IMG/VR virus record: IMGVR_UViG_3300028676_000005
Location: 1 to 64,000 of that record
Direction: 5' to 3' (one strand)
Length of the DNA stretch: 64,000 bases
Source of the DNA: a virus
Shown here: piece by piece, positions 1 through 64,000 of the stretch
Layout: every line of letters begins with the position of its first letter
How positions within the stretch are numbered: the stretch's first letter is position 1
Program-made: the position numbers and the translations under genes
The notes under the pieces: model-generated
Seen by the model: the letters and a program-made list of their open reading frames with translations, nothing else
Database searches by the model: none
What the model was told of the DNA's origin: nothing

Positions 1-885
1 GGTTACATACATTGCAGCAGTTACTGGTTGATACGAGAAGGAGAAAGTATCCTTGCCGCTCTTTTCCAGGATGGTGCTGTAACGGTTCGGTACCTTCATG
101 TACTCTGGAAAAGCGATATGCTTATATTTGTTCCAGACTTCCATGTAGGCAGCCGCTTCTTTCGAATCTTTGAAATGCCGCCGCCCTTCGCCCAGAAGAA
201 TGTAATCCATAATTCTGTCAGCGTTATGATAAAACGTGTTGATGTTGAACTCCGTGATTTCCAGAGTTTCAAACATCTTCTTCAAAACAATACCGGTCAT
301 GTTCTTGGTTTTGTTAACCAGTCGCCGGTAATCTTTATCCAGGAAGTACCACGGTACGCAGACCTTAGGGCTACCCAGGGTAATATTCTTAAAGAACGTT
401 GTCATAAAACCAATATGCACAAAACGTTCTACACCTTCTGGTGCCTTAAGCCAGAGCTTGGTGTCGTTACCTTTATTAAGGAACTTTTCTGGAGAGTCGC
501 CACAGCGGTCACACACTTGTGGGCGATCTTCTCTGACTCGGAAGTTACCGCGCAGTTTACCACAGGAACACTTAGCCACCGTTTCAAAGGTGTTACCCGT
601 AAACTCCATCCTGGTTAACCGGCCGAGTAGTTCTCGGTCTTCTTCCAGTTTGAGGTCCAGCTCGTTAAGGTAAATTGGCTTCAGCTTTGTAGTTGCATGC
701 AGGTAATCGTAATCTTCAAAGTCTGGATATAACGGTGCAGAATAACGAGGATCATCTCGAACTATACCACCAAAGGGTCTGGCGAATTTTTCGAAGTGAT
801 TAATAGGGTCCAGCCTTTCAAGACTAAGCGCTGTTAATACGTCAATAGCTCGTTGATTGGATGGGGTAATTTCTGGTAATTCCAT
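1..885 (-). CDS. RNA polymerase beta-prime N-terminal-like subunit (non-virion RNAP), partial
   Basis: Open reading frame on the minus strand that begins at ATG 885 (GGGAG about 7 bases upstream) and runs off the left edge after 295 codons without a stop. Residues 106-128 carry CxC-x16-CxxC (C106, C108, C125, C128), the spacing style of the zinc-binding domain at the N terminus of bacterial beta-prime; E. coli has CxC-x12-CxxC. The N-terminal part (SNQRAIDVLTALSLERLDP) looks like an RNAP clamp region. phiKZ-like phages encode a non-virion RNAP made of split beta and beta-prime pieces, and in phiKZ a subunit (gp55) lies directly after the shell protein gp54, the same order as here. It would transcribe late phage genes inside the phage nucleus. 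The assignment to the non-virion enzyme is inferred from position; the zinc motif is seen directly. Confidence 0.72.
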   Translation of the reverse strand, partial: MELPEITPSNQRAIDVLTALSLERLDPINHFEKFARPFGGIVRDDPRYSAPLYPDFEDYDYLHATTKLKPIYLNELDLKLEEDRELLGRLTRMEFTGNTFETVAKCSCGKLRGNFRVREDRPQVCDRCGDSPEKFLNKGNDTKLWLKAPEGVERFVHIGFMTTFFKNITLGSPKVCVPWYFLDKDYRRLVNKTKNMTGIVLKKMFETLEITEFNINTFYHNADRIMDYILLGEGRRHFKDSKEAAAYMEVWNKYKHIAFPEYMKVPNRYSTILEKSGKDTFSFSYQPVTAAMYVT

Positions 886-918
886 TAACAGACTCCCATT
901 AAAACAAAAATAAAATAA

Positions 919-948
919 AGACCAGGGAGGTATTACCCTCCCTAGTCT
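919..948 (-). terminator. Hairpin terminator after chmA
   Basis: Inverted repeat AGACCAGGGAGG / CCTCCCTAGTCT with a short loop. On the minus strand it is followed by a T-rich run (TTTATTTTATTTTTG). It lies between the chmA stop and the next gene's start. Confidence 0.8.
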
Positions 949-971
949 CTACTCAGTTACAGGCCGAGACC

Positions 972-3023
972 TTAGTATTGCGGGTTGAAGAAGTTCATCA
1001 TCTGAGCACCGCCACCCATGGCGTTGTTGCTGCCAGCAGTGTGCGTAGTAGCCAGGCCACCACCAGGAGCGAAGGCCAGCTTGTTGACGCGGAACGAACC
1101 GAGGTTGTTCGCGGAGTTCAGTTGACCGATGCCATCCATCGCGGCGCCCAGTACTGCCATGAAGTCAGGTGCCCACACAGCCGCGGTACCGAATGCGTTG
1201 ATGTGGTTGCGACCGTCGAACAGGGAAGAACCGTGCTCAACACGCAGCAGCTGAGAACGCTGTTTCACGTTCTGGTTTGCTTGCGAGCCGTAGACGATGC
1301 CCATGAAGTTTTCGATACCAGCTTTCGATGCAGCCGTCGCGCCTGGTTTGGCGTTGCAGATGTACATCTCGTCGACTTCGAGGGTGTTGATGTGACGCTC
1401 TTTGTCGTCCTTGCTCACCTGGCTGACTGCCAGACCGTTCACCACGATGGTGTTGGTACGGATCAGGATCGGCTTGCTTGGGTTCCAGCCGCGGCCGGTG
1501 GTGATGTTTTCCTGGATGATCTTCGAGAAGCGCTTCTTCGACATGGAGTCGATGAGTGCAACCACAACCTTGACTGCGTCTTGGTTGTTGACCGGATCGA
1601 GCAGGCGACGCATGAAACGAACGATCGGCGAATCGACACCGCTGTCGACCAGGTTGTACTTGAACGTTGCGTGTGGAGAAACGTTCTGGTGTACCCAGCT
1701 GGTAACGAAGTCGGTATCGTTGATGTTCTTTTCGTTCAGCGGAGCGCGCAGGGTTGGGTTGAGGATCGCCTGAGCATTTGGCATGCCAGCGATAACCATC
1801 TGGATACGAGTTTCCAGACCAGCCATGGAGCCACGGCCACCGACGTGCAGTTTACGCAGAGCATCAGCCCAGACGTACTGTTGGTTGGTGGTCATCAGCG
1901 TGTAGAGACCGAAGAAGATCGGGTACAGGCCGCCGTTGTTGTGCATCATTTCGCCAGCGGTTACGTTTTCGAGAGTGATCTCTGGACGCAGCGGACGGTA
2001 CGAGCCTTGGTAAATCGAGTTGTTCATCGAGTTACCGAACCAGCTACGCAGGTTGGTCATGTAGTCAGCAGACTGCGACAGTGCGAACTGCTGAGCCTGG
2101 TACTCTTCCCAGGTTACACCAGTCAGCGATACCGACGCAGTGATGCGGGCGATTTCGCGGGAGCTGTCGTTGTTCGGGTTGTAGTTGCCGTTGCCATTAC
2201 GGTTGTTGACGGTGGCTACCACAACTTCCATGTTGGCCGGGCTGAGGGTTTTGGCGTGGGTCACGCGGCCGGATACTGCTTGAACGCGAGCTTCAGCGGT
2301 GTTGTCTTTGCCGTACGGTGTTGCTGGTTCCAGCCATGGAGCTGGGATTTCGCGGCCAGCGGCGACGATCATGTTGGCACCGGTAACCAGCAGGGATTCT
2401 TCCCACTGACGAGCGGCGTACATGGCGATGTTGTGAGCCCAGTCTTTCTGATCGCCCGCTTCCGGGTGACCCAGCATTTCCATGTCCTGGACGAACAGGT
2501 TGATCACTTCGATGCCGGTGGCGCCGTTGGTTTGTGCAACACGGCCGTAGTGCTCTTTCAGCTTGGCGATGAACTGAGCGTTGACCTGAGCGGCCGGAGT
2601 CACTGGGATCGATACGCGTTGTTGCTGTGCGGTACCCTGGTTGACGTCGATGTGCTCGGTAGCGAAGCTGTTTTCGCGGTTAGAGAACAGCATGCCCATG
2701 ATGTACATGGTGCCGTCGAGTACGACGTAGAAGCCCAGGCCAGGCAACGCCGAGGAGATGGCAGAGGTCAGGTGTTCAACGGTCGGGATGATCTGACGCT
2801 GGTGTGCGTCGGTGGTCGATGTTTGGATGTTCTTGTAGATGCCTTCGGTCAGCACCTTGTAGACGTCGTCTACGATCTTCATGCCGCGGTTGTCGGCTAC
2901 CAGGGAGTTGACACGGAACAGACGATCCAGGATACCACCACCGGTGCTACCTTGTTGTTGAGCATTGTTGCCGTTGTTTTCCTGCCAGTTGTTGAATTCG
3001 TTGTTTTCAGTTTCCAGACCCAT
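972..3023 (-). CDS. chmA: Chimallin-like major nuclear shell protein
   Basis: 683-residue protein. The first 30 or so residues are Asn/Gln/Gly-rich and probably disordered. A folded core follows from about residue 33 to 645, then a Gly/Asn/Met-rich tail that ends in NPQY. This architecture (flexible N segment, two-domain core, flexible C-terminal segments) and the position just before an RNAP beta-prime fragment match ChmA (phiKZ gp54, 201phi2-1 gp105), which forms the lattice enclosing replicating phage DNA. The known proteins are about 630 residues. Codon choice is visibly more GC-rich and biased than in neighbours, which fits very high expression. It has its own promoter-like motif (TGTATTAC, 3110-3117) and terminator. 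RBS GGAAAAAG precedes ATG 3023. The main alternative is another abundant structural protein such as the capsid, but I see no HK97 or processing signature. Confidence 0.68.
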   Translation of the reverse strand: MGLETENNEFNNWQENNGNNAQQQGSTGGGILDRLFRVNSLVADNRGMKIVDDVYKVLTEGIYKNIQTSTTDAHQRQIIPTVEHLTSAISSALPGLGFYVVLDGTMYIMGMLFSNRENSFATEHIDVNQGTAQQQRVSIPVTPAAQVNAQFIAKLKEHYGRVAQTNGATGIEVINLFVQDMEMLGHPEAGDQKDWAHNIAMYAARQWEESLLVTGANMIVAAGREIPAPWLEPATPYGKDNTAEARVQAVSGRVTHAKTLSPANMEVVVATVNNRNGNGNYNPNNDSSREIARITASVSLTGVTWEEYQAQQFALSQSADYMTNLRSWFGNSMNNSIYQGSYRPLRPEITLENVTAGEMMHNNGGLYPIFFGLYTLMTTNQQYVWADALRKLHVGGRGSMAGLETRIQMVIAGMPNAQAILNPTLRAPLNEKNINDTDFVTSWVHQNVSPHATFKYNLVDSGVDSPIVRFMRRLLDPVNNQDAVKVVVALIDSMSKKRFSKIIQENITTGRGWNPSKPILIRTNTIVVNGLAVSQVSKDDKERHINTLEVDEMYICNAKPGATAASKAGIENFMGIVYGSQANQNVKQRSQLLRVEHGSSLFDGRNHINAFGTAAVWAPDFMAVLGAAMDGIGQLNSANNLGSFRVNKLAFAPGGGLATTHTAGSNNAMGGGAQMMNFFNPQY

Positions 3024-3109
3024 GATGCTTTTTCCTTATCTTCGAAGATAGTGTTTGTAACTAGCGGAATACCACAAGAATGAGATTATCATTACTGTGA
3101 TTCGTATTA

Positions 3110-3118
3110 GTAATACAG
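3110..3118 (-). promoter_or_regulatory. Early-type promoter motif (variant) upstream of chmA
   Basis: Minus-strand CTGTATTAC, one base from the CTATATTAC core found ahead of four other minus-strand units in this window. It lies about 87 bases before the chmA start. phiKZ early promoters have the core TATATTAC. Confidence 0.55.
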
Positions 3119-3128
3119 GTTTGAAATA

Positions 3129-3159
3129 TTCTTGACTATCCAAATTCTATAGTCAAGAA
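3129..3159. repeat. Perfect 11-bp inverted repeat in chmA upstream region
   Basis: TTCTTGACTAT (3129-3139) and ATAGTCAAGAA (3149-3159) with a 9-base loop. It lies in the divergent region between chmA and the plus-strand gene at 3264. Neither side has a T-tract, so it is not an obvious terminator. It may be an operator or an RNA hairpin. Confidence 0.6.
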
Positions 3160-3263
3160 CCTTTAAACTGTACTACTGAATTTTGAAAGTGCGTGCTCGT
3201 CCCAGTTGTGGAGGACGCGAACGTCATTTCCTATATAATAGACTTCTACTGAGAACTTACTTA

Positions 3264-4358
3264 ATGATCACTTTGCCATTTCCAAAGCACAGGCTATCTC
3301 AGTATCCACTGAAACGTTTCCCAGGGCTTGGTAACCTGCACCGAGTCACAGCACATAATCAGAAAGCTTTTCGAGAGTATCTGGACCGATCGGTCATCAA
3401 CCTCAATGATGAACATTTCTTAGTACAGCTTTTACGACACCTTGCAATTGACCCAGAATGGGATCTGGCAGAAGTTATTGCCAACGCAAAGTTTCGTTCA
3501 TACTCATTATCAACTCTGTTTAATATCACTTCCATGAATGGAGTGGGTTCTGTTATTAAAGTGGGAATGTACGGTGAGGGCTGCAATGAACTGTGGAGCC
3601 TTATCGAACATGACCGTGTTTATGATGAAGCTAAGCTAGCCCAAGATCATTTAAGACCCATTATTCCGGTTTACACTAATATACTCACTCGTGGGTACAA
3701 ATTAATTGCAGAACGCAATCCGGACAGTGTGGTTAACAAGGATAAGATAGCTATTGTGGCTATTAACGTTGTGGAGCTGGCAATTGGCTGGTGGCTATGG
3801 ATGCGGGAAGACCGTACCCGTGACACAGGACCTGCTGCTTATCTTTGCATGTGGCCTCTGTACACAGCCCAGCTCATCCATAACCAAAGTGTAATGGTTA
3901 ACTCTTTATACGAGTTCTTTGTTAACGGAGTTAGCACAAAAGACTTGTTTGAGATGGAGACCGTTAAGTTTACCACTCTTAATGAGGCAAAGCTTATTAA
4001 GGAATGGTTTACGTTTAAGCTGGATATCTTGACCAGTACTCCATTATCGGATATTGGGCATTTGTTAGCTAACGTTGACAGCATCTACCCAACACCTTTC
4101 TTTAACTACGAGGATGGTGGGGACAACAAGATGTTTGTTCAGACTCGTTGGTTGTGGGATCAAAACGTTATTAAATGGTACAGCATTTACTTTGCTATTT
4201 TTAACGCTCTAGGAAAGCCTGTGGGCGACGTTAAGTCTGTTACCCAACGCGTACTACCCTTCGTGGTCGCGAGCTTCTCTAAGGCCCCTTCCAACTTATG
4301 TAGAGATAACTTCAAGGGAATAGCCCAGGAGCTGTCTCAGTTAGTTTCTAAAAACTAG
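3264..4358 (+). CDS. Hypothetical protein, 364 aa
   Basis: I do not recognise this family. ATG 3264 is preferred over in-frame upstream codons because it lies downstream of a TATATAATAG element (about 3231-3242) that could be its promoter; the RBS is weak (GAG about 11 bases upstream). The protein is mixed helical, has no signal peptide, and shows one moderately hydrophobic stretch near residues 170-185 (VELAIGWWLWM), too short and flanked by charge to be a clear membrane segment. It is rich in Trp, Tyr and Phe. It is the only plus-strand gene in the first 17 kb, divergent from chmA and convergent with the DNA polymerase, with a shared terminator at 4375-4413. Its place beside the shell and polymerase genes suggests an early or middle role, but that is only context. 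Confidence 0.8.
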   Translation: MITLPFPKHRLSQYPLKRFPGLGNLHRVTAHNQKAFREYLDRSVINLNDEHFLVQLLRHLAIDPEWDLAEVIANAKFRSYSLSTLFNITSMNGVGSVIKVGMYGEGCNELWSLIEHDRVYDEAKLAQDHLRPIIPVYTNILTRGYKLIAERNPDSVVNKDKIAIVAINVVELAIGWWLWMREDRTRDTGPAAYLCMWPLYTAQLIHNQSVMVNSLYEFFVNGVSTKDLFEMETVKFTTLNEAKLIKEWFTFKLDILTSTPLSDIGHLLANVDSIYPTPFFNYEDGGDNKMFVQTRWLWDQNVIKWYSIYFAIFNALGKPVGDVKSVTQRVLPFVVASFSKAPSNLCRDNFKGIAQELSQLVSKN

Positions 4359-4374
4359 AAATAAGTGTTACGAT

Positions 4375-4413
4375 AATACTCCCCTAGCCCCGCAAAGGGC
4401 TAGGGGAGTATTT
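4375..4413. terminator. Bidirectional hairpin terminator
   Basis: AATACTCCCCTAGCCC / GGGCTAGGGGAGTATT, a 16-bp perfect stem between convergent genes. The plus side is followed by TTTTGCTT. Confidence 0.85.
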
Positions 4414-4424
4414 TGCTTATTGCA

Positions 4425-6533
4425 TTAATGTTCGTCTGAAACCAAACGCGTCACTTTGCTGTTCATGAAGTACAACCCTAACGATTCCAGGATGGCATAG
4501 ATGCTCTTAAAGTTCTGTTGGATAATGAGACGTGTGTCTACAATAGGCAACAACTCTTTAGGAATACCTCCCAGGTTAGCTACCATGTCTTCAGGGATAT
4601 ACACCGCAGTCAACTTAGGCCGACTTTCGATATACGCACTAAAGGTTTTGGTATAAGCACTTTCACCCAAGGAATCAAAATAGACTTTCATTTTGCTCTT
4701 GTTGTGTAATGCCAGGTTGACTTTAACCGCACGATAAGGCAACTCTGGTGCTTTGCCGTAACTAGCGCTAAACACAGATTCCCACAGCTCGTGATAATAA
4801 TGAATGGAGGACTCAGGATTAGTGTAGGCTGATTCCTCTTTAATGTTTTCTTTACGCAACCAAGTTACACCGCCAGTTTTAATGTCGGTGAACAATGCAC
4901 GTTCCAGATCGCCAATCTCACCAAGGATTTCAGCTGCATCAAGTTTCTTCTTCTTGTAGATGGCATCCAGTACATTTCGCATAAGCTTGTTAGTAAAGTC
5001 GCGTACCATCTTAGCGATTTTAATCCCTCTAAGGTGAACACCTTTAAGTTCTAACTTAGGCACCTTGTGCAAAACACCCTCAAGCATCAACTGCATGGCG
5101 TAATAGTGTTTAGACATAAGGGTGGTAACATACGAACTGAACAGGTATTCGTTCTTCATGGTCAAACGGTTACGGAACCGGTTAGCCACGTTCATGTTAA
5201 CACTTAGACGAGCGTGTTGGTCTACAGAAGCGCAACGAATAAAGTACGTCATCGCCGCGTTGAAGCAAATGCCACTTTCTTCGTCGTCAACGTAATCATC
5301 AATGATCATGTCAACGGAATAGATCATGGAGTCAGTGTCGGAAGTCAGAACGTTTTCACGAACCAACTCTTTGATACTGAAGATACTTGTAGGTGGGATG
5401 TCTGCCCGCAAGAAAGCACTAATAAAAGTAGCCCACTTACGTTCCATCTCCACATGGTATCCGTTTACATAAGCCATTTCATCTTTGTTTGGCTTACGAC
5501 CCAACTTAGTTACGATCATAGTCTCATAATCGTCGTTAGCTGGTTTGATACCGTCCTCTGCTTTAAAGCCTTCTGGCATTACAGGGATGTGGCACCATTC
5601 ATTAAAGAACCGTTTCATCAGCTCTTTGTTAGTGGTGTACAGCCCGCGCAAGTCCATTGTGCAGAGGATAATTGTTAGTTCAAGCTTGTTAAGCCCGCGC
5701 AAGAACATCCTGATCGCTTTAAGCTGACTAGGGTTGTTCCAGTAATAACCAGCGCAACGTTTAACCATGTCCATGACTTGGTCAACTGTTGCATAGTTCA
5801 TTTTGTATTCGTTGATTACATCTTGAATCTCATCACGACGAGAGAACGCCAAAGTGCTCAGGAAGAGCTCCATGGTCTTATCGTAGCTGAGCAGTAACCT
5901 GTTACCGGTAATCAGTCGTTCGTTAAGCAGGTTGGCCGTAGAGGTGACGATACGGCAAGTACTAGTCAACGACGTGTGACCAGACTTGTTAAACAGTGGG
6001 GTGCCTGATGAGGACATGCCGCCAGATTGTGCGTTGTTAAAGATCTTCAGCGCTTTCTGAAATTCGTCAAATGCTTTCTTGGCTTCGTCATCGCCAACTG
6101 CAATTGCTTCTTTCATCTTACCTTTATAAAGTGCGCGAAACTTCATAAAGGTTTCGGTACCAATCGAATTAACCGATTGTTCGTCGTCTGCGTGTTTGTA
6201 CGCTACTAACGAAGGAGACAATACCCAATTGTTTTGCCTAACTGTATTAAAGAACTCGTTGGCGCCCATTACAACAGGTACACGGTCACCGTGCTTGTTC
6301 TTTTTGAATACACCAAACTTTACTTCTTTAAAGCCATTCTCATTTGGTATGAAGACTTTTTCGCACAATTCCAATACGTGCTTGTAATCATGACCGTAAA
6401 AGTTTGCTAAGTAGATTGCCGCTTGTACGTGGTACGATTTAAGGATATCCCGATTGGGTACATAATCCTGTGCAATAAACGGAGAAAGTTTAACTTCTCT
6501 CGCTTTATCAAAATTCAAGACTTGAGCTGTCAT
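4425..6533 (-). CDS. Divergent family B DNA polymerase, catalytic part
   Basis: 702 residues. Residues 399-402 read DTDS inside TSDTDSMIYSV, which is polymerase motif C of family B (two metal-binding aspartates). Residues 160-180 (KIFNNAQSGGMSSSGTPL) match motif B (Kx3NSxYGxxG type), and ELKGVHLRG near residue 497 resembles the palm/thumb KKxY-ExKG region. No clear motif A (DxxSLYPS) and no exonuclease motifs appear in the N-terminal 160 residues, so this is probably one half of a split polymerase, as proposed for phiKZ-type phages (phiKZ gp44 lies at the same place between PhuZ and the shell protein). It would synthesise phage DNA in the nucleus. ATG 6533 has AAGGG upstream. It follows the small-gene string after a terminator at 6582-6615, so it may have its own promoter. 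Confidence 0.75.
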   Translation of the reverse strand: MTAQVLNFDKAREVKLSPFIAQDYVPNRDILKSYHVQAAIYLANFYGHDYKHVLELCEKVFIPNENGFKEVKFGVFKKNKHGDRVPVVMGANEFFNTVRQNNWVLSPSLVAYKHADDEQSVNSIGTETFMKFRALYKGKMKEAIAVGDDEAKKAFDEFQKALKIFNNAQSGGMSSSGTPLFNKSGHTSLTSTCRIVTSTANLLNERLITGNRLLLSYDKTMELFLSTLAFSRRDEIQDVINEYKMNYATVDQVMDMVKRCAGYYWNNPSQLKAIRMFLRGLNKLELTIILCTMDLRGLYTTNKELMKRFFNEWCHIPVMPEGFKAEDGIKPANDDYETMIVTKLGRKPNKDEMAYVNGYHVEMERKWATFISAFLRADIPPTSIFSIKELVRENVLTSDTDSMIYSVDMIIDDYVDDEESGICFNAAMTYFIRCASVDQHARLSVNMNVANRFRNRLTMKNEYLFSSYVTTLMSKHYYAMQLMLEGVLHKVPKLELKGVHLRGIKIAKMVRDFTNKLMRNVLDAIYKKKKLDAAEILGEIGDLERALFTDIKTGGVTWLRKENIKEESAYTNPESSIHYYHELWESVFSASYGKAPELPYRAVKVNLALHNKSKMKVYFDSLGESAYTKTFSAYIESRPKLTAVYIPEDMVANLGGIPKELLPIVDTRLIIQQNFKSIYAILESLGLYFMNSKVTRLVSDEH

Positions 6534-6581
6534 CTAAAAGCCCTTAAAGAAAAATACAAAATACAAAAAATAAAAATATAA

Positions 6582-6615
6582 CTACCAAGCTCCTACTTAA
6601 TAGGAGGCTTGGTAG
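6582..6615 (-). terminator. Hairpin terminator
   Basis: CTACCAAGC-TCCTA / TAGGAGGCTTGGTAG, with a long A/T-rich tail (T-rich on the minus strand). It ends the small-gene operon before the polymerase gene. Confidence 0.8.
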
Positions 6616-6630
6616 AGAATTACTTTAAGG

Positions 6631-7044
6631 CTATTCGTTATCAACTTTGTTAATCGTCCAGTTGACCCCGAGATCAGCAAAGAACGATGTTGTTGGGGCG
6701 GTGAACTCTTCTCGCCAGTTCGACACGTTAATTACCGCACGGCGGCTTTGAACGTACTGGAACGAGCTTTCCAGAATCCACGGTACACCAACGATCTCGA
6801 GTTGACCGTTGTTGTTGATAATGCCAATGTACGAATACGCCGATGGGTCATTGTTACCACCCACCGACGAAGAGAAGTAAGGAAACAGCGTTTCATGTTT
6901 CCGATTGATCTCGGGGTCGATAGCCTTGGCGATACTGTAATTGATATCGCCTTCGACAAGAACCTGGACTTTAGGGTCACCAATAAGACCATTACGGATA
7001 AACTGGAAACTAACGATGTCGCCTTTTTTCGGGGTGATGGCCAT
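6631..7044 (-). CDS. Hypothetical protein, 137 aa
   Basis: Unrecognised. It starts at ATG 7044 with AGAGG six bases upstream. The sequence alternates short hydrophobic and polar stretches typical of beta structure (GDIVSFQFI, YSYIGIINNNGQLEIVGV) and has no membrane segment, signal peptide or cysteine motif. It is the last gene of a tightly packed minus-strand string starting at 9268, downstream of PhuZ, with only 8 bases between its start and the previous stop. A terminator follows. The equivalent interval in phiKZ (between gp39 and gp44) also holds several small genes of unknown role, so they probably belong with replication or the nucleus, but this is inference. Confidence 0.75.
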   Translation of the reverse strand: MAITPKKGDIVSFQFIRNGLIGDPKVQVLVEGDINYSIAKAIDPEINRKHETLFPYFSSSVGGNNDPSAYSYIGIINNNGQLEIVGVPWILESSFQYVQSRRAVINVSNWREEFTAPTTSFFADLGVNWTINKVDNE

Positions 7045-7052
7045 GTGAACCT

Positions 7053-7379
7053 CTAATGGAAGTTATAATCAATAAAGATTAGTGGAAGCTTCAAAAGATG
7101 TTCGCCATGACGTATTGCCATTCCGTAACCGCTGCCTACATGATAATTAAGCACTTCTTCAGAGGAGTGAATATCATCAGTAAGCAAATGATGGATAGCG
7201 CTTTCCAGGTCTTCTGCTTCGTTGTTATCGTTAATGGACATCAAACGCTTTGTTTGGTCAACCAGATACTTTTGGATAACTGCAAAAGTCAGTTCTCCTT
7301 GCCCATCCACGTCGTACAGCTTATCGATTAGGTGGGCGGAAAGCGCATCTGGGTCAACATACAGAACACGCTTCAGCAT
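7053..7379 (-). CDS. Hypothetical protein, 108 aa
   Basis: Unrecognised. ATG 7379 (MLKRVLYVDPD) is chosen over an in-frame codon 27 bases earlier because the earlier one lies inside the preceding gene, while GGAATAG sits just before 7379 and the spacing to the previous stop is then four bases. The protein is acidic and helical in the middle (residues 35-70, EDLESAIHHLL) and has no motif I can name. It is part of the small-gene string between PhuZ and the DNA polymerase and is likely translated by coupling with its neighbour. Confidence 0.72.
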   Translation of the reverse strand: MLKRVLYVDPDALSAHLIDKLYDVDGQGELTFAVIQKYLVDQTKRLMSINDNNEAEDLESAIHHLLTDDIHSSEEVLNYHVGSGYGMAIRHGEHLLKLPLIFIDYNFH

Positions 7380-7383
7380 ATGG

Positions 7384-7692
7384 CTATTCCGTGTAGTTGA
7401 AGGCAAAGACCGCGGTCATACCGTTAAAGGTCATGTTTTCGAAATTGAGAGTACCGTGTTCCATCACCAAGCCTTGGATAAGGCTCATGGTCGCCATGTA
7501 TTCACTGGTCATCTTCTTGAGGCATTCCTCGATAGGATGGGTGACACCGCCGACGGTAGATGGAAAGGGGATAATGTCAGTGTTCTTCACGCCCAGGGTT
7601 TCAAACAGGGCTTTGTAAGCGCCACCCAGTTCTTGCATGTCAGTGTTTGGTGGGACCTGGATATTGTGGGTAATTACTTTAACGCCACTCAT
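7384..7692 (-). CDS. Hypothetical protein, 102 aa
   Basis: Unrecognised. ATG 7692 with GGAG ten bases upstream; the start overlaps the stop of the previous gene (ATGA-type overlap), which suggests translational coupling. Central residues 35-75 look helical (HPIEECLKKMTSEYMATMSL) and the ends beta-like. No catalytic or metal motif is visible. It belongs to the small-gene string downstream of PhuZ. Confidence 0.72.
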   Translation of the reverse strand: MSGVKVITHNIQVPPNTDMQELGGAYKALFETLGVKNTDIIPFPSTVGGVTHPIEECLKKMTSEYMATMSLIQGLVMEHGTLNFENMTFNGMTAVFAFNYTE

Positions 7693-8015
7693 TGTGAATA
7701 CTCCAAAAGAATTGTGTGCTTATTTACAGAGAAAGTTGTGATGGCACCGTCGAGGGAGGCGGTATACACTTGTTTTCCAATCTCTGCAAGAAACGGCAGA
7801 ACTTCGACAATTAACAGTTGTTCTACTAACTCGTCCAAATCCATCATTTCCAGACTGGACTTAATTAGGCGTTCATGATCTTGAATCGGGTTAGTTAACC
7901 AGATCTTAACCAGGAAGTTAATCAGTACTATTGCATTACTTTCTTGTACGTCGTGCTTAACAAACACGTCGACAGTCTTACCTAAAGGGACGGATACTTG
8001 CTTAATCGCTGTCAT
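7689..8015 (-). CDS. Hypothetical protein, 108 aa
   Basis: Unrecognised. The likely start is ATG 8015 (MTAIKQVSVPLGK) rather than an in-frame codon at 8030, because GGAGTCCA lies at the right distance before 8015. It overlaps the end of the preceding gene by 14 bases. The protein has a beta-like N terminus (TVDVFVKHD) followed by Leu/Ile-rich helices; hydrophobicity is spread out and not a membrane segment. It sits in the middle of the PhuZ-to-polymerase small-gene string. Confidence 0.7.
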   Translation of the reverse strand: MTAIKQVSVPLGKTVDVFVKHDVQESNAIVLINFLVKIWLTNPIQDHERLIKSSLEMMDLDELVEQLLIVEVLPFLAEIGKQVYTASLDGAITTFSVNKHTILLEYSQ

Positions 8016-8481
8016 CTGGACTCCACACAAGCGGTTCAGGTTTTAATGGATTGGGGATTAACATATCCCGCGCATCAATCTCAACCATAATGTTTCTAGG
8101 GTAGACCAATTTGTAGGCTGGCTTGTATTCCAAATACCCTTTAGGGGGTATGCGTGTAACTTGGCTTATAACGTACTGCATGTTATCTTGGATGAGATCC
8201 CAAACGTCATCATGCAAGATGTGTCTTCTGAACAAACGCTGGTTATACGTTGGCTCATCAAGCCGGTGACCTTTCTGCAAATAGTCAAAGGCAGTTTCGA
8301 TCGTGTTCTCCCAAAGCCCCATCGCCAACTCATCATAACGGGTTATTGGCAAATCACCTGTTATTAGACCACTAACTTCTTTTCTTAATGTCGCGTATAA
8401 ACTTTCCGCCTCGATCAGATAGCTGAGGCTGTCTTGGCCGAGTCCTGCTACGAGCCTGTCGATGGAATGCATTGATGTCAT
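8002..8481 (-). CDS. Hypothetical protein, 159 aa
   Basis: Unrecognised. The frame is open from 8586, but that is deep inside the preceding gene. I chose ATG 8481 (MTSMHSIDRLV); ATG 8472 is an equal candidate with GGAT upstream. Either start overlaps the end of the previous gene by about 100 bases in another frame, unusual for this genome. The protein is helical in the first half (DSLSYLIEAESLYATLRKEV) and ends in a proline-rich acidic tail (PNPLKPEPLVWSPDDSD). The pattern suggests a small structural or chaperone-like protein, but no family is evident. Confidence 0.65.
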   Translation of the reverse strand: MTSMHSIDRLVAGLGQDSLSYLIEAESLYATLRKEVSGLITGDLPITRYDELAMGLWENTIETAFDYLQKGHRLDEPTYNQRLFRRHILHDDVWDLIQDNMQYVISQVTRIPPKGYLEYKPAYKLVYPRNIMVEIDARDMLIPNPLKPEPLVWSPDDSD

Positions 8482-8935
8482 CCAGAGTCGGATTATCTTT
8501 AATGGCCGTAGTGGCCATGTCCTTCCGTGGGGCGTCTTCATTGACGTCTTCTTCTTGTTCTGGAGCTTTCCACCCCAGCTTGACACCAGTTGCTTCGAGA
8601 TCCATTTCGATGCGCACGCTAAACAGATTACCGCCCACTGATTTAAACGAAGTCTTTACGACCAATCGTTTATCCCAACCGGCTTGATGGATAAGTGACT
8701 GCACATCATTAATACACTTATCAAAAACCATATCTGGCATTACCATTGGATACATCGTCTCGCCAATGTCGATAACATGCTGAGTAATCTCGTCACGTTT
8801 TTCTTGATCGGCTGTATTGACGTAATCCACGGCATTAGTTAGAAAGCTTTTAGCGATTTCCAAACGCACGCCAATGTGCTCAGATTTCTCTAAGACAAAA
8901 CTTTCTGCCAAAGCCAATAGGTTAATACTGGGCAC
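8372..8935 (-). CDS. Hypothetical protein, 187 aa
   Basis: Unrecognised. Starts at GTG 8935 with AAAGGACA seven bases upstream; no in-frame ATG fits as well. The first 60 residues are helical and the middle (residues 90-115) beta-like. The C-terminal third is charged and low-complexity (acidic EQEEDVNEDAPRKD, then Arg-rich RQARSRTRPRQ and KFIRDIKKRS), looking like a nucleic-acid-binding or flexible tail. The last 110 bases overlap the next gene. It is the second gene after the PhuZ terminator. Confidence 0.7.
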   Translation of the reverse strand: MPSINLLALAESFVLEKSEHIGVRLEIAKSFLTNAVDYVNTADQEKRDEITQHVIDIGETMYPMVMPDMVFDKCINDVQSLIHQAGWDKRLVVKTSFKSVGGNLFSVRIEMDLEATGVKLGWKAPEQEEDVNEDAPRKDMATTAIKDNPTLDDINAFHRQARSRTRPRQPQLSDRGGKFIRDIKKRS

Positions 8936-8947
8936 GTTTATGTCCTT

Positions 8948-9268
8948 TTAATAATCAAAAGAAACAGTAAGATGATTCTTGTGTTTGCCTACCGCTTTAA
9001 TGCTAACAAAAGCGTCGCGTGGTACACCCAAGAGATTACTTACCACCTGTTCACGCAAACCTTCGAAGTCATAACCGCTCATGCGGACATAAGTTCTAGG
9101 TTCTTCAAAGTCGTTAAACCCTTCTTCGATCAACACTGACATTAAATCAGTGACGTCTAATCTGCGACTGGAGACGCGTTTCTCGGCTCCTAAGACTCGT
9201 GTCAGGGAAAACTGCTTAATATCCACATGGAAGCTTCTAGACACCTTGTTGGCCCCTCCGTTAAACAT
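8948..9268 (-). CDS. Hypothetical protein, 106 aa
   Basis: Unrecognised. The frame stays open to 9334, but that would begin inside the terminator hairpin after PhuZ. ATG 9268 (MFNGGANKVSRSF) has AGGG upstream and is preferred. The protein is soluble and basic at its N terminus, with a mixed alpha/beta pattern and no clear motif. It is the first gene of the small-gene string after PhuZ, so its transcription must come by read-through of the terminator or from a promoter in the 9270-9350 interval. Confidence 0.68.
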   Translation of the reverse strand: MFNGGANKVSRSFHVDIKQFSLTRVLGAEKRVSSRRLDVTDLMSVLIEEGFNDFEEPRTYVRMSGYDFEGLREQVVSNLLGVPRDAFVSIKAVGKHKNHLTVSFDY

Positions 9269-9312
9269 AGTATCAGACCCTAGTTTAAAGTTAACAAAAA
9301 ACAGACATAAAC

Positions 9313-9342
9313 TAAGAGCAGTGGCTAGTGCCACTGCTCTTA
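9313..9342 (-). terminator. Hairpin terminator after phuZ
   Basis: TAAGAGCAGTGGC / GCCACTGCTCTTA, a 13-bp perfect stem just past the phuZ stop. On the minus strand it is followed by TTTATG and later TTTTTTG. Confidence 0.85.
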
Positions 9343-9355
9343 TTTAGGCCTGGTG

Positions 9356-10372
9356 TTACAGGATCAAACCATTGGCGTTGGCATTGCTTGCTTCAACGGT
9401 GCGGCTGACGAAGGTACTGCTGGTCTGCGCTTTGCGTTTTTCCAGTTCCGCCAGTTGTTCGGTCAGCGTGGCTACGGACTCGCCGTGGTCCAGCAACATG
9501 TGCATTTGGTTTACGCCTTCTGGCAGGACAGTATTCGGAGAGAAGACACCAATCGAACGAACCACAGCGCCTTCAAAAGCAACAGTGATGTTTTCACGCT
9601 TGTCGTACAGGCTCAGGTGGGCAACAGGAGTCTTGCCTTTGAACTTGGCCGGCTCGTCATAGAACGAGATGTGCGACAGGGTTGGTGCAACCTTGTAGTT
9701 CTTGGAGTAGTCCAGAATTTCCAGCAGGTCGCTGATGTCTTGTTCTTCGTTTTCACGAGTGGCGTACAGCGAGAGGAGCGAGATCTTGTTGATCAGTGCG
9801 CGGTCAATCTGGCCGCGGGTCTTGCCTGCTTCGTTACGGAATTCCATATAAGGAATTGCGGCGTTCAGTAGGTTAGGCCCGGTTTGCAGCAGCAGGGAGT
9901 GAACGGTCTTCAGGGAGTTTTCCATTTCTACCTGGGTGGTGTGGTCAGTGATGATTGCTACGACCACGCCTTTGTAGCCTTGTTGCTTCAACCAACGCAC
10001 GGTCAACAGAGCCAGCATGGAACCAGAACCACCGGCACCGGAGCACAGAACCACAACTACGCCTTTAGGACGGTTTTGAGTCAGGGTCTGGTCAACGAAA
10101 GGAATTGCTTCCTCGTAGTTGGCGCCCATTACTTTGCCGGAGCCTTGTGCTTCTTTTTCATTTGGGGTGCCGCCCTTAGGAGCAGGTACGCGGAACAGAG
10201 GAATGTTCAGTTCTGGCTTCAGGCGATTGTTGCCGCTGGCGTCGATAGCGATGTAACTGGCATTGGTGACACTGGCGCTCAGACCGCTGGTCTTCAACAG
10301 CATTGCCATGTTGATACCGGCGCCGCCACATGCGATGAAGCTCAATTCGGAATTAACAACTTGATTAGACAT
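9356..10372 (-). CDS. phuZ: Phage tubulin PhuZ
   Basis: 338 residues. Residues 111-118 (SGAGGSGS) are the tubulin/FtsZ GTP-binding signature loop, preceded by an FtsZ-like N terminus with a glycine-rich first loop (CGGAGINMAML, residues 15-25). The length fits phage PhuZ (about 315-345). PhuZ polymerises into a dynamic spindle that centres the phage nucleus in the host cell and carries capsids to it; it is found in phiKZ, PhiPA3 and 201phi2-1. The C-terminal tail is Ser/Asn/Ala-rich and less acidic than in the best-studied homologues. It has its own TATATTAC motif 67 bases upstream (10440-10447) and a strong terminator, so it is a monocistronic unit, and it shows the biased codon use of abundant proteins. 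Confidence 0.93.
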   Translation of the reverse strand: MSNQVVNSELSFIACGGAGINMAMLLKTSGLSASVTNASYIAIDASGNNRLKPELNIPLFRVPAPKGGTPNEKEAQGSGKVMGANYEEAIPFVDQTLTQNRPKGVVVVLCSGAGGSGSMLALLTVRWLKQQGYKGVVVAIITDHTTQVEMENSLKTVHSLLLQTGPNLLNAAIPYMEFRNEAGKTRGQIDRALINKISLLSLYATRENEEQDISDLLEILDYSKNYKVAPTLSHISFYDEPAKFKGKTPVAHLSLYDKRENITVAFEGAVVRSIGVFSPNTVLPEGVNQMHMLLDHGESVATLTEQLAELEKRKAQTSSTFVSRTVEASNANANGLIL

Positions 10373-10439
10373 GTGCCACTCTCTTCTACTGGGTTAAAAA
10401 AATCTTTAGAGAACTATTCTCTACTGTTATTACAAAGTA

Positions 10440-10448
10440 GTAATATAG
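10440..10448 (-). promoter_or_regulatory. Early-type promoter motif upstream of phuZ
   Basis: Minus-strand CTATATTAC, exactly the phiKZ early core TATATTAC, about 67 bases before the phuZ start, with an A/T-rich flank (AAAAACTTTTTGG). Confidence 0.75.
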
Positions 10449-10504
10449 AGCCAAAAAGTTTTTGACTCCTATAATTAGTTGATACAGTTAAAATGCAAAA
10501 AAAA

Positions 10505-10544
10505 GCCTCGTTCTCAGAACCCGATTAAAGGTCTGAGACGAGGG
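10505..10544 (-). terminator. Hairpin terminator of the tRNA cluster
   Basis: CCTCGTTCTCAGA / TCTGAGACGAGG; on the minus strand it is followed by a run of eight T. It ends transcription of the tRNA cluster before phuZ. Confidence 0.85.
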
Positions 10545-10864
10545 TGGAGTATCAAACGGTTACAAACTCTTGTACTTAAACAAGAGGCAGGAATATAAAC
10601 ACCAGGCCTTTCGTTATGTGCCAGTATATTCGCGGTTCGCAATACCGGTGGTTCACAAAAGGTCTGGCGGGAAGTTTTCATTGGTCTTTTTACATCGACC
10701 AGCAACCAACAAGCCTTGGGAGGTACCCGTTGGTTGGCTACAAAGGACTTCCTAACCTCTACAGCAAGCGACAAACACCAGGCGAAAAGAGACGTCCAAC
10801 TGACATCTCCGCAAACAGTGAAGGATGGCACTGTTTACTTACACGGCCGCTAGACCATGTTGGG
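10545..10864 (-). other. Non-coding 3' end of the tRNA cluster
   Basis: No credible gene; short open frames lack ribosome sites. It contains two clear hairpins: AACCAAC (10704-10710) with GTTGGTT (10729-10735), and AAACAGTG (10813-10820) with CACTGTTT (10829-10836). On the minus strand it is the 3' part of the tRNA transcript. Confidence 0.6.
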
Positions 10865-10956
10865 TGGAAGACTGGATGGATTCGAACCACCGACCAGCGA
10901 GGAGGGTAAATGATACCCGAGGACTCCCCGTTCTAACCAACTGAACTACAGTCTTC
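10865..10956 (-). tRNA. tRNA of uncertain identity with enlarged anticodon arm
   Basis: The acceptor stem (AAGACTG/CAGTCTT, plus an extra G-C pair), D-arm (GTTC...GAAC with AGTTGGTTA loop) and T-arm (GGTGG TTCGAAT CCATC) are canonical. Between the D stem and the variable loop there are about 12-15 more bases than normal. A possible outer stem (CGGGGAG/CTCCTCG) encloses an inner hairpin GGGT-ATCATTT-ACCC, which would show anticodon CAT after U33. No normal 7-base anticodon loop closed by a 5-bp stem can be drawn at the standard position. CCA is not clearly encoded. It may be an interrupted tRNA, a modified-arm tRNA or a decayed one. Confidence 0.6.
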
Positions 10957-10961
10957 ACATT

Positions 10962-11050
10962 TGGGGGAAAGGGCAGGACTTGAACCTACGACCTCCGAAC
11001 AAAGGCATGACCATTCGCACGGTGCTCTAACCAACTGAGCTACAGTTCCC
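10962..11050 (-). tRNA. tRNA of uncertain identity with enlarged anticodon region
   Basis: Canonical D-arm (GCTC AGTTGGTTA GAGC), variable loop AGGTC, T-arm (GTAGG TTCAAGT CCTGC) and encoded 3' CCA. The acceptor stem is imperfect (GGAACTG vs CCTTTCC, with a possible G-1:C73 pair). Between base 26 and the variable loop there are 28 bases instead of 17. Only the outermost CCG/CGG pairs at the expected place; the interior holds GTCATGC, again with CAT after a U. The amino acid cannot be assigned from sequence alone. Confidence 0.55.
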
Positions 11051-11206
11051 ATAAATCTTGACTCGTTTACATGTGATTGGTTGTCACACGCATACTTTCT
11101 GAGGGCACGAGGCACCACCCATTTGGCGAACACACCAGTAACCCACCACAGGCCCCAACATGTCGTTTATCAGAAAGTTTCATCACCCATTGCTAGGTAA
11201 AGAAAA

Positions 11207-11282
11207 TGGCTCCGCGACCTGGACTCGAACCAGGGACCAACAGATTAACAGTCTGCTGCTCTACCAACTGAGCTATCGCGGA
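11207..11282 (-). tRNA. tRNA-Asn (GTT)
   Basis: 76 bases, full cloverleaf: acceptor TCCGCGA/TCGCGGA, anticodon stem CAGA-CTGTTAA-TCTG with anticodon GTT, T-arm with TTCGAGT, encoded CCA. Confidence 0.95.
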
Positions 11283-11414
11283 ATGTAGCAGAAATCATTA
11301 GACATGTCTTAGGACTTTTACCCCACGTTTTTATCAAGGGCCGACTGCCTAGGCGCCCTGCGTGTTTTCTTTCTTTACCAGATTACCTTGATCACGGGGT
11401 CTGATAAAACAATG

Positions 11415-11490
11415 TGGCGGCGTAGCCAGGAGTCGAACCTGGAACCTTCGGTTTTGGAGACCGATGCTCTGCCAGTTGAGCTACTAGGCC
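11415..11490 (-). tRNA. tRNA-Trp (CCA)
   Basis: 76 bases. Anticodon arm TCGGT-CTCCAAA-ACCGA gives anticodon CCA. D-arm GCTC/GAGC, T-arm CCAGG-TTCGACT-CCTGG, encoded 3' CCA. The acceptor GGCCTAG/CTACGCC has one C-C mismatch. Confidence 0.92.
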
Positions 11491-11894
11491 TAATCTAAAT
11501 CTTGGGCGTCATTGGGTTCTTACCACGGGCCTTCAGCGGTGACCGACGACCAGGTCACACCCACGTTCTTCAGCCGAAGCAACGACTAAATCTTGAAATT
11601 GAATCCGTTAGCTATTATCAGGGTAGGAGACTGCCCGGTTACCAAGCCTGATAATAACTGAGTCACCTAGTCACGGAAAACAACGTAGGTAACTGCCAGG
11701 ACACCCCTGGCTGGTGTAACAGAGTTAATCCCCCGACTCCCATCTGTTACTTAACACGAACCACCAGCGTCATGGGTCAGTGTTAACATTTGAATTCAGG
11801 TAGGTCTACAGACTTTTACTGTACGTCATGAGTAACAGACCGGCCTCCAGATCTGTAACGGTTTTCTTCAGGGCGCAGGGCAGCGGCTAGAATA
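11491..11894 (-). other. Structured non-coding spacer within tRNA cluster
   Basis: No coding frame with a ribosome site. Three hairpins are visible: GTGACC/GGTCAC (11539-11558), TATTATCAGG/CCTGATAATA (11613-11622 with 11647-11656), and GTAACAGA/TCTGTTAC (11716-11723 with 11743-11750). A fourth, imperfect one lies near 11830-11860. Loops are 8-24 bases. Confidence 0.55.
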
Positions 11895-12016
11895 AGGTAG
11901 AGAGTGTGGGATTCGAACCCACGGGAGCAAGCTCACAGCCGGTTTCAAAGCCACCGCGCGGAAGACCGTACCGCAACTAATCCACCAGCCTCCTTCAACC
12001 ACTCGGACAACTCTCC
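11895..12016 (-). tRNA. tRNA-Ser (TGA) interrupted by about 35 bases in the anticodon loop
   Basis: Acceptor GGAGAGT/ACTCTCT, class II D-arm (TCCGAGTGGTTGAAGGA), long variable arm (TGTGAGCTTGCTCCC) and T-arm (GTGGG TTCGAAT CCCAC) are those of a bacterial tRNA-Ser. The anticodon stem GCTGG/CCGGC is complete, but the loop is 42 bases. Its 3' end reads TTTGAAA, a perfect Ser TGA loop. Removing 35 bases between positions 31 and 33 would give a standard tRNA. The insert folds as GCGG...CCGC inside. CCA is not fully encoded. It may be intron-bearing, an arm-extended tRNA or a broken gene. Confidence 0.75.
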
Positions 12017-12375
12017 AGAAACAAGATCCGTTCGCCATGACTGCAAGAAGGCGGATAACCGTCTACCAGCAATATGTTCTTACTTTCCCGTAGCCACGGA
12101 TAACAGCGGACCGAATACCCTGGAACAACATGAATGGGTACTGGATCAGCACGGGAAAGACCTCATGCGAGGTGGGTCGTCAAGGCTACTCTAGGAGTGC
12201 GTCGACTATCGAGCCAGCGACCAGGCCGGCTAATGAACGGGTCATCCCCGTTTATCCAGTTACAGGTGCCGTGAATGGGGACCTGTAACCAAATTTGTAT
12301 TAGAGTAGGGACATTATCCTTAGTCTCTTCGAAGGGCCCTCCGCAGATTGCACCCAAGACTGTATACTAACCACC
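12017..12375 (-). other. Structured non-coding spacer within tRNA cluster
   Basis: No supported gene. Adjacent hairpins AACGGG/CCCGTT (12236-12252) and GTTACAGGT/ACCTGTAAC (12259-12267 with 12281-12289). Confidence 0.5.
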
Positions 12376-12425
12376 CAATGTGTCGTGAGGGACTCGAACC
12401 CTACATGCCGCTATGGCGACAGAAC
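12376..12425 (-). other. tRNA-like 3' fragment
   Basis: A T-arm-like segment (AGGG TTCGAGT CCCT) is followed by ACGACAC, which could be the 3' acceptor strand, but no matching GTGTCGT exists upstream and no CCA follows. It is either a decayed tRNA or one whose 5' half I cannot find. Confidence 0.35.
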
Positions 12426-12484
12426 CCAACCTACGCATTGATGATCTGACTTACCTGCCCGAGGAGACTAAGGTAAATCAAATA

Positions 12485-12561
12485 TGGCGCAACCAAGGGG
12501 ACTCGAACCCCTGACCACCCGCGTGACAGGCGGGTATTCTAACCAACTGAACTATGGGTGC
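12485..12561 (-). tRNA. tRNA-Asp (GTC)
   Basis: 77 bases. Anticodon arm CCCGC-CTGTCAC-GCGGG, anticodon GTC. D-arm GTTC/GAAT, T-arm AGGGG-TTCGAGT-CCCCT, encoded CCA. The acceptor GCACCCA/TGGTTGC has one mismatch. Confidence 0.94.
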
Positions 12562-12574
12562 TTTGTATAACATA
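12561..12574 (-). repeat. Direct repeat copy 1 (TATGTTATACAAAG on minus strand)
   Basis: Identical to 13119-13132. This copy reaches the first base of tRNA-Asp. The TATG start resembles the phiKZ late promoter core, so the repeat may be a promoter or a tRNA leader duplication. Confidence 0.6.
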
Positions 12575-13118
12575 GTAAATCGGGACGAAGTCGATATGAG
12601 TTCTACTCTCATACTCTCTACAAGTGATCGAAGTCACTAGCAGTCTGGATCGCCCTTCATCATCGGCTTTTCATCCTTAAGCGCAGTAAACCCTGACGAC
12701 CGTTAGGCTAGAGGGAACCCACATTGCCCAGGTTTATCCAGATACCATGGAACCCATGGATTCTTTTTCAACACCGTCATATAACAGTGTCGAGTAATAA
12801 GTTAAGGAGAGGTCGCAGACGTGAACCACGGTCCTCTCCTGACCTTGAGACTATGATAAGGGCGGCGCCGCCGATATCACGTAACAAGCCGCCTCACTTT
12901 GTCAGTAGCCAGCCCGCGTGCTTTGCCGCAGAAGCGGCTCCCGCGAAACTGGTCTGTAGTAGACTTAGTGTGACTAAGAGTCTTGACGGGACTCCCATAG
13001 GGTTTTGATAAGAGCGCCTGTCACAGCTAACCCCGACCATCATAATTCATCCGGCACCACCCTTAAGGCTCCGAACAGTTTCCCCAAAGGGAAATTCCGC
13101 GAGATCATTTACTGGTCT
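12562..13118 (-). other. Non-coding leader of the tRNA cluster with tRNA-like fragment
   Basis: No protein gene with a ribosome site. It holds a T-arm-like segment with TTCACGT enclosed by GGAGAGG/CCTCTCC (about 12803-12841), a palindrome GGCGGCGCCGCC (12871-12882), GCCGC/GCGGC (12924-12937) and CTTAGT/ACTAAG (12964-12978). It is bounded on both sides by a 14-base direct repeat. Confidence 0.45.
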
Positions 13119-13132
13119 CTTTGTATAACATA
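13119..13132 (-). repeat. Direct repeat copy 2 (TATGTTATACAAAG on minus strand)
   Basis: Identical to 12561-12574. It lies at the upstream end of the tRNA cluster, seven bases after the stop of the 586-residue gene on the minus strand. It is a candidate promoter for the cluster. Confidence 0.6.
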
Positions 13133-13139
13133 ACAACTC

Positions 13140-14900
13140 TCAGTTTTCTTCTACCAGCGCAAACACAAATTCACCTTCTGATTGATGCACATTCCAGACA
13201 GTTTGCGTTTTAGGTGGGTAGACGTCAGTCTTGCCGAGTGGAGTAACCATTGCGGGAAACTCCATCATGTGCTGCGCGGTAGATATCTTGACCGTGTCAG
13301 TATAAGAACCAGCACCACAAGTAGTCGTAACTCGCACATCGGCTCTGAGAAGCCCTTTAACGTGATCTATTACAAATGCTTTGAACTTATCAAGCCCTTC
13401 TTCAGTAAGGTTGTTTGCAATACCTACAGGGATGTTATCAAGCTTGTCAAGCAAAACTTGTTTCATTTGATCGGTATTGGGGGTTGCTGTTAATACTGCT
13501 TTCGAATCTGCATCAACTTCATCAAAAACAATTTTACCACCGTCGAGAGCATAGACCTTAAAATAGGTCTTGCTTGCTGCTGGCTTAAGTTCTCCGCCAA
13601 GGATGGCCACGTGTGTAGGTGGCAATTCAACAACGCGGTGTGCTGTGTCGAGAGTAACCTGAACGAGATACCCGTTAACATCCGGGGTTACTTTAACAAG
13701 TATGTTTCCCTCAAATGGTTTATAGATCGTGTCGCCAATAGCATTTGTAAGTATTACAAGAGAACTCTTACTCAGCGTGGCGGTTATTTCACTAGGGATA
13801 TCAATTTTGTAATGAGGTTTTTCAATTTCCTCAACACCAGCCAATTGAACTCCGGTGCTTACTGACAACGAGGGTCCTTTCAAAGCATCAACAATGCCTG
13901 AAACAGACGTTTGCGCCGCACTAAGGGTTTCCATAAATTGAGGATGTGCCTCGTAAAAACGTTTACGAGCTAAGGCTGTTTGGTAATAGTCACTCTGTGC
14001 CGTATTATCCAGAGAAAGTTTAGTGAGGATCACAGCGCCCTTATCGCGGTAAACTCCGAAAACACTGTAATCACCCATACCAATATAGGCTTTAAGATCG
14101 GCAGGCAAAAAGTCTTTTGGTGTCATTGTTTTGCCAGGGTAATATGCCGTGCAGCTATATTTGTCATTATCAGCCGCCACTACCAAAACACTGGACAACA
14201 AATTACTAACAATCTCTGGGGTATGGACAATAACAAATGTAACATCTGGGTCATCTGTTAACTGTTTTTCACAAGCTTCTAAAGACTCGGGCGATAATAC
14301 TTCTTCTATTGCGCCGAGGGCTTCCTTGGAATTAAGAAACCAAGGTTTGCCTACTTCAGTTACCGTAATGGTCTTTGACTCAGGATTGTACTTTTCTGCG
14401 TTCTCTTTAAGCAGTGTAAGAAAGACATAAGAAACCAGCTTGGTCTTACGCAATTGTTCAATAATCTCGTCACTGGCATAAACACCATACTCACGCACTA
14501 GCGATGGAGCGATGCAGTAGAACGGGTAGAAGTCCAGTCCGATAAAAGCACCAAACTCAGCACCACGATGCTGCTCTTCCATTTTTTCTGGTTTGAAAAT
14601 GGGAGTACCTGCGATTACGTCTACCGTTTTCTCGGCATAGGTAATCGGTTTGATTGGCTCGGGTGTCCCAACCTTGGTCAGGGCCTTATAATCGATCTTC
14701 GAGATGGTATCACCCTTCTCGTTCATGATCCACGCATCATTGGCGATGATGTGTTTAGAGGGTGGGTTGCTAACCGTAAGTACGGGAACGCCACCCAAGT
14801 CTGGATCAGAGGCAATCACTTGGATGTTGACGGGATCTACCGCAGTGAGGAGCCGGAAGCTTACACCGTCTTTCAAGAGCATCTTTACATGTACAGTCAT
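13140..14900 (-). CDS. Hypothetical protein, 586 aa
   Basis: Unrecognised large soluble protein. ATG 14900 has CAGGAAAC upstream. The sequence is beta-rich (Val/Thr/Ile alternation such as MTVHVKMLLKDG and GNILVKVTPDVNGYLVQVTL), with a helical middle (residues 130-200 and 300-345) and a beta-rich C-terminal part. It has no signal peptide or membrane segment. It is the last gene of the minus-strand unit that starts near 17437 with the proteasome-like hydrolase, separated from its neighbour by a hairpin at 14961-14997. Several short neighbours share its KVLDDRG/GDVI-like beta style, which hints at a family of related proteins, but I cannot show homology by eye. Confidence 0.78.
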   Translation of the reverse strand: MTVHVKMLLKDGVSFRLLTAVDPVNIQVIASDPDLGGVPVLTVSNPPSKHIIANDAWIMNEKGDTISKIDYKALTKVGTPEPIKPITYAEKTVDVIAGTPIFKPEKMEEQHRGAEFGAFIGLDFYPFYCIAPSLVREYGVYASDEIIEQLRKTKLVSYVFLTLLKENAEKYNPESKTITVTEVGKPWFLNSKEALGAIEEVLSPESLEACEKQLTDDPDVTFVIVHTPEIVSNLLSSVLVVAADNDKYSCTAYYPGKTMTPKDFLPADLKAYIGMGDYSVFGVYRDKGAVILTKLSLDNTAQSDYYQTALARKRFYEAHPQFMETLSAAQTSVSGIVDALKGPSLSVSTGVQLAGVEEIEKPHYKIDIPSEITATLSKSSLVILTNAIGDTIYKPFEGNILVKVTPDVNGYLVQVTLDTAHRVVELPPTHVAILGGELKPAASKTYFKVYALDGGKIVFDEVDADSKAVLTATPNTDQMKQVLLDKLDNIPVGIANNLTEEGLDKFKAFVIDHVKGLLRADVRVTTTCGAGSYTDTVKISTAQHMMEFPAMVTPLGKTDVYPPKTQTVWNVHQSEGEFVFALVEEN

Positions 14901-14960
14901 GATAATGTTTCCTGTTTTATCGAGTGAGTACTGCTAGGGAGTTGTATTACGTTCTACGAT

Positions 14961-14997
14961 TACTGCTAAGACCCGAGCCGCCCCAGGTCTTAGTATT
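14961..14997 (-). terminator. Possible hairpin terminator
   Basis: TACTGCTAAGACC / GGTCTTAGTA stem after the gene ending at 15008. The T-tract is weak, so it may only attenuate. Confidence 0.5.
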
Positions 14998-15007
14998 GCA
15001 ACTACAG

Positions 15008-15256
15008 TTATTTTATCCTTAAGGCGTGCAACTCTTCTTTTGTTGCTTCATAGATCACGTTGCCACGGTCATCAAGAACTTTGATACCACCGTAAATAGT
15101 GTAAGATTCTTTTTGAACCCCAAACTGCGTAATGTAAACTTTTGGATCAGGTACTAATGAGCTTGGGGTGTGGATATCGAACTCTAATTCTTTTTCATCG
15201 AGTACGACAATTTTTACATTGCCGTTTGAACTCTCTAAAACTAATTTCATACTCAT
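15008..15256 (-). CDS. Hypothetical protein, 82 aa
   Basis: Unrecognised. ATG 15256, with a second ATG two codons later that could also serve. Beta-rich small protein (MKLVLESSNGNVKIVVLDEK, then GGIKVLDDRGNVIYEATKEEL). The GGIKVLDDRGNVIYEA segment resembles a segment of the 239-residue protein at 15781 (LVIMTDSGEVIERYTTNQL), a possible shared fold. It is 15 bases downstream of the 166-residue gene in the same operon. Confidence 0.7.
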   Translation of the reverse strand: MSMKLVLESSNGNVKIVVLDEKELEFDIHTPSSLVPDPKVYITQFGVQKESYTIYGGIKVLDDRGNVIYEATKEELHALRIK

Positions 15257-15271
15257 GATGTAACCCTTTTG

Positions 15272-15772
15272 TTAATACAGGTCTTCTGAAAAAAGAGTCC
15301 CGGGAGTTGTGCCCCGACCTTTATTGGTAATTATCTGTTTATTACGTTTTGCTATTACGTAAGCTTCTTCACGATCATGGAAAGTGCCGTACTGATCTAC
15401 GAATCCTTGCTCACAGTTCTCATCTCCAGCCCAGTTGTGAAGAAAGACCATACCACCAAAGGCCATGATGTTTTGAAACATGGCCGGGCCGCTGTGCCTT
15501 GGGGCACACAGGATAATCCCGCCATAACGGTTAGCTGCGCTAACAATGACCAACTTAACTTTGTACTTTTCCCAACGCCACCCGGTGAATCCGTCAGCAT
15601 CGTTCTTTAGGTAGTTGTTGTTGATATACTCATTGAGACGCATCTTGGCAGCAATATCAAGAATTTCTGTTAGTGTCTGGTTGTGCTTATCCACAATACT
15701 TTTAACAGATTTACTTGCAGAAGGGTACGGTTTCCCATAGACGTCTGCAACATGAGAAATGTTAGGATACAT
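15272..15772 (-). CDS. Conserved phage protein of unknown function, 166 aa
   Basis: The core VSAANRYGGIILCAPRHSG followed by EQGFVDQYGTFHDREEAY, AxxIAKRNKQI and a C-terminal LFSEDLY is, in my memory, the pattern of a protein family spread across many unrelated phages, always of unknown function. The usual members are 100-170 residues, as here. The invariant pieces (RHxG, GFxxxxGxFxxRxEA, SEDLY) look like a catalytic or binding site. ATG 15772 follows the previous stop by eight bases, so it is in the operon headed by the Ntn hydrolase. No localisation signal is seen. The family recognition is from memory only. Confidence 0.75.
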   Translation of the reverse strand: MYPNISHVADVYGKPYPSASKSVKSIVDKHNQTLTEILDIAAKMRLNEYINNNYLKNDADGFTGWRWEKYKVKLVIVSAANRYGGIILCAPRHSGPAMFQNIMAFGGMVFLHNWAGDENCEQGFVDQYGTFHDREEAYVIAKRNKQIITNKGRGTTPGTLFSEDLY

Positions 15773-15780
15773 GGCGGGCT

Positions 15781-16500
15781 TTATTCTCTAAGTTTAATGC
15801 GGGCCGCTTCTTCGTTAAAAGCAGATCTGGTAGATTTGGAAATGTCATTAGCAATTGCAGTAACTACACGTTTAGGGTCTTTCCAAAACATTGTTCGCCA
15901 ATCAGATTCTGCCTTTTCTAGAAGTACCAACTCGTCAATGAAATTTATTGCTAATCCGCCTGTGACCTCTTTGGTTAACTTATTAAAATTACCCAAAGCC
16001 CAAATGGTATTATCTTTGTATTTGTTATTGGGTATGTGCCGTATTGGCACCCCAATCAGTTCTTTGGGTCCGTGAACAACTTTAAATTCATCGGTTATTG
16101 TGGGCTGGTCAGCTAAGATGATTTTGTTTTCAAAGCCGAAGAGTCCAGAAGGAAACACTTGACTGATTAATTCTCCTTCTAGGGCCAGCCCACAAAAAGA
16201 ATAATCGGTGTGCATAATCGCCGATTTAGGAGTTTTACCAAACAAAGTAGTACTAAATAATATATTTCGATCAAAGCGAAGGTATTGATCTTCAACTAAT
16301 TGGTTAGTAGTATATCTTTCGATAACCTCCCCGCTATCAGTCATAATGACCAATTTAGCCAGCAGCTCCAAGCGGCCACGTTCTCCTATTTGAACATATG
16401 GAACCCCTTGTGAAGTATTCCTAATAATAACTAAAGAACCTTCTTTTACTTGGATAGTTTTTTCTGCAATGCCACGAGAGTTATAAACTACAAGAATCAT
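15781..16500 (-). CDS. Hypothetical protein, 239 aa
   Basis: Unrecognised. ATG 16500. The N-terminal 70 residues are beta-rich (MILVVYNSRGIAEKTIQV, LVIMTDSGEVIERY), the middle includes KVVHGPKELIGVPIRHIPN, and the C-terminal 60 residues are helical and charged. No catalytic motif is apparent. It lies between an 80-residue gene (10 bases away) and the conserved 166-residue gene (8 bases away), with the tight spacing of an operon. The N-terminal style is shared with the 80- and 82-residue neighbours. Confidence 0.72.
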   Translation of the reverse strand: MILVVYNSRGIAEKTIQVKEGSLVIIRNTSQGVPYVQIGERGRLELLAKLVIMTDSGEVIERYTTNQLVEDQYLRFDRNILFSTTLFGKTPKSAIMHTDYSFCGLALEGELISQVFPSGLFGFENKIILADQPTITDEFKVVHGPKELIGVPIRHIPNNKYKDNTIWALGNFNKLTKEVTGGLAINFIDELVLLEKAESDWRTMFWKDPKRVVTAIANDISKSTRSAFNEEAARIKLRE

Positions 16501-16510
16501 GTTGTATCTC

Positions 16511-16753
16511 CTACCCTTTTAGACTTTTGAAAGGTATGGTGCCCAAATGGGTACCACAACTGGCGTACATGGCAACGTCACCATGCAAAGGAATAACTAC
16601 TGGCTGGGCATCACCTTTACCAGTAAGTACTATTACTGGTAACTTGCCATCTTCAGTACTACCTTTGTTAAAAGTAACGTCCTGGGTATCTGGTATTTGT
16701 AACACTTTAGAGATGACGCCATCTTTATCATTCAGTCTAAAAATTAAACTCAT
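16511..16753 (-). CDS. Hypothetical protein, 80 aa
   Basis: Unrecognised small beta-rich protein (MSLIFRLNDKDGVISKVLQI at the N terminus, LPVIVLTGKGDAQPVVIPLHG in the middle). ATG 16753, with GGAGTAGACC upstream. One cysteine, no membrane segment. It is the second gene of the unit after the proteasome-like gene, from which it is separated by the hairpin at 16782-16818, so its transcription depends on read-through or a local promoter. Confidence 0.68.
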   Translation of the reverse strand: MSLIFRLNDKDGVISKVLQIPDTQDVTFNKGSTEDGKLPVIVLTGKGDAQPVVIPLHGDVAMYASCGTHLGTIPFKSLKG

Positions 16754-16781
16754 GGTCTACTCCAAATGTTAAAATACATTA

Positions 16782-16818
16782 ATAACTCTACCTGCCTGGT
16801 TAGGGCAGGTAGAGTTAT
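16782..16818 (-). terminator. Hairpin terminator after Ntn hydrolase gene
   Basis: AACTCTACCTGCC / GGCAGGTAGAGTT stem; on the minus strand it is followed by ATTAATGTATTTTAAC. It ends the monocistronic hydrolase transcript. Confidence 0.75.
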
Positions 16819-16825
16819 ATTTGCT

Positions 16826-17437
16826 TTACGCCGCTTTAGCAGGCTTTTCTTTTTTGCCGTCTTTCTTGTCTTCATCTTTGGCCTTTGGTTCTTCAACCTT
16901 AGGCTTCAGGTGTTCAGGGCGCACGCTAGGTACCGCTGGCGCTTCTGGGGTGACGAACTCAATGATGTCGCCGCCACTATGAGGATCGAGACGGATCGCC
17001 GCTTTAACAGCCGATTTAGCGTCTTTACCAATTGCCATGATGGCCATTGCATAACGACCGCCGCTACCTTTGGCAACCGGACCGCTGTAAGGGATAAGCG
17101 CGGAGTGGGTGTTACGCTTTTCTTTGTTGGTGTCGACAGTCCAGTCGTAGGCCAGACGGTCTTCAGTAACCAGGATGGTCGAGAAGAACATGTCGTCTTC
17201 AACGTCCACTTGCGTACGGTAGGTAATACCTTTGTGCAATTCGTGCTTGATGTAATCAATCGACCGAGCGTCACCTGAAACAGCGAATGCAATAACACGT
17301 TTGCCGTTAGCTTCCCAGTATTCGGTTTTGTCGTCTGGAAAGTAGATCTTCTTGAAGGGTGTCAACCCAATAGCGCCATTGCTGGTAATTTGGCTGTCAC
17401 TGGCCAGGTTCTTACCATCCCAAACAATTGTGGTCAT
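16826..17437 (-). CDS. Proteasome-like Ntn hydrolase
   Basis: 203 residues starting MTTIVWDGKNLASDSQIT, the N terminus typical of phage proteins related to 20S proteasome/HslV subunits. Removing Met1 exposes Thr2, the expected nucleophile. Asp14 and Lys29/Lys30 (PFKKIYF) would complete the site. A glycine-rich GSGGRYAMAIMAIGKDA stretch (about residues 123-140) followed by AAIRLDPHSGG matches the family's conserved second half. The C-terminal 40 residues are a Lys/Glu/Pro-rich low-complexity tail that looks disordered. It may be a protease acting in the host early in infection or in particle maturation; the role is not known. It has its own TATATTAC motif 110 bases upstream and a terminator, so it is expressed alone and probably early. 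Confidence 0.85.
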   Translation of the reverse strand: MTTIVWDGKNLASDSQITSNGAIGLTPFKKIYFPDDKTEYWEANGKRVIAFAVSGDARSIDYIKHELHKGITYRTQVDVEDDMFFSTILVTEDRLAYDWTVDTNKEKRNTHSALIPYSGPVAKGSGGRYAMAIMAIGKDAKSAVKAAIRLDPHSGGDIIEFVTPEAPAVPSVRPEHLKPKVEEPKAKDEDKKDGKKEKPAKAA

Positions 17438-17547
17438 GTACTATTTCCTTTCTACCGGTTTATTGATATCAACTTGGCTTGCTTAAGCAATATACTAATT
17501 AGTCTAGTAATAAACTAATTACTTTATTCAGTTCTCCACACGCATAG

Positions 17548-17556
17548 GTAATATAG
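17548..17556 (-). promoter_or_regulatory. Early-type promoter motif upstream of Ntn hydrolase
   Basis: Minus-strand CTATATTAC, about 110 bases before ATG 17437, identical to the core ahead of phuZ. Confidence 0.7.
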
Positions 17557-17687
17557 GTTTATAATCTCTTTGGAATGGCTCTGCATGCAAATATAACCCT
17601 TACCCACCACTCCTGCTAGGGAGAGGTAGATAAACTATTATTTATTAACTTAAAAGCACATTCTACGGGTATTATTATTATTATAAA

Positions 17688-17704
17688 TTAGGGCTTCGCC
17701 CTAA
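17688..17704 (-). terminator. Short hairpin with U-rich tail
   Basis: TTAGGG-CTTCG-CCCTAA hairpin followed on the minus strand by TTTATAATAATAATAATA. No minus-strand gene precedes it, so it may end a small RNA encoded between about 17705 and 17960. Confidence 0.5.
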
Positions 17705-17964
17705 GGGACTTATTCTGTCTATACTAAAGTATAAGAAGCATAGGTCGTCATCTCTGAAGAGATTCCTCCTCTAGCATCCTCCCCGGTAAGGCTATCCACT
17801 CCGTTACGTTCGCCTACGGCTCACTTCACTTCGTTCCTATCCTTACCACCCCCTCCTTCAAAAACCTCGAAGGAAAAAGCGGTTAATTACATAGCATGTA
17901 ATTTCACCTTAAAAATACTTACTTAACAAAAATGTTATAGACCGGTTTCTTAGAGGCAACAATT

Positions 17965-18813
17965 ATGAACGCAGTTCAGTATGCGATTAACAGACTGTTT
18001 GGTAGCAACATCGATGATTACCTACTTAAGCTAGCTTTTGAAAAGAACCCAAATACTAACTGGGCTGGCAACTGGTACAACACGATTAACTCTACTACGG
18101 TAGAACAAGGTATCATGGAAAAGGTTATCCACCGGGTTGTATTGCCAGCGTGTAACGCCCGAGGTGGTAAGACTGAGTACATCGATCTGAACGGTAGTGT
18201 TATCCGTGACCTTGGTAATGGTTGCATTGAGGTTAACGTACCTGAGACTTTGACTGGTGGTCGAAAGATCATTTCTGTTGCAGAAGTCTTCTTGGGTAGC
18301 ATGACCTCCGCTAGCGGTATGTTGGGCATGGGTATTAACGATACGGGTACTTGTGGTCAAGGTAGCGTAAGCGACATGACCCAGGCATTGGTAGACGGTC
18401 TTAGCCCTAGTCGGATGATGCCCATCACCTATACCAACATTCACATGACCGGCAACAACTGTTTTGTTATCTTTGGTATGAACAGCGGTACGTTCTCTAT
18501 GTCTGCCAAGATGACACTAACCTATGATGAAGGTCTGAGCAGCATCAGTACTCGCCACCATGAATTGTTTGCAGACCTGGTAGAACTGGCTGTTAAGGCT
18601 TACATCTACCGTACCTGCCGTCGACCTACTAGTGAGGCTATCCGCCGTGCTGGTGTTAACCTCGATGACATTCGTGATGATATTGCGGAGTTCCGAGGCG
18701 CTTGGGACGAATACAAAGAAATGGTTAAGACCACCTGGACCAATGCAATGGCCTGGAGTGACCGTCTGTCTGTTCATAACAACATCAAGGCATCGGTCCC
18801 TCGACGGATGTAA
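17965..18813 (+). CDS. Probable virion protein, 282 aa
   Basis: Unrecognised in detail. ATG 17965 has AGAGG nine bases upstream. The protein has an N-terminal helix (MNAVQYAINRLFGSN), a central Gly/Ser/Thr/Met-rich region with beta character (VFLGSMTSASGMLGMGIND, NCFVIFGMNSGTFSMSAKM), and a helical C-terminal third rich in Arg and Asp (DDIRDDIAEFRGAWDEYKEM). It resembles small structural proteins of neck or connector type. It is the first gene of a plus-strand trio convergent with the terminase, which supports a morphogenesis role. No membrane segment is likely; the Gly/Met stretch is too polar. Confidence 0.72.
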   Translation: MNAVQYAINRLFGSNIDDYLLKLAFEKNPNTNWAGNWYNTINSTTVEQGIMEKVIHRVVLPACNARGGKTEYIDLNGSVIRDLGNGCIEVNVPETLTGGRKIISVAEVFLGSMTSASGMLGMGINDTGTCGQGSVSDMTQALVDGLSPSRMMPITYTNIHMTGNNCFVIFGMNSGTFSMSAKMTLTYDEGLSSISTRHHELFADLVELAVKAYIYRTCRRPTSEAIRRAGVNLDDIRDDIAEFRGAWDEYKEMVKTTWTNAMAWSDRLSVHNNIKASVPRRM

Positions 18814-18822
18814 GGACTAACT

Positions 18823-20205
18823 ATGTTTGATGCTCAAGTGGAATACCCGTTCATCAGTTGGACGGGTAATGATGGTTCGGTTACTGGTGCTGAAGTGTTC
18901 AATTTCTTTGAACCAAAGTCCGACCACGGCGTTGACTGTATTGACGGTATGGAGGCTTTGTTCTCCGACATCAACTACACTAGCCAAAAAGCCATTCTGG
19001 CTGTCTGTGAGAAGTTTGGGGTTGATTTAGAGATAACTCCAGCCTGGGCGTTGTCTTTGCGTCGTTACGTCTACAACTTCATTACACGGACCGTAGGGGT
19101 GGTTGACTACCAACAGTTTTTCGGTAGCCCTTACCTGGGTCTTCAAAAGATCACCTTTACCACTGGCGACCGTAACCTGTGGTTTAGTGAGATCTTTGAC
19201 GTGGATGAGGAGGAACTTAAAGAGAACCTCCACGAAGTAAGTTCCATTAAGAAAGAATGGAACGTAGTAGGCGATGTGTTCAACATGACCATCCCTTACC
19301 TGATGTATCGTATCTACCACTCCAAGCTTGATGCTAAAACCAAGCACCAGGCTCTGGTAGACGTTGTGTCGATGTATCACTACAAGTGCTTCACCAGTAT
19401 CATCCATAACGACTATCCTTTCCAGGCGCGTCGTGAGGTTGTTCTGGAGACCTACAACCGGCTGAGTCTGAAATACGACATCAAGCGTTACGGTAGTTGG
19501 CGAGCACTGATTGAGGCGCGTGCTGAGTTTATTATCGATCCCAAGACTGGCATTCACTTTGAAGCCTTTACTGAGATGAAAGACGATAAGAAGATCATCT
19601 ACATGGTAGGTGACATTCAGAACCGTTTCCGTCGGGTGATTAACGATATCAACAAAGTGTTCCACGAAGTCAAGAACAAAACAGACATTGTCTCCATTGA
19701 AGGAGCCAAAGTTAACCTCAAGGACGAACTTACCATCAAGTCGGTAAGTAAAGAGGTTAGTCAGTACAACTTGTATATTGAGCGAATTCTCACTGAGGAA
19801 ACATCCTTTTACAAGACAGAGCTGGCAAGGTACGCATCCTCGGTTTTGGAAAACCCAAATACTGACAAGCTTGGTTACTTGTTGCAGAAGTTCCCCGCTG
19901 TATACAAGAACCCGAAAAAACCGCAATACAAAAAGTTCATTGACGCTGTAATTACCCACATGTACGAATACCTTCACGTTAACAATATCCGTAAGACTAA
20001 CGTCTACGAGGTGTTGGTTCGTCTCCGCGGAGCCTACGGGGCACCAAAGAGTAAGAACGATACAGTTAAGGATGTTCGGATGCTGGGCGATGAGATCGTT
20101 AAAGAACTGACTGGGATTAAAACCCCTATCACGATTCAATCTCTTCGTGCAGGACTAAGCTTGTACATTGTCTTGCGAATCCTCTCCCGCGACTACTACG
20201 AGTAA
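18823..20205 (+). CDS. Probable virion protein, 460 aa
   Basis: Unrecognised. ATG 18823 has AAGGACTAACT upstream and is nine bases after the previous stop. The protein is soluble, largely helical, rich in Tyr and charged residues, with an acidic stretch near residue 130 (DVDEEELKENLHE). No nucleotide-binding or metal motif is visible. Located between two other plus-strand genes and close to the terminase, it is most likely part of the capsid-neck-tail set of phiKZ-like phages. Confidence 0.72.
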   Translation: MFDAQVEYPFISWTGNDGSVTGAEVFNFFEPKSDHGVDCIDGMEALFSDINYTSQKAILAVCEKFGVDLEITPAWALSLRRYVYNFITRTVGVVDYQQFFGSPYLGLQKITFTTGDRNLWFSEIFDVDEEELKENLHEVSSIKKEWNVVGDVFNMTIPYLMYRIYHSKLDAKTKHQALVDVVSMYHYKCFTSIIHNDYPFQARREVVLETYNRLSLKYDIKRYGSWRALIEARAEFIIDPKTGIHFEAFTEMKDDKKIIYMVGDIQNRFRRVINDINKVFHEVKNKTDIVSIEGAKVNLKDELTIKSVSKEVSQYNLYIERILTEETSFYKTELARYASSVLENPNTDKLGYLLQKFPAVYKNPKKPQYKKFIDAVITHMYEYLHVNNIRKTNVYEVLVRLRGAYGAPKSKNDTVKDVRMLGDEIVKELTGIKTPITIQSLRAGLSLYIVLRILSRDYYE

Positions 20206-20213
20206 CAACTACC

Positions 20214-20507
20214 ATGAGCGTCTCTAAAATTCTTCCCCTCACGTTCAATCCTACCCACATGATCGGCCGTGCTGAAATCAAGCACGCCAAAGGTAGTACC
20301 GACGTGTTCTTTGTTGCTCCAAACTCCGCTGTCACCGTCCCAGCAGAAGAAACCGTTGAGTTGGACGGTACTGAAAGTTACTTCACCAGTCGCTTGCTGG
20401 CAGAAGCCAATTACAAAGATGTCAGTAACGATGTTAAGGTTATCCCGTCGCTTCTCGGTCGTGGCCTGTCCGATATGACAGACTTCCTCGGCAAGACGTC
20501 GCGTTAA
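20214..20507 (+). CDS. Small probable virion protein, 97 aa
   Basis: Unrecognised. ATG 20214, eight bases after the previous stop. Residues 15-55 are beta-like (GRAEIKHAKGSTDVFFVAPN) with an acidic patch, and the C-terminal part is helical with GLSDMTDFLGKTSR at the end. Last gene of the plus-strand trio, followed by a bidirectional terminator. Its size and folding pattern suggest a joining or decoration protein, which is speculation. Confidence 0.72.
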   Translation: MSVSKILPLTFNPTHMIGRAEIKHAKGSTDVFFVAPNSAVTVPAEETVELDGTESYFTSRLLAEANYKDVSNDVKVIPSLLGRGLSDMTDFLGKTSR

Positions 20508-20523
20508 TAAGCCCACGTAAAGG

Positions 20524-20561
20524 TATACTCCCAGAGCCCTTGTAGGGGCTCTGGGAGTATA
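20524..20561. terminator. Bidirectional hairpin terminator
   Basis: TATACTCCCAGAGCCC / GGGCTCTGGGAGTATA, a 16-bp perfect stem between the plus-strand trio and terL. Confidence 0.88.
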
Positions 20562-20566
20562 TTGCT

Positions 20567-23500
20567 TTATGCTGCTTTTTTCTTGTTCTGCACCATACGC
20601 TTAGCTCTTTCGAGTTTGGCGTTTTCAATCAACGTATCTACTGTCAACAGTTTAGCTGCATCTGGTGGAAGCAGTTTGCTAAGCTTGATGATCTCAGCTT
20701 CCAAACGAATAGCCAAAATGTTGTCAGGAGTTTTAAGCAACTCTTCTGTAAACGCGGCAATCTTGAGACGGATGTTCTCAAAGAACTTCAACATCGAAGG
20801 ATCTACAGGAGGTGCTTTCTTGTCCTTACCTACATCGAGGAGACTTTGGGTCTCAATAAGAGCAAGCGCTGACATGATGCCGTAAAACGGTTTGTTTGCC
20901 CCCAACTTGATAAACCAGTAGGTAAGCAACCAGGAGATAACCAAGTCATCGTGCTGTTTCGAATCGTGGTCAATGCGATCGCCCTTAGTCCTTAGGTTAA
21001 TCAATTCATCGGCCAGCTTATCGTAGTTAATCCCATACCCAGTAATGGCAACCGCTTCTTGAATAAGACCATACAGGACCTTACGCGAGTTAGCTGTTGT
21101 CACAAACCCAAACAGATGTTTAAGTTTCAGATAGAAGTTCTTATCACGATAAGCAAACTTGGTGTTTTGAACAATCTCCAATTCTTTCTGATGGTTAACA
21201 GGGTCTTGATAGACTTGGTTGTAGATCCGTGTGAACGGGTCCATTCCTTTACTTGGCAAGATAATCAGCAAACTGTCGATCATGTGGTGAGCATAGTTAC
21301 GCTCAATCACCAACACACTGTTCTGAATAACTTCCAAGAGGTCCACGATAACCGCTGTCACATCGTCCAGGAGAGCCAAAGCGTAACGACCCACACCAAC
21401 TACCGTACCTGTCTTCATCGACCGTATAACGACCGTACAGGCGTCCTTGTTGATAGCAGAAGAGGTATCCACCCCAATGATGAAGTGATCGTTGTGTTCC
21501 TTCTTACTCATTTCAGCAAGTTTTTCTTGAGTAACAAAGAAGTCCACAAACAATCCACTATTGCGATACTCTTTGCTCCAGACACGTTCTCGTTTAACGT
21601 TGTTAATTGCCTCACGAGTAATGTCGTCGAACAAACGACTCTCACCATCCTCAACCCACATTAACAACAAGTCGATCTTGGCCTTAGCCAAAGTCAATTT
21701 GAGATCGTCAATGGTGCGTTTTACCCAGTCCTTGTTCTTACCTAGTTGCAGGTAGTTGTAAATCATGGATACCGCAGGAGAAGTAGTACTCTCCGGAGAT
21801 GCCCTAATCAACCGATCCTTCAGATGGCTTTCGCTGAACGAATCAAAGAACTTCTCACGCCACTCGGTAGCAGACATGAGTTTCTTGAACATGAACTCGC
21901 CACTCGGGTGAAGAGTAGTGTTCGGGGTGGTGATGTAACCAATACCGTACGTGATGCCAGCTTCTCGACAGAGTTCCATTTCCGTCAGAGCAGAAGGCAT
22001 CGAACCGTTGATGATCGCCTCAATCCAAGGAATGTATCCAGGCTCATCGAGGAACGTTGTACCTACCGTAAGACCACGACCAACGTCACCAGCGGCATCT
22101 TTACCGATCTGTGGAACGTTAATCGTTAATACGTTTACCTTATCGTCACCAAAAGACCTGTACGTCAGCGAGGTACCAGCATCCTTGTCCTTATACGTCG
22201 GGTTAACGAGGTACGTGGGGATACAGCTTCGCATCCGTTTAACAGCATCAATGAACTGAGCCCTGTTATCACTTTTCAGGGTAATAACGTGAGTCTTGTA
22301 ACCACGCCCATTGATGTAAGTCAGCCAGAAGTTAATAACCTGAACAGACACTGTGTTGTGAGTAACAATGAAGTCATCCGTTACGTACAGATGTTCCTCG
22401 TTGTCAACCTCAATACAGGTGCATTCATCATGACCAGCGTAAGACGTCTTGGTAATGAACAAACGGTTTTCTACATCTGGTCTTGGTGCATCTTTAAATC
22501 GGAAGTAACCAACTTCGTCTGGAAGGGTGACAACTACCGAATCTTTAAAACCTTTAGCTGTACCGCCAAGACTACGCGCCAGGTATTGAACCTGGTTAAT
22601 CAGGACCGGTGTAAGCCCTTCACAGAGAACACCAGACTTCGTTACCTGACCTTGGTCAAGAAACGCCTGTAGCGCAGCTGTACGGTCTTTAATAGAGCCT
22701 TCCAGATAGTCCGTGGGAAGGCCAGCTTCTCGACGAATACTGAAATCTTTGTTATTACCCATTGTCAGGTAATACGCGTCACCTTCAACCACCAACCGCA
22801 AATGCTTTGGCATATTGGTAGCAATGAAGTTAACAGCCGTAGTCGACAGGTTAGCCAACTTAAGCTTACCACCTTGCTGCTCTTGAGCAAACAAAGTACC
22901 CATGATGTACGGGTCGGTAATGTGATTCTGGCAAGGACCGTCTTCAGGGGTAATTACTGGCAACTCAACCTTCACACCTTTCTTGATAAGGGTGATGATT
23001 TGTGCTGTGGTGTATTCATCCCAAACTGGCTCACCATTGATCTCGTTAGAGTGGTCACCAATGTTCCACAAATGCTCAGCACCAGCGTCAGTGCGACGTC
23101 CGTCAGAACACTCAATTGTGTAAAGACGTTTTTTACCTTGTGGGTGAATACCGATAACCGTTGTAGGTTTACCAAGCCGGTCAATAACCTCATCGCCAAT
23201 ACGAAGGTCTTTTATCTTGACCCAACGATCTTCAAGACGAATCGTGCCATTACCCGGCATGTAACGCTTGACGCGAACCTTAGAACTGTTACGCTGGAAC
23301 TTGCCTTGCTGACGAGGCATGATCATGTAAGAAGTAATGTGGTTCAGGTAGTTCCAGATAAAACTAATGTTACCCCGGTTTGCCTGAAAGAAACGGTCAG
23401 AACGAACCTTGCAGATCTCTCGTAGAAAATACCAGAAGTTAGTTCGGCATTCTTCCATGATCCACATGCGCTGATCGTTAGTCAGATCTTCCGCATATGG

Positions 23501-23848
23501 GTCCACACCTTTCAGCATTGGGTTGTTAAGTTGCAAACAGAAGAAGTAGTTCTTAATCCCCTGCCTTTTAAAAATCTCTGCCGTACGTAAGAAACTTTTG
23601 TTAGGGGTTTCCATATCCGGAACTGCCCGATAACGCATGAAGTCCTTAAGAAAACGTACAGTCTTAATGCTGTGCAAACTATCTTCGTTGAAGTGAGCCA
23701 TTAACAACTCATCTTCGGTACGTGCTTTCCAATCGACACGCAGTCTATCGTCGTCAATCAATTCCTTAGGAAGATTGTGTGTCCCCAGATAGTCGTACAT
23801 GCCCTTGGCCGATTCGAGTAATCTAGCGTACTCTACATTCGTGACCAT
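20567..23848 (-). CDS. terL: Terminase large subunit, interrupted by an intein
   Basis: 1093 codons from ATG 23848 (GGAG seven bases upstream; a TTG two codons earlier is less likely). Residues 178-183 (PRQQGK) are the first part of the packaging-motor Walker A, which resumes as TVSVQVINFW only after 315 residues. The inserted segment is an intein, described separately. After it come Walker B (TTFLDEPGYI, near residue 598) and the RNase H-like nuclease start (HFIIGVDTSS, near 790). The mature terminase would be about 778 residues, close to phiKZ gp25. It uses ATP to translocate DNA into capsids and cuts concatemers. Packaging depends on splicing, because the intein splits the ATP-binding loop. 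Position before the three virion genes and sheath matches phiKZ gp25-gp30. Confidence 0.92.
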   Translation of the reverse strand: MVTNVEYARLLESAKGMYDYLGTHNLPKELIDDDRLRVDWKARTEDELLMAHFNEDSLHSIKTVRFLKDFMRYRAVPDMETPNKSFLRTAEIFKRQGIKNYFFCLQLNNPMLKGVDPYAEDLTNDQRMWIMEECRTNFWYFLREICKVRSDRFFQANRGNISFIWNYLNHITSYMIMPRQQGKFQRNSSKVRVKRYMPGNGTIRLEDRWVKIKDLRIGDEVIDRLGKPTTVIGIHPQGKKRLYTIECSDGRRTDAGAEHLWNIGDHSNEINGEPVWDEYTTAQIITLIKKGVKVELPVITPEDGPCQNHITDPYIMGTLFAQEQQGGKLKLANLSTTAVNFIATNMPKHLRLVVEGDAYYLTMGNNKDFSIRREAGLPTDYLEGSIKDRTAALQAFLDQGQVTKSGVLCEGLTPVLINQVQYLARSLGGTAKGFKDSVVVTLPDEVGYFRFKDAPRPDVENRLFITKTSYAGHDECTCIEVDNEEHLYVTDDFIVTHNTVSVQVINFWLTYINGRGYKTHVITLKSDNRAQFIDAVKRMRSCIPTYLVNPTYKDKDAGTSLTYRSFGDDKVNVLTINVPQIGKDAAGDVGRGLTVGTTFLDEPGYIPWIEAIINGSMPSALTEMELCREAGITYGIGYITTPNTTLHPSGEFMFKKLMSATEWREKFFDSFSESHLKDRLIRASPESTTSPAVSMIYNYLQLGKNKDWVKRTIDDLKLTLAKAKIDLLLMWVEDGESRLFDDITREAINNVKRERVWSKEYRNSGLFVDFFVTQEKLAEMSKKEHNDHFIIGVDTSSAINKDACTVVIRSMKTGTVVGVGRYALALLDDVTAVIVDLLEVIQNSVLVIERNYAHHMIDSLLIILPSKGMDPFTRIYNQVYQDPVNHQKELEIVQNTKFAYRDKNFYLKLKHLFGFVTTANSRKVLYGLIQEAVAITGYGINYDKLADELINLRTKGDRIDHDSKQHDDLVISWLLTYWFIKLGANKPFYGIMSALALIETQSLLDVGKDKKAPPVDPSMLKFFENIRLKIAAFTEELLKTPDNILAIRLEAEIIKLSKLLPPDAAKLLTVDTLIENAKLERAKRMVQNKKKAA
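22355..23299 (-). mobile_element. Class 3 intein with decayed LAGLIDADG endonuclease, in terL
   Basis: 315 residues from Phe after GK to Asn before Thr. It ends VTHN and the next extein residue is Thr, as in inteins. Residue 1 is Phe, not Cys/Ser/Ala, so the usual first nucleophile is missing. The three class 3 marks are present: Trp in block B (AEHLW, intein residue 78), Cys in block F (CTCIEVD, residue 295) and Thr in block G (VTHN, residue 313). The central part has LAGLIDADG-like blocks, but both acidic active residues are gone: IMGTLFAQ (near 132) and LQAFLDQGQ (near 210-218). The intein should splice but not home. Confidence 0.88.
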
Positions 23849-23873
23849 GACCAAACTCCGTTTGTTGAAAACA

Positions 23874-23903
23874 CTAACCTACTGGCTTACGCCAGTAGGT
23901 TAG
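23874..23903 (-). terminator. Hairpin terminator upstream of terL
   Basis: CTAACCTACTGGC / GCCAGTAGGTTAG, a 13-bp perfect stem, followed by TGTTTTC on the minus strand. It separates the virion operon from terL. Confidence 0.8.
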
Positions 23904-23928
23904 CTCGCCTGTAGTATTTACACAGTTG

Positions 23929-24135
23929 TTACTGGGCCACAGGACTTTCTACAAAACCAGCAGGAGGTTTTTCTACTTCACGGCTAGTGACAGCCCGATC
24001 ATCGTAGATAAGAACTTCGGTGCTTTCGCCGTTTTGCAGAATGCGCTCTTCGATAACCTTACCGTTGGCGGTAACACTTACCAACACGTATTTGGTATCA
24101 GCGCAATGCGCACTAACGTTTACTTTAGAAGTCAT
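23929..24135 (-). CDS. Hypothetical protein, 68 aa
   Basis: Unrecognised. ATG 24135 has AAGGAAC upstream and is 15 bases after the previous stop. Beta-like throughout (YVLVSVTANGKVIEERIL), ending in a Pro-rich tail (EKPPAGFVESPVAQ). Last gene of the minus-strand virion operon, so probably a minor structural or assembly protein. Confidence 0.68.
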   Translation of the reverse strand: MTSKVNVSAHCADTKYVLVSVTANGKVIEERILQNGESTEVLIYDDRAVTSREVEKPPAGFVESPVAQ

Positions 24136-24150
24136 GACAGTTCCTTGAGG

Positions 24151-25872
24151 TTAAAGGGTTACAACAATACCAGTTGCAGCAAGCTGCAACTCATTACCCT
24201 GACCATCGCGGGAGACCCAATTCATGAACCAGGTTTTGCCTGGCTGTAGCGAAACAGGAATCGGAAGATTCTTATTCCAGTCATTAATCGAGAACAACCA
24301 CTTACGCCCATCTTCATGCATCAGATAGAAGTGCGTTGGGTCAGGGGCCTTCTCCTCGTTCCAAGTAGCGAAACTAGGGTAGACACCGCGATACAACCCA
24401 GCAAGCCATGCAGCCTGGTCAAGGAAGCCGTTAGTTACAGTAGCAACAGATGCGGACCCGTTGTTACTGACAACTTTCAGATTCAAGGCCTGGTAGGTCG
24501 GCTTGTTGAATACAAAGCTCACATCAAACTTCTTACCTGCTGTGTTAATGTCTCGATACAACGAGATATCAACGTGCTGGATAAACGTAGCGCTCACGTA
24601 AGTAGGAGCCACGTCACGCAAGTTAAGGTTGAAGATCATGCTCTGCGTAATGCCGTACCCACTTGGACGCCATGCAGGGCTGTTATCGTTGAATGTAACA
24701 AATGCAGACACATCGACAAAGGTCTTACGATCCAAGTCGTACATGAAGTGCTGCAAGCGATAACCAGCCAGGCTAGCATCCCATTGAGGATACGTGTACA
24801 GACGTGGGCTGTACGCCCCATCTTGATCACCAGCTTCAAGAGTGTAGATCTTGCGCTCAAACAACGGGTTGCCAGGGCGACTGATGTAGAACTGCTCGTT
24901 TACACCCAACTGATAGACAAGCACAATCTCGCTCGTCTGGCCAGGCCAGGTTGGTCGATGCTCGTTGACACCTTCCAGACGGAACTTGCCACCGTTAACA
25001 GGTAACAGACCAGAGGTAGATCCATCGCTGTAAAGAACCTCCGCACGCAATTCCAAACTCAACAGGTTAACGTTGATAGGTACGACGACCTTGTCTGGGT
25101 TGTTGCTGTTGGAGAACCAAGGTGAAACCAAACGAATGGTGTCAATGTACTTGGTACCAATGCGGTGATCCTTCATGTAGGCCGAATGTTGAGTGCGCAC
25201 AATCTGACCAGGAGGAATGAAGTTACCACCCTGATCGTAGAACGCCAAGAAGCACTGGCTACCGTTAGGCAACGACTGTTCGTTCTCAGTAACACTGAAA
25301 GGACCAGTGGTCATGATCTCGAGGTTAGTGCGGTCAACGATCTCTGCCAAACGAGTCGGTACTTCGTTGTTCTGCTTAACGCCACCTTGGTCATAAACAG
25401 CCGAGATAACGTTACCCAGATTACTAGGGCCAGGTCCACGGAACAACAGAGCGTATGCCGCACCAGGTCGCATGATTGTCGCATCAACACGAGCAACGTT
25501 TGGACGAACACTGAAGTCAACAGACAACAGCGCCTCGCCAATCATTGGGCCACCCTTCATACCAAACAACCAGTCCTGATCGATAACGTTCTCGTCAGTA
25601 GGGTTATTCAACGACCAGGGTACGAGAGTAGCTTTGAGGGTACCCTCGTAGTCAACCTTGGTGCAGAGCAACAGATAGCCATTGTTGGTATCGGCAATCA
25701 GCTCGTTCTCAAATGGAACAACATATTTATCTTTTTCAGACACCGGGTGGACGTCAGGGTCGTAGACGTCCTCCAGGTACAAGAGTGTGCGTCGCTCCCC
25801 ACGGTTACGTTGAGACGGCGCAACCCCGGCTACAGCATTTACAGCCGAGCTTTTGGGTACGTTATCGAACAT
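24151..25872 (-). CDS. Virion structural protein, 573 aa (phiKZ gp26-like by position)
   Basis: Large beta-rich soluble protein with no membrane segment, many Asn, Gly, Tyr and Trp residues, and repeated segments like LVPWSLNNPTDEN and FNDNSPAWRPSGYG. It overlaps the stop of the preceding gene by 11 bases; ATG 25872 has GGTGA upstream. The order terminase, three large virion genes, sheath, tube is that of phiKZ gp25-gp30, where gp26-gp28 are virion proteins, so this is likely a tail or baseplate component. The beta-rich content would suit a baseplate or fibre-like part. No enzymatic motif was seen. The function is inferred from synteny. Confidence 0.75.
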   Translation of the reverse strand: MFDNVPKSSAVNAVAGVAPSQRNRGERRTLLYLEDVYDPDVHPVSEKDKYVVPFENELIADTNNGYLLLCTKVDYEGTLKATLVPWSLNNPTDENVIDQDWLFGMKGGPMIGEALLSVDFSVRPNVARVDATIMRPGAAYALLFRGPGPSNLGNVISAVYDQGGVKQNNEVPTRLAEIVDRTNLEIMTTGPFSVTENEQSLPNGSQCFLAFYDQGGNFIPPGQIVRTQHSAYMKDHRIGTKYIDTIRLVSPWFSNSNNPDKVVVPINVNLLSLELRAEVLYSDGSTSGLLPVNGGKFRLEGVNEHRPTWPGQTSEIVLVYQLGVNEQFYISRPGNPLFERKIYTLEAGDQDGAYSPRLYTYPQWDASLAGYRLQHFMYDLDRKTFVDVSAFVTFNDNSPAWRPSGYGITQSMIFNLNLRDVAPTYVSATFIQHVDISLYRDINTAGKKFDVSFVFNKPTYQALNLKVVSNNGSASVATVTNGFLDQAAWLAGLYRGVYPSFATWNEEKAPDPTHFYLMHEDGRKWLFSINDWNKNLPIPVSLQPGKTWFMNWVSRDGQGNELQLAATGIVVTL

Positions 25873-28531
25873 TAGCGTTCACCTCATAATGTCCTTCAAT
25901 GGAACAAACCGAATTCAAGAAGAGGTCATTGACTTTCTTGATAAAGATAAATTCCCGAGGGGTTACAGTTGGAATGTTAAAGTTTGCGTACGGCATGATC
26001 GCAAAGTAACGACGATCATAATTGAGAATGACCGGGTCAAACTCAAGCCACCAGATATAGTTCTTAACCAGGTCCCGTACTTGCTGGTCGCTAAAGGTAG
26101 TTTCATCTTCGTTAAACTCAGGAAGTTCAATAAACCGATTAAGGATACCGTTGGTGATCACACTTAGGAAAGGACTAAACACCCGGTACTTGTCCTGCAA
26201 TGTAGGAACCGCAGGGTTACCGCTGCCAATTGGCTGTGTATCGTCACCCTTCTCATAACGGATCTCTTCAGCCAAAGTAGCAGGCTTAGGAAGATTAACG
26301 GTGAGGTAGTCAGAAACACGTTGGTCCATGTCTCGGCTACGCTTGCGCATAGGGAAACTCTGATGGTCCTCAACAAACCGAATAGGGCAGAAACTGTGTT
26401 TAACGCAGTAAGGCAACCCGTTCAAGTCTGTCCACTGATTATCTGGTACCAATCGTTCTGCACGAGGCACTTCATCTGTTAAGTAAAGCGCACCGCCAAT
26501 AACCGTACGAGTAACTCGATCCCCACGCAGGTTGTAACGATTAACGCGGCCAATAACGCCGCCGTCGATGAACCCAAGTTCGGTGTCAGCGTTTGGTCTA
26601 TCCAGATTATCGCTGAAACTATGCGCTCGTAAAGTGATTTCCTGCGCCCCATCAACAATGAACTCCTTGTTGACGATGTAGATGCGTTGTTTCTTCCAGA
26701 TCCAGTCAACCTTTTCGATGAGTGGATGCTTGTTAAGCCACACGTCTACTTCAGCAGGGCTGTACGGGAAGATATGCCCGCCACCTTCATAAATGTCGGT
26801 GAGAGCAAAAGACAAGCTGTGATCAAGGTGATCCAAGCTGAACGTGTAAGCAACGGATTTCTTGTTAGTTACCAAGATCCCACGTTGGTTGACACGGTCT
26901 AAGCCTTTCCAAGCTAATACACCGTTAACGATTGTGTAAACGTCTGTCTTCCCTGTGACGTCGACCCACTCACCTACAGTTTGGTTTAAATCAATATTCC
27001 AGCCGCAGGTGTAAACACGCAGGTCAAAATTACGATCCACCACAGTGTCACGGTTAGTGACTGTAATGTCAAACGACCGACCGTAGGCACCAAGTGTAAA
27101 CTCAACCATGGCACAGTTCTGATAAACAGGTGCGTAGTACTGACTACCTTCAACGTTGTGGTAATCAATGAGCAGCCCTTTGTCGTCGTATTCCCATGCG
27201 GTGTAACCGCCCTGGTAGGTCACAGGAACCTCGACGCCTATCGAACCTACCTCATACTTGACTCTTACTGGAGTCTCGCTCAAAACGCGTGTAGCGGCGT
27301 TGTAACCAACTGCTAAGTTAGCCTTTGGCCGAGTAATGCCATCCCACTGCAAACGAGTGAACGCCATTGAGGAACCTGATTCCAATCCAGGAGCAGTCCA
27401 CTCAGGGATTGTAGACTTATCGCCAGTCATCGCACGAATGATCCCGGTATCGTTAAGACGATAGAGATAACGAATGCGTTGATGTTCATTAGGCCATTGA
27501 TAGACCCAAGACGTTTTGCGCACTAGCACCGTAACGTATACGTCACTTAGCTTGGCCAAGTCAGGATGGTAAGTTGTGGCGTTCTGAATGAACTCATCTG
27601 CCAGAGCCACATCAACATGGGTCAGCTGACGAACAGCAGTAACGTCATTCCGTGGATACAACAAGCCACGTTTGTTCTTACCGGTCAGGTAATAGTCATT
27701 GTCGTCAAAATAACGAACAGTGAAATCACCTTTAACTTTTGGCGGGTGCAATATCAGTTTACGCTTTTTATCCAGATCGGAGTAAAAGTCGAGAAGCTGA
27801 CTGTACTTATATTTCTCGGTACGGATAACAGTTGGATCATGCCAGAACTCGACAATATCACCAGCTGCTAATCCTGGTATTGCATTAGGCGCTCCTTCAA
27901 AGTAAGCACCGTTATGGAATACCCCAGTATACCCAGGCTTGGCTTTCCACTGTTGATACATCGCCATAAAGGCGTTCATATCGATAGACGTGGAATGAAT
28001 CAGTGTTTCGTAAACATAGGGGTTATTAGCATCCAAGCTATTTTCCCATTTGTCCACACCCCCAGTTGAGTTATAGCAACGAAACCACATGTCCTGGGTG
28101 TAAGGTATTGGGTACTGTTGAAACTTCTCAAACGCAATCAGTGTAAGACCGTCGTAGGTTTTCATTACCCACGCGTGACTACGGCTGTACATGGAACCTT
28201 TATCGTTGTAAAGATCCAGCTGCAAACCACGCTTGCGACTCAACCGCCCAATGTTGATCCAGCGATCCAGTGGGTTGCGATTGAGGATCTCGTTATTAAA
28301 GTTCCAAAAACCAGGAGAAAGACCGCCCACACTAAAAATGTGAAAAGCACGTTTCTCTCTTGGCAACGCACGCCAACGGCCCATGTAAGGAAAGTTAACA
28401 GTAACTCCCCCATCCGCAGTTAACCGTACCAGCTTTACTTGGAATTGCCCGTTCTCTTCTGGATTACCCCAAATGTTGCGCTGGGCATACTTCACCAATG
28501 GGGTGTCGTCTGCCAGATTTCTTTGAGCCAT
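25862..28531 (-). CDS. Virion structural protein, 889 aa (phiKZ gp27-like by position)
   Basis: Very large, Tyr/Asn/Asp/Trp-rich, beta-predominant protein. ATG 28531 (MAQRNLADDTPLV) is preferred over a GTG three codons earlier because GGGTGA lies at a good distance. It has segments resembling those of the adjacent 573-residue protein (NNEILNRNPLDRWINIG, GVLAWKGLDRVNQRGIL), which suggests the two are distant relatives or share domains. Position between the probable gp26 and gp28 equivalents points to a tail or baseplate component. No metal or catalytic motif can be recognised. Confidence 0.75.
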   Translation of the reverse strand: MAQRNLADDTPLVKYAQRNIWGNPEENGQFQVKLVRLTADGGVTVNFPYMGRWRALPREKRAFHIFSVGGLSPGFWNFNNEILNRNPLDRWINIGRLSRKRGLQLDLYNDKGSMYSRSHAWVMKTYDGLTLIAFEKFQQYPIPYTQDMWFRCYNSTGGVDKWENSLDANNPYVYETLIHSTSIDMNAFMAMYQQWKAKPGYTGVFHNGAYFEGAPNAIPGLAAGDIVEFWHDPTVIRTEKYKYSQLLDFYSDLDKKRKLILHPPKVKGDFTVRYFDDNDYYLTGKNKRGLLYPRNDVTAVRQLTHVDVALADEFIQNATTYHPDLAKLSDVYVTVLVRKTSWVYQWPNEHQRIRYLYRLNDTGIIRAMTGDKSTIPEWTAPGLESGSSMAFTRLQWDGITRPKANLAVGYNAATRVLSETPVRVKYEVGSIGVEVPVTYQGGYTAWEYDDKGLLIDYHNVEGSQYYAPVYQNCAMVEFTLGAYGRSFDITVTNRDTVVDRNFDLRVYTCGWNIDLNQTVGEWVDVTGKTDVYTIVNGVLAWKGLDRVNQRGILVTNKKSVAYTFSLDHLDHSLSFALTDIYEGGGHIFPYSPAEVDVWLNKHPLIEKVDWIWKKQRIYIVNKEFIVDGAQEITLRAHSFSDNLDRPNADTELGFIDGGVIGRVNRYNLRGDRVTRTVIGGALYLTDEVPRAERLVPDNQWTDLNGLPYCVKHSFCPIRFVEDHQSFPMRKRSRDMDQRVSDYLTVNLPKPATLAEEIRYEKGDDTQPIGSGNPAVPTLQDKYRVFSPFLSVITNGILNRFIELPEFNEDETTFSDQQVRDLVKNYIWWLEFDPVILNYDRRYFAIMPYANFNIPTVTPREFIFIKKVNDLFLNSVCSIEGHYEVNANVR

Positions 28532-28536
28532 ACAGA

Positions 28537-29454
28537 TCACCCGTTGAGGTTATAAGCCAGATCAATACCGAGGGTAAACCCTTCCAGCAGTTTCTGGTTG
28601 AATTTAGGATCGAGTTGCAATCCAAGTGGCGTCTTGGCGTAAGCTTTAAATACAACAGCTCCGTAAACAAATGCGGTCATCAGGGTAGGGCATTCACAGG
28701 CAGCCCCAATGATGTGTTTCCCAAGAGCTGCGTAAGTAATGCTACCAATGACGTGCAAGAAATCTTTAAAGCTGAGATGCTTTAACTTGTAAAGTGTGGG
28801 GTTAGAAATGATAGCTTTGTGTAAAGCAATCAAATCAGTAAGCGGTTCGTCTACTTGCTCCAGAACCGTTACGATGTAACCTTTATCAGTTCCGTAGATG
28901 TTACGGAGGACATTGATAGTGACAAGCTCTACATCACTGCCAATGGGCTCTTCCAAACCAATGAAGTAGTGGGCCAAAAGGACCTTCAGTGTAAGTGCCT
29001 CATCACTAACCATTTGACTGCGACCAATCATGTTGTTCGAACCGAGGCTTGCCCGGTTTACCAACAGGTTACCGATCGAATCAGCAAAGGCTTTAGTAGT
29101 AACGTTACGGGCTTGCTTCAATGGAGTGAGCTTACCCGTTGCGACGTCCTGTTGTAAAAAGGCCGCTAGCCGCATGATGACCATCTCATTAGCGTTGGTC
29201 ACTTGATTGTTGTTTTGATTCCGATACGGCCGTTCGTCGTAAACGGTGATTGTCTTGCGGTTGTAAGCTTGCAAGGTAATTGGAAAACCGAATACTTCGA
29301 TGGGAAGCTTGTTTTCGTGGGTAAGAACAAATACTCCCTCTTTTTTAGATGGAGTAAGACTCTGACTAAGGTGAAGCGCTTGAATGGTTGCCTCCACCTT
29401 GTTAGCCACACGGAATGGCTTACCAACCGTGGTGCTGTATGCGTCGATTTGCAT
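28537..29454 (-). CDS. Virion structural protein, 305 aa (phiKZ gp28-like by position)
   Basis: ATG 29454 with CGAGGT upstream. It starts with an acidic/polar N terminus (MQIDAYSTTVGKPFR) and is mostly helical in the second half, with moderately hydrophobic segments near residues 235-275 (DFLHVIGSITYAALGKHIIGAA) that are too interrupted for a confident membrane segment. First gene of the minus-strand virion operon, divergent from the sheath gene. Synteny with phiKZ suggests a virion protein. Confidence 0.72.
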   Translation of the reverse strand: MQIDAYSTTVGKPFRVANKVEATIQALHLSQSLTPSKKEGVFVLTHENKLPIEVFGFPITLQAYNRKTITVYDERPYRNQNNNQVTNANEMVIMRLAAFLQQDVATGKLTPLKQARNVTTKAFADSIGNLLVNRASLGSNNMIGRSQMVSDEALTLKVLLAHYFIGLEEPIGSDVELVTINVLRNIYGTDKGYIVTVLEQVDEPLTDLIALHKAIISNPTLYKLKHLSFKDFLHVIGSITYAALGKHIIGAACECPTLMTAFVYGAVVFKAYAKTPLGLQLDPKFNQKLLEGFTLGIDLAYNLNG

Positions 29455-29474
29455 CGGTGACCTCGCAGAAATAA

Positions 29475-29482
29475 TATGTTAT
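29475..29482 (+). promoter_or_regulatory. Candidate late promoter upstream of sheath gene
   Basis: TATGTTAT, 89-96 bases before the sheath start. It shares TATGTTAT with the repeat upstream of the tRNA cluster; phiKZ late promoters have a short TATG core. Weak by itself. Confidence 0.35.
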
Positions 29483-29570
29483 GTGCCAGTGGTAAAAGAA
29501 CACTGAATTGCCATATAGGCTTGCATACGATTGTTTTAGGACCACCCCTTCAAACATTAACGAGGTTCAC

Positions 29571-31748
29571 ATGACTTCAGTTACTAGCATTGTTGCGGGG
29601 AAGGTAGAAAATCGGGGGATCAATGACGTATCGATTCCCGAGTACACACCTGCCCGGACAACTCGTCCACTTCACTCACCGGTCATCCATGGGGTCTTTC
29701 CAAAAGGTCAGCTCGCGGATGAGAACGGTATTGTCTGGGTAAACACCAGCCAAGTTAGTGCAGTGTTCGGTAGCGAAATTTTCGATCCGCTTTCCCCTTA
29801 CTACAACCCGACTTCCGTTCTCTTGCAGCGTTTGCAAGCCGGTGGTCAGGCTACTGTCGGTATTCGTCGTCTGTCTGCTAACAAAGTAGTGGCTACCACT
29901 CCAATGTCGGCGTTCGTGCAACGTGTTACCGTTCAGGATTATAAACGCGATGCGACTGGTCAGTTCCTCCGTGACGAAACCGGCGAACTCGTTCCAAATG
30001 ACGGTGTCACCTTCAGTGGTGTAAACATCGTTATCAAGATCGACCCAACTGGCGTTGGTAAAGGTCCAGGTGTTCTGAAGCGTCGCACCATTGCTGGCAC
30101 CCCAGCTGATGGCGCCACCCCAGCAGTTCCGGATACCGAAGTATTCCCTCTGTGGGACGGCATCGCTGGTGTAGGTGATTTCTACAACCGTGGCGGTATG
30201 AACTTCGGCGTTGCGCCAAACAGCTTCTCCTTTGGCGAAGTTGCGGCGTTCGTAAAAGACACCGGTGCTTTCCCGTTCAGCCTGCGTACCTTCACCGATA
30301 CCGACACTGGTCGTCGTGTAAACATGAAGACTCAAGCCGGCCGTGAAGTTGTTGAAGTCACCCTGTTTGACGTTACCAGTAATGCTGGTGTTCGTTACGG
30401 TCTGAAACGCGCCTTTGGCGAATTCACTGGCACCAATGCCAACCGTAAAGTGGTGCCGATCCCGGCTCCATACTCGGGTGTTCACGTTTATTCCGAATCG
30501 ATTGCTTCCCTCTGCCAAGCGCTGTATGCGATTGAAAAACCGCACAACACCGGCTTGCTGGAGACCAACAAGCTTCCGTATCGTCAAATGAACCCGTTCA
30601 CCTGTGTGAACCACAACAACGTACCGTACTTCGCTATCACTACCGAAGACACCATCAACTGGGACATGACTGCTGCTGTTAAAGTAAGCGGTGGTATCTC
30701 CCCGTTCTTCACGGCTGAAGGCAAACTGCCGGACTTCGTTACCCCGACTGAATTGGATGACCCGTTCGGTGTGTTGGTTGACTACAAGGCTCCGGTTAGC
30801 GTTCAAGAAGCCTGGGATGTAAACAACGGTCTGATCGCTGCTGACATGGAAACTTACGTGACCAGCATCGAACAAGCGAACGTTGTTCGTAACCGTCAGT
30901 CCGTGTTCTGGGACATCGGTTACTCGCAGGACGTTAAAGAACAAGCCATCCGACTCCTGGGTGCTCGTAAGGATATCATCGTGATTCCTTGCACCACCAT
31001 CTGGACTCCTGGCAAGTTCAACAACGTTCAGCAAATGTACGCGCGTGCTTCGCAGCTGAACAACCAAATGCGCATGTTCCCGGAATCTGATTTCTGGGGC
31101 ACTCCGTCCACTCGCGGTTCGATCAACCTGATCGAAGCTTTTGCGATCGACGAAGCAACTGGTAGCCCGTTCTCCGGTAACGTTGACCTGGCTTACGCGT
31201 TTGCACTGTTTGCTGGTAACGCAGCTGGTATGATCGTCCCGTCGGCTTCGCCTTCGCATGGCGACAACCGTATCCTGCGCACCATGCACAGCCCGAGCAT
31301 CGAATTCGAAGAAGACGTTCAGTCTGCTGAGAACTTCACTCGTGGTTGCATTACGCTGCGTCCGTACGACACCACCGATCAACTGTTCCGCCCTGCTCTG
31401 GTAACGATCAACCCTAACGTTGACTCCGTGATCAAAGACCTGGTAACGGCCTTCCTGTGCGTATGCGCTGAGAAGATCTCCCAGGATGAGTGGAACCGCG
31501 TTTGTGGTGACACCAACTACACCGCTGCCAACTACGTTGCTGTCTACAAAGATGGTTGCGAACGTCAGCTGCGTGACCGTCTGGGTTCCCTGGTACGTAA
31601 CATCACTGTTACCCCAAGCTATCTCGAAGGTGTTGTTGGTTCCAAGGCCGTGATGCAAGTTCGCATTGATGCTTACTTCAACAAGGCTAAATACCAAATG
31701 ACTCTCGACCTCTTCGCTCACAACGAAGAAGAGTTGAACAACGCCTAA
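29571..31748 (+). CDS. Contractile tail sheath protein (phiKZ gp29-like)
   Basis: 725 residues from ATG 29571 (MTSVTSIVAGKVENRG), which has GAGG seven bases upstream; the frame is open 21 codons further up without a site. KGQLADENGIVWVNTSQ, a long Gly/Ala/Val/Asp-rich body and a C-terminal domain with FLCVCAEKIS and DAYFNKAKYQMTLDLF fit sheath proteins of phiKZ-like phages (phiKZ gp29, 695 residues). The protein forms the contractile cylinder around the tube and drives injection. It has strongly biased, GC-rich codons, as expected for hundreds of copies per particle. The next gene is the tube protein, 15 bases later, and the two are surely co-expressed. Confidence 0.87.
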   Translation: MTSVTSIVAGKVENRGINDVSIPEYTPARTTRPLHSPVIHGVFPKGQLADENGIVWVNTSQVSAVFGSEIFDPLSPYYNPTSVLLQRLQAGGQATVGIRRLSANKVVATTPMSAFVQRVTVQDYKRDATGQFLRDETGELVPNDGVTFSGVNIVIKIDPTGVGKGPGVLKRRTIAGTPADGATPAVPDTEVFPLWDGIAGVGDFYNRGGMNFGVAPNSFSFGEVAAFVKDTGAFPFSLRTFTDTDTGRRVNMKTQAGREVVEVTLFDVTSNAGVRYGLKRAFGEFTGTNANRKVVPIPAPYSGVHVYSESIASLCQALYAIEKPHNTGLLETNKLPYRQMNPFTCVNHNNVPYFAITTEDTINWDMTAAVKVSGGISPFFTAEGKLPDFVTPTELDDPFGVLVDYKAPVSVQEAWDVNNGLIAADMETYVTSIEQANVVRNRQSVFWDIGYSQDVKEQAIRLLGARKDIIVIPCTTIWTPGKFNNVQQMYARASQLNNQMRMFPESDFWGTPSTRGSINLIEAFAIDEATGSPFSGNVDLAYAFALFAGNAAGMIVPSASPSHGDNRILRTMHSPSIEFEEDVQSAENFTRGCITLRPYDTTDQLFRPALVTINPNVDSVIKDLVTAFLCVCAEKISQDEWNRVCGDTNYTAANYVAVYKDGCERQLRDRLGSLVRNITVTPSYLEGVVGSKAVMQVRIDAYFNKAKYQMTLDLFAHNEEELNNA

Positions 31749-31763
31749 GGAGGAGTGACAGCC

Positions 31764-32663
31764 ATGGCTAGTAACACTAACCTGCCGCACCGTACGCCCA
31801 ATACGCTCTTGCCCCAGAGCGATCCGTTTGTCCAGGCAATGGACATTGGCGACCGTCCGGTTATCAACCCAGTCGAAGGTGGGCAATACGGCTGGGCAGG
31901 TAACATCTTCAACTACGTGGGTACTCACCCGCACGTCTCGCAACAGGCATTTTGCGTAGTCCTCAGCACTCCGGCCGCGTTCTCGCGTCTGCCAGCTGGC
32001 GACCAACTGCACTCGCTCTGCAAGTCGTGGTTCGAGAACCGTACCCGTATCTTCGACGGCCTGTCCGACCAAACGCAAATCAGCTACAGCGATATGCGTT
32101 GGACCGGTCACCGTATGGCCATCGCCGTGGGCGCTCAGCGTACTCTCGGTGCTGTAACCCATACCGGTTACGACGTTGAAGGTGAACCCTTCACCAAGAT
32201 GTTCAAGGTGTGGACCTCGTGGCTCGTAATGGACGCCGAGATCCTCAACGCGAAACTGGTGATCTTGGACGATCCAGGAGACATGCTGCTCGACGAGACT
32301 GGCTACTCGGCCATCTACTTCGAACCTACCCGTAACTGGAAAGACGTTGCTCACGCAGCTCTCCTGGTGGGTGGTCAGCCAACTCAGAACGTACAGATCA
32401 CTCTGCGTCGTAACAAAGACGAAGAGAACCAGATCCGTGACATCGCCATGGAAATGACCGGCGTGATCGAGTTCGATACCTACGCGGTAATCGAGATCGC
32501 TCGTCAGATCATGAAGCTGATGCCTTTGTACAACCCTTCGGCGACTACCGCTCCTACTGGCTTCACTCAGCGCACTGCCGCTGTGGAAAACAGCCAAGCT
32601 GGTACCATCGAAAACATGATCGAACAGTCGACCAACATCGACTTCCCTTCGTACATGGGTTAA
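31764..32663 (+). CDS. Tail tube protein (phiKZ gp30-like)
   Basis: 299 residues. AAGGAGG is eleven bases before ATG 31764; a GTG at 31755 is too close to that site. It follows the sheath gene directly, as the tube gene does in most myoviruses and phiKZ (gp29-gp30). Sequence: an N-terminal Pro/Asn-rich segment, a mixed alpha/beta core (VFCVVLSTPAAFSRLP, WTSWLVMDAEILNAKLVIL) and a helical C-terminal part with EIARQIMKLM. It shares the GC-rich biased codon use of the sheath and chmA. It forms the inner channel through which DNA and virion proteins pass. A strong terminator follows. Confidence 0.8.
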   Translation: MASNTNLPHRTPNTLLPQSDPFVQAMDIGDRPVINPVEGGQYGWAGNIFNYVGTHPHVSQQAFCVVLSTPAAFSRLPAGDQLHSLCKSWFENRTRIFDGLSDQTQISYSDMRWTGHRMAIAVGAQRTLGAVTHTGYDVEGEPFTKMFKVWTSWLVMDAEILNAKLVILDDPGDMLLDETGYSAIYFEPTRNWKDVAHAALLVGGQPTQNVQITLRRNKDEENQIRDIAMEMTGVIEFDTYAVIEIARQIMKLMPLYNPSATTAPTGFTQRTAAVENSQAGTIENMIEQSTNIDFPSYMG

Positions 32664-32682
32664 GCAAAAAAAGACACACTAC

Positions 32683-32716
32683 CTAGTACTCTCAGCCTTG
32701 CGGCTGAGAGTACTAG
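32683..32716. terminator. Bidirectional hairpin terminator
   Basis: CTAGTACTCTCAGCC / GGCTGAGAGTACTAG, a 15-bp perfect stem between the tube gene and the convergent minus-strand gene. Confidence 0.88.
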
Positions 32717-32729
32717 GGGTATGTTTGCA

Positions 32730-33161
32730 TCAAACTACAAGCTGCCGACTGTCACTATCGTCAAACGTGTAAATCTTCCCGCTGATCGATATCAACGCAT
32801 CGTTCTTAAGGTTGATCACTTGGTTGAAGATAGGAACGTCTTTACAGTGAGATGTTCCTGGTTTTATTGACTTGCAGTATTCCTGAAGGTAGTCGCACAT
32901 GTCTCGCAAGGTATAGTGACCGGGAAACCTGCACTCCCAACCATTTACACCAACAGTAAAGCGAGGTGCAAACAACGACGAATCACGGATCATAAGAACC
33001 CGTCCCGCGTAGACACCCAGAGTGTACTTGAAGCTAAAGCCATCTTCGGTCTCAGCCATGTTGTATTTGAACGAGCGACGCTCAAGCAACCTGACTAAAA
33101 CTAAAAAGAGCACATAGGCCCAAAGTATCCACGCTAAAACTGTTAAGCCGGTATCGACCAT
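32730..33161 (-). CDS. Membrane-anchored hypothetical protein, 143 aa
   Basis: ATG 33161 (MVDTGLTVLAWILW) has AGGTG eight bases upstream; a GTG three codons earlier is less likely. One N-terminal transmembrane helix, about residues 5-26, is followed by Arg-rich RLLERRS, giving an orientation with the remaining 115 residues in the cytoplasm. The soluble part has four cysteines scattered (not in a zinc pattern). No family recognised. Last gene of a minus-strand pair with the 245-residue protein. Confidence 0.7.
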   Translation of the reverse strand: MVDTGLTVLAWILWAYVLFLVLVRLLERRSFKYNMAETEDGFSFKYTLGVYAGRVLMIRDSSLFAPRFTVGVNGWECRFPGHYTLRDMCDYLQEYCKSIKPGTSHCKDVPIFNQVINLKNDALISISGKIYTFDDSDSRQLVV

Positions 33162-33166
33162 AATGA

Positions 33167-33904
33167 TCACCTGGAATATATACGTTTATAGTTTTGAGTA
33201 AGGGTCTCCCTAATTCCTGGGGTGCCCATCACCATGTTTTGAAATGCGTTAATTTCAAACCGGAAGTGTTTCTTGGTAGCAGGAGTTATTGTCTGCCAAG
33301 CAAACCCTTCTGGTCCGTAAGAACGCTCCAGTTCAATCACGACATTTTCATGCCACTTGCCCGTACTGCCACCCTCATTCGGATCAGCATTAGCCGTAGG
33401 GTGTTCTCGGACATAGTTTACAACGACACTAGCAAGGTCGCGGTAGACCACATCAGCTAGCATAGCAACCTCACCTACCAACAGAACAAATGACCCGTCC
33501 ACGCCGCGTCTGAACCGTTCCCTGTTATATCGAAGACAGTAGGAAATGGTTTTGATCTCATCATCAGTAAAGAACCCTGGGATTACCTTATTGATGAATG
33601 AAATACCAAACGCCACAGATCCTTCTCTTCGGTCTACTCCTATAAATTTGCGACCAGTCTCTAACAACATTACCGCGGTAAGAAGAACACCGGTATCAGA
33701 AGCCGATAAATTGTGAGCTTCTGCTACGCGTTTACCAGTTGCAACAGCTCGTTGTAACCATTCAGTATCAAATCCTTTTGGGTTGTCCCGCATGTGCTGA
33801 AAGACACCCACAATGAAGTCTAGTGGTAAATACCCCTCCACAGCAATAAGGATATCCTTGAATACTTCTAGCTCTCTTACTTCATGTGGCCTGAATCGAT
33901 TCAT
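33167..33904 (-). CDS. Hypothetical helical protein, possibly degenerate HD domain, 245 aa
   Basis: Mostly helical. Residues 60-160 are laid out like an HD phosphohydrolase: VAEAHNLSASDTGVLLTAVMLLETGRKF (first metal region), FFTDDEIKTISYCLRYNRE (IxxxIxxHH region) and LLVGEVAMLADVVYRDL (ADxxD region). The key HD pair is LET here and the histidines are missing, so if related it is probably inactive, or the likeness is chance. ATG 33904. Six bases separate it from the membrane-anchored gene. No partner suggests a specific role. Confidence 0.6.
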   Translation of the reverse strand: MNRFRPHEVRELEVFKDILIAVEGYLPLDFIVGVFQHMRDNPKGFDTEWLQRAVATGKRVAEAHNLSASDTGVLLTAVMLLETGRKFIGVDRREGSVAFGISFINKVIPGFFTDDEIKTISYCLRYNRERFRRGVDGSFVLLVGEVAMLADVVYRDLASVVVNYVREHPTANADPNEGGSTGKWHENVVIELERSYGPEGFAWQTITPATKKHFRFEINAFQNMVMGTPGIRETLTQNYKRIYSR

Positions 33905-33970
33905 AACGTTTATTCCTAAACAAATAAATTTGTTCCCCCTAGAAAATTGAAAAACAAAAGTTTAAGTAAC

Positions 33971-34000
33971 TACTAACCCTCCCGCAAGGGAGGGTTAGTA
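33971..34000 (-). terminator. Hairpin terminator
   Basis: TACTAACCCTCCC / GGGAGGGTTAGTA, followed on the minus strand by AGTTACTTAAACTTTTG. It ends the gene whose stop is at 34021. Confidence 0.82.
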
Positions 34001-34020
34001 ACGGTTATTGACGGAGTGAA

Positions 34021-34848
34021 TTAATACAGATTAGGCTTTGGTTGGTTAGGCATGGCGCCAAAGATCTCAGCCAAGGTAACACCGTTCAGCACCCCAGGAA
34101 AAAGATTGTTTCCCATCAAGCGATTAACACCTTGGAATGCGCCGTTTTGTCGAAGAGAGAACCGCACCGCCAGCGGCGACGTGACATTGACGTAGATTTG
34201 AAAATGGTTATGGCCAAGTTGCTTTTGACCAAGGATGTTGGCCTCAGCGCGAACAAGTTCTTCAACTTGTCCGGTCGTAACCGTTTTATCACCAAATTTG
34301 TTTTTCAGCCAGTCCGGGTTAACCGAGTAAACACCAAATACAGCATCGCGCTGCTCTTCGGACAGGAAAGGAATTGTGGCCGGTTTGGCGGGCGTCTTTT
34401 TGATGTGATTATTGTGGATGTAGGACGATTGCAGTTCAACAAGCGCGGTGAGTTCGCCTACTTGGGCACGGAGTGCTTTGATTACAGCCTCGTCGTCAAT
34501 CTTGACGTGATTGGTCTTCAGTGCCTTGTTTTCACTGACCACCAGCTCAACTTCATGACGGGCTTCTTTCAAAACGCTTACGATTTCTTTACGGTTACTT
34601 GCTGATAACCGCGTTTGTGTGCTGAGCAAATCAAGAACGAAATCCAGTCCCGGTACAATGGTATTTGGAGACTGCGCAACTTTTACTTCACGCTCTTGGT
34701 TAATCAAATTGATAACGTTGTCAAGCAGTTCCAACAGGCTAGCGGACTGACTTTTGTCAACCGGCAATGAACCATCAGCAATAATCATCTTAAGACCGGT
34801 CAAAATACGTACTGGTTCTTGAGATGGCTTAAACATATCAGCGAGCAT
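34021..34848 (-). CDS. Hypothetical protein, 275 aa, coiled-coil middle
   Basis: Unrecognised. ATG 34848 with GGAGAAAAG upstream. Residues 30-145 are helical with heptad-like Leu/Val spacing (LLELLDNVINLINQ, EARHEVELVVSENKALK), suggesting a coiled coil and oligomerisation. The C-terminal 100 residues are different, with a Pro/Asn-rich end (GAMPNQPKPNLY). No signal peptide. It is downstream of the secreted protein gene with a small hairpin between. Confidence 0.72.
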   Translation of the reverse strand: MLADMFKPSQEPVRILTGLKMIIADGSLPVDKSQSASLLELLDNVINLINQEREVKVAQSPNTIVPGLDFVLDLLSTQTRLSASNRKEIVSVLKEARHEVELVVSENKALKTNHVKIDDEAVIKALRAQVGELTALVELQSSYIHNNHIKKTPAKPATIPFLSEEQRDAVFGVYSVNPDWLKNKFGDKTVTTGQVEELVRAEANILGQKQLGHNHFQIYVNVTSPLAVRFSLRQNGAFQGVNRLMGNNLFPGVLNGVTLAEIFGAMPNQPKPNLY

Positions 34849-34869
34849 AACTTTTCTCCAAAAAATAAA

Positions 34870-34889
34870 GCCCAGGTAGTTACCCAGGC
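34870..34889 (-). terminator. Weak hairpin terminator (G-U pairs)
   Basis: On the minus-strand RNA GCCUGGGUA pairs with UACCUGGGC using two G-U pairs, followed by UUUAUUUUU. It pairs well only in the minus sense. Confidence 0.6.
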
Positions 34890-34918
34890 TATTTGTTAAA
34901 TAAGCACAACGAGTAAGA

Positions 34919-35416
34919 TCACTCGTTGTCTACGTAGGACATGTCTTTGAACAGTTCGTCACCAACGCTCAGACGAGCAATGGTTTTGCAGGTGTCGTGC
35001 AGACCAACGGCATTGTCCATGTCCATGGTGAATTCGACGTCTACTGCTTTACCAGTATCAGTGATTGAGAGCTTGCCGCTTTCGTCACCGTTGGTGTAGT
35101 AGATTTCAACATTGTCCACTTTCTGAACACTGTTGTACTCACGGCTCCAGGCCATGTCGTTGGTTTTCTTTACAACCGAATAAGTGGGAGTGTCCAGCTC
35201 TACCCCGTAATCCAGAATGAAATCGTGTCCATCAGCCAGTACAACCTGGAGCGTGCGACCGGTTTCGGTTTCACACTTGAGGATGGTTTTTGGACTTTCG
35301 AATTCGACTTTGGCAGCTGGTGCTGCTTGGACTTTGGAGACATAGCTCACAGCTCCCAGAGCGCTACCCACCAGAGCTGCGCCGATGATGAACATAACAA
35401 GATTAGATTTTTTCAT
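34919..35416 (-). CDS. Secreted protein with Sec signal peptide, 165 aa
   Basis: ATG 35416 (MKKSNLVMFIIGAALVG) has GGAG eight bases upstream; an upstream in-frame start lacks a site. Residues 1-28 form a classic Sec signal: Lys-Lys, a hydrophobic core, then SKVQAAPAAK with a cleavage site probably after VQA. The mature part is about 137 residues, beta-rich, acidic, with two cysteines (ILKCETETG and LHDTCKTIARL) that could form a disulphide after export. It would act in the periplasm. Roles in superinfection exclusion or lysis control are possible, but neither has sequence support. It is in the unit driven by the TATATTAC motif at 35932. Confidence 0.75.
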   Translation of the reverse strand: MKKSNLVMFIIGAALVGSALGAVSYVSKVQAAPAAKVEFESPKTILKCETETGRTLQVVLADGHDFILDYGVELDTPTYSVVKKTNDMAWSREYNSVQKVDNVEIYYTNGDESGKLSITDTGKAVDVEFTMDMDNAVGLHDTCKTIARLSVGDELFKDMSYVDNE

Positions 35417-35443
35417 GATAAAGCTCCACTGTAATAATGAAAA

Positions 35444-35468
35444 CCCAGTACGCAATTGTCTGGGTTAT
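35444..35468 (-). terminator. Short hairpin between small genes
   Basis: AACCCAG / CTGGGTT with an 11-base loop, overlapping the stop codon at 35465. Followed by TTCATTATT on the minus strand; weak, perhaps only partial termination. Confidence 0.4.
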
Positions 35469-35878
35469 TTGTTCATTGCCAAATACATCTTGTCTAAGAA
35501 AATCCCAATGTTTTCTTTGACGTTATAATCTGTTACCACTAGCGAGAACTGAGCAATGCTCAAGTAGCTCCCACCAAGCAGACGGTCTAACAATTGGTTG
35601 GCGTTATAACGCAACCGGAAGGAACCGTTCTTTTCAGGAGGGTAACCTTCGAATACAATCACGGTATCCATCGGAGTACCCACCAGGATACACCTACGAC
35701 CGCTGTCAGGGCACGATGAGCGAGATACCTCACCAATCTTCAGGTTAGCGTTAACAGCACCCGACAGACCACCAGACTCATCTTGCCAGCTTGAGTCAAA
35801 CACGACTACGCTTGAAATGTTTTTATAAGCGCTTTCAAAACGTTGACGCAGTTCTAATGTATGATCCACGAGTACCAT
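35465..35878 (-). CDS. Hypothetical protein, 137 aa
   Basis: ATG 35878 (MVLVDHTLELRQ) has a strong AAAGGAG site at eight bases; an ATG eight codons earlier lacks one. Alternating beta/alpha pattern (SVVVFDSSWQDES, LVGTPMDTVIVFEGYPP, SIAQFSLVVTDYN). No motif recognised; two cysteines in RSSCPDSGRRC. It is the first gene downstream of the TATATTAC motif at 35932-35939, so probably an early gene. Confidence 0.72.
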   Translation of the reverse strand: MVLVDHTLELRQRFESAYKNISSVVVFDSSWQDESGGLSGAVNANLKIGEVSRSSCPDSGRRCILVGTPMDTVIVFEGYPPEKNGSFRLRYNANQLLDRLLGGSYLSIAQFSLVVTDYNVKENIGIFLDKMYLAMNK

Positions 35879-35931
35879 CTTCCGCTCCTTTGCCTGAGGC
35901 ATATTAGTTTAAATTGACCTTACTCATCAAA

Positions 35932-35940
35932 GTAATATAG
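35932..35940 (-). promoter_or_regulatory. Early-type promoter motif
   Basis: Minus-strand CTATATTAC, about 54 bases before ATG 35878, identical to the phuZ and Ntn hydrolase copies. Confidence 0.72.
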
Positions 35941-35977
35941 ACCTGAACGTCGCTAGGAATTAAAAACAAAATAGATT

Positions 35978-36011
35978 AATTACCTCTAGCCCTTACAGGC
36001 TAGAGGTAATT
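35978..36011 (-). terminator. Hairpin terminator
   Basis: AATTACCTCTAGCC / GGCTAGAGGTAATT, 14-bp stem, after the gene ending at 36022; followed on the minus strand by AATCTATTTTGTTTTT. Confidence 0.85.
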
Positions 36012-36021
36012 ATTTAGAAGA

Positions 36022-36663
36022 TTACCGGATAATCATTCTTTTCTTGCTACCAATTGTTACTTTGTTTACACCAGACACAACAACTTCACCACCAACCGGA
36101 TAAAGCATCAGATGAGAAACACTCGCAGCATACTTCTTAAAGTTATCTTTAAAGTCATCTCGTTTAACGGCTTTAAAGAAATTCTCTTCAAGGGTGCCTT
36201 GTGCATTTTTGATCTGTAAAAGCAGCTTGCTATGATCGTTACCGTATTCACCCCATTTGATCTTTTCAGCAAGGATGAACGCAAACCACTCTTTTAACAA
36301 TTTAGGGTCATCATCAACCCAGTTATTGTCAGCAACAAACTTATCCAAAGCGGCAATCTCGCGAGGAGACTCAACAACCTCATAAAGACTTTTGCTAGGG
36401 ATTTTGCTTGCGTCTACTTTGTACTCATACAACTCACTGCCAGCAAACCAAACCGGATGGTCATGCCCATAAAGAACATGAAGAATTTCCGAAGGGATCG
36501 GTTCAAAGAAGAACGAGAGGTGATCTACGTACAACGCACCAGGCTGAAGGATACGTACTGCTTGAGTTTGAGCTTTACGTATTTCTTCAGCTGTGGCGGC
36601 CCCTCGCCTACGCTTTGTTTGCAACGTGTCAAACAACAACGGTGAATAATGGTAAATGAACAT
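36022..36663 (-). CDS. Hypothetical protein, 213 aa
   Basis: Unrecognised by name. It begins MFIYHYSPLLFDTLQT and has YVDHLSFFFEPIPSEI, HDHPVWFAGSELYEYKV and a helical C-terminal half. The HYSP...TL / SFFxEPxP / HPVW layout gives me the impression of a conserved phage family, perhaps with a nucleotide- or ADP-ribose-related fold, but I cannot support that from sequence. ATG 36663, 21 bases after the stop of the thymidylate kinase gene. It is the last gene of the metabolism unit and is followed by a strong terminator. Confidence 0.72.
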   Translation of the reverse strand: MFIYHYSPLLFDTLQTKRRRGAATAEEIRKAQTQAVRILQPGALYVDHLSFFFEPIPSEILHVLYGHDHPVWFAGSELYEYKVDASKIPSKSLYEVVESPREIAALDKFVADNNWVDDDPKLLKEWFAFILAEKIKWGEYGNDHSKLLLQIKNAQGTLEENFFKAVKRDDFKDNFKKYAASVSHLMLYPVGGEVVVSGVNKVTIGSKKRMIIR

Positions 36664-36684
36664 TGCCCACCCACTTATTTATTT

Positions 36685-37449
36685 TTAAAGGCCTTTGTTT
36701 GACACGTACCCGGGAATAATCCGGCTAAGCGCAGAAGAATCCTGATAGAACTCACCCAAACGTTTATCAGCTTCTACAACAAATTGCTCCAAATTAATGG
36801 AGCGTTTTGGGATTTCCAGATTATCTCGGATTTCCACAAGCAAGGGAACTACCTGCTCAAAGACCCCTTCTTTACTGTCTTCAGCATCAACCATCCAGTG
36901 AGCTTTTGGATTTTCTTCAGTAGTGCGTTCAAACTCGAACTGAAGACGATCTTGATAGTCAATGTTTTTTGCATCGAATTGGTCTGTCAGCTTTTCAGCG
37001 TCGGACACACGCGCATTAAACACTTCGGCATCACCGTGCATCACAATAGTCTTGTCTGGCATCAACCCAATTGCATGATGATGCAGCTGCTCCAATGTAA
37101 ACCTGGATAGTCGTTCACCGGCGCCCTGGTAAGCGTACGTAGTCAACACATAACGATCACAGAGAACAACTTTGCCAGCTTCAAGGGCTGACTTGATAAC
37201 AGTCTCTACGTGTTGTACACGAGCGGTCATGTACAACATTGCATTTGCCAACGGTGTTAACTTCTCACCATTTACAATGCCACTCCGACAGAGAACACGA
37301 AGCTCACTAGCCGCAGGAGTGCCACCAGGTTCATGCGTACGAATGTAGTCAACATTGTTTTCTTTGAGCCACTGCTCGATTGAGTCACACAAAGAAGTCT
37401 TGCCACTGCCACCGATACCCTCTACTACAAGAAAATAACCTTTATACAT
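36685..37449 (-). CDS. tmk: Thymidylate kinase
   Basis: Residues 11-19 (GIGGSGKTS) are the Walker A loop, THEPGGTP (near 40) the conserved EPGGT substrate loop, and VVLCDRYVLTTYAYQG (near 93-108) the DR(Y/F) motif, all in the order of thymidylate kinases (dTMP to dTDP with ATP). At 254 residues it is longer than the typical 200-215. The extra part is C-terminal (from about 205, EIRDNLEIPKRSINLEQF) and resembles nothing I know. It provides dTTP for replicating a large genome after host DNA is degraded. Its start overlaps the stop of the PP-loop gene by eight bases, so the two are translationally coupled. Confidence 0.92.
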   Translation of the reverse strand: MYKGYFLVVEGIGGSGKTSLCDSIEQWLKENNVDYIRTHEPGGTPAASELRVLCRSGIVNGEKLTPLANAMLYMTARVQHVETVIKSALEAGKVVLCDRYVLTTYAYQGAGERLSRFTLEQLHHHAIGLMPDKTIVMHGDAEVFNARVSDAEKLTDQFDAKNIDYQDRLQFEFERTTEENPKAHWMVDAEDSKEGVFEQVVPLLVEIRDNLEIPKRSINLEQFVVEADKRLGEFYQDSSALSRIIPGYVSNKGL

Positions 37450-38581
37450 CTCTATCCCCTAAAAAACGTTCAGCAACATTTTGTCTCAGAGCAACAGAAA
37501 CTGTAGGCCTGTCTTCTGAGATCCGTTCGCCAACTTGTTCATCTTCGGCAACAATAACATCGCCTTTTACAGAAGATGGGTGGTCTTCAAGGATGGGCTC
37601 TTCTACAACTGGGGGCGTTGGCCATTCAAAACGACTTGCTGCGCTATACAGCTCTTTTACTGCATTTTTAAAATTGTCTTTAAGGACTGTAAGCCGCGAT
37701 TCGTAAATAAAGTTTTCACGAGCATCAATAAACGGCTGATCATTAACAAGGTTAATAAGAAATTGCGCCTCTCGTGGCAAGTTCAAATCTTTCCAAGTAA
37801 CCATTTTCAGCAAACGCTTTACAAAGAAACCAAGATCAGTTTCTTCTATTTGCAAAGTGTACTTTTCTTCAATTGGTATCTTCGCATCCACATACTCTTG
37901 TTTTTTGTTGTCGAATGGTGTGTGGATTACCCAAGAGTTTTCTTCTTCATACTTGCACCACCCATTAGGAATAATGAATGGTTCAAGAGCCGGGTCTAAT
38001 TTACTCCAGACTTGTTGTTTGGTCATTTCCCACAATGGGGCGCGGAAAGGAATTGCCAAACGATCGGAGTTAGAAAGGCGACCCAAGGTTACGGGCAGCT
38101 TTAGAAACTCTTGGTACTCGGCTGCACTGAAATCGTAATCATCGTAACTTACATCAGATGAGTCTTCTTTAAGCCAACCGATTAACACCGTAGGGGATTC
38201 AACACCTCTAGAGTGTGCAACCAAAGCAGAACGCAGTTTAGTTAATGCCATAACTACTGAAATCTGTTGGTTAATATTGTTTGCCTGGCGGTTTTGCGTC
38301 TCGCCATGATATCCGTTACTGTGAAGCACATTTAAATAAGGCTTGGCAAGATAATAGAGAACTTCTACAATCTCACCAGGATATTGCTTTTTATCTAAAT
38401 CTTTAGAACGGAAGTAATCAAGAGTTTTGTTCATAGACAAAAGCTCTCCCACACTACCTTCCGCCACACCGGACACGTTGATATACACAACGGTAATCTT
38501 GGCGCGCATGGTCATTGCATGTTGAAGCAAGTAAGTGGACTCAAGACCACCTGAAACTGGGACGATGATATTCAAAGACAT
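37442..38581 (-). CDS. PP-loop ATP pyrophosphatase, QueC-like, 379 aa
   Basis: Residues 7-16 (VPVSGGLEST) form the PP-loop (SGGxDS type, with Glu in place of Asp). The pattern matches the adenylating enzymes of the QueC/N-type family. The following LPVTLGRLSNSDRLAIPFRAPLWEMTKQQVW resembles the part of QueC that precedes the zinc site, but the four cysteines that bind zinc in QueC are absent (only GWCKYEEE), so it may act on another substrate. The C-terminal 60 residues are a charged, disordered-looking tail. It is coupled to thymidylate kinase, so a nucleotide or modified-base role is reasonable. It is not a certain 7-deazaguanine synthase. Confidence 0.72.
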   Translation of the reverse strand: MSLNIIVPVSGGLESTYLLQHAMTMRAKITVVYINVSGVAEGSVGELLSMNKTLDYFRSKDLDKKQYPGEIVEVLYYLAKPYLNVLHSNGYHGETQNRQANNINQQISVVMALTKLRSALVAHSRGVESPTVLIGWLKEDSSDVSYDDYDFSAAEYQEFLKLPVTLGRLSNSDRLAIPFRAPLWEMTKQQVWSKLDPALEPFIIPNGWCKYEEENSWVIHTPFDNKKQEYVDAKIPIEEKYTLQIEETDLGFFVKRLLKMVTWKDLNLPREAQFLINLVNDQPFIDARENFIYESRLTVLKDNFKNAVKELYSAASRFEWPTPPVVEEPILEDHPSSVKGDVIVAEDEQVGERISEDRPTVSVALRQNVAERFLGDRDV

Positions 38582-39424
38582 TTAGTACAACTCCGGGTTG
38601 AGTTTTTCGTCAATCAGACTTATTAGGCTAAAATCGTTTATTAGTTTAGCGCTCCATGGTTCCATGGTAACAAGAGTGTTGCCTTTAATTTTTGCATCCA
38701 GATCCAGATCAGCAAACCGTAATTCATTATTAGCTAATAACGGATCAAGACTGACGGCCATCTGCATGTTGACAATACTTAACAATTGATTATATTTAAA
38801 CCAACCAATGAACTCTTTATCTTCATCAAAATACTTGGGTACGACGTCATAACGAACTTCCACCAAATACGGAAGACAGATATGAGGAGCACCAACATAC
38901 CCTGGCTTTCTAACACCATCGCGCATAAAGCCTAAGACACCATGATGTAAAGGACCGCTGGCCAGGTAGTACTTCAATTCATCATTGATAATACGATGAC
39001 CTGCATTATCGACTACTTCTGGGAAGTCGTGATAGGACAACGGACCACCGCCAATACCAGGTCCTGGGGGTGCTACGAATTTGCTAACGCCTTCAAGATC
39101 GTCAACAAGCACACTACCACTTAAACCAATACTTAAAACTGCACGATCTTTCTTGTTCTGTTTGTACAAAGCAAGTTCAAAGTTACACCCATCAAAGGAC
39201 CGGCCCGGAATACTTCTTAGGACGATCCCATAAGGCACTAGCGGCGCTGCAAAGCCCATAACGCTAAGGTAGTTAGTGTTAACACCGCAAAGCGACATAC
39301 TGGCCACACGGGTGTTAATGTCACTAAACTTAACCAGATCAAAACAGTCGTAAGTTTCACACGAAGTTATCGGAACAATCCTGCCCAGATTACGTTGATC
39401 CAGTGCGTAAACAAAATCTTTCAT
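38582..39424 (-). CDS. Hypothetical protein, 280 aa
   Basis: Unrecognised. ATG 39424 (MKDFVYALDQ) has CTGGAG upstream. Mixed alpha/beta, with a glycine/proline-rich loop at residues 118-131 (APPGPGIGGGPLSYHD) and seven scattered Cys in total. The stop is immediately followed by the start of the PP-loop gene, so the two are coupled. The glycine loop could bind a phosphate, but the flanks do not fit a P-loop. Confidence 0.7.
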   Translation of the reverse strand: MKDFVYALDQRNLGRIVPITSCETYDCFDLVKFSDINTRVASMSLCGVNTNYLSVMGFAAPLVPYGIVLRSIPGRSFDGCNFELALYKQNKKDRAVLSIGLSGSVLVDDLEGVSKFVAPPGPGIGGGPLSYHDFPEVVDNAGHRIINDELKYYLASGPLHHGVLGFMRDGVRKPGYVGAPHICLPYLVEVRYDVVPKYFDEDKEFIGWFKYNQLLSIVNMQMAVSLDPLLANNELRFADLDLDAKIKGNTLVTMEPWSAKLINDFSLISLIDEKLNPELY

Positions 39425-39426
39425 AA

Positions 39427-39645
39427 TCACAAACTCCAGATTCTAAGAATATTGCCAATAAGCAAAATTACGTTTATAAGCAGATACGGCACAACAACTA
39501 CATTGTTGAGTACAACACCAAAGGCAATCGGGTCCCATCGGGAAAGAACCAGTCTAGCTCCAGCGATCTTTAAAAGATCTTTGTGGAAGTAGATTGTTAA
39601 AGTTAAATAAACAACACACAAGGCAACAATTAATTCAGCAGGCAT
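39427..39645 (-). CDS. Small two-helix membrane protein, 72 aa
   Basis: ATG 39645. Two hydrophobic segments, residues 4-20 (ELIVALCVVYLTLTIYF) and about 42-68 (FGVVLNNVVVVPYLLINVILLIG), joined by a basic loop (HKDLLKIAGARLVLSRWD). Its stop is two bases from the start of the 280-residue gene, and its start abuts the stop of the other membrane gene. It might be a holin/pinholin pair or an inner-membrane accessory, but it lies far from the endolysin. Confidence 0.72.
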   Translation of the reverse strand: MPAELIVALCVVYLTLTIYFHKDLLKIAGARLVLSRWDPIAFGVVLNNVVVVPYLLINVILLIGNILRIWSL

Positions 39646-39891
39646 TTATACACCTACTAATTTGTAGATCATCCAACCGTAATAAACCGCACTGCCAAAA
39701 ACAAAGAGCCCGGAGAAGATGGCAAACACGTCAATACCCCGGCCGATGATAATCTTTTTAATACGGTTCTTGTTAGTAATACCAAAGGTGTACGCGTGAA
39801 GGATCATGTTAACACCTTCAGCAAATACAAAGATAGCCAACAACCAAAACACAATAAGTATTGCAGATACAACGCCAGGCCAAATAAGCAT
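39646..39891 (-). CDS. Small two-helix membrane protein, 81 aa
   Basis: ATG 39891 with TAGGAAACC upstream. Hydrophobic residues 5-32 (PGVVSAILIVFWLLAIFVF, extended) and 53-78 (GIDVFAIFSGLFVFGSAVYY). The basic loop between (TNKNRIKKIIIGRG) would face the cytoplasm. It directly abuts the 72-residue membrane gene. The pair may form a complex. Confidence 0.72.
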   Translation of the reverse strand: MLIWPGVVSAILIVFWLLAIFVFAEGVNMILHAYTFGITNKNRIKKIIIGRGIDVFAIFSGLFVFGSAVYYGWMIYKLVGV

Positions 39892-39927
39892 ATCTAGGTT
39901 TCCTAAAATAAAAATGCGGCATAGAGG

Positions 39928-39953
39928 CTATCCCCAGTATTACCTGGGGATAG
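39928..39953 (-). terminator. Hairpin terminator
   Basis: CTATCCCCAG / CTGGGGATAG with a short loop, between the 147-residue gene (stop at 39966) and the membrane genes. Confidence 0.7.
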
Positions 39954-39965
39954 ATTCAGGACGGC

Positions 39966-40409
39966 TTAGCCGAACAGCTTGGTGGCCATGTCGATGTTGA
40001 CTTTGTCTTGGTCAGCCAGGTAGTCAGCGTGATCCTGGGAGTGAGCGTACGAGATGGTAGTGGTGCTACCGCCGTAGATGTGCTCGTCGTTACCCAGGTT
40101 TTGTTTTAGGTGGTGTGCGCTGTTCCAGGTGACACCGCCGAATTCGAGCGCGCCGTCGAGCGTGGTCAGCTTGTCATTGTTGCCGAATTCAGTACGGGCG
40201 ATTTCAGCAACGGCATTGCGGAGTTGGCCAGAGGTGTCGTTGATGAACGATACGTGGGTTTGCAGCGAGTCAGCGGTGATGCCTTTTGGGAGTTCCAGCT
40301 TGGATGCGTCAAAGGTGACGGTTGCAGTGGCTTTGTGGAACGTGGCATTGTCTACCAGGTTCTTGGTGCCAGCGCTCATCAACTTAACGTATTCATTGTT
40401 CAAAGACAT
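39966..40409 (-). CDS. Hypothetical early protein, 147 aa
   Basis: ATG 40409 (MSLNNEYVKLMSAG) has AGAGAGAA eight bases upstream; the frame is open 22 codons further without a site. The sequence is Thr/Asn/Asp-rich with beta segments (ATVTFDASKLELPKG) and helical ends. Codons are biased and GC-richer than in its neighbours, which suggests high expression. It has a TATATTAC motif about 100 bases upstream and its own terminator: a single-gene early unit like phuZ and the Ntn hydrolase. No family recognised. Confidence 0.75.
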   Translation of the reverse strand: MSLNNEYVKLMSAGTKNLVDNATFHKATATVTFDASKLELPKGITADSLQTHVSFINDTSGQLRNAVAEIARTEFGNNDKLTTLDGALEFGGVTWNSAHHLKQNLGNDEHIYGGSTTTISYAHSQDHADYLADQDKVNIDMATKLFG

Positions 40410-40509
40410 GCGGTTCTCTCTTATCGGGGGATTGAAATTGAGTTTACTTAGACAACAAGGAAAAGCATGGTACACTTCCCCTCAGGCAATTGCCTGCGTG
40501 GTCATCTAA

Positions 40510-40518
40510 GTAATATAG
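40510..40518 (-). promoter_or_regulatory. Early-type promoter motif
   Basis: Minus-strand CTATATTAC, about 100 bases before ATG 40409. Flank GTCTATATTACTT is nearly identical to the copy at 35932. Confidence 0.72.
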
Positions 40519-40525
40519 ACTTGAA

Positions 40526-41212
40526 TTATTCTTGGCGCAAAAGGTTCAGCGGATTGACAACGTGCGGGTCGCCATGCTCGAGCTCACTGCTCAGGTAAGC
40601 AACGATGGCGTTGACCTTGTCGATGTAGAACTGAGGGGTCAGACCCTGCGTGATGATCAGTGCATCAATGAAGTTGATTTCCCGGTCGTACATATCCAGG
40701 ATGTCTTCTTTACTTTCGCTCAGGTCAAAACGACTGGCCAGGTAAGTTACCAGCGCAGTAGCGCGGACCAGACTGTCACCGGAGATTGCTGCTTCAACCA
40801 ACTGGTCATCAAAACCCAGCAGACGAGTTGCCACAGGGCGGAAGAGGTCTTCGTGGCTGGAAATAGGGGAGCCTGCCAAGATGCCAGCAATGGTCTTGGT
40901 AGTGAAGTTTTCACTACTGATGGTGTTCTTTGTCCAGGCCGTGGAACGAATGCCGTCGGCGCTCAGATAGGTCTTGACCACTTTGGAGATGTAAGTGAAG
41001 ATGGCATCAGACTTCAAACTGCCGACAGTGTTGTCTTTGATGAGGTGAGTGCCTTTGGCGGCGTCGTAGGTGCGTTTCCACTCATCCTTGGAAATCTCCA
41101 GGAGTGCTTGCAAAACCACGATAGCGCCGGCAGCTTCACGAAGGGTAGAAACCATTGCGATACCGTCCAGGATGTGAATGTTGCGCTGTTCGGCGATAAA
41201 CTCAGGGGTCAT
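40526..41212 (-). CDS. Hypothetical protein, 228 aa
   Basis: Unrecognised, helical. ATG 41212 has GGAGTTAC upstream. It contains a long Ala/Leu-rich helix in the first third (MVSTLREAAGAIVVLQALLEISKD, partly amphipathic) and polar helices after. Biased codons suggest a well-expressed gene. It ends just before the TATATTAC motif of the next gene, with no hairpin between. Upstream is the terminator of the prohead protease. Confidence 0.7.
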   Translation of the reverse strand: MTPEFIAEQRNIHILDGIAMVSTLREAAGAIVVLQALLEISKDEWKRTYDAAKGTHLIKDNTVGSLKSDAIFTYISKVVKTYLSADGIRSTAWTKNTISSENFTTKTIAGILAGSPISSHEDLFRPVATRLLGFDDQLVEAAISGDSLVRATALVTYLASRFDLSESKEDILDMYDREINFIDALIITQGLTPQFYIDKVNAIVAYLSSELEHGDPHVVNPLNLLRQE

Positions 41213-41288
41213 GATGTAACTCCAAACAAAAAGTGATTTGTACCCGGTTTGGGTATACCATTGCTAAGTAGCAAAAATAAACTATAAG

Positions 41289-41314
41289 CCTAAGGCGGGT
41301 TTCCCCACCTTAGG
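41289..41314 (-). terminator. Hairpin terminator after prohead protease gene
   Basis: CCTAAGGCGGG / CCCCACCTTAGG with a short loop; on the minus strand it is followed by CTTATAGTTTATTTTTG. Confidence 0.72.
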
Positions 41315-41320
41315 TACTTA

Positions 41321-42166
41321 TTAGAACACGTTCAATGCGTTAGTGGTTTTCAGCTTGACTGGGTCACTATGACGATACGTCTTTTTCAGTTGCTCGATCA
41401 TGGTTACCAGTTGCTTGTGATCCTCAGTGCCAGCGTAGCGCATCTGGAATGCTTCACGTTGCATCTCACGCTCACAAACGTAGATAGCTTCATCAACGTT
41501 AATGTGCATTTCAGCAGGAGCGGCGTTCAGTTGGTGAGACATGAAGTCTTCCAAACCAGAAGTCCGGTACTTGCATGCTTCCAACATGCCTTGTTCGATC
41601 ACTTTATCGTAGCCAGTGAAGAAATCAACTTCACGAACACGATCACCCATTTTCTGCGGTTTGGTCACAGTACGGATACTGAAAGCGGTATTCATGTCTG
41701 GATCTTCCAGACTGTCTTTCAGAATCTGTGCGTGCACACCAAAAGGACGAACTTCGATCTTGTTGTGTACAGGATCGTTGTCACCACCCGTCATGATCCA
41801 ATGGATCTTCCGGATAGAACCGCACACGTTAGGCTCCAGGATTGTCCGAAGACGATGAATCCACTGGAACACATCAGTGATAGGGGTTTGAACAATACGC
41901 CCGTTAATCCACTCCCAGTAGTACTGTGGAGGGTGGCCCAGTTCACACTGGAGCTGACCTTCACTAATACGACGGTTGAGATCACTGTCAGGGCGCATGC
42001 ACTCTTTCAGATACTGGTTGAAGCGATACTTAATACCGCTCCGGTTCTCGATGTTGAAACCACCCGAGTTAACCAGGTAATAATGCCCACCTGGCTCCAT
42101 CGGTTTGATGATACCCCGAGTGCCGGCATCGAGTACCGTGCTCCCGAAAGTAATGATCTTGCTCAT
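41321..42166 (-). CDS. Prohead protease (phiKZ gp175-like)
   Basis: 281 residues. GQLQCELGHPP (His78) and NTAFSIRTVTK (Ser163) are the His and Ser blocks of T4 gp21-like (S80/U9) prohead proteases; the spacing of about 85 residues is normal. In phiKZ the protease gp175 lies before gp176, gp177 and virion RNAP gp178, exactly the order here. It matures the scaffold and many head and inner-body proteins, typically after S/A-x-E. Gene overlap with the next gene is 4 bases. ATG 42166. Confidence 0.82.
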   Translation of the reverse strand: MSKIITFGSTVLDAGTRGIIKPMEPGGHYYLVNSGGFNIENRSGIKYRFNQYLKECMRPDSDLNRRISEGQLQCELGHPPQYYWEWINGRIVQTPITDVFQWIHRLRTILEPNVCGSIRKIHWIMTGGDNDPVHNKIEVRPFGVHAQILKDSLEDPDMNTAFSIRTVTKPQKMGDRVREVDFFTGYDKVIEQGMLEACKYRTSGLEDFMSHQLNAAPAEMHINVDEAIYVCEREMQREAFQMRYAGTEDHKQLVTMIEQLKKTYRHSDPVKLKTTNALNVF

Positions 42167-42894
42167 GTAGGAATACCCCTCATAATCATTTCGTAGTCCG
42201 TTACCTTGTCATCAGGGTTAACAATTGCAGCCAAGGTGTTATCTTGGAGATAACCACTTGTAATCTTGGCAAACGTACCGTCGATCAAAACACTGCCGTT
42301 GTTAAGACCCATGATTAGAGGAGGTCTACCTTCTTTTGCAGCCTCACTATACCGATATGCCTTGAAGGGGTCATCGGGGTCGCGAAACATAATTGAGGTG
42401 AGTACTCGAACAACCTGCAAGCTACTACCAACTTCACTGCCACATTCAGCCTTGGCGTAGTCAAACATACCAAGTACGTCAAGGTGGTTTACATACCAAG
42501 GGATCTTGGCGTAGTAATAAAACTCCAACATGAACGCAAACGGTTTGTTAGGATCTTGGATAACTTCCAAACTGTCAAATACGGTGTCACCCTTTTCAAA
42601 CTCAAGAATCAGATACGGCACACCCTCAATGCTAGCCTCTCGGATGTTCAAAGGAACCAAAGTAATGTCCATCAGGGCGATCAGGGGAGCGTAACTCTCC
42701 CCCGGTATAACCAACCCCAACACGGCAGCGGTATGGACCTTGTCACTAACCGTAGCCATTCCGTTATCAACAAACCGCTTGGGGACGTAAACATCCAGTC
42801 GGCGATTTGCGATAACAGACTTGTCAGGTAGTACCGTGATGGCCCTGCTTCTGAAAGAGGCGCTCTCTTCCCGTTTCAGGCCAAGTGGGTTCAT
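42163..42894 (-). CDS. Hypothetical protein, 243 aa (phiKZ gp176-like by position)
   Basis: ATG 42894 overlaps the stop of the next gene upstream by four bases (ATGA), and its own stop overlaps the protease start. Mixed alpha/beta, with a hydrophobic but not membrane-like segment (VLGLVIPGESYAPLIALMDI) and a Tyr-rich middle (AFMLEFYYYAKIPWYV). No motif recognised. Three-gene coupling with the 510-residue virion protein and the protease suggests head or inner-body assembly. Confidence 0.72.
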   Translation of the reverse strand: MNPLGLKREESASFRSRAITVLPDKSVIANRRLDVYVPKRFVDNGMATVSDKVHTAAVLGLVIPGESYAPLIALMDITLVPLNIREASIEGVPYLILEFEKGDTVFDSLEVIQDPNKPFAFMLEFYYYAKIPWYVNHLDVLGMFDYAKAECGSEVGSSLQVVRVLTSIMFRDPDDPFKAYRYSEAAKEGRPPLIMGLNNGSVLIDGTFAKITSGYLQDNTLAAIVNPDDKVTDYEMIMRGIPT

Positions 42895-44423
42895 TCGAGA
42901 GAGATCCCCACAATGAGGTTAATGACAGCTACGTGGAGGCGCTGACGCTGGTCCACAATGTTGTCTTCACCAGACTGAGTGATAAAGGTATCTTCCAGCA
43001 ACTGAGCAGCTAACGTGCAGTTAAGTGCACGCAAGAACAGAGGTACCAGACGAGAAGACATGATCACATCAGTCAGCGTGGCGCCGATTTCTTCTTCGGA
43101 GCTGATTGCGTCGCTGGTACCAACTTTCAGTGCAACCACTTGGTTGTAGCACTGCTCCAGCTCTGCGCCAAAGGTCGACGTCACCCAGGTCTTCAACAGA
43201 GTACCGCGATTACCACGGATCTCGGCAGAACGCTCTGCGACCAGTTCATTGCTCGAGATGTATTCGACAATAGCGTCGATACCCATCTTCACAAAAACCT
43301 TGTAGCCGAGGCTCTGGAGCTTTTCGTGAACGTAGTTGTAGTACGCACCACACTCTGCCTGGAAGCGACCTGGATCGTTGATCACGTCATTGATAGTGGC
43401 GTTTCCACCACGCAGACGGTTCCAGTAGTAACCCAAGATTACTTCAGTAATCGAGTTGCCACCAGAGGTAACCTTTTCCAGGTAAGCATCGGTGTAGTAG
43501 ACCGTCGCTTCAACGTCGATCAGCATGACACCCGATTCGTGCTCTTCCTTGGATTCTAGCAAACGAGGAGGGCGAACCTCAGTCAACACCAGCTCACGCT
43601 CTTGGTATTGCTTGATAACGCTGCGCAGCTTAATGATGTAACGAGTCAGACCCTTCCACAGGAAGTTTACGTACTCGCGATAATCAGACAGCTGACCTTG
43701 TTTGAGCCACGGCACTGGAGCAGTAGAGCCGTACATGCGGGTCAGGATCACGTAGATCTTGAGCAGCAGCTCGGAGTTGGTGGATTTCAGCTGATTGAAG
43801 TTGAACACGTTGTTGTTGTTAACCAACATGCTTTTCAGTGAGTCCAGGTTACCGATCACTTCAGCTGCCGAACTGGCGGTGTGGTCACGATCGCGCAGAA
43901 CTTCAACAATGTCTGGATACGTGCTGCCAACAAACTCAGTTACCTGATCGCTAGTTGGATAGTCGAAAGTCAACTTGCTCAACACGCTCAGATCAATTGC
44001 GTCGTAGCTGTAACCGTCGTTCTCAAAGGAAGTAGGAAACAGGTCAGAAGAAAAGAACTGATCGTCCAACGAAGTAAACGACGGACCGAAGTAACGGCCG
44101 GCAATGCGACTCAGTTGGCTACGGTTATAAACAACCGCGATACGTTGGCTGAGCAGCGATGCAAACGGTTTACCGAAAGAACTGATGTTCTCCATGGACT
44201 CGGTAATGATCTCTGCCAGGCGGGTGCTAGAAGCGCCCATGTAGGCAGTGTGCTCATTATTGTCGCTGGTCGTAACGGCAACGATTTCTTTCCGGTAGTT
44301 ATCCGAATAAGGAACCATGCCAAACGACTCGCCGTTGAGCCCCTCGATAATGTCCGTTGGATGTACTTCGGGATTGGTAACCGCGATCAGCTCTGCCAGG
44401 GCAATGCTAGATGGACGAATCAT
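42891..44423 (-). CDS. Virion protein, 510 aa (phiKZ gp177-like by position)
   Basis: Large, mostly helical protein, Ser/Thr/Asn-rich, no signal peptide. Repeated hydrophobic/polar alternation and segments like SGGNSITEVILGYYWNRL. ATG 44423 overlaps the stop of the 58-residue gene (ATGA). In phiKZ gp177 is a virion protein located before the RNAP beta gene gp178. Candidate precursor sites (x-x-E after small residues) exist but cannot be judged by eye. Function inferred from synteny. Confidence 0.72.
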   Translation of the reverse strand: MIRPSSIALAELIAVTNPEVHPTDIIEGLNGESFGMVPYSDNYRKEIVAVTTSDNNEHTAYMGASSTRLAEIITESMENISSFGKPFASLLSQRIAVVYNRSQLSRIAGRYFGPSFTSLDDQFFSSDLFPTSFENDGYSYDAIDLSVLSKLTFDYPTSDQVTEFVGSTYPDIVEVLRDRDHTASSAAEVIGNLDSLKSMLVNNNNVFNFNQLKSTNSELLLKIYVILTRMYGSTAPVPWLKQGQLSDYREYVNFLWKGLTRYIIKLRSVIKQYQERELVLTEVRPPRLLESKEEHESGVMLIDVEATVYYTDAYLEKVTSGGNSITEVILGYYWNRLRGGNATINDVINDPGRFQAECGAYYNYVHEKLQSLGYKVFVKMGIDAIVEYISSNELVAERSAEIRGNRGTLLKTWVTSTFGAELEQCYNQVVALKVGTSDAISSEEEIGATLTDVIMSSRLVPLFLRALNCTLAAQLLEDTFITQSGEDNIVDQRQRLHVAVINLIVGISLE

Positions 44424-44596
44424 TGCTTAGCCCCTTTCTTGATACGGCGGATGACAGCCTTGCTGATTTGTTCGTCTTGAACAGACTCTTCCAGCGGGGC
44501 AATGTAGGTCAAACCCAACTTAGCAATGGTGTTCTTCACCAGCTCAGTTGTGTTTGCGATGGTGATAACATCACCAATCAATTTATCTTTAGACAT
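44420..44596 (-). CDS. Small hypothetical protein, 58 aa
   Basis: A short gene that is easily missed. ATG 44596 (MSKDKLIGDVITIANT) has GGGGAA nine bases upstream, and its TGA overlaps the ATG of the 510-residue gene. Helical, charged, with a basic C terminus (RRIKKGAKQ) and no membrane segment. The codon pattern matches its neighbours. It sits between the endolysin and the virion gene; its coupling to the latter suggests an assembly role rather than lysis. Confidence 0.75.
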   Translation of the reverse strand: MSKDKLIGDVITIANTTELVKNTIAKLGLTYIAPLEESVQDEQISKAVIRRIKKGAKQ

Positions 44597-44612
44597 GAAC
44601 CATTCCCCTGGA

Positions 44613-45521
44613 TCAGTAGAGAGTGTTTACGCGAACACGGTTGGTAAGGCGCATACCTTCGTAATACTCCGAATACATCCGCTCGCAAATTTGACCAACG
44701 GTGATGACGCCGGTGTTAGCCGCATCAAAACCTTTATTCTGAACATAACCTTTAGCGTTCATGCGATCGGTGGAGTCACGACGGAAGATAACTTCGTTAG
44801 GACCTTTACCAACAGCAGCAGGATAGAAGATAGTCAGATAGAAATCTTCCAGACGACGGTAGACCTTACCGCGCTTCTCCCACATTTCGAAATACTTGAA
44901 GACCAGGTCCAATTGTTCCAACTGCGACATGGCCTTAATTTGATCAAGGGTAAGACCCAGGTCAGTGGCGGCATCTTTACCAAACTGAATCAGACCAAAG
45001 TACTGAGCACCACCTTGATTCTGAATGGTAGGGCTGAAAGTACCAGCCGACTCAAACTTCATGCAAGCCATCAGGTCAGAACCAGCACGGGCCCAGTAAC
45101 CTTTCCTGCCAACCCAAGACTTAACTTTGGCCAGGAACTCAGCAGGCACCTTAGTGCTGTACGCCAGGTCATAACCGCGAATCTTGTTGTAAGCACGATA
45201 ACTGTTAAACACTTTGAGCAGGCCAGCGTTGCTACCCTCACCCCAAACACCGTCAATGTCACCGGAGTAAAGGTTCAACAGTTTCAGGTTACGTTGGATA
45301 ACCTTAATAGCTTCGCTACCATCATCCCAAGTAGCTGGGATGGGAAACGGAATGATCGGATGACGACCACCGTTAACACGTTGATTGTAATCAGTAAAAA
45401 TGGCGGTGGCAGCAACAACGCTACCTTTACCCCATTTGCCGTCAATTGATCCGGAGTAAAGGTCGCACTCTTGCGAGGCGACCTGAAAGTCCCGGATTGC
45501 ATTAAGCAATCGGTAATCCAT
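44613..45521 (-). CDS. Endolysin with two peptidoglycan-binding repeats and a lytic transglycosylase domain
   Basis: 302 residues. Two N-terminal repeats share the peptidoglycan-binding type 1 core: LYSGSIDGKWGKGS (21-34) and LYSGDIDGVWGEGS (84-97). From about residue 145 a goose-lysozyme/transglycosylase-like domain begins, with the catalytic Glu157 in ACMKFESAGTFSP. This modular order, cell-wall binding first and catalysis second, is that of phiKZ gp144, EL gp188 and OBP endolysins, which lyse the Gram-negative wall at the end of infection. No signal peptide, so export needs a holin; none is adjacent. ATG 45521, three bases after the RNAP beta gene. Co-location with the virion RNAP differs from phiKZ. 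Confidence 0.86.
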   Translation of the reverse strand: MDYRLLNAIRDFQVASQECDLYSGSIDGKWGKGSVVAATAIFTDYNQRVNGGRHPIIPFPIPATWDDGSEAIKVIQRNLKLLNLYSGDIDGVWGEGSNAGLLKVFNSYRAYNKIRGYDLAYSTKVPAEFLAKVKSWVGRKGYWARAGSDLMACMKFESAGTFSPTIQNQGGAQYFGLIQFGKDAATDLGLTLDQIKAMSQLEQLDLVFKYFEMWEKRGKVYRRLEDFYLTIFYPAAVGKGPNEVIFRRDSTDRMNAKGYVQNKGFDAANTGVITVGQICERMYSEYYEGMRLTNRVRVNTLY

Positions 45522-45524
45522 TGT

Positions 45525-48500
45525 TTATTTACCTCTGTAAATTCTTGCAGCCTGAAGAGAAACATCGGAAACCAGCTCACCGGTAACAGCCTCGTCACGC
45601 AAGCTGTTAACCATCCGGTTGAGTACACCCTTAAAGCTCTTCTTGACATCCACCCGCTTACCGCTCTTGGTATAAATAGCTTTAGGCATCACATAACCAG
45701 TGGTTGCCTTCATCTGATTGCCAAGAACGTATTTGTCAGCCGTTGTACTTCCGTCCAACGTCTCGATGTAGATGGTGATTGCAACCAGTCCAGGCGGGAT
45801 AACAGGTTTAGCTACGTTAAGGTTACTGTTGACAGCCCCAGTTACTGGCTTCTTGCCTTCAGTTTCCATGAAACGTTTACGCTTCTTGTCACCATCCTTA
45901 ACCAGTTTTGCAATTGTCTCGGACATCTCCTCAAAAGGGGAGTTGTATTTGACATCAATGTCCACAATGGTGCCGTGGTTCTTAGAGCGAATTTGGCGAA
46001 TGCCCAAACGGTTAATTTCGTTGGAAAGATCCTGTACCTCAGACGTACCGCCAAAAGCGGCGCTGTCTTCGATTTCGCATAAAATCGCATCATAATCGAC
46101 TTCGTCCCCAATCTTTACCCGCAAAGCAATCGAATGATTGGCCTGCATGGTAAATGGAACTGGGTTAAGGAACGGAGTGATGAAGATGGATGCAAGCTCA
46201 CGCGACATTGCAATGGAGTCTTCATACGTGTCTTGGTCTTCAACCATGGCAATACGAACCTGGTAACCTGTGAGCAAAACAACCTGCCCAGGGTTAAAAG
46301 GATCTCGCTTAAACCACTGCTCATCCCAACCAATAACGTCACCCTTCTTGAATTTGTCACCAACTTTAAGATCGGTAACACGGGTATGCCTGTGGTATTC
46401 ACCACTCGCTTCCCCAATAACAAATCCAAGAGGATACTTGTCGGTAGTGCCATCGGAATAAGTAACCAGCAACTGGTCTTTCTCAACACCCGTTACCTGG
46501 CCATGGTCATTGGCAACCTTGCTGTACAGTGTGGAGGTGCGGTGGGCCAATACAGAATCGTAGCCGGTACGCACGGTGCTCCACTCATAGTTGCTAGCAC
46601 TAACTGCTTGCGACCATTGCGTAGACACAAAGACTTGACGTTTAGAGTCATCCTTGGTAATAGAGGGTGACAGGTTACCAGTTACAGACATCAGCCCAGT
46701 GTAAGAAGGCTTACCGAGCATGTCCATGTTGCCACGGTAGTCTGCAATTAGAGGGTCACTGGTAGTGTAGGTTACAAACCCTACCTTACCACTATCTTTG
46801 TTAGCCTCACTGATCCGACCTTTGTAACTTGGAAGTTGAATACGAGCACGCTCTACAACAGTGATCTCGCTACGACCACCCGTACCACCAAAAGTGACCT
46901 CTTCCTGATCTTTACATTGGTGAACCGGGTTTACTTCTTCAACCAAGTTTACCGACGTATCGGTAATGATCTTCATGGTAACCGCGTCAGGGTTAATCTC
47001 AAGCTTGTACTTGCGATCAGTCCCTTTGTTGTTGTACTTCCGCACTGCCTCACAGAACTCGCCATACAGGTGACCTGCAAAGCGCTCATAGCCGACAATA
47101 CGTTGTTCTTCAAGCTCTACTTCGTTACGAGTCTGATCAGTCTCCAGCAGCTCTACAGCATCAAGCAGTAGGTAGTGCCAAGAATCGGCATACTTAAGAC
47201 GACGCAAAGCTTCTTTGGTAATCGGATCAACAAACAGGTCGTAAGTGTTCTTCATCTCTTTGAAATGACGAGCCTTAACTTTAGGGTCAGCCATGAGCGG
47301 GCCCCAGACACCATTGTTGTTCAAATCACTTTTGCTAAAGTTGCTGATGTTGCCAAGACCAACCAACCCACCAAAGATCATGGTGGCAAACTTTTCACGA
47401 CGATCAAAGATCAAATACTCATCGTTAAAGGTAATTGCGTATTCATCGCTTGCCAACTTAGGACGAGTCCCAGCTGGAACGCTACGAGTGGTGGCCTTAG
47501 TCACCTCAAGCAGTTTTGTGATACCAAAGTACCAACAAAGAACAACACCGATTGGAAACAGATAACCACTGATGTTAATGGATGCATATTCAAGAGGCGC
47601 CTTAGCCAACGTGAAACCCATTAACTCTTCAATAGTACCTACGTCCTCATCACCTTTAAAGATATTACCAAAGCTGTCGATAGTCAAAGGCTCTTTACCC
47701 TTAACACCGATCAGGAAACCATCTTTCTTCGTGAACTTGCTGAACTCAGGATGCTTCTCCAGTAATTCTGCCAATCGGAAGTCGAAGGTATAGTCTTTGG
47801 TTTTAATCCATTGGAAACGAGTAGCCAACGCACTGTAGATACGAGGGCTTGGATAGCTTTGATCAAACTGGCTACCACGGTTAAAAGTAAGGACCCCAGC
47901 TTCACCTTGTTTAAGAACCTGCTTACTCAGCCAGATCCCCAGGTCTTGGGCAACCTTCCGACTACGGGTAACCATAAAGCGGCTTGGGTAATAACTACTC
48001 AAAGCTACTTTAGCTCGACCAATCTTGCGAATTGGTTGCTCACGACGTTGCAGCTGCATGTGTGACTTAACACCGTCTACCGTAAAGGTAGCGTCATCCT
48101 GGACCGTAGGGAACCGAATAACGTGAGTGGATTGATCACCATTGACAGGGTGGAATTGAACGCTAAGAACGTCATACTCACCTTCAACACTGGTAACCGT
48201 TTCCAACTTAAAGTTGTTAAGTGCAACACCGGCGTTTTGAATGTTAACCGCCATAGCTGCGATGTCTTTATGCAGGAACTTCTTGGCATAGGTCTGTTTA
48301 AGCACCTTAGCTTTTGACTGAAGCATGCTCTCGTCAAGGATGGTGATAAACTCACCGGTAATCAAACCATCAGCTTTAAGCTCTTTCAGTTCCTCTGGGG
48401 ATACCTTCATGAACTCTTCAAGCGTTTGGCCGTTACCCATTTCAATATGCTTGAACTGAGTACCTTTTCGCATAAAGAACTGCTGCTCTGCAACACTAAG

Positions 48501-49976
48501 GTTACCAGTGGTGCGTGCACGTTCTTCCAGAGCTAGCGCGATGCCGTCTTCTGGAGATGCAAATGGATCTTCCTTAACGGAGATTTCTGCAACAGAAGTT
48601 TCCTGTTCCAGGAGCTTGTCGTCTACTGCCGAGTTCCATTCCGAATCACTCTCAACAATATCTCGACTTCCCTCGTCTCCTTGCTCATCATCTGGTGCTT
48701 TATCGCGTACGATATTTTTTGCGAGAGCAGCAAGAAGAGGATTGCCATGAGAATTATCATTGCCGCTCTCATCTTCGTTACTGACGTCGTCGTTAACCGT
48801 TCCTTCTTCTTGTCGGCTGCTTTCTTTTTCCTGGCGGCCTGTCTGTCCCTTAGCCAACGGGGTAGCTTGTGCTTCTCCATCTGAATCATCCTTGTCAGGG
48901 TTTTCCTTCTCTACCTCAGTGATGCCACCCTTAGAGAGATTCATCAGCGCAAGATAAAACCGTTTAGCTGCGTTTAACCGTTTAGGGTGACCCAAACGAC
49001 GACTCACAGTTTTCCTTTCGCTAGGTGCTTTTCCGGCAGCAACTAGCTTTTCGTTTTCTAGCGCATGAGCGATATCCGCTTCAGCTAACTTAGCCAGGAA
49101 CTTTTTATCGTTCTCTTGGTCAAGCCACTCTTTAATAGTACCCATGTTGACAACCAGGCAGCGGCTATCAAACACAAAGATGACGTGCAACGTGCGCAAT
49201 GCGTCATCGTCCAACTTGTCAAACAAACTGTACTCGTAATCACCAAAAGCAAAAGCCATGAAATCAAGAAGCCAGTAACTACCCTCTGCCTTGTTCATGC
49301 GAACAGTTTGGTTGCTTGGCACAGGACGTTTAGTGCTTAGGTTAAAGTTGCTGATGTAATGATCATAGTCGATCATCAAATCGTTAAACCCAGGAAACTT
49401 GATAGGCAAGTCAATGCGCATATACTGCATGCGCTGATTCATGCCAGGACGATTTACCTCAGTATTAATACCGTCCATCAAAGCGTTGAAATGGTTGTAA
49501 TACTTTTCGTAATTAACAAAGATACTTGGACGTTGCACAAACATCCGGTCAAACATGCCGTAACTCTTAACAATCAAGTTACGCTCTTTGTTATAAACGG
49601 TCTGGATCTCTTTAGTCCAGTTATAGTTGAAATGAGAAGCGCGATATGCTTGGATCGCTTTACGCGGTTCAAAAGGAATTACCCGGCCACTGCCCATTAC
49701 TGGATTGTAGTTAGGGACAAACTCCAGAAACACATCACCTTCAAAGTTACTTACAAATGCTTCGCTACGACTGGGACCTATCTCCAGAGGAGTATTAGGG
49801 AAATAGTGCAGCAGTGACATCCTTGGGAGAGTAATGTCACTAATCGACAAGAAGCGCGGGCTAACAAGCTCCTGCCGTTTACGCATCACGTACATGCGGT
49901 GGAACTGGGTATACAAAAGCGCTAACGCCTCGTCACCAGTCACCGCATTAAGCGCGGGATTCGTAGTCAGGTTCAT
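45525..49976 (-). CDS. Virion RNA polymerase beta N-terminal subunit (phiKZ gp178-like)
   Basis: 1483 residues. Near residues 1245-1262 QVRIAMVEDQDTYEDSIAMS matches the beta-subunit signature around GYNxEDxI(L/I)S of cellular RNAPs. HTRVTDLKVGDKFKKGDVI and KVGDEVDYDAILCEIED are the flanking lobes. The rest is strongly diverged; residues 345-430 are a Glu/Asp/Lys/Ser-rich disordered segment (DKDDSDGEAQATPLAKG). phiKZ virion RNAP is split into four pieces; gp178 (beta N-terminal part, about 1450 residues) is followed in the genome by gp180 (beta-prime), as here. Packaged in the particle, it transcribes early genes on DNA entry. Its ATG overlaps the stop of the beta-prime gene by four bases. Confidence 0.88.
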   Translation of the reverse strand: MNLTTNPALNAVTGDEALALLYTQFHRMYVMRKRQELVSPRFLSISDITLPRMSLLHYFPNTPLEIGPSRSEAFVSNFEGDVFLEFVPNYNPVMGSGRVIPFEPRKAIQAYRASHFNYNWTKEIQTVYNKERNLIVKSYGMFDRMFVQRPSIFVNYEKYYNHFNALMDGINTEVNRPGMNQRMQYMRIDLPIKFPGFNDLMIDYDHYISNFNLSTKRPVPSNQTVRMNKAEGSYWLLDFMAFAFGDYEYSLFDKLDDDALRTLHVIFVFDSRCLVVNMGTIKEWLDQENDKKFLAKLAEADIAHALENEKLVAAGKAPSERKTVSRRLGHPKRLNAAKRFYLALMNLSKGGITEVEKENPDKDDSDGEAQATPLAKGQTGRQEKESSRQEEGTVNDDVSNEDESGNDNSHGNPLLAALAKNIVRDKAPDDEQGDEGSRDIVESDSEWNSAVDDKLLEQETSVAEISVKEDPFASPEDGIALALEERARTTGNLSVAEQQFFMRKGTQFKHIEMGNGQTLEEFMKVSPEELKELKADGLITGEFITILDESMLQSKAKVLKQTYAKKFLHKDIAAMAVNIQNAGVALNNFKLETVTSVEGEYDVLSVQFHPVNGDQSTHVIRFPTVQDDATFTVDGVKSHMQLQRREQPIRKIGRAKVALSSYYPSRFMVTRSRKVAQDLGIWLSKQVLKQGEAGVLTFNRGSQFDQSYPSPRIYSALATRFQWIKTKDYTFDFRLAELLEKHPEFSKFTKKDGFLIGVKGKEPLTIDSFGNIFKGDEDVGTIEELMGFTLAKAPLEYASINISGYLFPIGVVLCWYFGITKLLEVTKATTRSVPAGTRPKLASDEYAITFNDEYLIFDRREKFATMIFGGLVGLGNISNFSKSDLNNNGVWGPLMADPKVKARHFKEMKNTYDLFVDPITKEALRRLKYADSWHYLLLDAVELLETDQTRNEVELEEQRIVGYERFAGHLYGEFCEAVRKYNNKGTDRKYKLEINPDAVTMKIITDTSVNLVEEVNPVHQCKDQEEVTFGGTGGRSEITVVERARIQLPSYKGRISEANKDSGKVGFVTYTTSDPLIADYRGNMDMLGKPSYTGLMSVTGNLSPSITKDDSKRQVFVSTQWSQAVSASNYEWSTVRTGYDSVLAHRTSTLYSKVANDHGQVTGVEKDQLLVTYSDGTTDKYPLGFVIGEASGEYHRHTRVTDLKVGDKFKKGDVIGWDEQWFKRDPFNPGQVVLLTGYQVRIAMVEDQDTYEDSIAMSRELASIFITPFLNPVPFTMQANHSIALRVKIGDEVDYDAILCEIEDSAAFGGTSEVQDLSNEINRLGIRQIRSKNHGTIVDIDVKYNSPFEEMSETIAKLVKDGDKKRKRFMETEGKKPVTGAVNSNLNVAKPVIPPGLVAITIYIETLDGSTTADKYVLGNQMKATTGYVMPKAIYTKSGKRVDVKKSFKGVLNRMVNSLRDEAVTGELVSDVSLQAARIYRGK

Positions 49977-51595
49977 TTATGATTCCTCATGCCGCTGGTA
50001 GCAGCCTTCAATACAAACATCAATGGTTCGTTAACAGGGTCATACAGGAAATTCCCGTTACCACTGATGTAGTACTCACGTTTACCAAACAACTCTTTAG
50101 CCTGGTCTTTCGAGTCTTCTGCACAAAGAGAGTTGCTGTTCAAAGCATCGCCATCGTGGTCAGAGTCGAGACCTGCTTCACGGGTAGGGTCTACCGACAT
50201 TGCGTCAAAGTAATCAGGTTTGCCTTCCTTTACAGGATAACGTGGCAGATCGCCAATTACCTCTCCCGTTGTATCCAGGAGAACTCGACGTTTACTACCA
50301 ACCGTGGTCAGCAGGTTTACCTTAGCCGGGAAGATAGAACCAATACCAATGATTGGATAACGAGTCTGTTGACTCATTTGATTCCTGATAGCTGCCTGAC
50401 AAGACAAGTAGAACAACTCCATGTATGTGATCGGAGTTACTTTCTTCTTATCACGACCTGCTGGCAAATCATTGATGTCACTAAGCACCATTACTTCTTT
50501 GCCATCATCGTAGACAAGCGCCAGATAATGACCGCTAATAATGATTGGCTTGTTGCGTAAATTAACGTTAGAGAAACCGTTAAAAAGTTTACCAAGCCCG
50601 GTAGCCGTGGTCCATTTGTCCACAGTAGCCGGAAGTACCTCGGTGTACTCGTATTCCAGGGTTTTGGTGTTAACCAGTTTAGCCACCTGGTTACCAGCAG
50701 TAAATATCCCTTCCAGATAAGTAGTGGTCATCGCGTGAACACAAACATACTGGAAGTTCAGCAGAGCCTGCATGAGACCCATATCGACACTGTTAGGATC
50801 TACACCATCATCTTCAAAGAGAAACTCTCTGGAGACCTTACGTGCGGTAATAACGTTACGTGTGCCAGATACCACACCACGAGTCGACATACGACGTTGG
50901 AGGATACCGCCTTTACCGCCTTGAAGACCAAAGATGTAATGGTCGATCTCGTTAAAGGAGTTTTGGATACCCCAGCGTACAGCATCGTACAAAGGGTTCT
51001 CGGTGTCATCCTTGTTGGAGATACTAACCACCCGGGTACGGAACATCAACTTGCGGTAGTACTCGGTAATCTCTGGTTCGCTTGGTGCGCCGTTAGGCAT
51101 GAACTGGATATCGCGAATACCGGCAGGTGGAACGATCACCTTAGTGGTCAAGGCAATCTCACGAAACATGTTAACTGCTTTAACCTTTTGTTTACGACGT
51201 TGTGAATCTGTGGTCGTAACAACCAAGTCAAGAAAGTGACTGATAAAGAAACTATAACCAGTTTGACCTTCCAAGATGTTGGATTTTATGAAATCTTTGG
51301 ACTTTTCGTCCCATACCGCATATTCTGAACCTTTGAGAATTCCCAGATAGAGGGATTTGATTTGGCCCAGGGCCTTAAGGTATGTAGGGTTAAAGATTGG
51401 AAGTTTTACATCAATATACGCTTCTGTCTTATCCCGTTCCTTTGTGCCCATCTTTCCGAAGATTTCCAGGGAGTAAAGCCCTTCTTCGTTAAGGTTCTGG
51501 GTCATACCCTCAAAAGCATCTGTAGACGTCACAGGTTTAAAGATCCCAGGGACGATTGTCCTGGGGTCTAATAACGTTATGTTAGTGGGTTTCAT
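49973..51595 (-). CDS. Virion RNA polymerase beta-prime N-terminal subunit (phiKZ gp180-like)
   Basis: 540 residues. Residues 477-483 (DSDHDGD) match DxDxDGD, the magnesium-binding catalytic loop of all multi-subunit RNAPs; only 57 residues follow, so the rest of beta-prime is another gene. No zinc cysteines are seen, unlike the fragment at the left edge. ATG 51595 is divergent from the giant tail gene with 25 bases between start codons. phiKZ gp180 is the equivalent (beta-prime N part). The chain RNAP beta-prime, RNAP beta, endolysin, virion proteins and protease forms one minus-strand unit. Confidence 0.9.
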   Translation of the reverse strand: MKPTNITLLDPRTIVPGIFKPVTSTDAFEGMTQNLNEEGLYSLEIFGKMGTKERDKTEAYIDVKLPIFNPTYLKALGQIKSLYLGILKGSEYAVWDEKSKDFIKSNILEGQTGYSFFISHFLDLVVTTTDSQRRKQKVKAVNMFREIALTTKVIVPPAGIRDIQFMPNGAPSEPEITEYYRKLMFRTRVVSISNKDDTENPLYDAVRWGIQNSFNEIDHYIFGLQGGKGGILQRRMSTRGVVSGTRNVITARKVSREFLFEDDGVDPNSVDMGLMQALLNFQYVCVHAMTTTYLEGIFTAGNQVAKLVNTKTLEYEYTEVLPATVDKWTTATGLGKLFNGFSNVNLRNKPIIISGHYLALVYDDGKEVMVLSDINDLPAGRDKKKVTPITYMELFYLSCQAAIRNQMSQQTRYPIIGIGSIFPAKVNLLTTVGSKRRVLLDTTGEVIGDLPRYPVKEGKPDYFDAMSVDPTREAGLDSDHDGDALNSNSLCAEDSKDQAKELFGKREYYISGNGNFLYDPVNEPLMFVLKAATSGMRNHK

Positions 51596-51620
51596 GTCTG
51601 AGACCTAATGGAGTTAAAGA

Positions 51621-54600
51621 ATGAGCGAATACGACGACATTGACAACGACTGGGGTGAAGATCCATTCGAAGGCGACATGGACTTCGACATGGACTTCGA
51701 TAGCCCCGGCAGCAAGAAAGGTTTCCTGCGCAGCGCTGTCAGCGGTTTCCTTGACGGTATCGTAGAGCGCACTATCGGTTCTACCGACGCTAAGATAAAC
51801 TCTTTAAAGCGGGTATTACCTGAAACTTGGGCTCCTGCGTTTCGCAACGTAAGAGAGTTTAATGACCGTGCTTCCGAGATCTTTGCCGACCTCAAGCAGA
51901 ATAGTTCTCAAACTGTAGACGACCTTCAATATCTGGCTTTGCGTGCCGCGAAGGCTGCTGGAAATAAGATCCCTAATAAAATCTCCGGAGCACTGTTAGG
52001 CTTTAGCCAACATGACTTCAGTGATTGGGACCAAACGTCCGCAGCTACTGACGATACTCCTCGAATGGGTGACACTACCAGCGAGGAAATCAAAGCGCTT
52101 ATTGATAGTGAAGATGCCAACTCAACATTATCTCGTGAAACGTTTAAAGCAGTTGGTAAGCAAACAGTTGACATGATGGCTCAGGTTGGCGGGCGCAGCA
52201 TTGCTGGCATGCACGCGATAACCCAAACCAACTTGCGCACTAATCAGTTGCTGGAACACCTGTTGGATTATCAACGCCGTGTTCAACAACGTACTGACAA
52301 CTTGCAGCTTTCCGTTGCAGCTCGTCAGTTGCTTACCAGCTCCAAGTATTACAAGTTCATGGAAGCAAGCCAGCACAGGTTGATTGAAGAGACTAAACTC
52401 ATTGTTAAGTACTCGCAACAATCTGATTACGAAAAGACCACTAACTCCCAAGCATTGAAACGTAACGTTCGGGAAACTGTGTTCAATACCGTCAAGAGCC
52501 GCTTTGGTGGCGCTGCTGACTACTTTGCTGACAAGTTCGGTAAAGATGCCCGTGATGACATTACCGGCAACCTGGGTGAGCTCACAGGCAGCCTGCGTAT
52601 GGTTGCTGAGATGACCGAAGGCATGCCAATCAATATTGGTAGCATGGCGGGTAACGCGGCAGCTGGCTTGTTCCTTAACAACATCCCCAAACTCATGGGC
52701 TCGGCAAAGGGTAAAGAGTACCTTGCCAAATTCAAGAAGCAATTTCCTGGATTGTCTAAATGGGCTGAAGATGCGTACATTCGTCTCGGTGATCTCGGTA
52801 ACGTAGCAAACTACGCAACTGGGAACATTGAAGAACTTGTTAACACCATGGCCAAGCATTATCAAGGTCAAGGTTTTGATGAAGCTTCTGAGATGACCTA
52901 TGAAGAATACGTTGACTCCGTACCCAAGGGCAAGAAGCCAATGCCTAAAGCGCAATGGTTTATTGCTAAGTCAGCTCGTGGCATGTTTAACAATGCATCC
53001 GGTAAAGTTCTGGATGAATTGTGGGTCGGTGGTAACACCAAGTACAGTCTTGCACAACGGACTCTTCGAGATAGCCATGAACAGGCTTATTGGAGTCGTC
53101 GCTCTGACCGTACTCTTAACGAGGAGATCCCTCGTTGGTTTGGTCTGTTGCACCAGTCGCTTGAAAAGATTCGTACTGGCAATGACGACACTGGGGTTGT
53201 TTCATACGACTACGTTAAGAACAAATTTGTAACTAGCCAGCAGAAAGCGGCTACCGTAACTAATGCCGTGTTTGACCATGGGCAGTTCTCTTCCCAGGCC
53301 AGCAACGCAATGAACTTTGCTAACTCAGTGGACAAGGAGGGATTGCTTACTCCTGACGCTAAACGCAAGCTTGCAATGCATCTGGCTAAAGACGCTGACC
53401 GTAAACTGGGCTTTAACCCGTATAACCTTCTTGACCTTGAAAACGAAGGCTACGATAAAAAGACAGCTGAAGCTATTAAACGAGCTGTAATGGCAACGTT
53501 TGATATCACTGACGAGCATGTTGATAAGTTCCGTAATGCTGACGACACAACTCGTTCTGCAATGCTGACGTACATGCCATCCGAGAAAGCTCGCAAGTTG
53601 TTGCCTGAGTTTGCTGATACCGCACGGTCACTGTCTACGTTCATGCCTGACATCACTAATGCCTTGGATACTTACAAGTCCGCTGGTTATTACGATGCCA
53701 TGAAGAACGCTGGTATCATTACCCCGGATAAAGACACCGGACAAGACGACATCTCTGAAGAGAAGTTCTGGAATGTGCTTGAAGAGTACATGAAAGACCC
53801 AAACAAAAAGCGTACGGTAGGAACAATACCTGATGCTGCTCCGGATAAAACCAGGGCTATGGGTGGCTTTGCTCCAAGTCTGAATCCGTTGCAAGATGCA
53901 ATGAACCCAATTGCCTCCAGAAAAATCCCGGAGTTTACATTCAAGCCTAAAGGCGAAGAAGAACCGGTACCTGTTAAGTTGATGGGTATGGAAGAATTAC
54001 TTAAGAGCTTTGATACACTTAAGGACGTCTCTCAAACTTTACAGCTTAGTTCGGCTGGTATGGACAAGATGAAGACCATGGATCTTACCCCGTTGAATAC
54101 TGGGATGGATCTGTTGGTTAAAGACGTTTCGCAGTTGTTGGCCTTGGCCCAGTCGCGTAACGACATTCTTACCAAAATTCAAGAGGGTGTCCCCAAGCCT
54201 AAAAAGGTTAACAAGGAAGATGAACAGAACATGCGTTCTGGTACTGCTCAGATCATGGACAAGATCAAGCAGTTCTCTTTCAAAGACTTCTACAACAAAG
54301 CGGTGGATACAGTTCTCCGTAATGAGCCATTGATTCTTGGCGGTTTGTTGGGTGGTCTTGCTGGTGTTGCTTTGCATAACCCTAAAGCTGCTGCATTGGT
54401 TGCCGGTGGTGCTGTAATCGCAACGGCCTATGGTAAACTACATTCCTTGGCTAAAGCTCGTGGACCAGACGATAACGAAGACCTTTACGAAGAAGGTGTA
54501 GACAAACCAATTCTGGAAGCTTGGAAATTGCAACGTGGCGATTACTACGATGCAACTAAAGGTTTCTTGATTAAGAGTTGGAAAGACATTAAGGGTAGCG

Positions 54601-57600
54601 TTAAAGATACTGCGGAAAACGTAGTCATCGGTGCTCAGCGTCTTGCAGGTAAACTGTTTACTGCTGAGAACAAGGAAGTATTCCTTAGTGGTCTGAACAA
54701 ACTTCGTGAAGCCTTGATGGCAGCCTTTAAATGGTTTGATCCGATGGGGCGTATCACTGCCCTTAAAGACAAGGTCGCAACTCGCTTCTTCCAAATGGAT
54801 GTTTATAAAGAAGGGTCTAAGACTCCTACTCTGATCGGCAAGAGCTTTGCTGGCGGGGCCTACTACAAAGTTGGGCCTACTGGCACTGCGGTAATGCTTA
54901 ACGGTTGGAATGAGATTGACGGGCCTGTTTACGATCGAGATGGCAACCTCCTGATCACTCAGGAAGATTACGATCGTGGGCTTGTTACATCCATGGGTGT
55001 GAGCATTAACAAGCTTGGTAACCTGAGTCGCAAGATTGCCGGTTGGGGTTTGGACGCCCTTAAGTTCGGTAAAGACAAAGCGGTTGAGTACGGTGGCAAA
55101 GCATACGACAAAACATCGTCCATGCTTAAAGCCGACTACACCCCTATCGTTAGTTCGGTAGATCGTATCTATCACTTGCTGTTGAAGAAGTGGGATATGA
55201 AACCTGACGAGGATGGTAACGTTCCTGAAGCCGCTCCATCGGCTCCTTCTGTAAACCCACAGAAAGGCATTGATCCTGATGCCCCTGCCAAGGTACCAGA
55301 AGAAGTGGTTAAAGTGCGTGAGGAAGAAGACGCGCAGCCTAAGGACGTTAAACGTAAAGACTTCAGTCAACTGATCAAGGAAAAGATCGACGCGTTGCAT
55401 GAAGGTAAACCTTTACGTAAGAACTCTCTTGCCGACCAGGAAGTACAAAAGGAAAAAGCTAAACGTGATGAACGCGATGGTGCGATTATCCAAATTGCCA
55501 AAGCCTTTGGTTACAAAGAGAAAAAGGTAGAGCCTAAGAGGGCTGGCCTGTTTGGTATGTTGGCGTCCATGATTGGCGGTACTTTCACTGCAATCACCTC
55601 CATCTCTACTTTCTTTATGAAAGCTTTGTGGAGTCCGATTAAATTGATGGGTACGTTTGCGTCAATGGCTCTCAAAACCATTCCGTTGATGGCTACAGGG
55701 ATCACTGCCATTGCCAAAGGGTTGTTTACGCTGCTTAAAACCAAGAGCATCACCGCAGCCGGGACTAGCATTCTTGACACAGTAATGGACCGTGATCCTG
55801 ATATGCACCCAGCAGAAAAGGCTAAGCGTCGTTCTGACCGTGCTGAAAACCGTAAAAAGCCAAGTACCAAGATCAGGAAAGGTGGTTTGGGTATTGGGCT
55901 TGGTATGTTGGCAGGTGTGGTTACTGACAACATGGTTGATAGCGGGATCATTGAAGAAGATGGTCTGGCTGATCATGTTGGCGGTGCGGTTAGCACAGCA
56001 GCAACGATTTACGGCGGTTATCAGTTAGCGTCTGGAGCAGCCGCGCTGGCTGGTGTTGAATTAGGCGCTGTTGCGGCTGGTGCTGGCGGCGCGTTGCTTA
56101 CGGCAGCTGGCTGGCTTGCCACTGGTGCTGTTGCAGTATTGAGCAGCCCCTGGGTTCTTGGTGCTTTAGCTGTTGGTGCTGTTGGTTATGGACTCTACAG
56201 CCTGTTCAAAGAAGGACAGTCAACTCAACAAAAGCTGCGATTGACTCAGTACGGTATCTCTGATGTTGAGAGTGATCTGGCAGAGAAAGTAATCAAGGCT
56301 GAGGAGATGTTGGCCAAGTTTGTCGTTATTGGTAATGGTCGTGCATCGATATCCAAAGATGCGCCTCTTGAGGAAGTGTTTAAACTCTTCTTAGCAGACC
56401 CTAACGACAAGAGACAAATTGCTGAAGTCTTTACCTGGTTTAATGGTCGTTTTAAACCTGTCTATCTGACCTACATGGCTTGCTTGGATGCTGCCAAGTT
56501 TAAGGACTTTGAGACTTACGACAAGTCTAAAGATCAGACGGCATACACCGTGGCTAAACAAGCGCATGCAGCGCTTAGCAGTGTTGCCCCTTATCCGTAC
56601 ACTATCGTAGCCAAGATTGACAAAGATACACCGATCATGGCGGAAAAGCAGACCGTTATCCGGATCAACAACTATCTGGAAGCGCTCAAACAGTACATTG
56701 ATCGCAAGACCGATAAGGAAGATCTGAAAGCCATTGCCCTACCTGCTGGTGCTGTTGCACTTAAGTCGGAAAAGGCTAGGCTAGAAGAAGTCCTTGACAA
56801 GGGCGGTAATAGCCTTAGCAGCGAAACAAAAAGCCAGGTTAAGGAAAAACTGGACTATATCGATAAGCAACTGGCTGGTTTTGACACCTCCTTTAAAGTA
56901 GCTCCACAGATTGCAGGTATTTACATTAAAGACCTGTTGCCAGACGATCGCGCAATGAGCTTGCTCACCGCTATCCGATTGGCGACTTATGGTAATGATG
57001 AAGATACTAGCTGGCGAGTAGAAGCGGTGCTGAAGTTAGAGCGCTACTGTGAAAGTCTGTTTGTCCTTAGTAGCGATACTGTGGTGTTTAACGGAGACGT
57101 TGAGAAGATTTACAGCTTCTTTAAAGACGCGTTCCGTTTAGGCGATGGCGACGGTGAGATGTGGGCTAAGTGGTTCCGCGATCGTTTCTCTCCAGTCATG
57201 TCTAACTATGTCAAGCTGATGGCTAACTACCGTAAGGGTAATCCAGGAGTTGTTTGGAAAACTCTGTCTGCTACGGCTCGTTACGAAATAGCACAAGGTC
57301 TTGTTCAAACTCAAGTTTACATCACGAGTTCGTTTACCGCTCCAGTTTGGAAAGTACGTGCTGCTCCGTTTAAAGATGCTGTTTCGACAGATAGAACGGA
57401 TAAAGTAGATCGCATGCTGACCATGCTTGGTGAAGCAAGTACTCAAGCCAAAGTTAAAGATCCAGAAAAGGAAGCTGGTAAAACTAACACGTCTTCTTGG
57501 GCTAAAGCTATCTCCCCTCACAAGGTTGGTGGTGGGATGACCGAGAAGCAGGCTAACGTACAAACAGCTGATCAATACAAGACCAAAAAGGACTTGGCAC

Positions 57601-59555
57601 TTGGTGGTCAGTTTGGTACTAGCACTTCCAGAGGCGCTGGTACTGGTAACCTCTATGGAGCTGGGGCCAACGGTGTATTCCGTACTCCAGAAAACCAATT
57701 TGGTTATAAGCCGTTAACCGGCAGTGGTGACACTAGCCACCTTGACATGACTGGTGTTCAGAAAGTCGATGGTGGTAAGGATACCGGAGTTAAGGTTCCT
57801 AAGAAGTTAGCAGAACAGCTAATGATCCGTGAAATGCTTAAACAAGGTTTTACAGATCCTCGTGCTATTGCCGAGATGCTGGCGCTGACTAACTACGAAA
57901 GTGATAACTACAGCCGCACTGTTGAGAACCTGAAATACTCAGACCCAACCCGTTTGATGAAACTGTTCCGAGAAGTTACTAGTCTTGATCAGGCCCGTCA
58001 ATTGGTTGCTATGGGTGAGGTTGCTATCGGTAACACTGTTTATGGCGGTGGTAAAGGTGCTTCCTTGGGTAACACTGATCCTGGCGACGGTTACAAATAT
58101 CGTGGTCGTGGGTTTGTGCAATCCACTGGTAAATATAACTATGCGAAGCTTGGGCAATCCCTTGGTCTCGATTTGGTTAACAAACCAGAATTGCTGTCTG
58201 AAGATCCAAACGTTATGGCTGCTGCTGCGGTTCAGTTCTACAAGGACTCGAAACTGCTGCAAGGCATCACAGTCGACGGTGACTTCGGTAAAGCAGCAAC
58301 AGGTATCAACGGCGGTAATCCAGTACCTGGCATGCAAGATCGCTACAAGCTGTATCTGAGCTACTTGGATCAGCTAGGTAAGGGTGAGTTGACAGGAGAC
58401 GATAAAGACACTCCAGACGCTTCTGGTGCAGCCACAGCTGCTACCCCTGGTGCTTCTGGTAGCGGTGGGGCACAAAGTAGCAACGGACCAGCTATTGGTC
58501 AGTCTACTGCGCTTCCACCTCTGGGCGCCGCAAGCGCTGGTGGACCAATGAGTGCCGGTACTACTGGCGGTGGGATGTACTCCACTCCAAGTAGCGCGCC
58601 AGGCGCTGGTCAGTATGGCAGTAATCCAGGCATGGGTGGCTCAGGTCAACCGTTTGTATTGTCTGGTGCTGGTTCTGACAACGCTGGTCTTCGTCTGAAA
58701 AGTGCAGAAGCCACTGCTGGTGGTGACTCACATCCTGGTGTTAAACGTTTGGCTCAACTGGTTCAGTCTAACGTTAGTACGTTTAAAGAGATTACTTCTT
58801 TGAACGATGGCTGGCACCGGAAGAACAAACCAAATTCCAAGCACACCCAAGGGTTGGCATTGGATTTCACTCTTACCGATGGTGTTCGTAGTAGTGACCA
58901 AGCAGTTGCCATTGTTAAAGGGCTGCTGCAACAAGCCGGTTTGCAGCCTAATGAGTTCTTAGTACTCAATGAGTACAAACGAATGTCAGCCGGGGCTACT
59001 GGTGGTCATGTCCATGCAGGGTTTGCTTCGGCTGCCGCTGCTGATAAGTTCAATGCTGCCGCTGGTGGCAATGCGACTAATGGGCAAGACACTACTACTG
59101 GGGGCGGTCCGGTACAACAGAAGGATCTGAACGCACCACCGCCACAAATGGGTGTTGAAACCGAGTCTATATCGAGCGGTGAGACAGAGGTTGCTGGTGA
59201 AGGTAGTGGCCCAATCAAACCACGTCTGCCAGGAGAAGCTCCGCCTAAGGGTAATCCGGTTAATCCGCGACCTAACAGTCCGTATGACACCGGACCTGGT
59301 GCTGCAATGGGTCAACCAGAAAACAGCAATCAACGGCGACAACCAAATAACCAAGCCAACAACAATGCTCAATCTGCTCCGGCTCCGGCTCAAGTAGACA
59401 ACAGCAGAGTTGAAAGCCTGTTAGAAGATCTCCTGAAGGCTATCAACGACAAAGGGGATGCACAAACAGGTGGTTTAGGTGAAGTGGTTAAGCAGTTGAT
59501 AGAAGCTAACAACAACCTTAAATCCAAAGAAACCCAGAAACGGGTAACCATTTAA
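51621..59555 (+). CDS. Giant tail protein: tape-measure body with GH19-like and M15-like peptidoglycan hydrolase domains (phiKZ gp181-like)
   Basis: 2644 residues. ATG 51621 with GGAGTTAAAG upstream. The first 1300 residues are helical and charged; two hydrophobic stretches follow (about 1312-1373 and 1420-1531, Ala/Gly/Val-rich), as in tape measures that insert in the host membrane. Residues about 2065-2255 contain MLALTNYESDNYSRTVENL and YRGRGFVQSTGKYNY, the catalytic and substrate blocks of GH19 chitinase/endolysin domains. Residues about 2373-2487 hold KHTQGLALDF and GGHVHAGF, the HxxxxxxD...HxH metal site of M15 D-Ala-D-Ala peptidases. Gly/Ser/Ala/Pro linkers separate the domains. Next to virion RNAP genes, as phiKZ gp181 is. 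It sets tail length and degrades peptidoglycan on injection. Confidence 0.82.
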   Translation: MSEYDDIDNDWGEDPFEGDMDFDMDFDSPGSKKGFLRSAVSGFLDGIVERTIGSTDAKINSLKRVLPETWAPAFRNVREFNDRASEIFADLKQNSSQTVDDLQYLALRAAKAAGNKIPNKISGALLGFSQHDFSDWDQTSAATDDTPRMGDTTSEEIKALIDSEDANSTLSRETFKAVGKQTVDMMAQVGGRSIAGMHAITQTNLRTNQLLEHLLDYQRRVQQRTDNLQLSVAARQLLTSSKYYKFMEASQHRLIEETKLIVKYSQQSDYEKTTNSQALKRNVRETVFNTVKSRFGGAADYFADKFGKDARDDITGNLGELTGSLRMVAEMTEGMPINIGSMAGNAAAGLFLNNIPKLMGSAKGKEYLAKFKKQFPGLSKWAEDAYIRLGDLGNVANYATGNIEELVNTMAKHYQGQGFDEASEMTYEEYVDSVPKGKKPMPKAQWFIAKSARGMFNNASGKVLDELWVGGNTKYSLAQRTLRDSHEQAYWSRRSDRTLNEEIPRWFGLLHQSLEKIRTGNDDTGVVSYDYVKNKFVTSQQKAATVTNAVFDHGQFSSQASNAMNFANSVDKEGLLTPDAKRKLAMHLAKDADRKLGFNPYNLLDLENEGYDKKTAEAIKRAVMATFDITDEHVDKFRNADDTTRSAMLTYMPSEKARKLLPEFADTARSLSTFMPDITNALDTYKSAGYYDAMKNAGIITPDKDTGQDDISEEKFWNVLEEYMKDPNKKRTVGTIPDAAPDKTRAMGGFAPSLNPLQDAMNPIASRKIPEFTFKPKGEEEPVPVKLMGMEELLKSFDTLKDVSQTLQLSSAGMDKMKTMDLTPLNTGMDLLVKDVSQLLALAQSRNDILTKIQEGVPKPKKVNKEDEQNMRSGTAQIMDKIKQFSFKDFYNKAVDTVLRNEPLILGGLLGGLAGVALHNPKAAALVAGGAVIATAYGKLHSLAKARGPDDNEDLYEEGVDKPILEAWKLQRGDYYDATKGFLIKSWKDIKGSVKDTAENVVIGAQRLAGKLFTAENKEVFLSGLNKLREALMAAFKWFDPMGRITALKDKVATRFFQMDVYKEGSKTPTLIGKSFAGGAYYKVGPTGTAVMLNGWNEIDGPVYDRDGNLLITQEDYDRGLVTSMGVSINKLGNLSRKIAGWGLDALKFGKDKAVEYGGKAYDKTSSMLKADYTPIVSSVDRIYHLLLKKWDMKPDEDGNVPEAAPSAPSVNPQKGIDPDAPAKVPEEVVKVREEEDAQPKDVKRKDFSQLIKEKIDALHEGKPLRKNSLADQEVQKEKAKRDERDGAIIQIAKAFGYKEKKVEPKRAGLFGMLASMIGGTFTAITSISTFFMKALWSPIKLMGTFASMALKTIPLMATGITAIAKGLFTLLKTKSITAAGTSILDTVMDRDPDMHPAEKAKRRSDRAENRKKPSTKIRKGGLGIGLGMLAGVVTDNMVDSGIIEEDGLADHVGGAVSTAATIYGGYQLASGAAALAGVELGAVAAGAGGALLTAAGWLATGAVAVLSSPWVLGALAVGAVGYGLYSLFKEGQSTQQKLRLTQYGISDVESDLAEKVIKAEEMLAKFVVIGNGRASISKDAPLEEVFKLFLADPNDKRQIAEVFTWFNGRFKPVYLTYMACLDAAKFKDFETYDKSKDQTAYTVAKQAHAALSSVAPYPYTIVAKIDKDTPIMAEKQTVIRINNYLEALKQYIDRKTDKEDLKAIALPAGAVALKSEKARLEEVLDKGGNSLSSETKSQVKEKLDYIDKQLAGFDTSFKVAPQIAGIYIKDLLPDDRAMSLLTAIRLATYGNDEDTSWRVEAVLKLERYCESLFVLSSDTVVFNGDVEKIYSFFKDAFRLGDGDGEMWAKWFRDRFSPVMSNYVKLMANYRKGNPGVVWKTLSATARYEIAQGLVQTQVYITSSFTAPVWKVRAAPFKDAVSTDRTDKVDRMLTMLGEASTQAKVKDPEKEAGKTNTSSWAKAISPHKVGGGMTEKQANVQTADQYKTKKDLALGGQFGTSTSRGAGTGNLYGAGANGVFRTPENQFGYKPLTGSGDTSHLDMTGVQKVDGGKDTGVKVPKKLAEQLMIREMLKQGFTDPRAIAEMLALTNYESDNYSRTVENLKYSDPTRLMKLFREVTSLDQARQLVAMGEVAIGNTVYGGGKGASLGNTDPGDGYKYRGRGFVQSTGKYNYAKLGQSLGLDLVNKPELLSEDPNVMAAAAVQFYKDSKLLQGITVDGDFGKAATGINGGNPVPGMQDRYKLYLSYLDQLGKGELTGDDKDTPDASGAATAATPGASGSGGAQSSNGPAIGQSTALPPLGAASAGGPMSAGTTGGGMYSTPSSAPGAGQYGSNPGMGGSGQPFVLSGAGSDNAGLRLKSAEATAGGDSHPGVKRLAQLVQSNVSTFKEITSLNDGWHRKNKPNSKHTQGLALDFTLTDGVRSSDQAVAIVKGLLQQAGLQPNEFLVLNEYKRMSAGATGGHVHAGFASAAAADKFNAAAGGNATNGQDTTTGGGPVQQKDLNAPPPQMGVETESISSGETEVAGEGSGPIKPRLPGEAPPKGNPVNPRPNSPYDTGPGAAMGQPENSNQRRQPNNQANNNAQSAPAPAQVDNSRVESLLEDLLKAINDKGDAQTGGLGEVVKQLIEANNNLKSKETQKRVTI

Positions 59556-59560
59556 CATTT

Positions 59561-59605
59561 TAGGAGGAGGTGGGGGCTTCGGCCTCCTCCTCTATCCTTT
59601 TATTT
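59561..59605 (+). terminator. Hairpin terminator after giant tail gene
   Basis: TAGGAGGAGG / CCTCCTCCTCTA around a GGGGCTTCGG loop, then CTTTTATTTC. The 722-residue gene may need read-through or its own promoter. Confidence 0.72.
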
Positions 59606-59615
59606 CGAGGTTCTT

Positions 59616-61784
59616 ATGGCCAAGATTTCAACTAGAGATCGAGATATCATCTCTAACTCTTTCCGCTTGCTTACTCGTGGCATTCCGCCCGATGAAGTAA
59701 TGGAGCGCATGAACTGGGATAAGTACTTTAACGTATTCAGTAGCGCTACTGGTGATAACCGTTACATCAACCCAGTTCCTCAATCTAGTCCGTATACTGA
59801 TCCACGTTACGGTCGTTTGTTGCAAAGCCACGAAGGTGGGATGGGTTCCTATTACAAGAAGCAAATTGAAGATAACGTTACACTGCTGACTATTGTCCCT
59901 GGTGTTCCACAGTTTGCTGGTATGTTGCAATTTATTCAAAACATGTTTAGTCCTAGTGCTGCGATTATTGCTAACAAAGGTCGAGCACCTGGTCTTGCGT
60001 TTTACATGGGCCAGGCGATTACTTCGGTTGCTTTCTACCCGATGCAATTACTGTCTGCTAGTGTTCAGTTTCTTAACTTCTTCTTGGACAACCCAGTAAA
60101 CACCTACTGGAGCGTTAAGCCTGCAATGGGTGCCTACACCATGGCGTCTACTGGTGTGCTTAACGACATCATGGTCAGACTTAACTGGATTGACCCGTTG
60201 TTACCTAAACGGGCTCAGGAACAGAATGATCCTTTGTTTGGCCTTAAGCCTAACTACGACATCTCGTCACGTCTTGCTGACTTAAGGCTCTTAATGCCAG
60301 ACGTCATCAACGACGATGGTACTGTTGACCTTATGCGGCTTATCATGAAGGGTGTTCGTAAGCACCGTGTTATGCTTCGTGAACTTGCCAAGATGGACAA
60401 CGAACAAATTAATACAGTCGAAGAACGCTTTGCTCGTGGTCGTCAGATTATCGAAGAAGTTGAATTTGATGAAGTGACCATGGCAGGCGAACCTAGTCAG
60501 TCGTTTGTTGAACAGGAGATGAACTCTGTTGGTCGTGCTCGTGAGGGCGAGATTAACTACGCTGAACAAGACAGTGCATATACCCAGCGTGATGCTTATT
60601 TAAACGCCTACAACTCTACCGCAGGCATTTCTAACATCGGTTCTGCTGATGGCGCAGACGGGCGTAACCTGGGCACAATCATTAGTGAGCTTGGTAAAGG
60701 TTCTAGCGAAGCTAGCTTTGGTACAGGCAACCCTAACGAGTCGGCTGGTCGTCCTAAACCTTCGTCGATCTATACCGGGGCAGACTCCAGTGTTGCTGGT
60801 GGTCAACAAATCTTCTACGAAGATAACCCGGATGATCGCACTTGGGCAGGTGACATTTTTGACTTGCTGCGTTCGGCACAGTACGGTGGTATGGACGCCA
60901 TCACCTGGAGAGTAGATGGAGCCGCGGGTCCTACAACTGACTCCTTTGCTCACTCGCATGCACAATCTCCACTGGCTAGTAAATTCAACAGCGTAGTTAA
61001 AGCAGCGAACGATTTCCGCTTTGACGTTGCTGGTGGCGCTACTGGTATTGGTATTGTTGACGGTTTGATTAATACCTTTAAAGAAGGTATCCAAGGTGCT
61101 CTATCAGGTACTGTTATTGGCAACATCCCATTGGCTCTTACTAACAACTCTTACGTTAAGGTAGCAGACCACTGGGACGGTTCCACGACTAACCTGCACA
61201 AAGAGTCCTACAGTATCTACTTCCACTGCACATACGCTCACCCGTATGAAGAGTTGATGAAGATTTGGGTTCCCTTCTCGTTGTTCCTCCCGCTGATTGC
61301 TCCTATGTCGGCTGGTGCTGGTACATACACCTCACCGTTTATGTGTAAAGCTTTCTGTACCGGTCGTTCCCTTATTCGTACAGGCATGGTTGAGAACGCA
61401 ACACTTACTTGGGGTGATGGTGAACGTGGTTGGACCAAGACTCGTCGTCCGCTTAACTTGCGTATTGACTTCAACATTGTTGACTTGGAACCAATCATCT
61501 CTGTGCCGATTGACCGTTCTATCAGTCTGCTGGAGGTTACTAACCTTAGCGGGATTGCTAGCAAGATCTTGACGGATGATACTGGTTACAACAACTACCT
61601 TGGTCGTATTGCGGGGACTACCTACTTGGATACCATTCTCAAGTACAGTCGCCTTAACCGTGGTTTGACCGGTGTTGCAACTAGCATGCGCCAAAGTATC
61701 CGCGCTGACAACATTGCTTCTAAAGTATCCGACTCCATTGTTGGTTCTTTCTCTACACTGTTTGCCAGACCGCTTGCACGATAA
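59616..61784 (+). CDS. Virion structural protein, 722 aa (phiKZ gp182-like by position)
   Basis: ATG 59616 (MAKISTRDRDIISNSF) with CGAGG nine bases upstream. The N-terminal third is helical and Tyr/Arg/Asn-rich; a hydrophobic region lies near 100-165 (QFAGMLQFIQNMF, AITSVAFYPMQLLSASVQF). The middle (residues 290-430) is Gly/Ser/Asn-rich and low in order, and the last 150 residues are beta/alpha with APMSAGAGTYTSPFMCKAF. It follows the giant tail gene and is likely co-expressed. In phiKZ gp182 occupies this place. Likely tail or head structural; the hydrophobic segment could contact membranes. No catalytic motif. Confidence 0.72.
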   Translation: MAKISTRDRDIISNSFRLLTRGIPPDEVMERMNWDKYFNVFSSATGDNRYINPVPQSSPYTDPRYGRLLQSHEGGMGSYYKKQIEDNVTLLTIVPGVPQFAGMLQFIQNMFSPSAAIIANKGRAPGLAFYMGQAITSVAFYPMQLLSASVQFLNFFLDNPVNTYWSVKPAMGAYTMASTGVLNDIMVRLNWIDPLLPKRAQEQNDPLFGLKPNYDISSRLADLRLLMPDVINDDGTVDLMRLIMKGVRKHRVMLRELAKMDNEQINTVEERFARGRQIIEEVEFDEVTMAGEPSQSFVEQEMNSVGRAREGEINYAEQDSAYTQRDAYLNAYNSTAGISNIGSADGADGRNLGTIISELGKGSSEASFGTGNPNESAGRPKPSSIYTGADSSVAGGQQIFYEDNPDDRTWAGDIFDLLRSAQYGGMDAITWRVDGAAGPTTDSFAHSHAQSPLASKFNSVVKAANDFRFDVAGGATGIGIVDGLINTFKEGIQGALSGTVIGNIPLALTNNSYVKVADHWDGSTTNLHKESYSIYFHCTYAHPYEELMKIWVPFSLFLPLIAPMSAGAGTYTSPFMCKAFCTGRSLIRTGMVENATLTWGDGERGWTKTRRPLNLRIDFNIVDLEPIISVPIDRSISLLEVTNLSGIASKILTDDTGYNNYLGRIAGTTYLDTILKYSRLNRGLTGVATSMRQSIRADNIASKVSDSIVGSFSTLFARPLAR

Positions 61785-61798
61785 AAAAGATATAGGCT

Positions 61799-61835
61799 AA
61801 TACCCCTACCTCCCTTAACGGGAGGTAGGGGTATT
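61799..61835. terminator. Bidirectional hairpin terminator
   Basis: AATACCCCTACCTCCC / GGGAGGTAGGGGTATT, a 16-bp perfect stem between convergent genes. Confidence 0.9.
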
Positions 61836-61842
61836 ATGTTTG

Positions 61843-62964
61843 CTATCGGGGAAACTTAGGAGCACTTTTGAACTGACTACGCAACTCAATGAGGGCGGAG
61901 CTTTCAGTAAAACGACCAGCAGTACACAGCAGTGGAATGATTGGTTCATAGCCACTAAGAAGTTTAATCATGTCTTTACTGACACGAGTCATGATCGCCA
62001 GGTTAGCAGCCTCACCAAACTCTGTGTACTTCATCCACCAGTTAGGTCCAATGATACGCTCGAACACTTCCAACATGTCAGCTAACAGTGCTGGATAGTC
62101 TTCAGGGAACACATCATCGTTAAACCGAAAGTTGCTAAACAAGATCTCAATGAAGTTTGGATACTTGGAGCGAATCATTTTGCGATTCTTTTCAATACCA
62201 AGATCGTCTTCATCAAGAATGGCAAGAACTTCTTTAATACTTTTAATGTCACCATTGGTGATCATGTACTTAAGAGCTTCTAACGCGGCATCTCTTCGTA
62301 CATCGCCAAAGCCAGCGGGATAGCTGTTCCAGATACCACGGTAACCGTTACGCATCCCATACTGCGCCGCGTTGTTAAACAGTGTGTTATACAAAGCACT
62401 TGTAACGCTGCGGTCTACAAACTGGTCAACACCGGTGAGCTTGGTAAGCATCTTTAACGTGTTACCGCCAATGATACTGCGCCAGTTCTTGTTAGCGGCA
62501 AACTTCTTACCGTCTGTAGTAACCAGCCCCCCAAGGTTAACCCCAGTAATGCGGGTAAACTCTGAGTTAATCTCGTTAGCAACTTTTCGCATTGCATTAG
62601 ATTCACTGCTAACAGGAAACCCAAGCTGTCGACTAGCCGCTGCTAAGATACCGTCGGTGTCAAACGTAACACCGTCACGACCAACTTTAATACTTTTGGT
62701 AATGTCCTTGGTATTAAGCAACCCATGGGAGATTGCGCCAATAACACCATCCAGCACACTTACTACGTCATCACGGTATTCGGTAATGGTACCCTGCACA
62801 CCAGTATCACGACTGGTTTTAGTGGCAATACCATTCTTCATCCGATCCGATGTGACGTTCATTGGATCTAAGTTGTCTTGCTTAACCCGAAGCATCGAGT
62901 TATTGGTCTTAGTCTTAAACGTGTTAAGACTAGGCGCAAGGTTGACTCCCTGAAACGGGTCCAT
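61843..62964 (-). CDS. Hypothetical protein, 373 aa, probable virion
   Basis: Unrecognised. ATG 62964 with AAGGGGTAAG upstream. Starts with a Pro/Asn-rich segment (MDPFQGVNLAPSLNTF) and is mainly helical; a basic-acidic mix without membrane segments. It sits convergent with the 722-residue virion gene. In phiKZ the neighbourhood of gp182-gp184 holds virion proteins, so structural is the likely class. Codon use is typical of the window. Confidence 0.7.
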   Translation of the reverse strand: MDPFQGVNLAPSLNTFKTKTNNSMLRVKQDNLDPMNVTSDRMKNGIATKTSRDTGVQGTITEYRDDVVSVLDGVIGAISHGLLNTKDITKSIKVGRDGVTFDTDGILAAASRQLGFPVSSESNAMRKVANEINSEFTRITGVNLGGLVTTDGKKFAANKNWRSIIGGNTLKMLTKLTGVDQFVDRSVTSALYNTLFNNAAQYGMRNGYRGIWNSYPAGFGDVRRDAALEALKYMITNGDIKSIKEVLAILDEDDLGIEKNRKMIRSKYPNFIEILFSNFRFNDDVFPEDYPALLADMLEVFERIIGPNWWMKYTEFGEAANLAIMTRVSKDMIKLLSGYEPIIPLLCTAGRFTESSALIELRSQFKSAPKFPR

Positions 62965-62997
62965 AGCTTACCCCTTTTCCTACAAAAAAATAAAACA

Positions 62998-63028
62998 AGT
63001 TAAAGGGGGATTTCTCCCCCAGTAACTT
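62998..63028 (-). terminator. Hairpin terminator
   Basis: AAGTTAAAGGGGGA / TCCCCCAGTAACTT stem with a short loop, overlapping the stop of the 152-residue gene; on the minus strand it is followed by TGTTTTATTTTTTTG. Confidence 0.78.
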
Positions 63029-63485
63029 ACTTGTTCTTTTCAGCTTCTTTGGTAACTGCAACTTCGATCAACTTCTTACGATCTCTAGTCACCAACTTGA
63101 TGCTGTCTGAAACCCTTATGATGTTACCATTAAGGTCTTTTACGGTAATGTCTATTTGACATTCTTCAAATTCTGTAATGCTTAAGCCTTCTAAGAATTT
63201 GTTGAATGTTAGTCTGGGTGTATGAAAATAAGTGTCCCGAATATTACCGCTTCGGGTTTGCCGCTCGACTTTAGCCTTTTCTGGATCTGGATTGGTGACT
63301 ACCCAATCGAGATACCGACTTAAGAAGTTATTCCACCGAAATGGGTTCATCTCCATCTTTCTAAGAATTGCACGGAACAGCTTTGCTGGAGAATCCTCTA
63401 ACTGGTGATCCTCGACATACTTAGGAGAAATGGAACTTAGCTTATTTGCTTTGAGTTCTTTCCTCCCTTTAGAGGGCTTTGTCAT
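63027..63485 (-). CDS. Hypothetical protein, 152 aa
   Basis: Unrecognised. ATG 63485; its first 17 bases overlap the end of the preceding gene. Basic N terminus (TKPSKGRKELKANKLS), mixed middle with WNNFLSRYLDWVV, charged C-terminal end (VAVTKEAEKNK). No motif. Coupled with the partial gene upstream in the window. Confidence 0.7.
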   Translation of the reverse strand: MTKPSKGRKELKANKLSSISPKYVEDHQLEDSPAKLFRAILRKMEMNPFRWNNFLSRYLDWVVTNPDPEKAKVERQTRSGNIRDTYFHTPRLTFNKFLEGLSITEFEECQIDITVKDLNGNIIRVSDSIKLVTRDRKKLIEVAVTKEAEKNK

Positions 63486-64000
63486 TGACCAACCTCAACT
63501 GGGAATGGATTGCAATCCGCACCACAGTGAGGAAGTCATCCAGCATTAACTTGAAGTACCGAGAGTTAAAGAACTCCATGAGCCCTACTGACAACTCGAT
63601 ACGGTTAACCGCATCAAAACGTTGGCCTTCTTCCCGCTCGTGTTCTTTAGGGAACTCAAGACAGTAGATGTGCAGTAGCTGTGCAAACTTGTAGATAAAT
63701 GTTTGAGTTGCTTTATGGTTGCTGTGCCAATCCAGAAATTCACGTTCCCTTGTGATGTCACCCAGTTGATGAAAGAACGGATCGAACTTGAAACGCTCGT
63801 CGGTAACTACCCGCTGAAGTAGCTCTAAGGCTTCTCCAGACGTTTTCGTGTAGGCCGAGATGTCGAGTGTCATAAGCCACTCAAAATCGTTTTCAAGCTC
63901 TAGTGGGACGTTCTTAAGACAATCGTATAGATCATGAATTGTTGAGTCAAAGCTGACCATCGGGTGCTTTGCTCTGGCTATAATCAAATCGATGCTTGAG
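63469..64000 (-). CDS. Hypothetical protein, partial at right edge
   Basis: Minus-strand frame open to the window end (at least 176 codons). The upstream codons remain open past a possible TTG at 63987 and an internal ATG at 63960, so the true start is probably outside. Helical, with many charged residues and LEFPKEHEREEGQRFD near the middle. No family recognised. Four-gene-style tight overlap with the 152-residue gene. Confidence 0.68.
   Translation of the reverse strand, partial: SSIDLIIARAKHPMVSFDSTIHDLYDCLKNVPLELENDFEWLMTLDISAYTKTSGEALELLQRVVTDERFKFDPFFHQLGDITREREFLDWHSNHKATQTFIYKFAQLLHIYCLEFPKEHEREEGQRFDAVNRIELSVGLMEFFNSRYFKLMLDDFLTVVRIAIHSQLRLVNDKAL

Follow-up and report, generated by a model that had tools for sequence, protein, structure and literature searches.

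Read from the sequence, a class II tRNA body whose anticodon loop is replaced by a 31- to 35-nt extension occupies one shared position in four phage lineages that have diverged. Because these lineages keep its shape, it looks like a working RNA part, as opposed to a defective gene or an intron that is spliced out. The element lies at 12016–11895 on the minus strand of a 64,000-nt stretch (the window) of a 229,429-bp virus record, which may be incomplete. A gene for the nuclear shell protein chimallin identifies the virus as a nucleus-forming jumbo phage (Table 1). Upstream of its PhuZ tubulin gene, ~2.6 kb of non-coding DNA form an array in which conserved structured RNA modules stand among canonical tRNAs and tRNA-like elements. 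This one cluster accounts for every Rfam tRNA match in the genome, five in total. With moderate confidence, we interpret the element as a non-decoding tRNA-like domain that serves the array as a structural or processing element.

Anatomy and conservation of the tRNA-like element

Read directly, the sequence has the form of a class II tRNA body whose anticodon loop measures 42 nt. The 5′ half runs GGAGAGT TG TCC GAGTGGTTGAA GGA G GCTGG and leads into the loop. The 3′ half consists of CCGGC, a 15-nt variable region, GTGGG TTCGAAT CCCAC and ACTCTCT A CC T. The acceptor (7 bp), D (3 bp), anticodon (5 bp) and T (5 bp) stems are all intact; a single G·U pair (G1·U72) occurs in the acceptor stem and the other three stems are perfect. 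An earlier note on this DNA had described intact class II arms, perfect GCTGG/CCGGC pairing in the anticodon stem and a 42-base loop that ends in TTTGAAA. Each of these points was confirmed. The loop is exactly 35 nt longer than the usual 7, and the anticodon stem is kept in all four copies.

The same note had named the gene tRNA-Ser(TGA). We infer this identity from the last loop bases only, since position 73 is A (usually G in tRNA-Ser) and the D arm is similar also to that of phage tRNA-Tyr. The element ends in ACCT and so encodes no CCA, unlike the canonical Asn, Trp and Asp tRNAs of the cluster. Neither ARAGORN nor Rfam called it in the window. A blastn search of GenBank phages with the 122 nt gave, among the matches listed, only partial ones, mostly to ordinary tRNAs. 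One that looked promising at first, in Burkholderia phage HN02, proved to be an ordinary tRNA-Tyr. A tRNA-Sec identity was rejected on a sub-threshold match of 22 bits.

Table 1. Features of the array and its surroundings. Positions are those of the window unless another contig is named.
Feature	Position	Strand	Basis or remark
Nuclear shell (chimallin) gene	972..3023	-	PHROG 4795, E 9.4e-94
DNA polymerase	4425-6533		
PhuZ tubulin gene, downstream neighbor of array	9356..10372	-	
3′ structured module, CATGG(T)CTAGCGGCCGTGT motif, terminator-like end	10500..10862	-	Alignment, consensus fold
tRNA-like element B	10866..10956	-	Rfam tRNA 44.1 bits; 8-bp acceptor, oversized anticodon arm
tRNA-like element A	10962..11050	-	Rfam tRNA 40.4 bits; anticodon arm replaced by ~30-nt hairpin
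Canonical tRNA-Asn(GTT)	11207..11282	-	ARAGORN, Rfam; 100% identical to that of Pseudomonas phage pPa_SNUABM_DT01
Structured module X, between tRNA-Trp and tRNA-Asn	11286..11414	-	Covariance model R1; 10/25 pairs changed on both sides
Copies of module X in other lineages	L007:2788-2916, 2585-2708; L017:9044-9186; L036:8978-9119; L047:8907-9047		
Canonical tRNA-Trp(CCA)	11415..11490	-	ARAGORN, Rfam
Possible diverged module X copy, just upstream of tRNA-Trp	11491..11592	-	R1 E 0.0067
Conserved non-coding block	11588..11761	-	~170 nt nearly identical to L007 (alignment)
tRNA-like element (class II body, tRNA-Ser-like), 42-nt anticodon loop	11895..12016	-	Direct reading, homologues
Variable region, 15 nt, hairpin GAGC-TT-GCTC	11923..11937	-	Enlarged in L007, L017, L036
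Anticodon stem, 3′ strand CCGGC	11938..11942	-	G27-C43 becomes T-A in L017, L036
Oversized anticodon loop	11943..11984	-	35-nt excess, 11984-11950; TTTGAAA, 11949-11943
Anticodon stem, 5′ strand GCTGG	11985..11989	-	G27-C43 becomes T-A in L017, L036
Homologues of the element	L007:2124-2274; L017:8547-8689; L036:8396-8535; L018:3883-4022		
Degenerate tRNA-like remnant, T arm recognizable	12383..12470	-	Read by eye; poor fold, z +1.0
Canonical tRNA-Asp(GTC)	12485..12561	-	ARAGORN, Rfam
5′ structured module	12780..13140	-	Five-species alignment, consensus fold; 40/84 pairs changed on both sides, loose alignment

Relatives were gathered by PhuZ searches of viral contigs, leaving out the near-identical L008/L016. 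A homologous region lies just upstream of PhuZ in four other lineages, L007, L017, L018/L019/L020/L036 and L047, whose PhuZ proteins are 93%, 61%, 57% and 53% identical to that of the window. Three of the four (L007, L017 and L036/L018) carry the element with the same insertion point. A chance origin is excluded by its being kept in these three further diverged phages. Each of the 4 copies has all 20 tRNA stem pairs, of which 5 have changed on both sides. Covariation of the stems is 0.333 versus 0.160, and 0 of 500 shuffles reached 0.333. The earlier note had also called for a comparison of the locus among related phages; it shows the element with its insert in three of the four lineages and no element in L047. 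The element is therefore not essential in every lineage. Read by eye, the corresponding stretch of L047 holds a long perfect hairpin. Long near-perfect hairpins of the array lie at L047 8415–8490, within this stretch, and at L036 8536–8610, directly after the element.

A decaying tRNA pseudogene would account for the absence of CCA and for A73, and a truly degenerate remnant does lie nearby (12470–12383). This explanation is nonetheless highly improbable, as lineages with PhuZ identities of 57–93% preserve every stem, compensatory changes included, as well as the position and the loop length. The earlier note had left room for a broken gene and had named random decay at the site in related phages as the sign of it. 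The relatives instead keep the position, the approximate length and the pairing, and the stem covariation rules random decay out.

The acceptor, D, anticodon and T stems are paired in 100% of cells across the copies. No copy has the 7-nt anticodon loop with U33 of a functional tRNA; the loops are 42 nt in the window, 41 in L007, 42 in L017 and 38 in L036. As drawn, the element would be unable to decode. The variable arm, 15 nt in the window, is enlarged in the three other copies, to ~45 nt in L007 (read by eye, as the script pattern overshot), 36 in L017 and 37 in L036. CCA is encoded in L036 and missing in the other three (window, L007 and L017). SerRS does not read the anticodon. An anticodon-independent synthetase such as SerRS could thus charge the element, whose acceptor and T arm are kept and which in L036 has its CCA, with the amino acid then used outside translation. 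We consider a chargeable but non-decoding tRNA very unlikely, given A73 in the window and L036, the CCA missing from three of four copies and the very large variable arms.

A covariance model of the element found the known copies at E ~1e-35 or better, scores that are high by construction because these copies built the model. Its other matches in the loci were ordinary tRNAs and, weakly, element B, with no further copies. Among the distant PhuZ relatives, which include EL, RisingSun and FishSpeaker, ARAGORN found no tRNAs adjoining PhuZ in the viral contigs, and the models found no copies in the loci searched. A search of genome contigs yielded one distant PhuZ relative only. ARAGORN made a false tRNA-Gly(CCC) call at L017 8597–8688, overlapping the tRNA-like element. 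Miscalls of this kind may hide similar elements in other phages.

The insert and the question of splicing

The insert differs more between lineages than the body does. Between the window and L007, 30 of 41 loop positions are identical (73%), against 31 of 32 in the 5′ part of the body (97%). Beyond this pair, the inserts share no obvious sequence except their ends, (T/A)GG... and ...GAAA. The 3′ end of the loop is TTTGAAA in the window and L007, GTAGAAA in L017 and CATGAAA, without U33, in L036, so neither the anticodon nor U33 is conserved. Hence the TTTGAAA ending, described earlier as canonical, holds for the first two copies and not for the others.

A symmetric helix of 6–7 bp can close in every insert. 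Three near-independent copies gave p values of 0.075, 0.035 and 0.064 (combined p 0.008). Since the folding energies (MFE) of the inserts alone were not significant except in L017, the case for pairing is built on this symmetric-helix test. The predicted folds have a 6–7-bp anticodon stem, a GGA/GAA-type internal loop and then a second helix; in every copy the loop may close into a longer helical arm. Because these folds extend the anticodon arm, the former anticodon bases would lie inside the arm and outside any loop.

The earlier note had raised processing of an unknown kind. On this reading the insert would be a tiny 31- to 35-nt intron in a real tRNA gene, cut out and sealed by an unknown phage or host endonuclease and ligase. 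The extended arm would then belong to the precursor, much as in the pre-tRNAs of archaea and eukaryotes, whose introns are of similar size and mostly lie within the anticodon loop (PMC4090602). The strongest point for an intron is that excision of 35, 34 and 35 nt leaves a 7-nt loop, U33 and an NGA (Ser) anticodon in the window, L007 and L017. The faster drift of the insert relative to the body also fits. We nevertheless judge an intron distinctly unlikely. L036 would have A33 after excision, and the bases that excision would restore as an anticodon loop are unconserved among the four copies. The insert lies 5′ of the anticodon and not at 37/38. The MFE folds have an internal loop and a helix, not the two 3-nt bulges around 4 bp that make a bulge-helix-bulge. 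Excision also cannot repair the variable arm, which is oversized in three of the four.

The earlier note had proposed to look for ligase and endonuclease genes in the rest of the genome. The EndA splicing endonuclease (PF01974) was not found in the 229-kb genome, while controls matched in 4 archaea. RtcB and Rnl2 ligases were not found in the 229-kb record, possibly incomplete, and a host enzyme could still act. The controls were silent in the search for T4 Rnl1. At 35 nt the insert is too short for a group I or II intron, as the note had argued, and no Rfam match to a ribozyme core was found; a self-splicing intron is ruled out on both grounds. The insert is thus probably not an intron. Element A, in which a 28- to 30-nt hairpin forms the anticodon arm in four lineages (window, L007, L017 and L047), indicates that arm replacement is a general pattern rather than the mark of one intron.

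A structured RNA array upstream of PhuZ

The element is one of several odd ones, as oversized anticodon arms occur also at 11050–10962 and 10956–10866. Around it are structured RNA modules without annotation and other tRNA-like elements, an array that the earlier note had not described. Compensatory changes without a conserved reading frame mark the array as structured and non-coding. Leaving aside the tRNAs and tRNA-like stretches, the array region has no open frame that persists past the closest relative. In consensus structures over five lineages, three modules have 10 of 25, 14 of 43 and 40 of 84 pairs changed on both sides; the alignment of the third is loose. Parts of the array are better conserved than the neighboring gene. 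The modules had no match in Rfam by cmscan, at gathering thresholds over the window and at E<=10 over 8–16 kb. Against GenBank phages, similarity was limited to the tRNAs among the matches listed.

Model R1, built with all five lineages, detected module X in each at E ~1e-30. It stands directly before tRNA-Asn, or before element A in L007, and weaker copies lie beside other tRNAs. The place of the divergent copy in the window corresponds to L007 2585–2708, which scored E 1.4e-8. By eye, AUCAAGG could pair with CCUUGA in a conserved pseudoknot. Module X alone had no GenBank phage match at blastn sensitivity.

Alignment shows tRNAs gained, lost and exchanged between conserved blocks. L007 lacks element B and the degenerate remnant. 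The block at 11761–11588, nearly identical to L007, has flanks only ~80% identical. The match of tRNA-Asn to phage pPa_SNUABM_DT01 hints at a pseudomonad host or a recent tRNA exchange. The CATGG-CTAGCGGCCGTGT motif stands at the start of the 3′ module, and a scan of all viral contigs found it in this clade only. The phage collection searched yielded no isolate of the clade.

The sequence TATGTTATACAA is repeated on the minus strand at 13133–13121, the start of the array, and at 12575–12563, just before tRNA-Asp; this repetition hints at two start sites. It occurs also at L036 8380, before the tRNA-like element, and at L047 7485, and is possibly a phage promoter. Upstream of PhuZ, TATATTAC lies at 10447–10437 (minus strand) and resembles the phiKZ early-promoter motif. 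The array as a whole is apparently an undescribed family of structured phage RNA adjoining PhuZ in nucleus-forming jumbo phages.

Possible roles and known systems

As a non-decoding domain of the array, the element would be neither spliced nor used to read codons. The extension would fold back and pair along its own length, so that the anticodon loop becomes an internal loop within a longer helical arm; in most copies this would be a purine loop of the GGA/GAA type. Selection would then keep the L-shaped elbow and the acceptor stem, which could serve as a folded domain and as a signal for RNase P/RNase Z cutting or for end protection. Such a signal would act within a long structured non-coding transcript that also bears ordinary tRNAs, and the long arm may be a structural or protein-docking strut. 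More tentatively, the 2.6-kb region may be one very large structured phage RNA, with tRNAs and anticodon-less tRNA-like domains as interchangeable blocks, the element being one of them. It is an equally tentative suggestion that such a single large RNA is a scaffold or cage in the manner of GOLLD and ROOL, unrelated in sequence.

Elements of this kind are discarded or misnamed by tRNA finders: ARAGORN was blank in the window and gave a false tRNA-Gly in L017. If loop-less tRNA bodies are selected in phage tRNA arrays, some "phage tRNAs" would serve outside translation, with a bearing on why phages have tRNAs at all, a question of long standing.

tRNA mimicry through the acceptor and T arm, with the anticodon arm altered or replaced, is known from tmRNA, bacterial Y RNAs (YrlA) and mascRNA. 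The element shares this combination. ARAGORN called no tmRNA. A YrlA/Ro60 relationship was rejected, as the 20.7-bit match (threshold 69) lay elsewhere and the genome has no Ro60/TROVE protein. Archaeal and eukaryotic tRNA introns likewise are short anticodon-loop inserts that extend the anticodon arm; here, in contrast, the insert is 5′ of the anticodon, bulge-helix-bulge and EndA are absent, and the anticodon is unconserved. Group I introns in bacterial and phage tRNAs also interrupt the anticodon loop, but 35 nt cannot hold a ribozyme and no Rfam match was found.

Phage tRNAs have been proposed to evade anticodon nucleases through changes in the anticodon loop, and mycobacteriophages avoid Ser NGA anticodons, which are cut at GA (PMC10264068). 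The earlier note had offered resistance to anticodon nucleases as one possible reading of the element. The element could by analogy be a decoy or sponge: lacking an anticodon loop that can be cleaved, such a tRNA mimic would titrate host anticodon nucleases or other tRNA-sensing defenses, or survive them. Two elements of the array have indeed lost their anticodon loops. This role is unlikely, since a decoy should retain the recognized loop, a resistant tRNA should still decode and the target nuclease is not known for these hosts. Nuclease-evading tRNAs (PMC10264068) are likewise phage-encoded with an altered loop, but they are still able to decode, whereas here the loop is gone.

Closest in kind to the array are GOLLD and ROOL, large structured phage RNAs often found near tRNA islands; GOLLD at times has tRNAs within it (PMC12286853). 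The array differs from them in that it matched the Rfam model of neither in the cmscan searches described above. Its modules, unlike those RNAs, alternate with several tRNAs, and it includes tRNA-like elements with rebuilt anticodon arms.

Follow-up and report, generated by a model that had tools for sequence, protein, structure and literature searches.

A predicted class 3 intein with a degenerate homing endonuclease in the terminase Walker A loop of an EL-like jumbo phage

The large terminase (TerL) of a jumbo phage related to phage EL is interrupted in its Walker A loop by a resident that is very probably a class 3 intein carrying an inactivated LAGLIDADG endonuclease. The gene lies in a window of 64,000 nucleotides, the whole stretch of DNA analysed here (positions 1 to 64,000 of IMG/VR virus record IMGVR_UViG_3300028676_000005). 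Taken as a whole, the data are best explained, with high confidence, by an intein that has occupied the terminase Walker A loop since before the EL-like phages diverged. Class 3 inteins at Walker A belong to a known type with a wide distribution across phages and bacteria, and the window intein is a further member rather than a new class. What is added here is the presence of the intein in all the EL-like terminases recovered, its invariant WCT, His and Asn residues, the loss of its endonuclease aspartates and the co-divergence of intein and extein. The degree to which the EL-like terminase intein has been fixed after endonuclease loss is unusual.

The terminase gene, its insert and the class assignment

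An open reading frame of 1095 codons on the minus strand of the window (20567-23854) matches PHROG 2 (terminase large subunit) with an E value of 4.4e-44, and its product is 63% identical to the TerL of EL and 58% identical to that of RisingSun. The best start is the ATG at 23848, with CGGAG 7 nt upstream; a TTG at 23854 is also possible. An earlier note on this DNA had assigned the gene to a jumbo-phage terminase of the Chimalliviridae and had given sizes of 1093 residues for the precursor and 778 for the spliced product. The family assignment agrees with the PHROG 2 match and with the nearest TerLs, those of EL and RisingSun, whose genera (Elvirus and Risingsunvirus) belong to this family in the NCBI taxonomy, and both sizes follow by arithmetic from the sequence with the ATG start (183 + 595 residues after splicing). 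A search for chimallin with phiKZ gp54, a weak query in that EL also gives no match, returned nothing. Over 10.9 kb the window agrees at 99.99% with another contig (IMG/VR 3300029990), making an assembly error unlikely. Elsewhere in the window, tRNA genes for Asn, Trp and Asp are clustered at 11207-12561 on the minus strand.

Translation of 22355-23299 (minus strand) gives 315 residues, FQRNSSKV...DDFIVTHN, flanked by ...MPRQQGK and TVSVQV... (Table 1). Alignment with four intein-free Chimalliviridae terminases of 771-777 aa (pTD1, VP4B, Sureiya and Kc263) places the insert, in frame, at the precise point where Lys meets Thr in Walker A (PRQQGK/T), at the junctions that the earlier note had read, and with the insert removed Walker A is whole again. 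The insert contains the motifs GAEHLW (H76, W78), TCIEV (C295) and VTHN (T313, H314, N315), and the C-extein opens with Thr at +1. Residue 1 is Phe, so that the nucleophile found at this position in class 1 inteins is lacking. W78, C295 and T313 make up the triplet by which PMC3196547 and PMC7891396 define class 3 (the WCT definition and the class 3 mechanism are set out there and in PMC5050341); beside this triplet the active-site set is complete, with H76, H314, N315 and Thr+1.

Table 1. Features of the terminase gene and its intein, with two further inteins of the same record
Feature	Position	Strand	Basis
Large terminase (TerL) precursor, 1093 aa	20567..23848	-	PHROG 2 match, identity to EL TerL, CGGAG before ATG
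N-extein, 183 aa, ending MPRQQGK (Walker A through Lys)	23300..23848	-	Alignment with intein-free TerLs
Predicted class 3 intein, 315 aa, F1...N315	22355..23299	-	Translation, alignments, structure model
N-terminal part of splicing (Hint) domain, residues 1-117	22949..23299	-	Alignments, structure model
Block B: H76 (B:10), L, W78 (B:12, Trp of WCT)	23066..23074	-	Invariant in 26 TerL inteins and in 35/35 EL-like copies
Degenerate LAGLIDADG homing endonuclease domain, residues ~125-275	22475..22927	-	PI-SceI match by profile and fold
C-terminal part of splicing domain, residues 283-315 (blocks F and G)	22355..22453	-	Alignments
C295, block F:4 Cys, putative branching nucleophile	22415..22417	-	Invariant
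T313-H314-N315, block G:5-7 (WCT Thr, penultimate His, terminal Asn)	22355..22363	-	Invariant
C-extein, 595 aa, opening with Thr+1 of Walker A (TVSVQV), rest of terminase	20570..22354	-	Translation, alignment
Predicted class 3 intein, 250 aa, GSGK/T of SNF2-like helicase	76911-77660 of the record, outside the window	+	
Predicted class 3 intein, 258 aa, GGGK/T of UvsW-like helicase	213187-213960 of the record, outside the window	-	

An AlphaFold model of the insert (pLDDT 90.9, pTM 0.90) combines a Hint with a LAGLIDADG fold. Its best fold matches in the PDB are PI-SceI over the whole length (E 3e-12) and, over the splicing part, the class 3 inteins 6bs8, 6riy and 6rix (TM 0.7-0.8 on the target for 6bs8 and 6riy). 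Profile searches find 6riz, an engineered WCT form of gp41-1, at 1.5e-18 and the class 3 DnaB intein of M. smegmatis (6bs8) at 1.1e-14, and the endonuclease part matches PI-SceI. In a tree of 126 columns, built without a class 1 outgroup, the window intein groups with WCT inteins. Against the Hint and intein models in Pfam and NCBIfam the insert falls below the cut-offs, indicating that its sequence has diverged and that family scans alone would therefore miss it. By all the sequence and fold criteria that we ran, the insert is a class 3 intein, and its splicing chemistry is predicted from that class. Model confidence is modest at residues ~11-25, a clade-specific loop that follows the first strand and precedes the conserved Trp26; many EL-like copies have up to ~14 extra residues here, which none of the other aligned class 3 inteins has.

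A collection of class 3-like loci was drawn from phages, viral contigs and bacterial genomes; GK precedes the insertion point in 160 of the 175, an upper estimate given that intein boundaries were set by a script favouring GK, and Thr or Ser comes after all of them. Walker A thus appears to be the usual home of class 3-like inteins. These loci, and the 1701 class 3 inteins counted in nr in 2020 (PMC7891396), do not sit well with the earlier description of this as a rarer class. The closest known systems are the TerL inserts of EL (gp11, YP_418044.1), RisingSun, FishSpeaker and IMG/VR contigs, which share the gene, the GK/T site, the motifs and the dead endonuclease; the window intein is 45% identical to the EL copy and 40% identical to the RisingSun copy. 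They differ from the window intein only in sequence, and their database records carry no intein label. InBase lists inteins of phage EL, and the EL copy is perhaps already catalogued there. Searches of a literature collection on inteins in Chimalliviridae, EL and PhiPA3 found nothing on the window's terminase gene and no report of its splicing, and the RisingSun paper yielded no passage on splicing.

The TerL inteins of Miami, N1M2 and PS1, also Chimalliviridae, resemble the window intein in gene, site and WCT triplet but differ in having ~30% identity, both LAGLIDADG aspartates and the RefSeq name 'DarB-like antirestriction'; the N1M2 terminase, moreover, has a near-identical intein-free relative. 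The mycobacteriophage TerL1-a inteins (PMC5050341) likewise interrupt a phage terminase and split its P-loop at the Lys-Thr junction, although their hosts belong to another terminase family and phage group. The WCT triplet, the Hint fold and a P-loop ATPase host are also found in two class 3 mini-inteins, M. smegmatis DnaBi1 (6bs8) and M. chimaera DnaB1 (6rix), which reside in DnaB and lack an endonuclease domain. The AceL NrdHF intein (PMC7891396) is also class 3, differing in being split, in its NrdHF host and in its varied triplet.

Conservation, descent and loss of the endonuclease

An insert at the same terminase site is also present in EL, RisingSun, FishSpeaker, PDCC-1, Miami, N1M2, PS1 and others. 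When IMG/VR was searched with an alignment of the C-extein alone, and thus blind to the intein, 45 terminase loci were recovered. All 35 at 63% identity or above (the EL-like terminases) contain the intein; the ten at 52% or below comprise four with an intein and six that are empty. Recurrence at one site in EL, RisingSun and others and in 35/35 EL-like IMG/VR terminases argues against a chance insertion. None of these 35, which reduce to 23 once near-copies are removed, departs from B:10 His, B:12 Trp, F:4 Cys, G:5 Thr, G:6 His or G:7 Asn. Residue 1, on the other hand, may be any of seven (Y, M, A, F, L, P or Q) in the EL-like copies and is of nine kinds over a wider set of 26 TerL inteins. 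A free first residue together with a fixed block F Cys is what class 3 predicts. The earlier note's reading of a class 3 intein with neither Cys nor Ser at its first position is thereby upheld: Phe1, W78, C295, T313, the Hint fold and the conservation across all 35 copies agree with it, and the first residue is never Cys, Ser or Thr in the EL-like alignment.

The EL-like terminase inteins (17 in the 126-column tree, again without a class 1 outgroup) form a single clade with full support, and intein and extein identities are correlated (Mantel r 0.88, p 1e-4). Both observations point to vertical descent within the EL-like clade, so that the lateral spread into the Chimalliviridae proposed in the earlier note is not needed for the window copy. 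A single origin of all Chimalliviridae terminase-site inteins is not rejected (p-AU 0.89), so that terminase may have been entered once or more than once. A scenario of several independent entries was dropped, as the tree holding all terminase inteins together was not rejected and scored above the free tree. Outside the EL-like group, the terminase exteins of N1M2 (with intein) and Sureiya (without) are 98% identical, suggesting that gain or loss is still occurring there.

The earlier note did not mention endonuclease inactivation. Relative to the motifs of Miami (LLGDG...LLDTDG), the catalytic Asp positions of the window intein are replaced by Q139 and G217, substitutions at odds with active LAGLIDADG homing. 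Amongst the 23 non-redundant EL-like copies, the second catalytic Asp is gone from all and the first from 22; the terminase inteins of Miami, N1M2 and PS1 retain both. Omega in the least saturated EL-like pair (L081/L082) rises from 0.051 in the extein and 0.056 in the splicing part to 0.161 in the endonuclease part. This order, extein lowest and endonuclease highest, is kept in most EL-like pairs, the values being rough with dS near saturation in most. Judged on these sequences, the endonuclease of the window intein and its EL-like relatives is inactivated, and the intein would be unable to home on its own.

Splicing, retention and alternative explanations

With the GK and T of the P-loop 315 residues apart, the precursor should not bind ATP. 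Terminase would be made as a 1093-residue precursor in which ATP binding is off before splicing. By analogy with its class, C295 would attack the Lys-Phe1 amide bond to give a branched thioester, the N-extein would pass to Thr+1 and N315 would cyclise with the help of H314. Rearrangement of the ester would then yield a Lys-Thr peptide bond and hence a terminase of 778 residues whose PRQQGKT loop is intact, along with a free 315-residue intein. The intein itself would be inherited with the gene, with no self-homing.

Whether these residues could serve another chemistry or none deserves consideration. The WCT triplet alone is no proof of pathway and the class 1 gp41-1 intein is also a close match, but a class 1 or class 2 mechanism is scarcely credible given a first residue that is never Cys, Ser or Thr in EL-like copies and an invariant F:4 Cys; class 2 inteins, besides, were known solely from KlbA genes (PMC3196547). 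It is hardly more probable that the Hint domain is dead, or merely cleaves in the manner of a BIL-like domain or pseudogene, leaving the terminase split or bulky with no extein ligation. Some class 3-like sequences are indeed inactive, an example being Arth_1007 of Arsp-FB24 (PMC3196547), but that protein lacks the F:4 Cys and the B:10 His, whereas all catalytic residues are invariant in the 23 diverged copies here. The splicing part is moreover under strong purifying selection, and TerL is essential, with a P-loop that stays broken unless the exteins are ligated. As for an active homing intein spreading laterally among jumbo phages today, same-site relatives in Miami, N1M2 and PS1 have both catalytic aspartates and the near-identity of the N1M2 and Sureiya exteins speaks for a recent gain or loss there. 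At least one catalytic Asp is nonetheless replaced in the window and all EL-like copies, and both in nearly all, and the endonuclease part evolves faster; we accordingly rejected an active mobile element for the EL-like clade, and give the idea very little credence as an account of the window copy.

How the intein persists without homing is best accounted for by passive retention, precise removal from an essential P-loop being rare; we favour this over regulation. The regulatory alternative, in which the intein is kept as a useful control that holds the terminase motor off until conditions such as redox state (acting on the block F Cys) or compartment permit splicing, seems unlikely. In its favour, all 35 EL-like terminases are occupied without a working endonuclease, against 14 of 24 at a UvsW-like helicase site of the same set of genomes; the window and several relatives have another Cys shortly ahead of the catalytic one, two residues away (C293-T-C295); and conditional splicing is described for a class 3 intein, that of M. 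smegmatis DnaB (PMC6195587). An absence of losses is equally expected, however, if precise P-loop deletions are rare and every imprecise one is lethal. C293 varies within the clade, with A or S in its place in RisingSun, FishSpeaker and others; occupancy is almost as stable at the SNF2 site (14/15); and related phages outside the EL-like clade manage without the intein. Still less probable, in our estimation, is full domestication in EL-like phages, with homing-dead Walker A inteins kept in terminase and two helicases and their splicing timing ATPase activity. A terminase intein with a dead endonuclease that occurs in every EL-like phage seen, set against a helicase site of the same genomes that is only about half occupied, offers a natural test of retention by lack of deletion versus retention by use, and phage EL can be grown in the laboratory, so that splicing is directly checkable.

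Further inteins in the genome and its relatives

The record from which the window derives (229,429 bp) encodes two additional class 3 inteins, each of which splits Walker A at K/T in a helicase (Table 1); by eye, their translations show no LAGLIDADG motifs. Phage EL has four class 3 inteins. The fourth, with intact LAGLIDADG motifs, lies in an RNA polymerase beta-like subunit (gp39, 44708-47818), and its site, AAGK/SLTNN, does not belong to a P-loop. In the window phage this RNA polymerase site is intein-free, with Met at the Lys position.

We surveyed the helicase sites in 24 EL-like records chosen for an intein-bearing TerL. An intein occupies the SNF2 site in 14 of the 15 records that yielded the gene; at the UvsW-like site the count is 14 of 24. 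The ten empty UvsW-like genes are open frames of 510-523 codons; an intact GxGKT is visible in seven, and the remaining three, without the exact pattern, are too short for an intein. In Shewanella phage FishSpeaker, the UvsW-like and SNF2 inteins are 64.5% identical, have intact endonuclease motifs and are close neighbours in the tree, likely reflecting a jump between two P-loop genes within one genome.

Several intein-bearing terminases and helicases are labelled 'DarB-like antirestriction' in RefSeq, a label possibly carried over through the intein. Recognising the intein corrects the annotation of an essential packaging motor in a phage family that has been studied extensively, its precursors being listed as single long terminases or, for some relatives, under this name. 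Aeromonas phage PS1 has a separate intein within the stretch 179500-183500, with a CFVAGT start and an ATHN/C end (class 1 type), in a gene that resembles thymidylate synthase.
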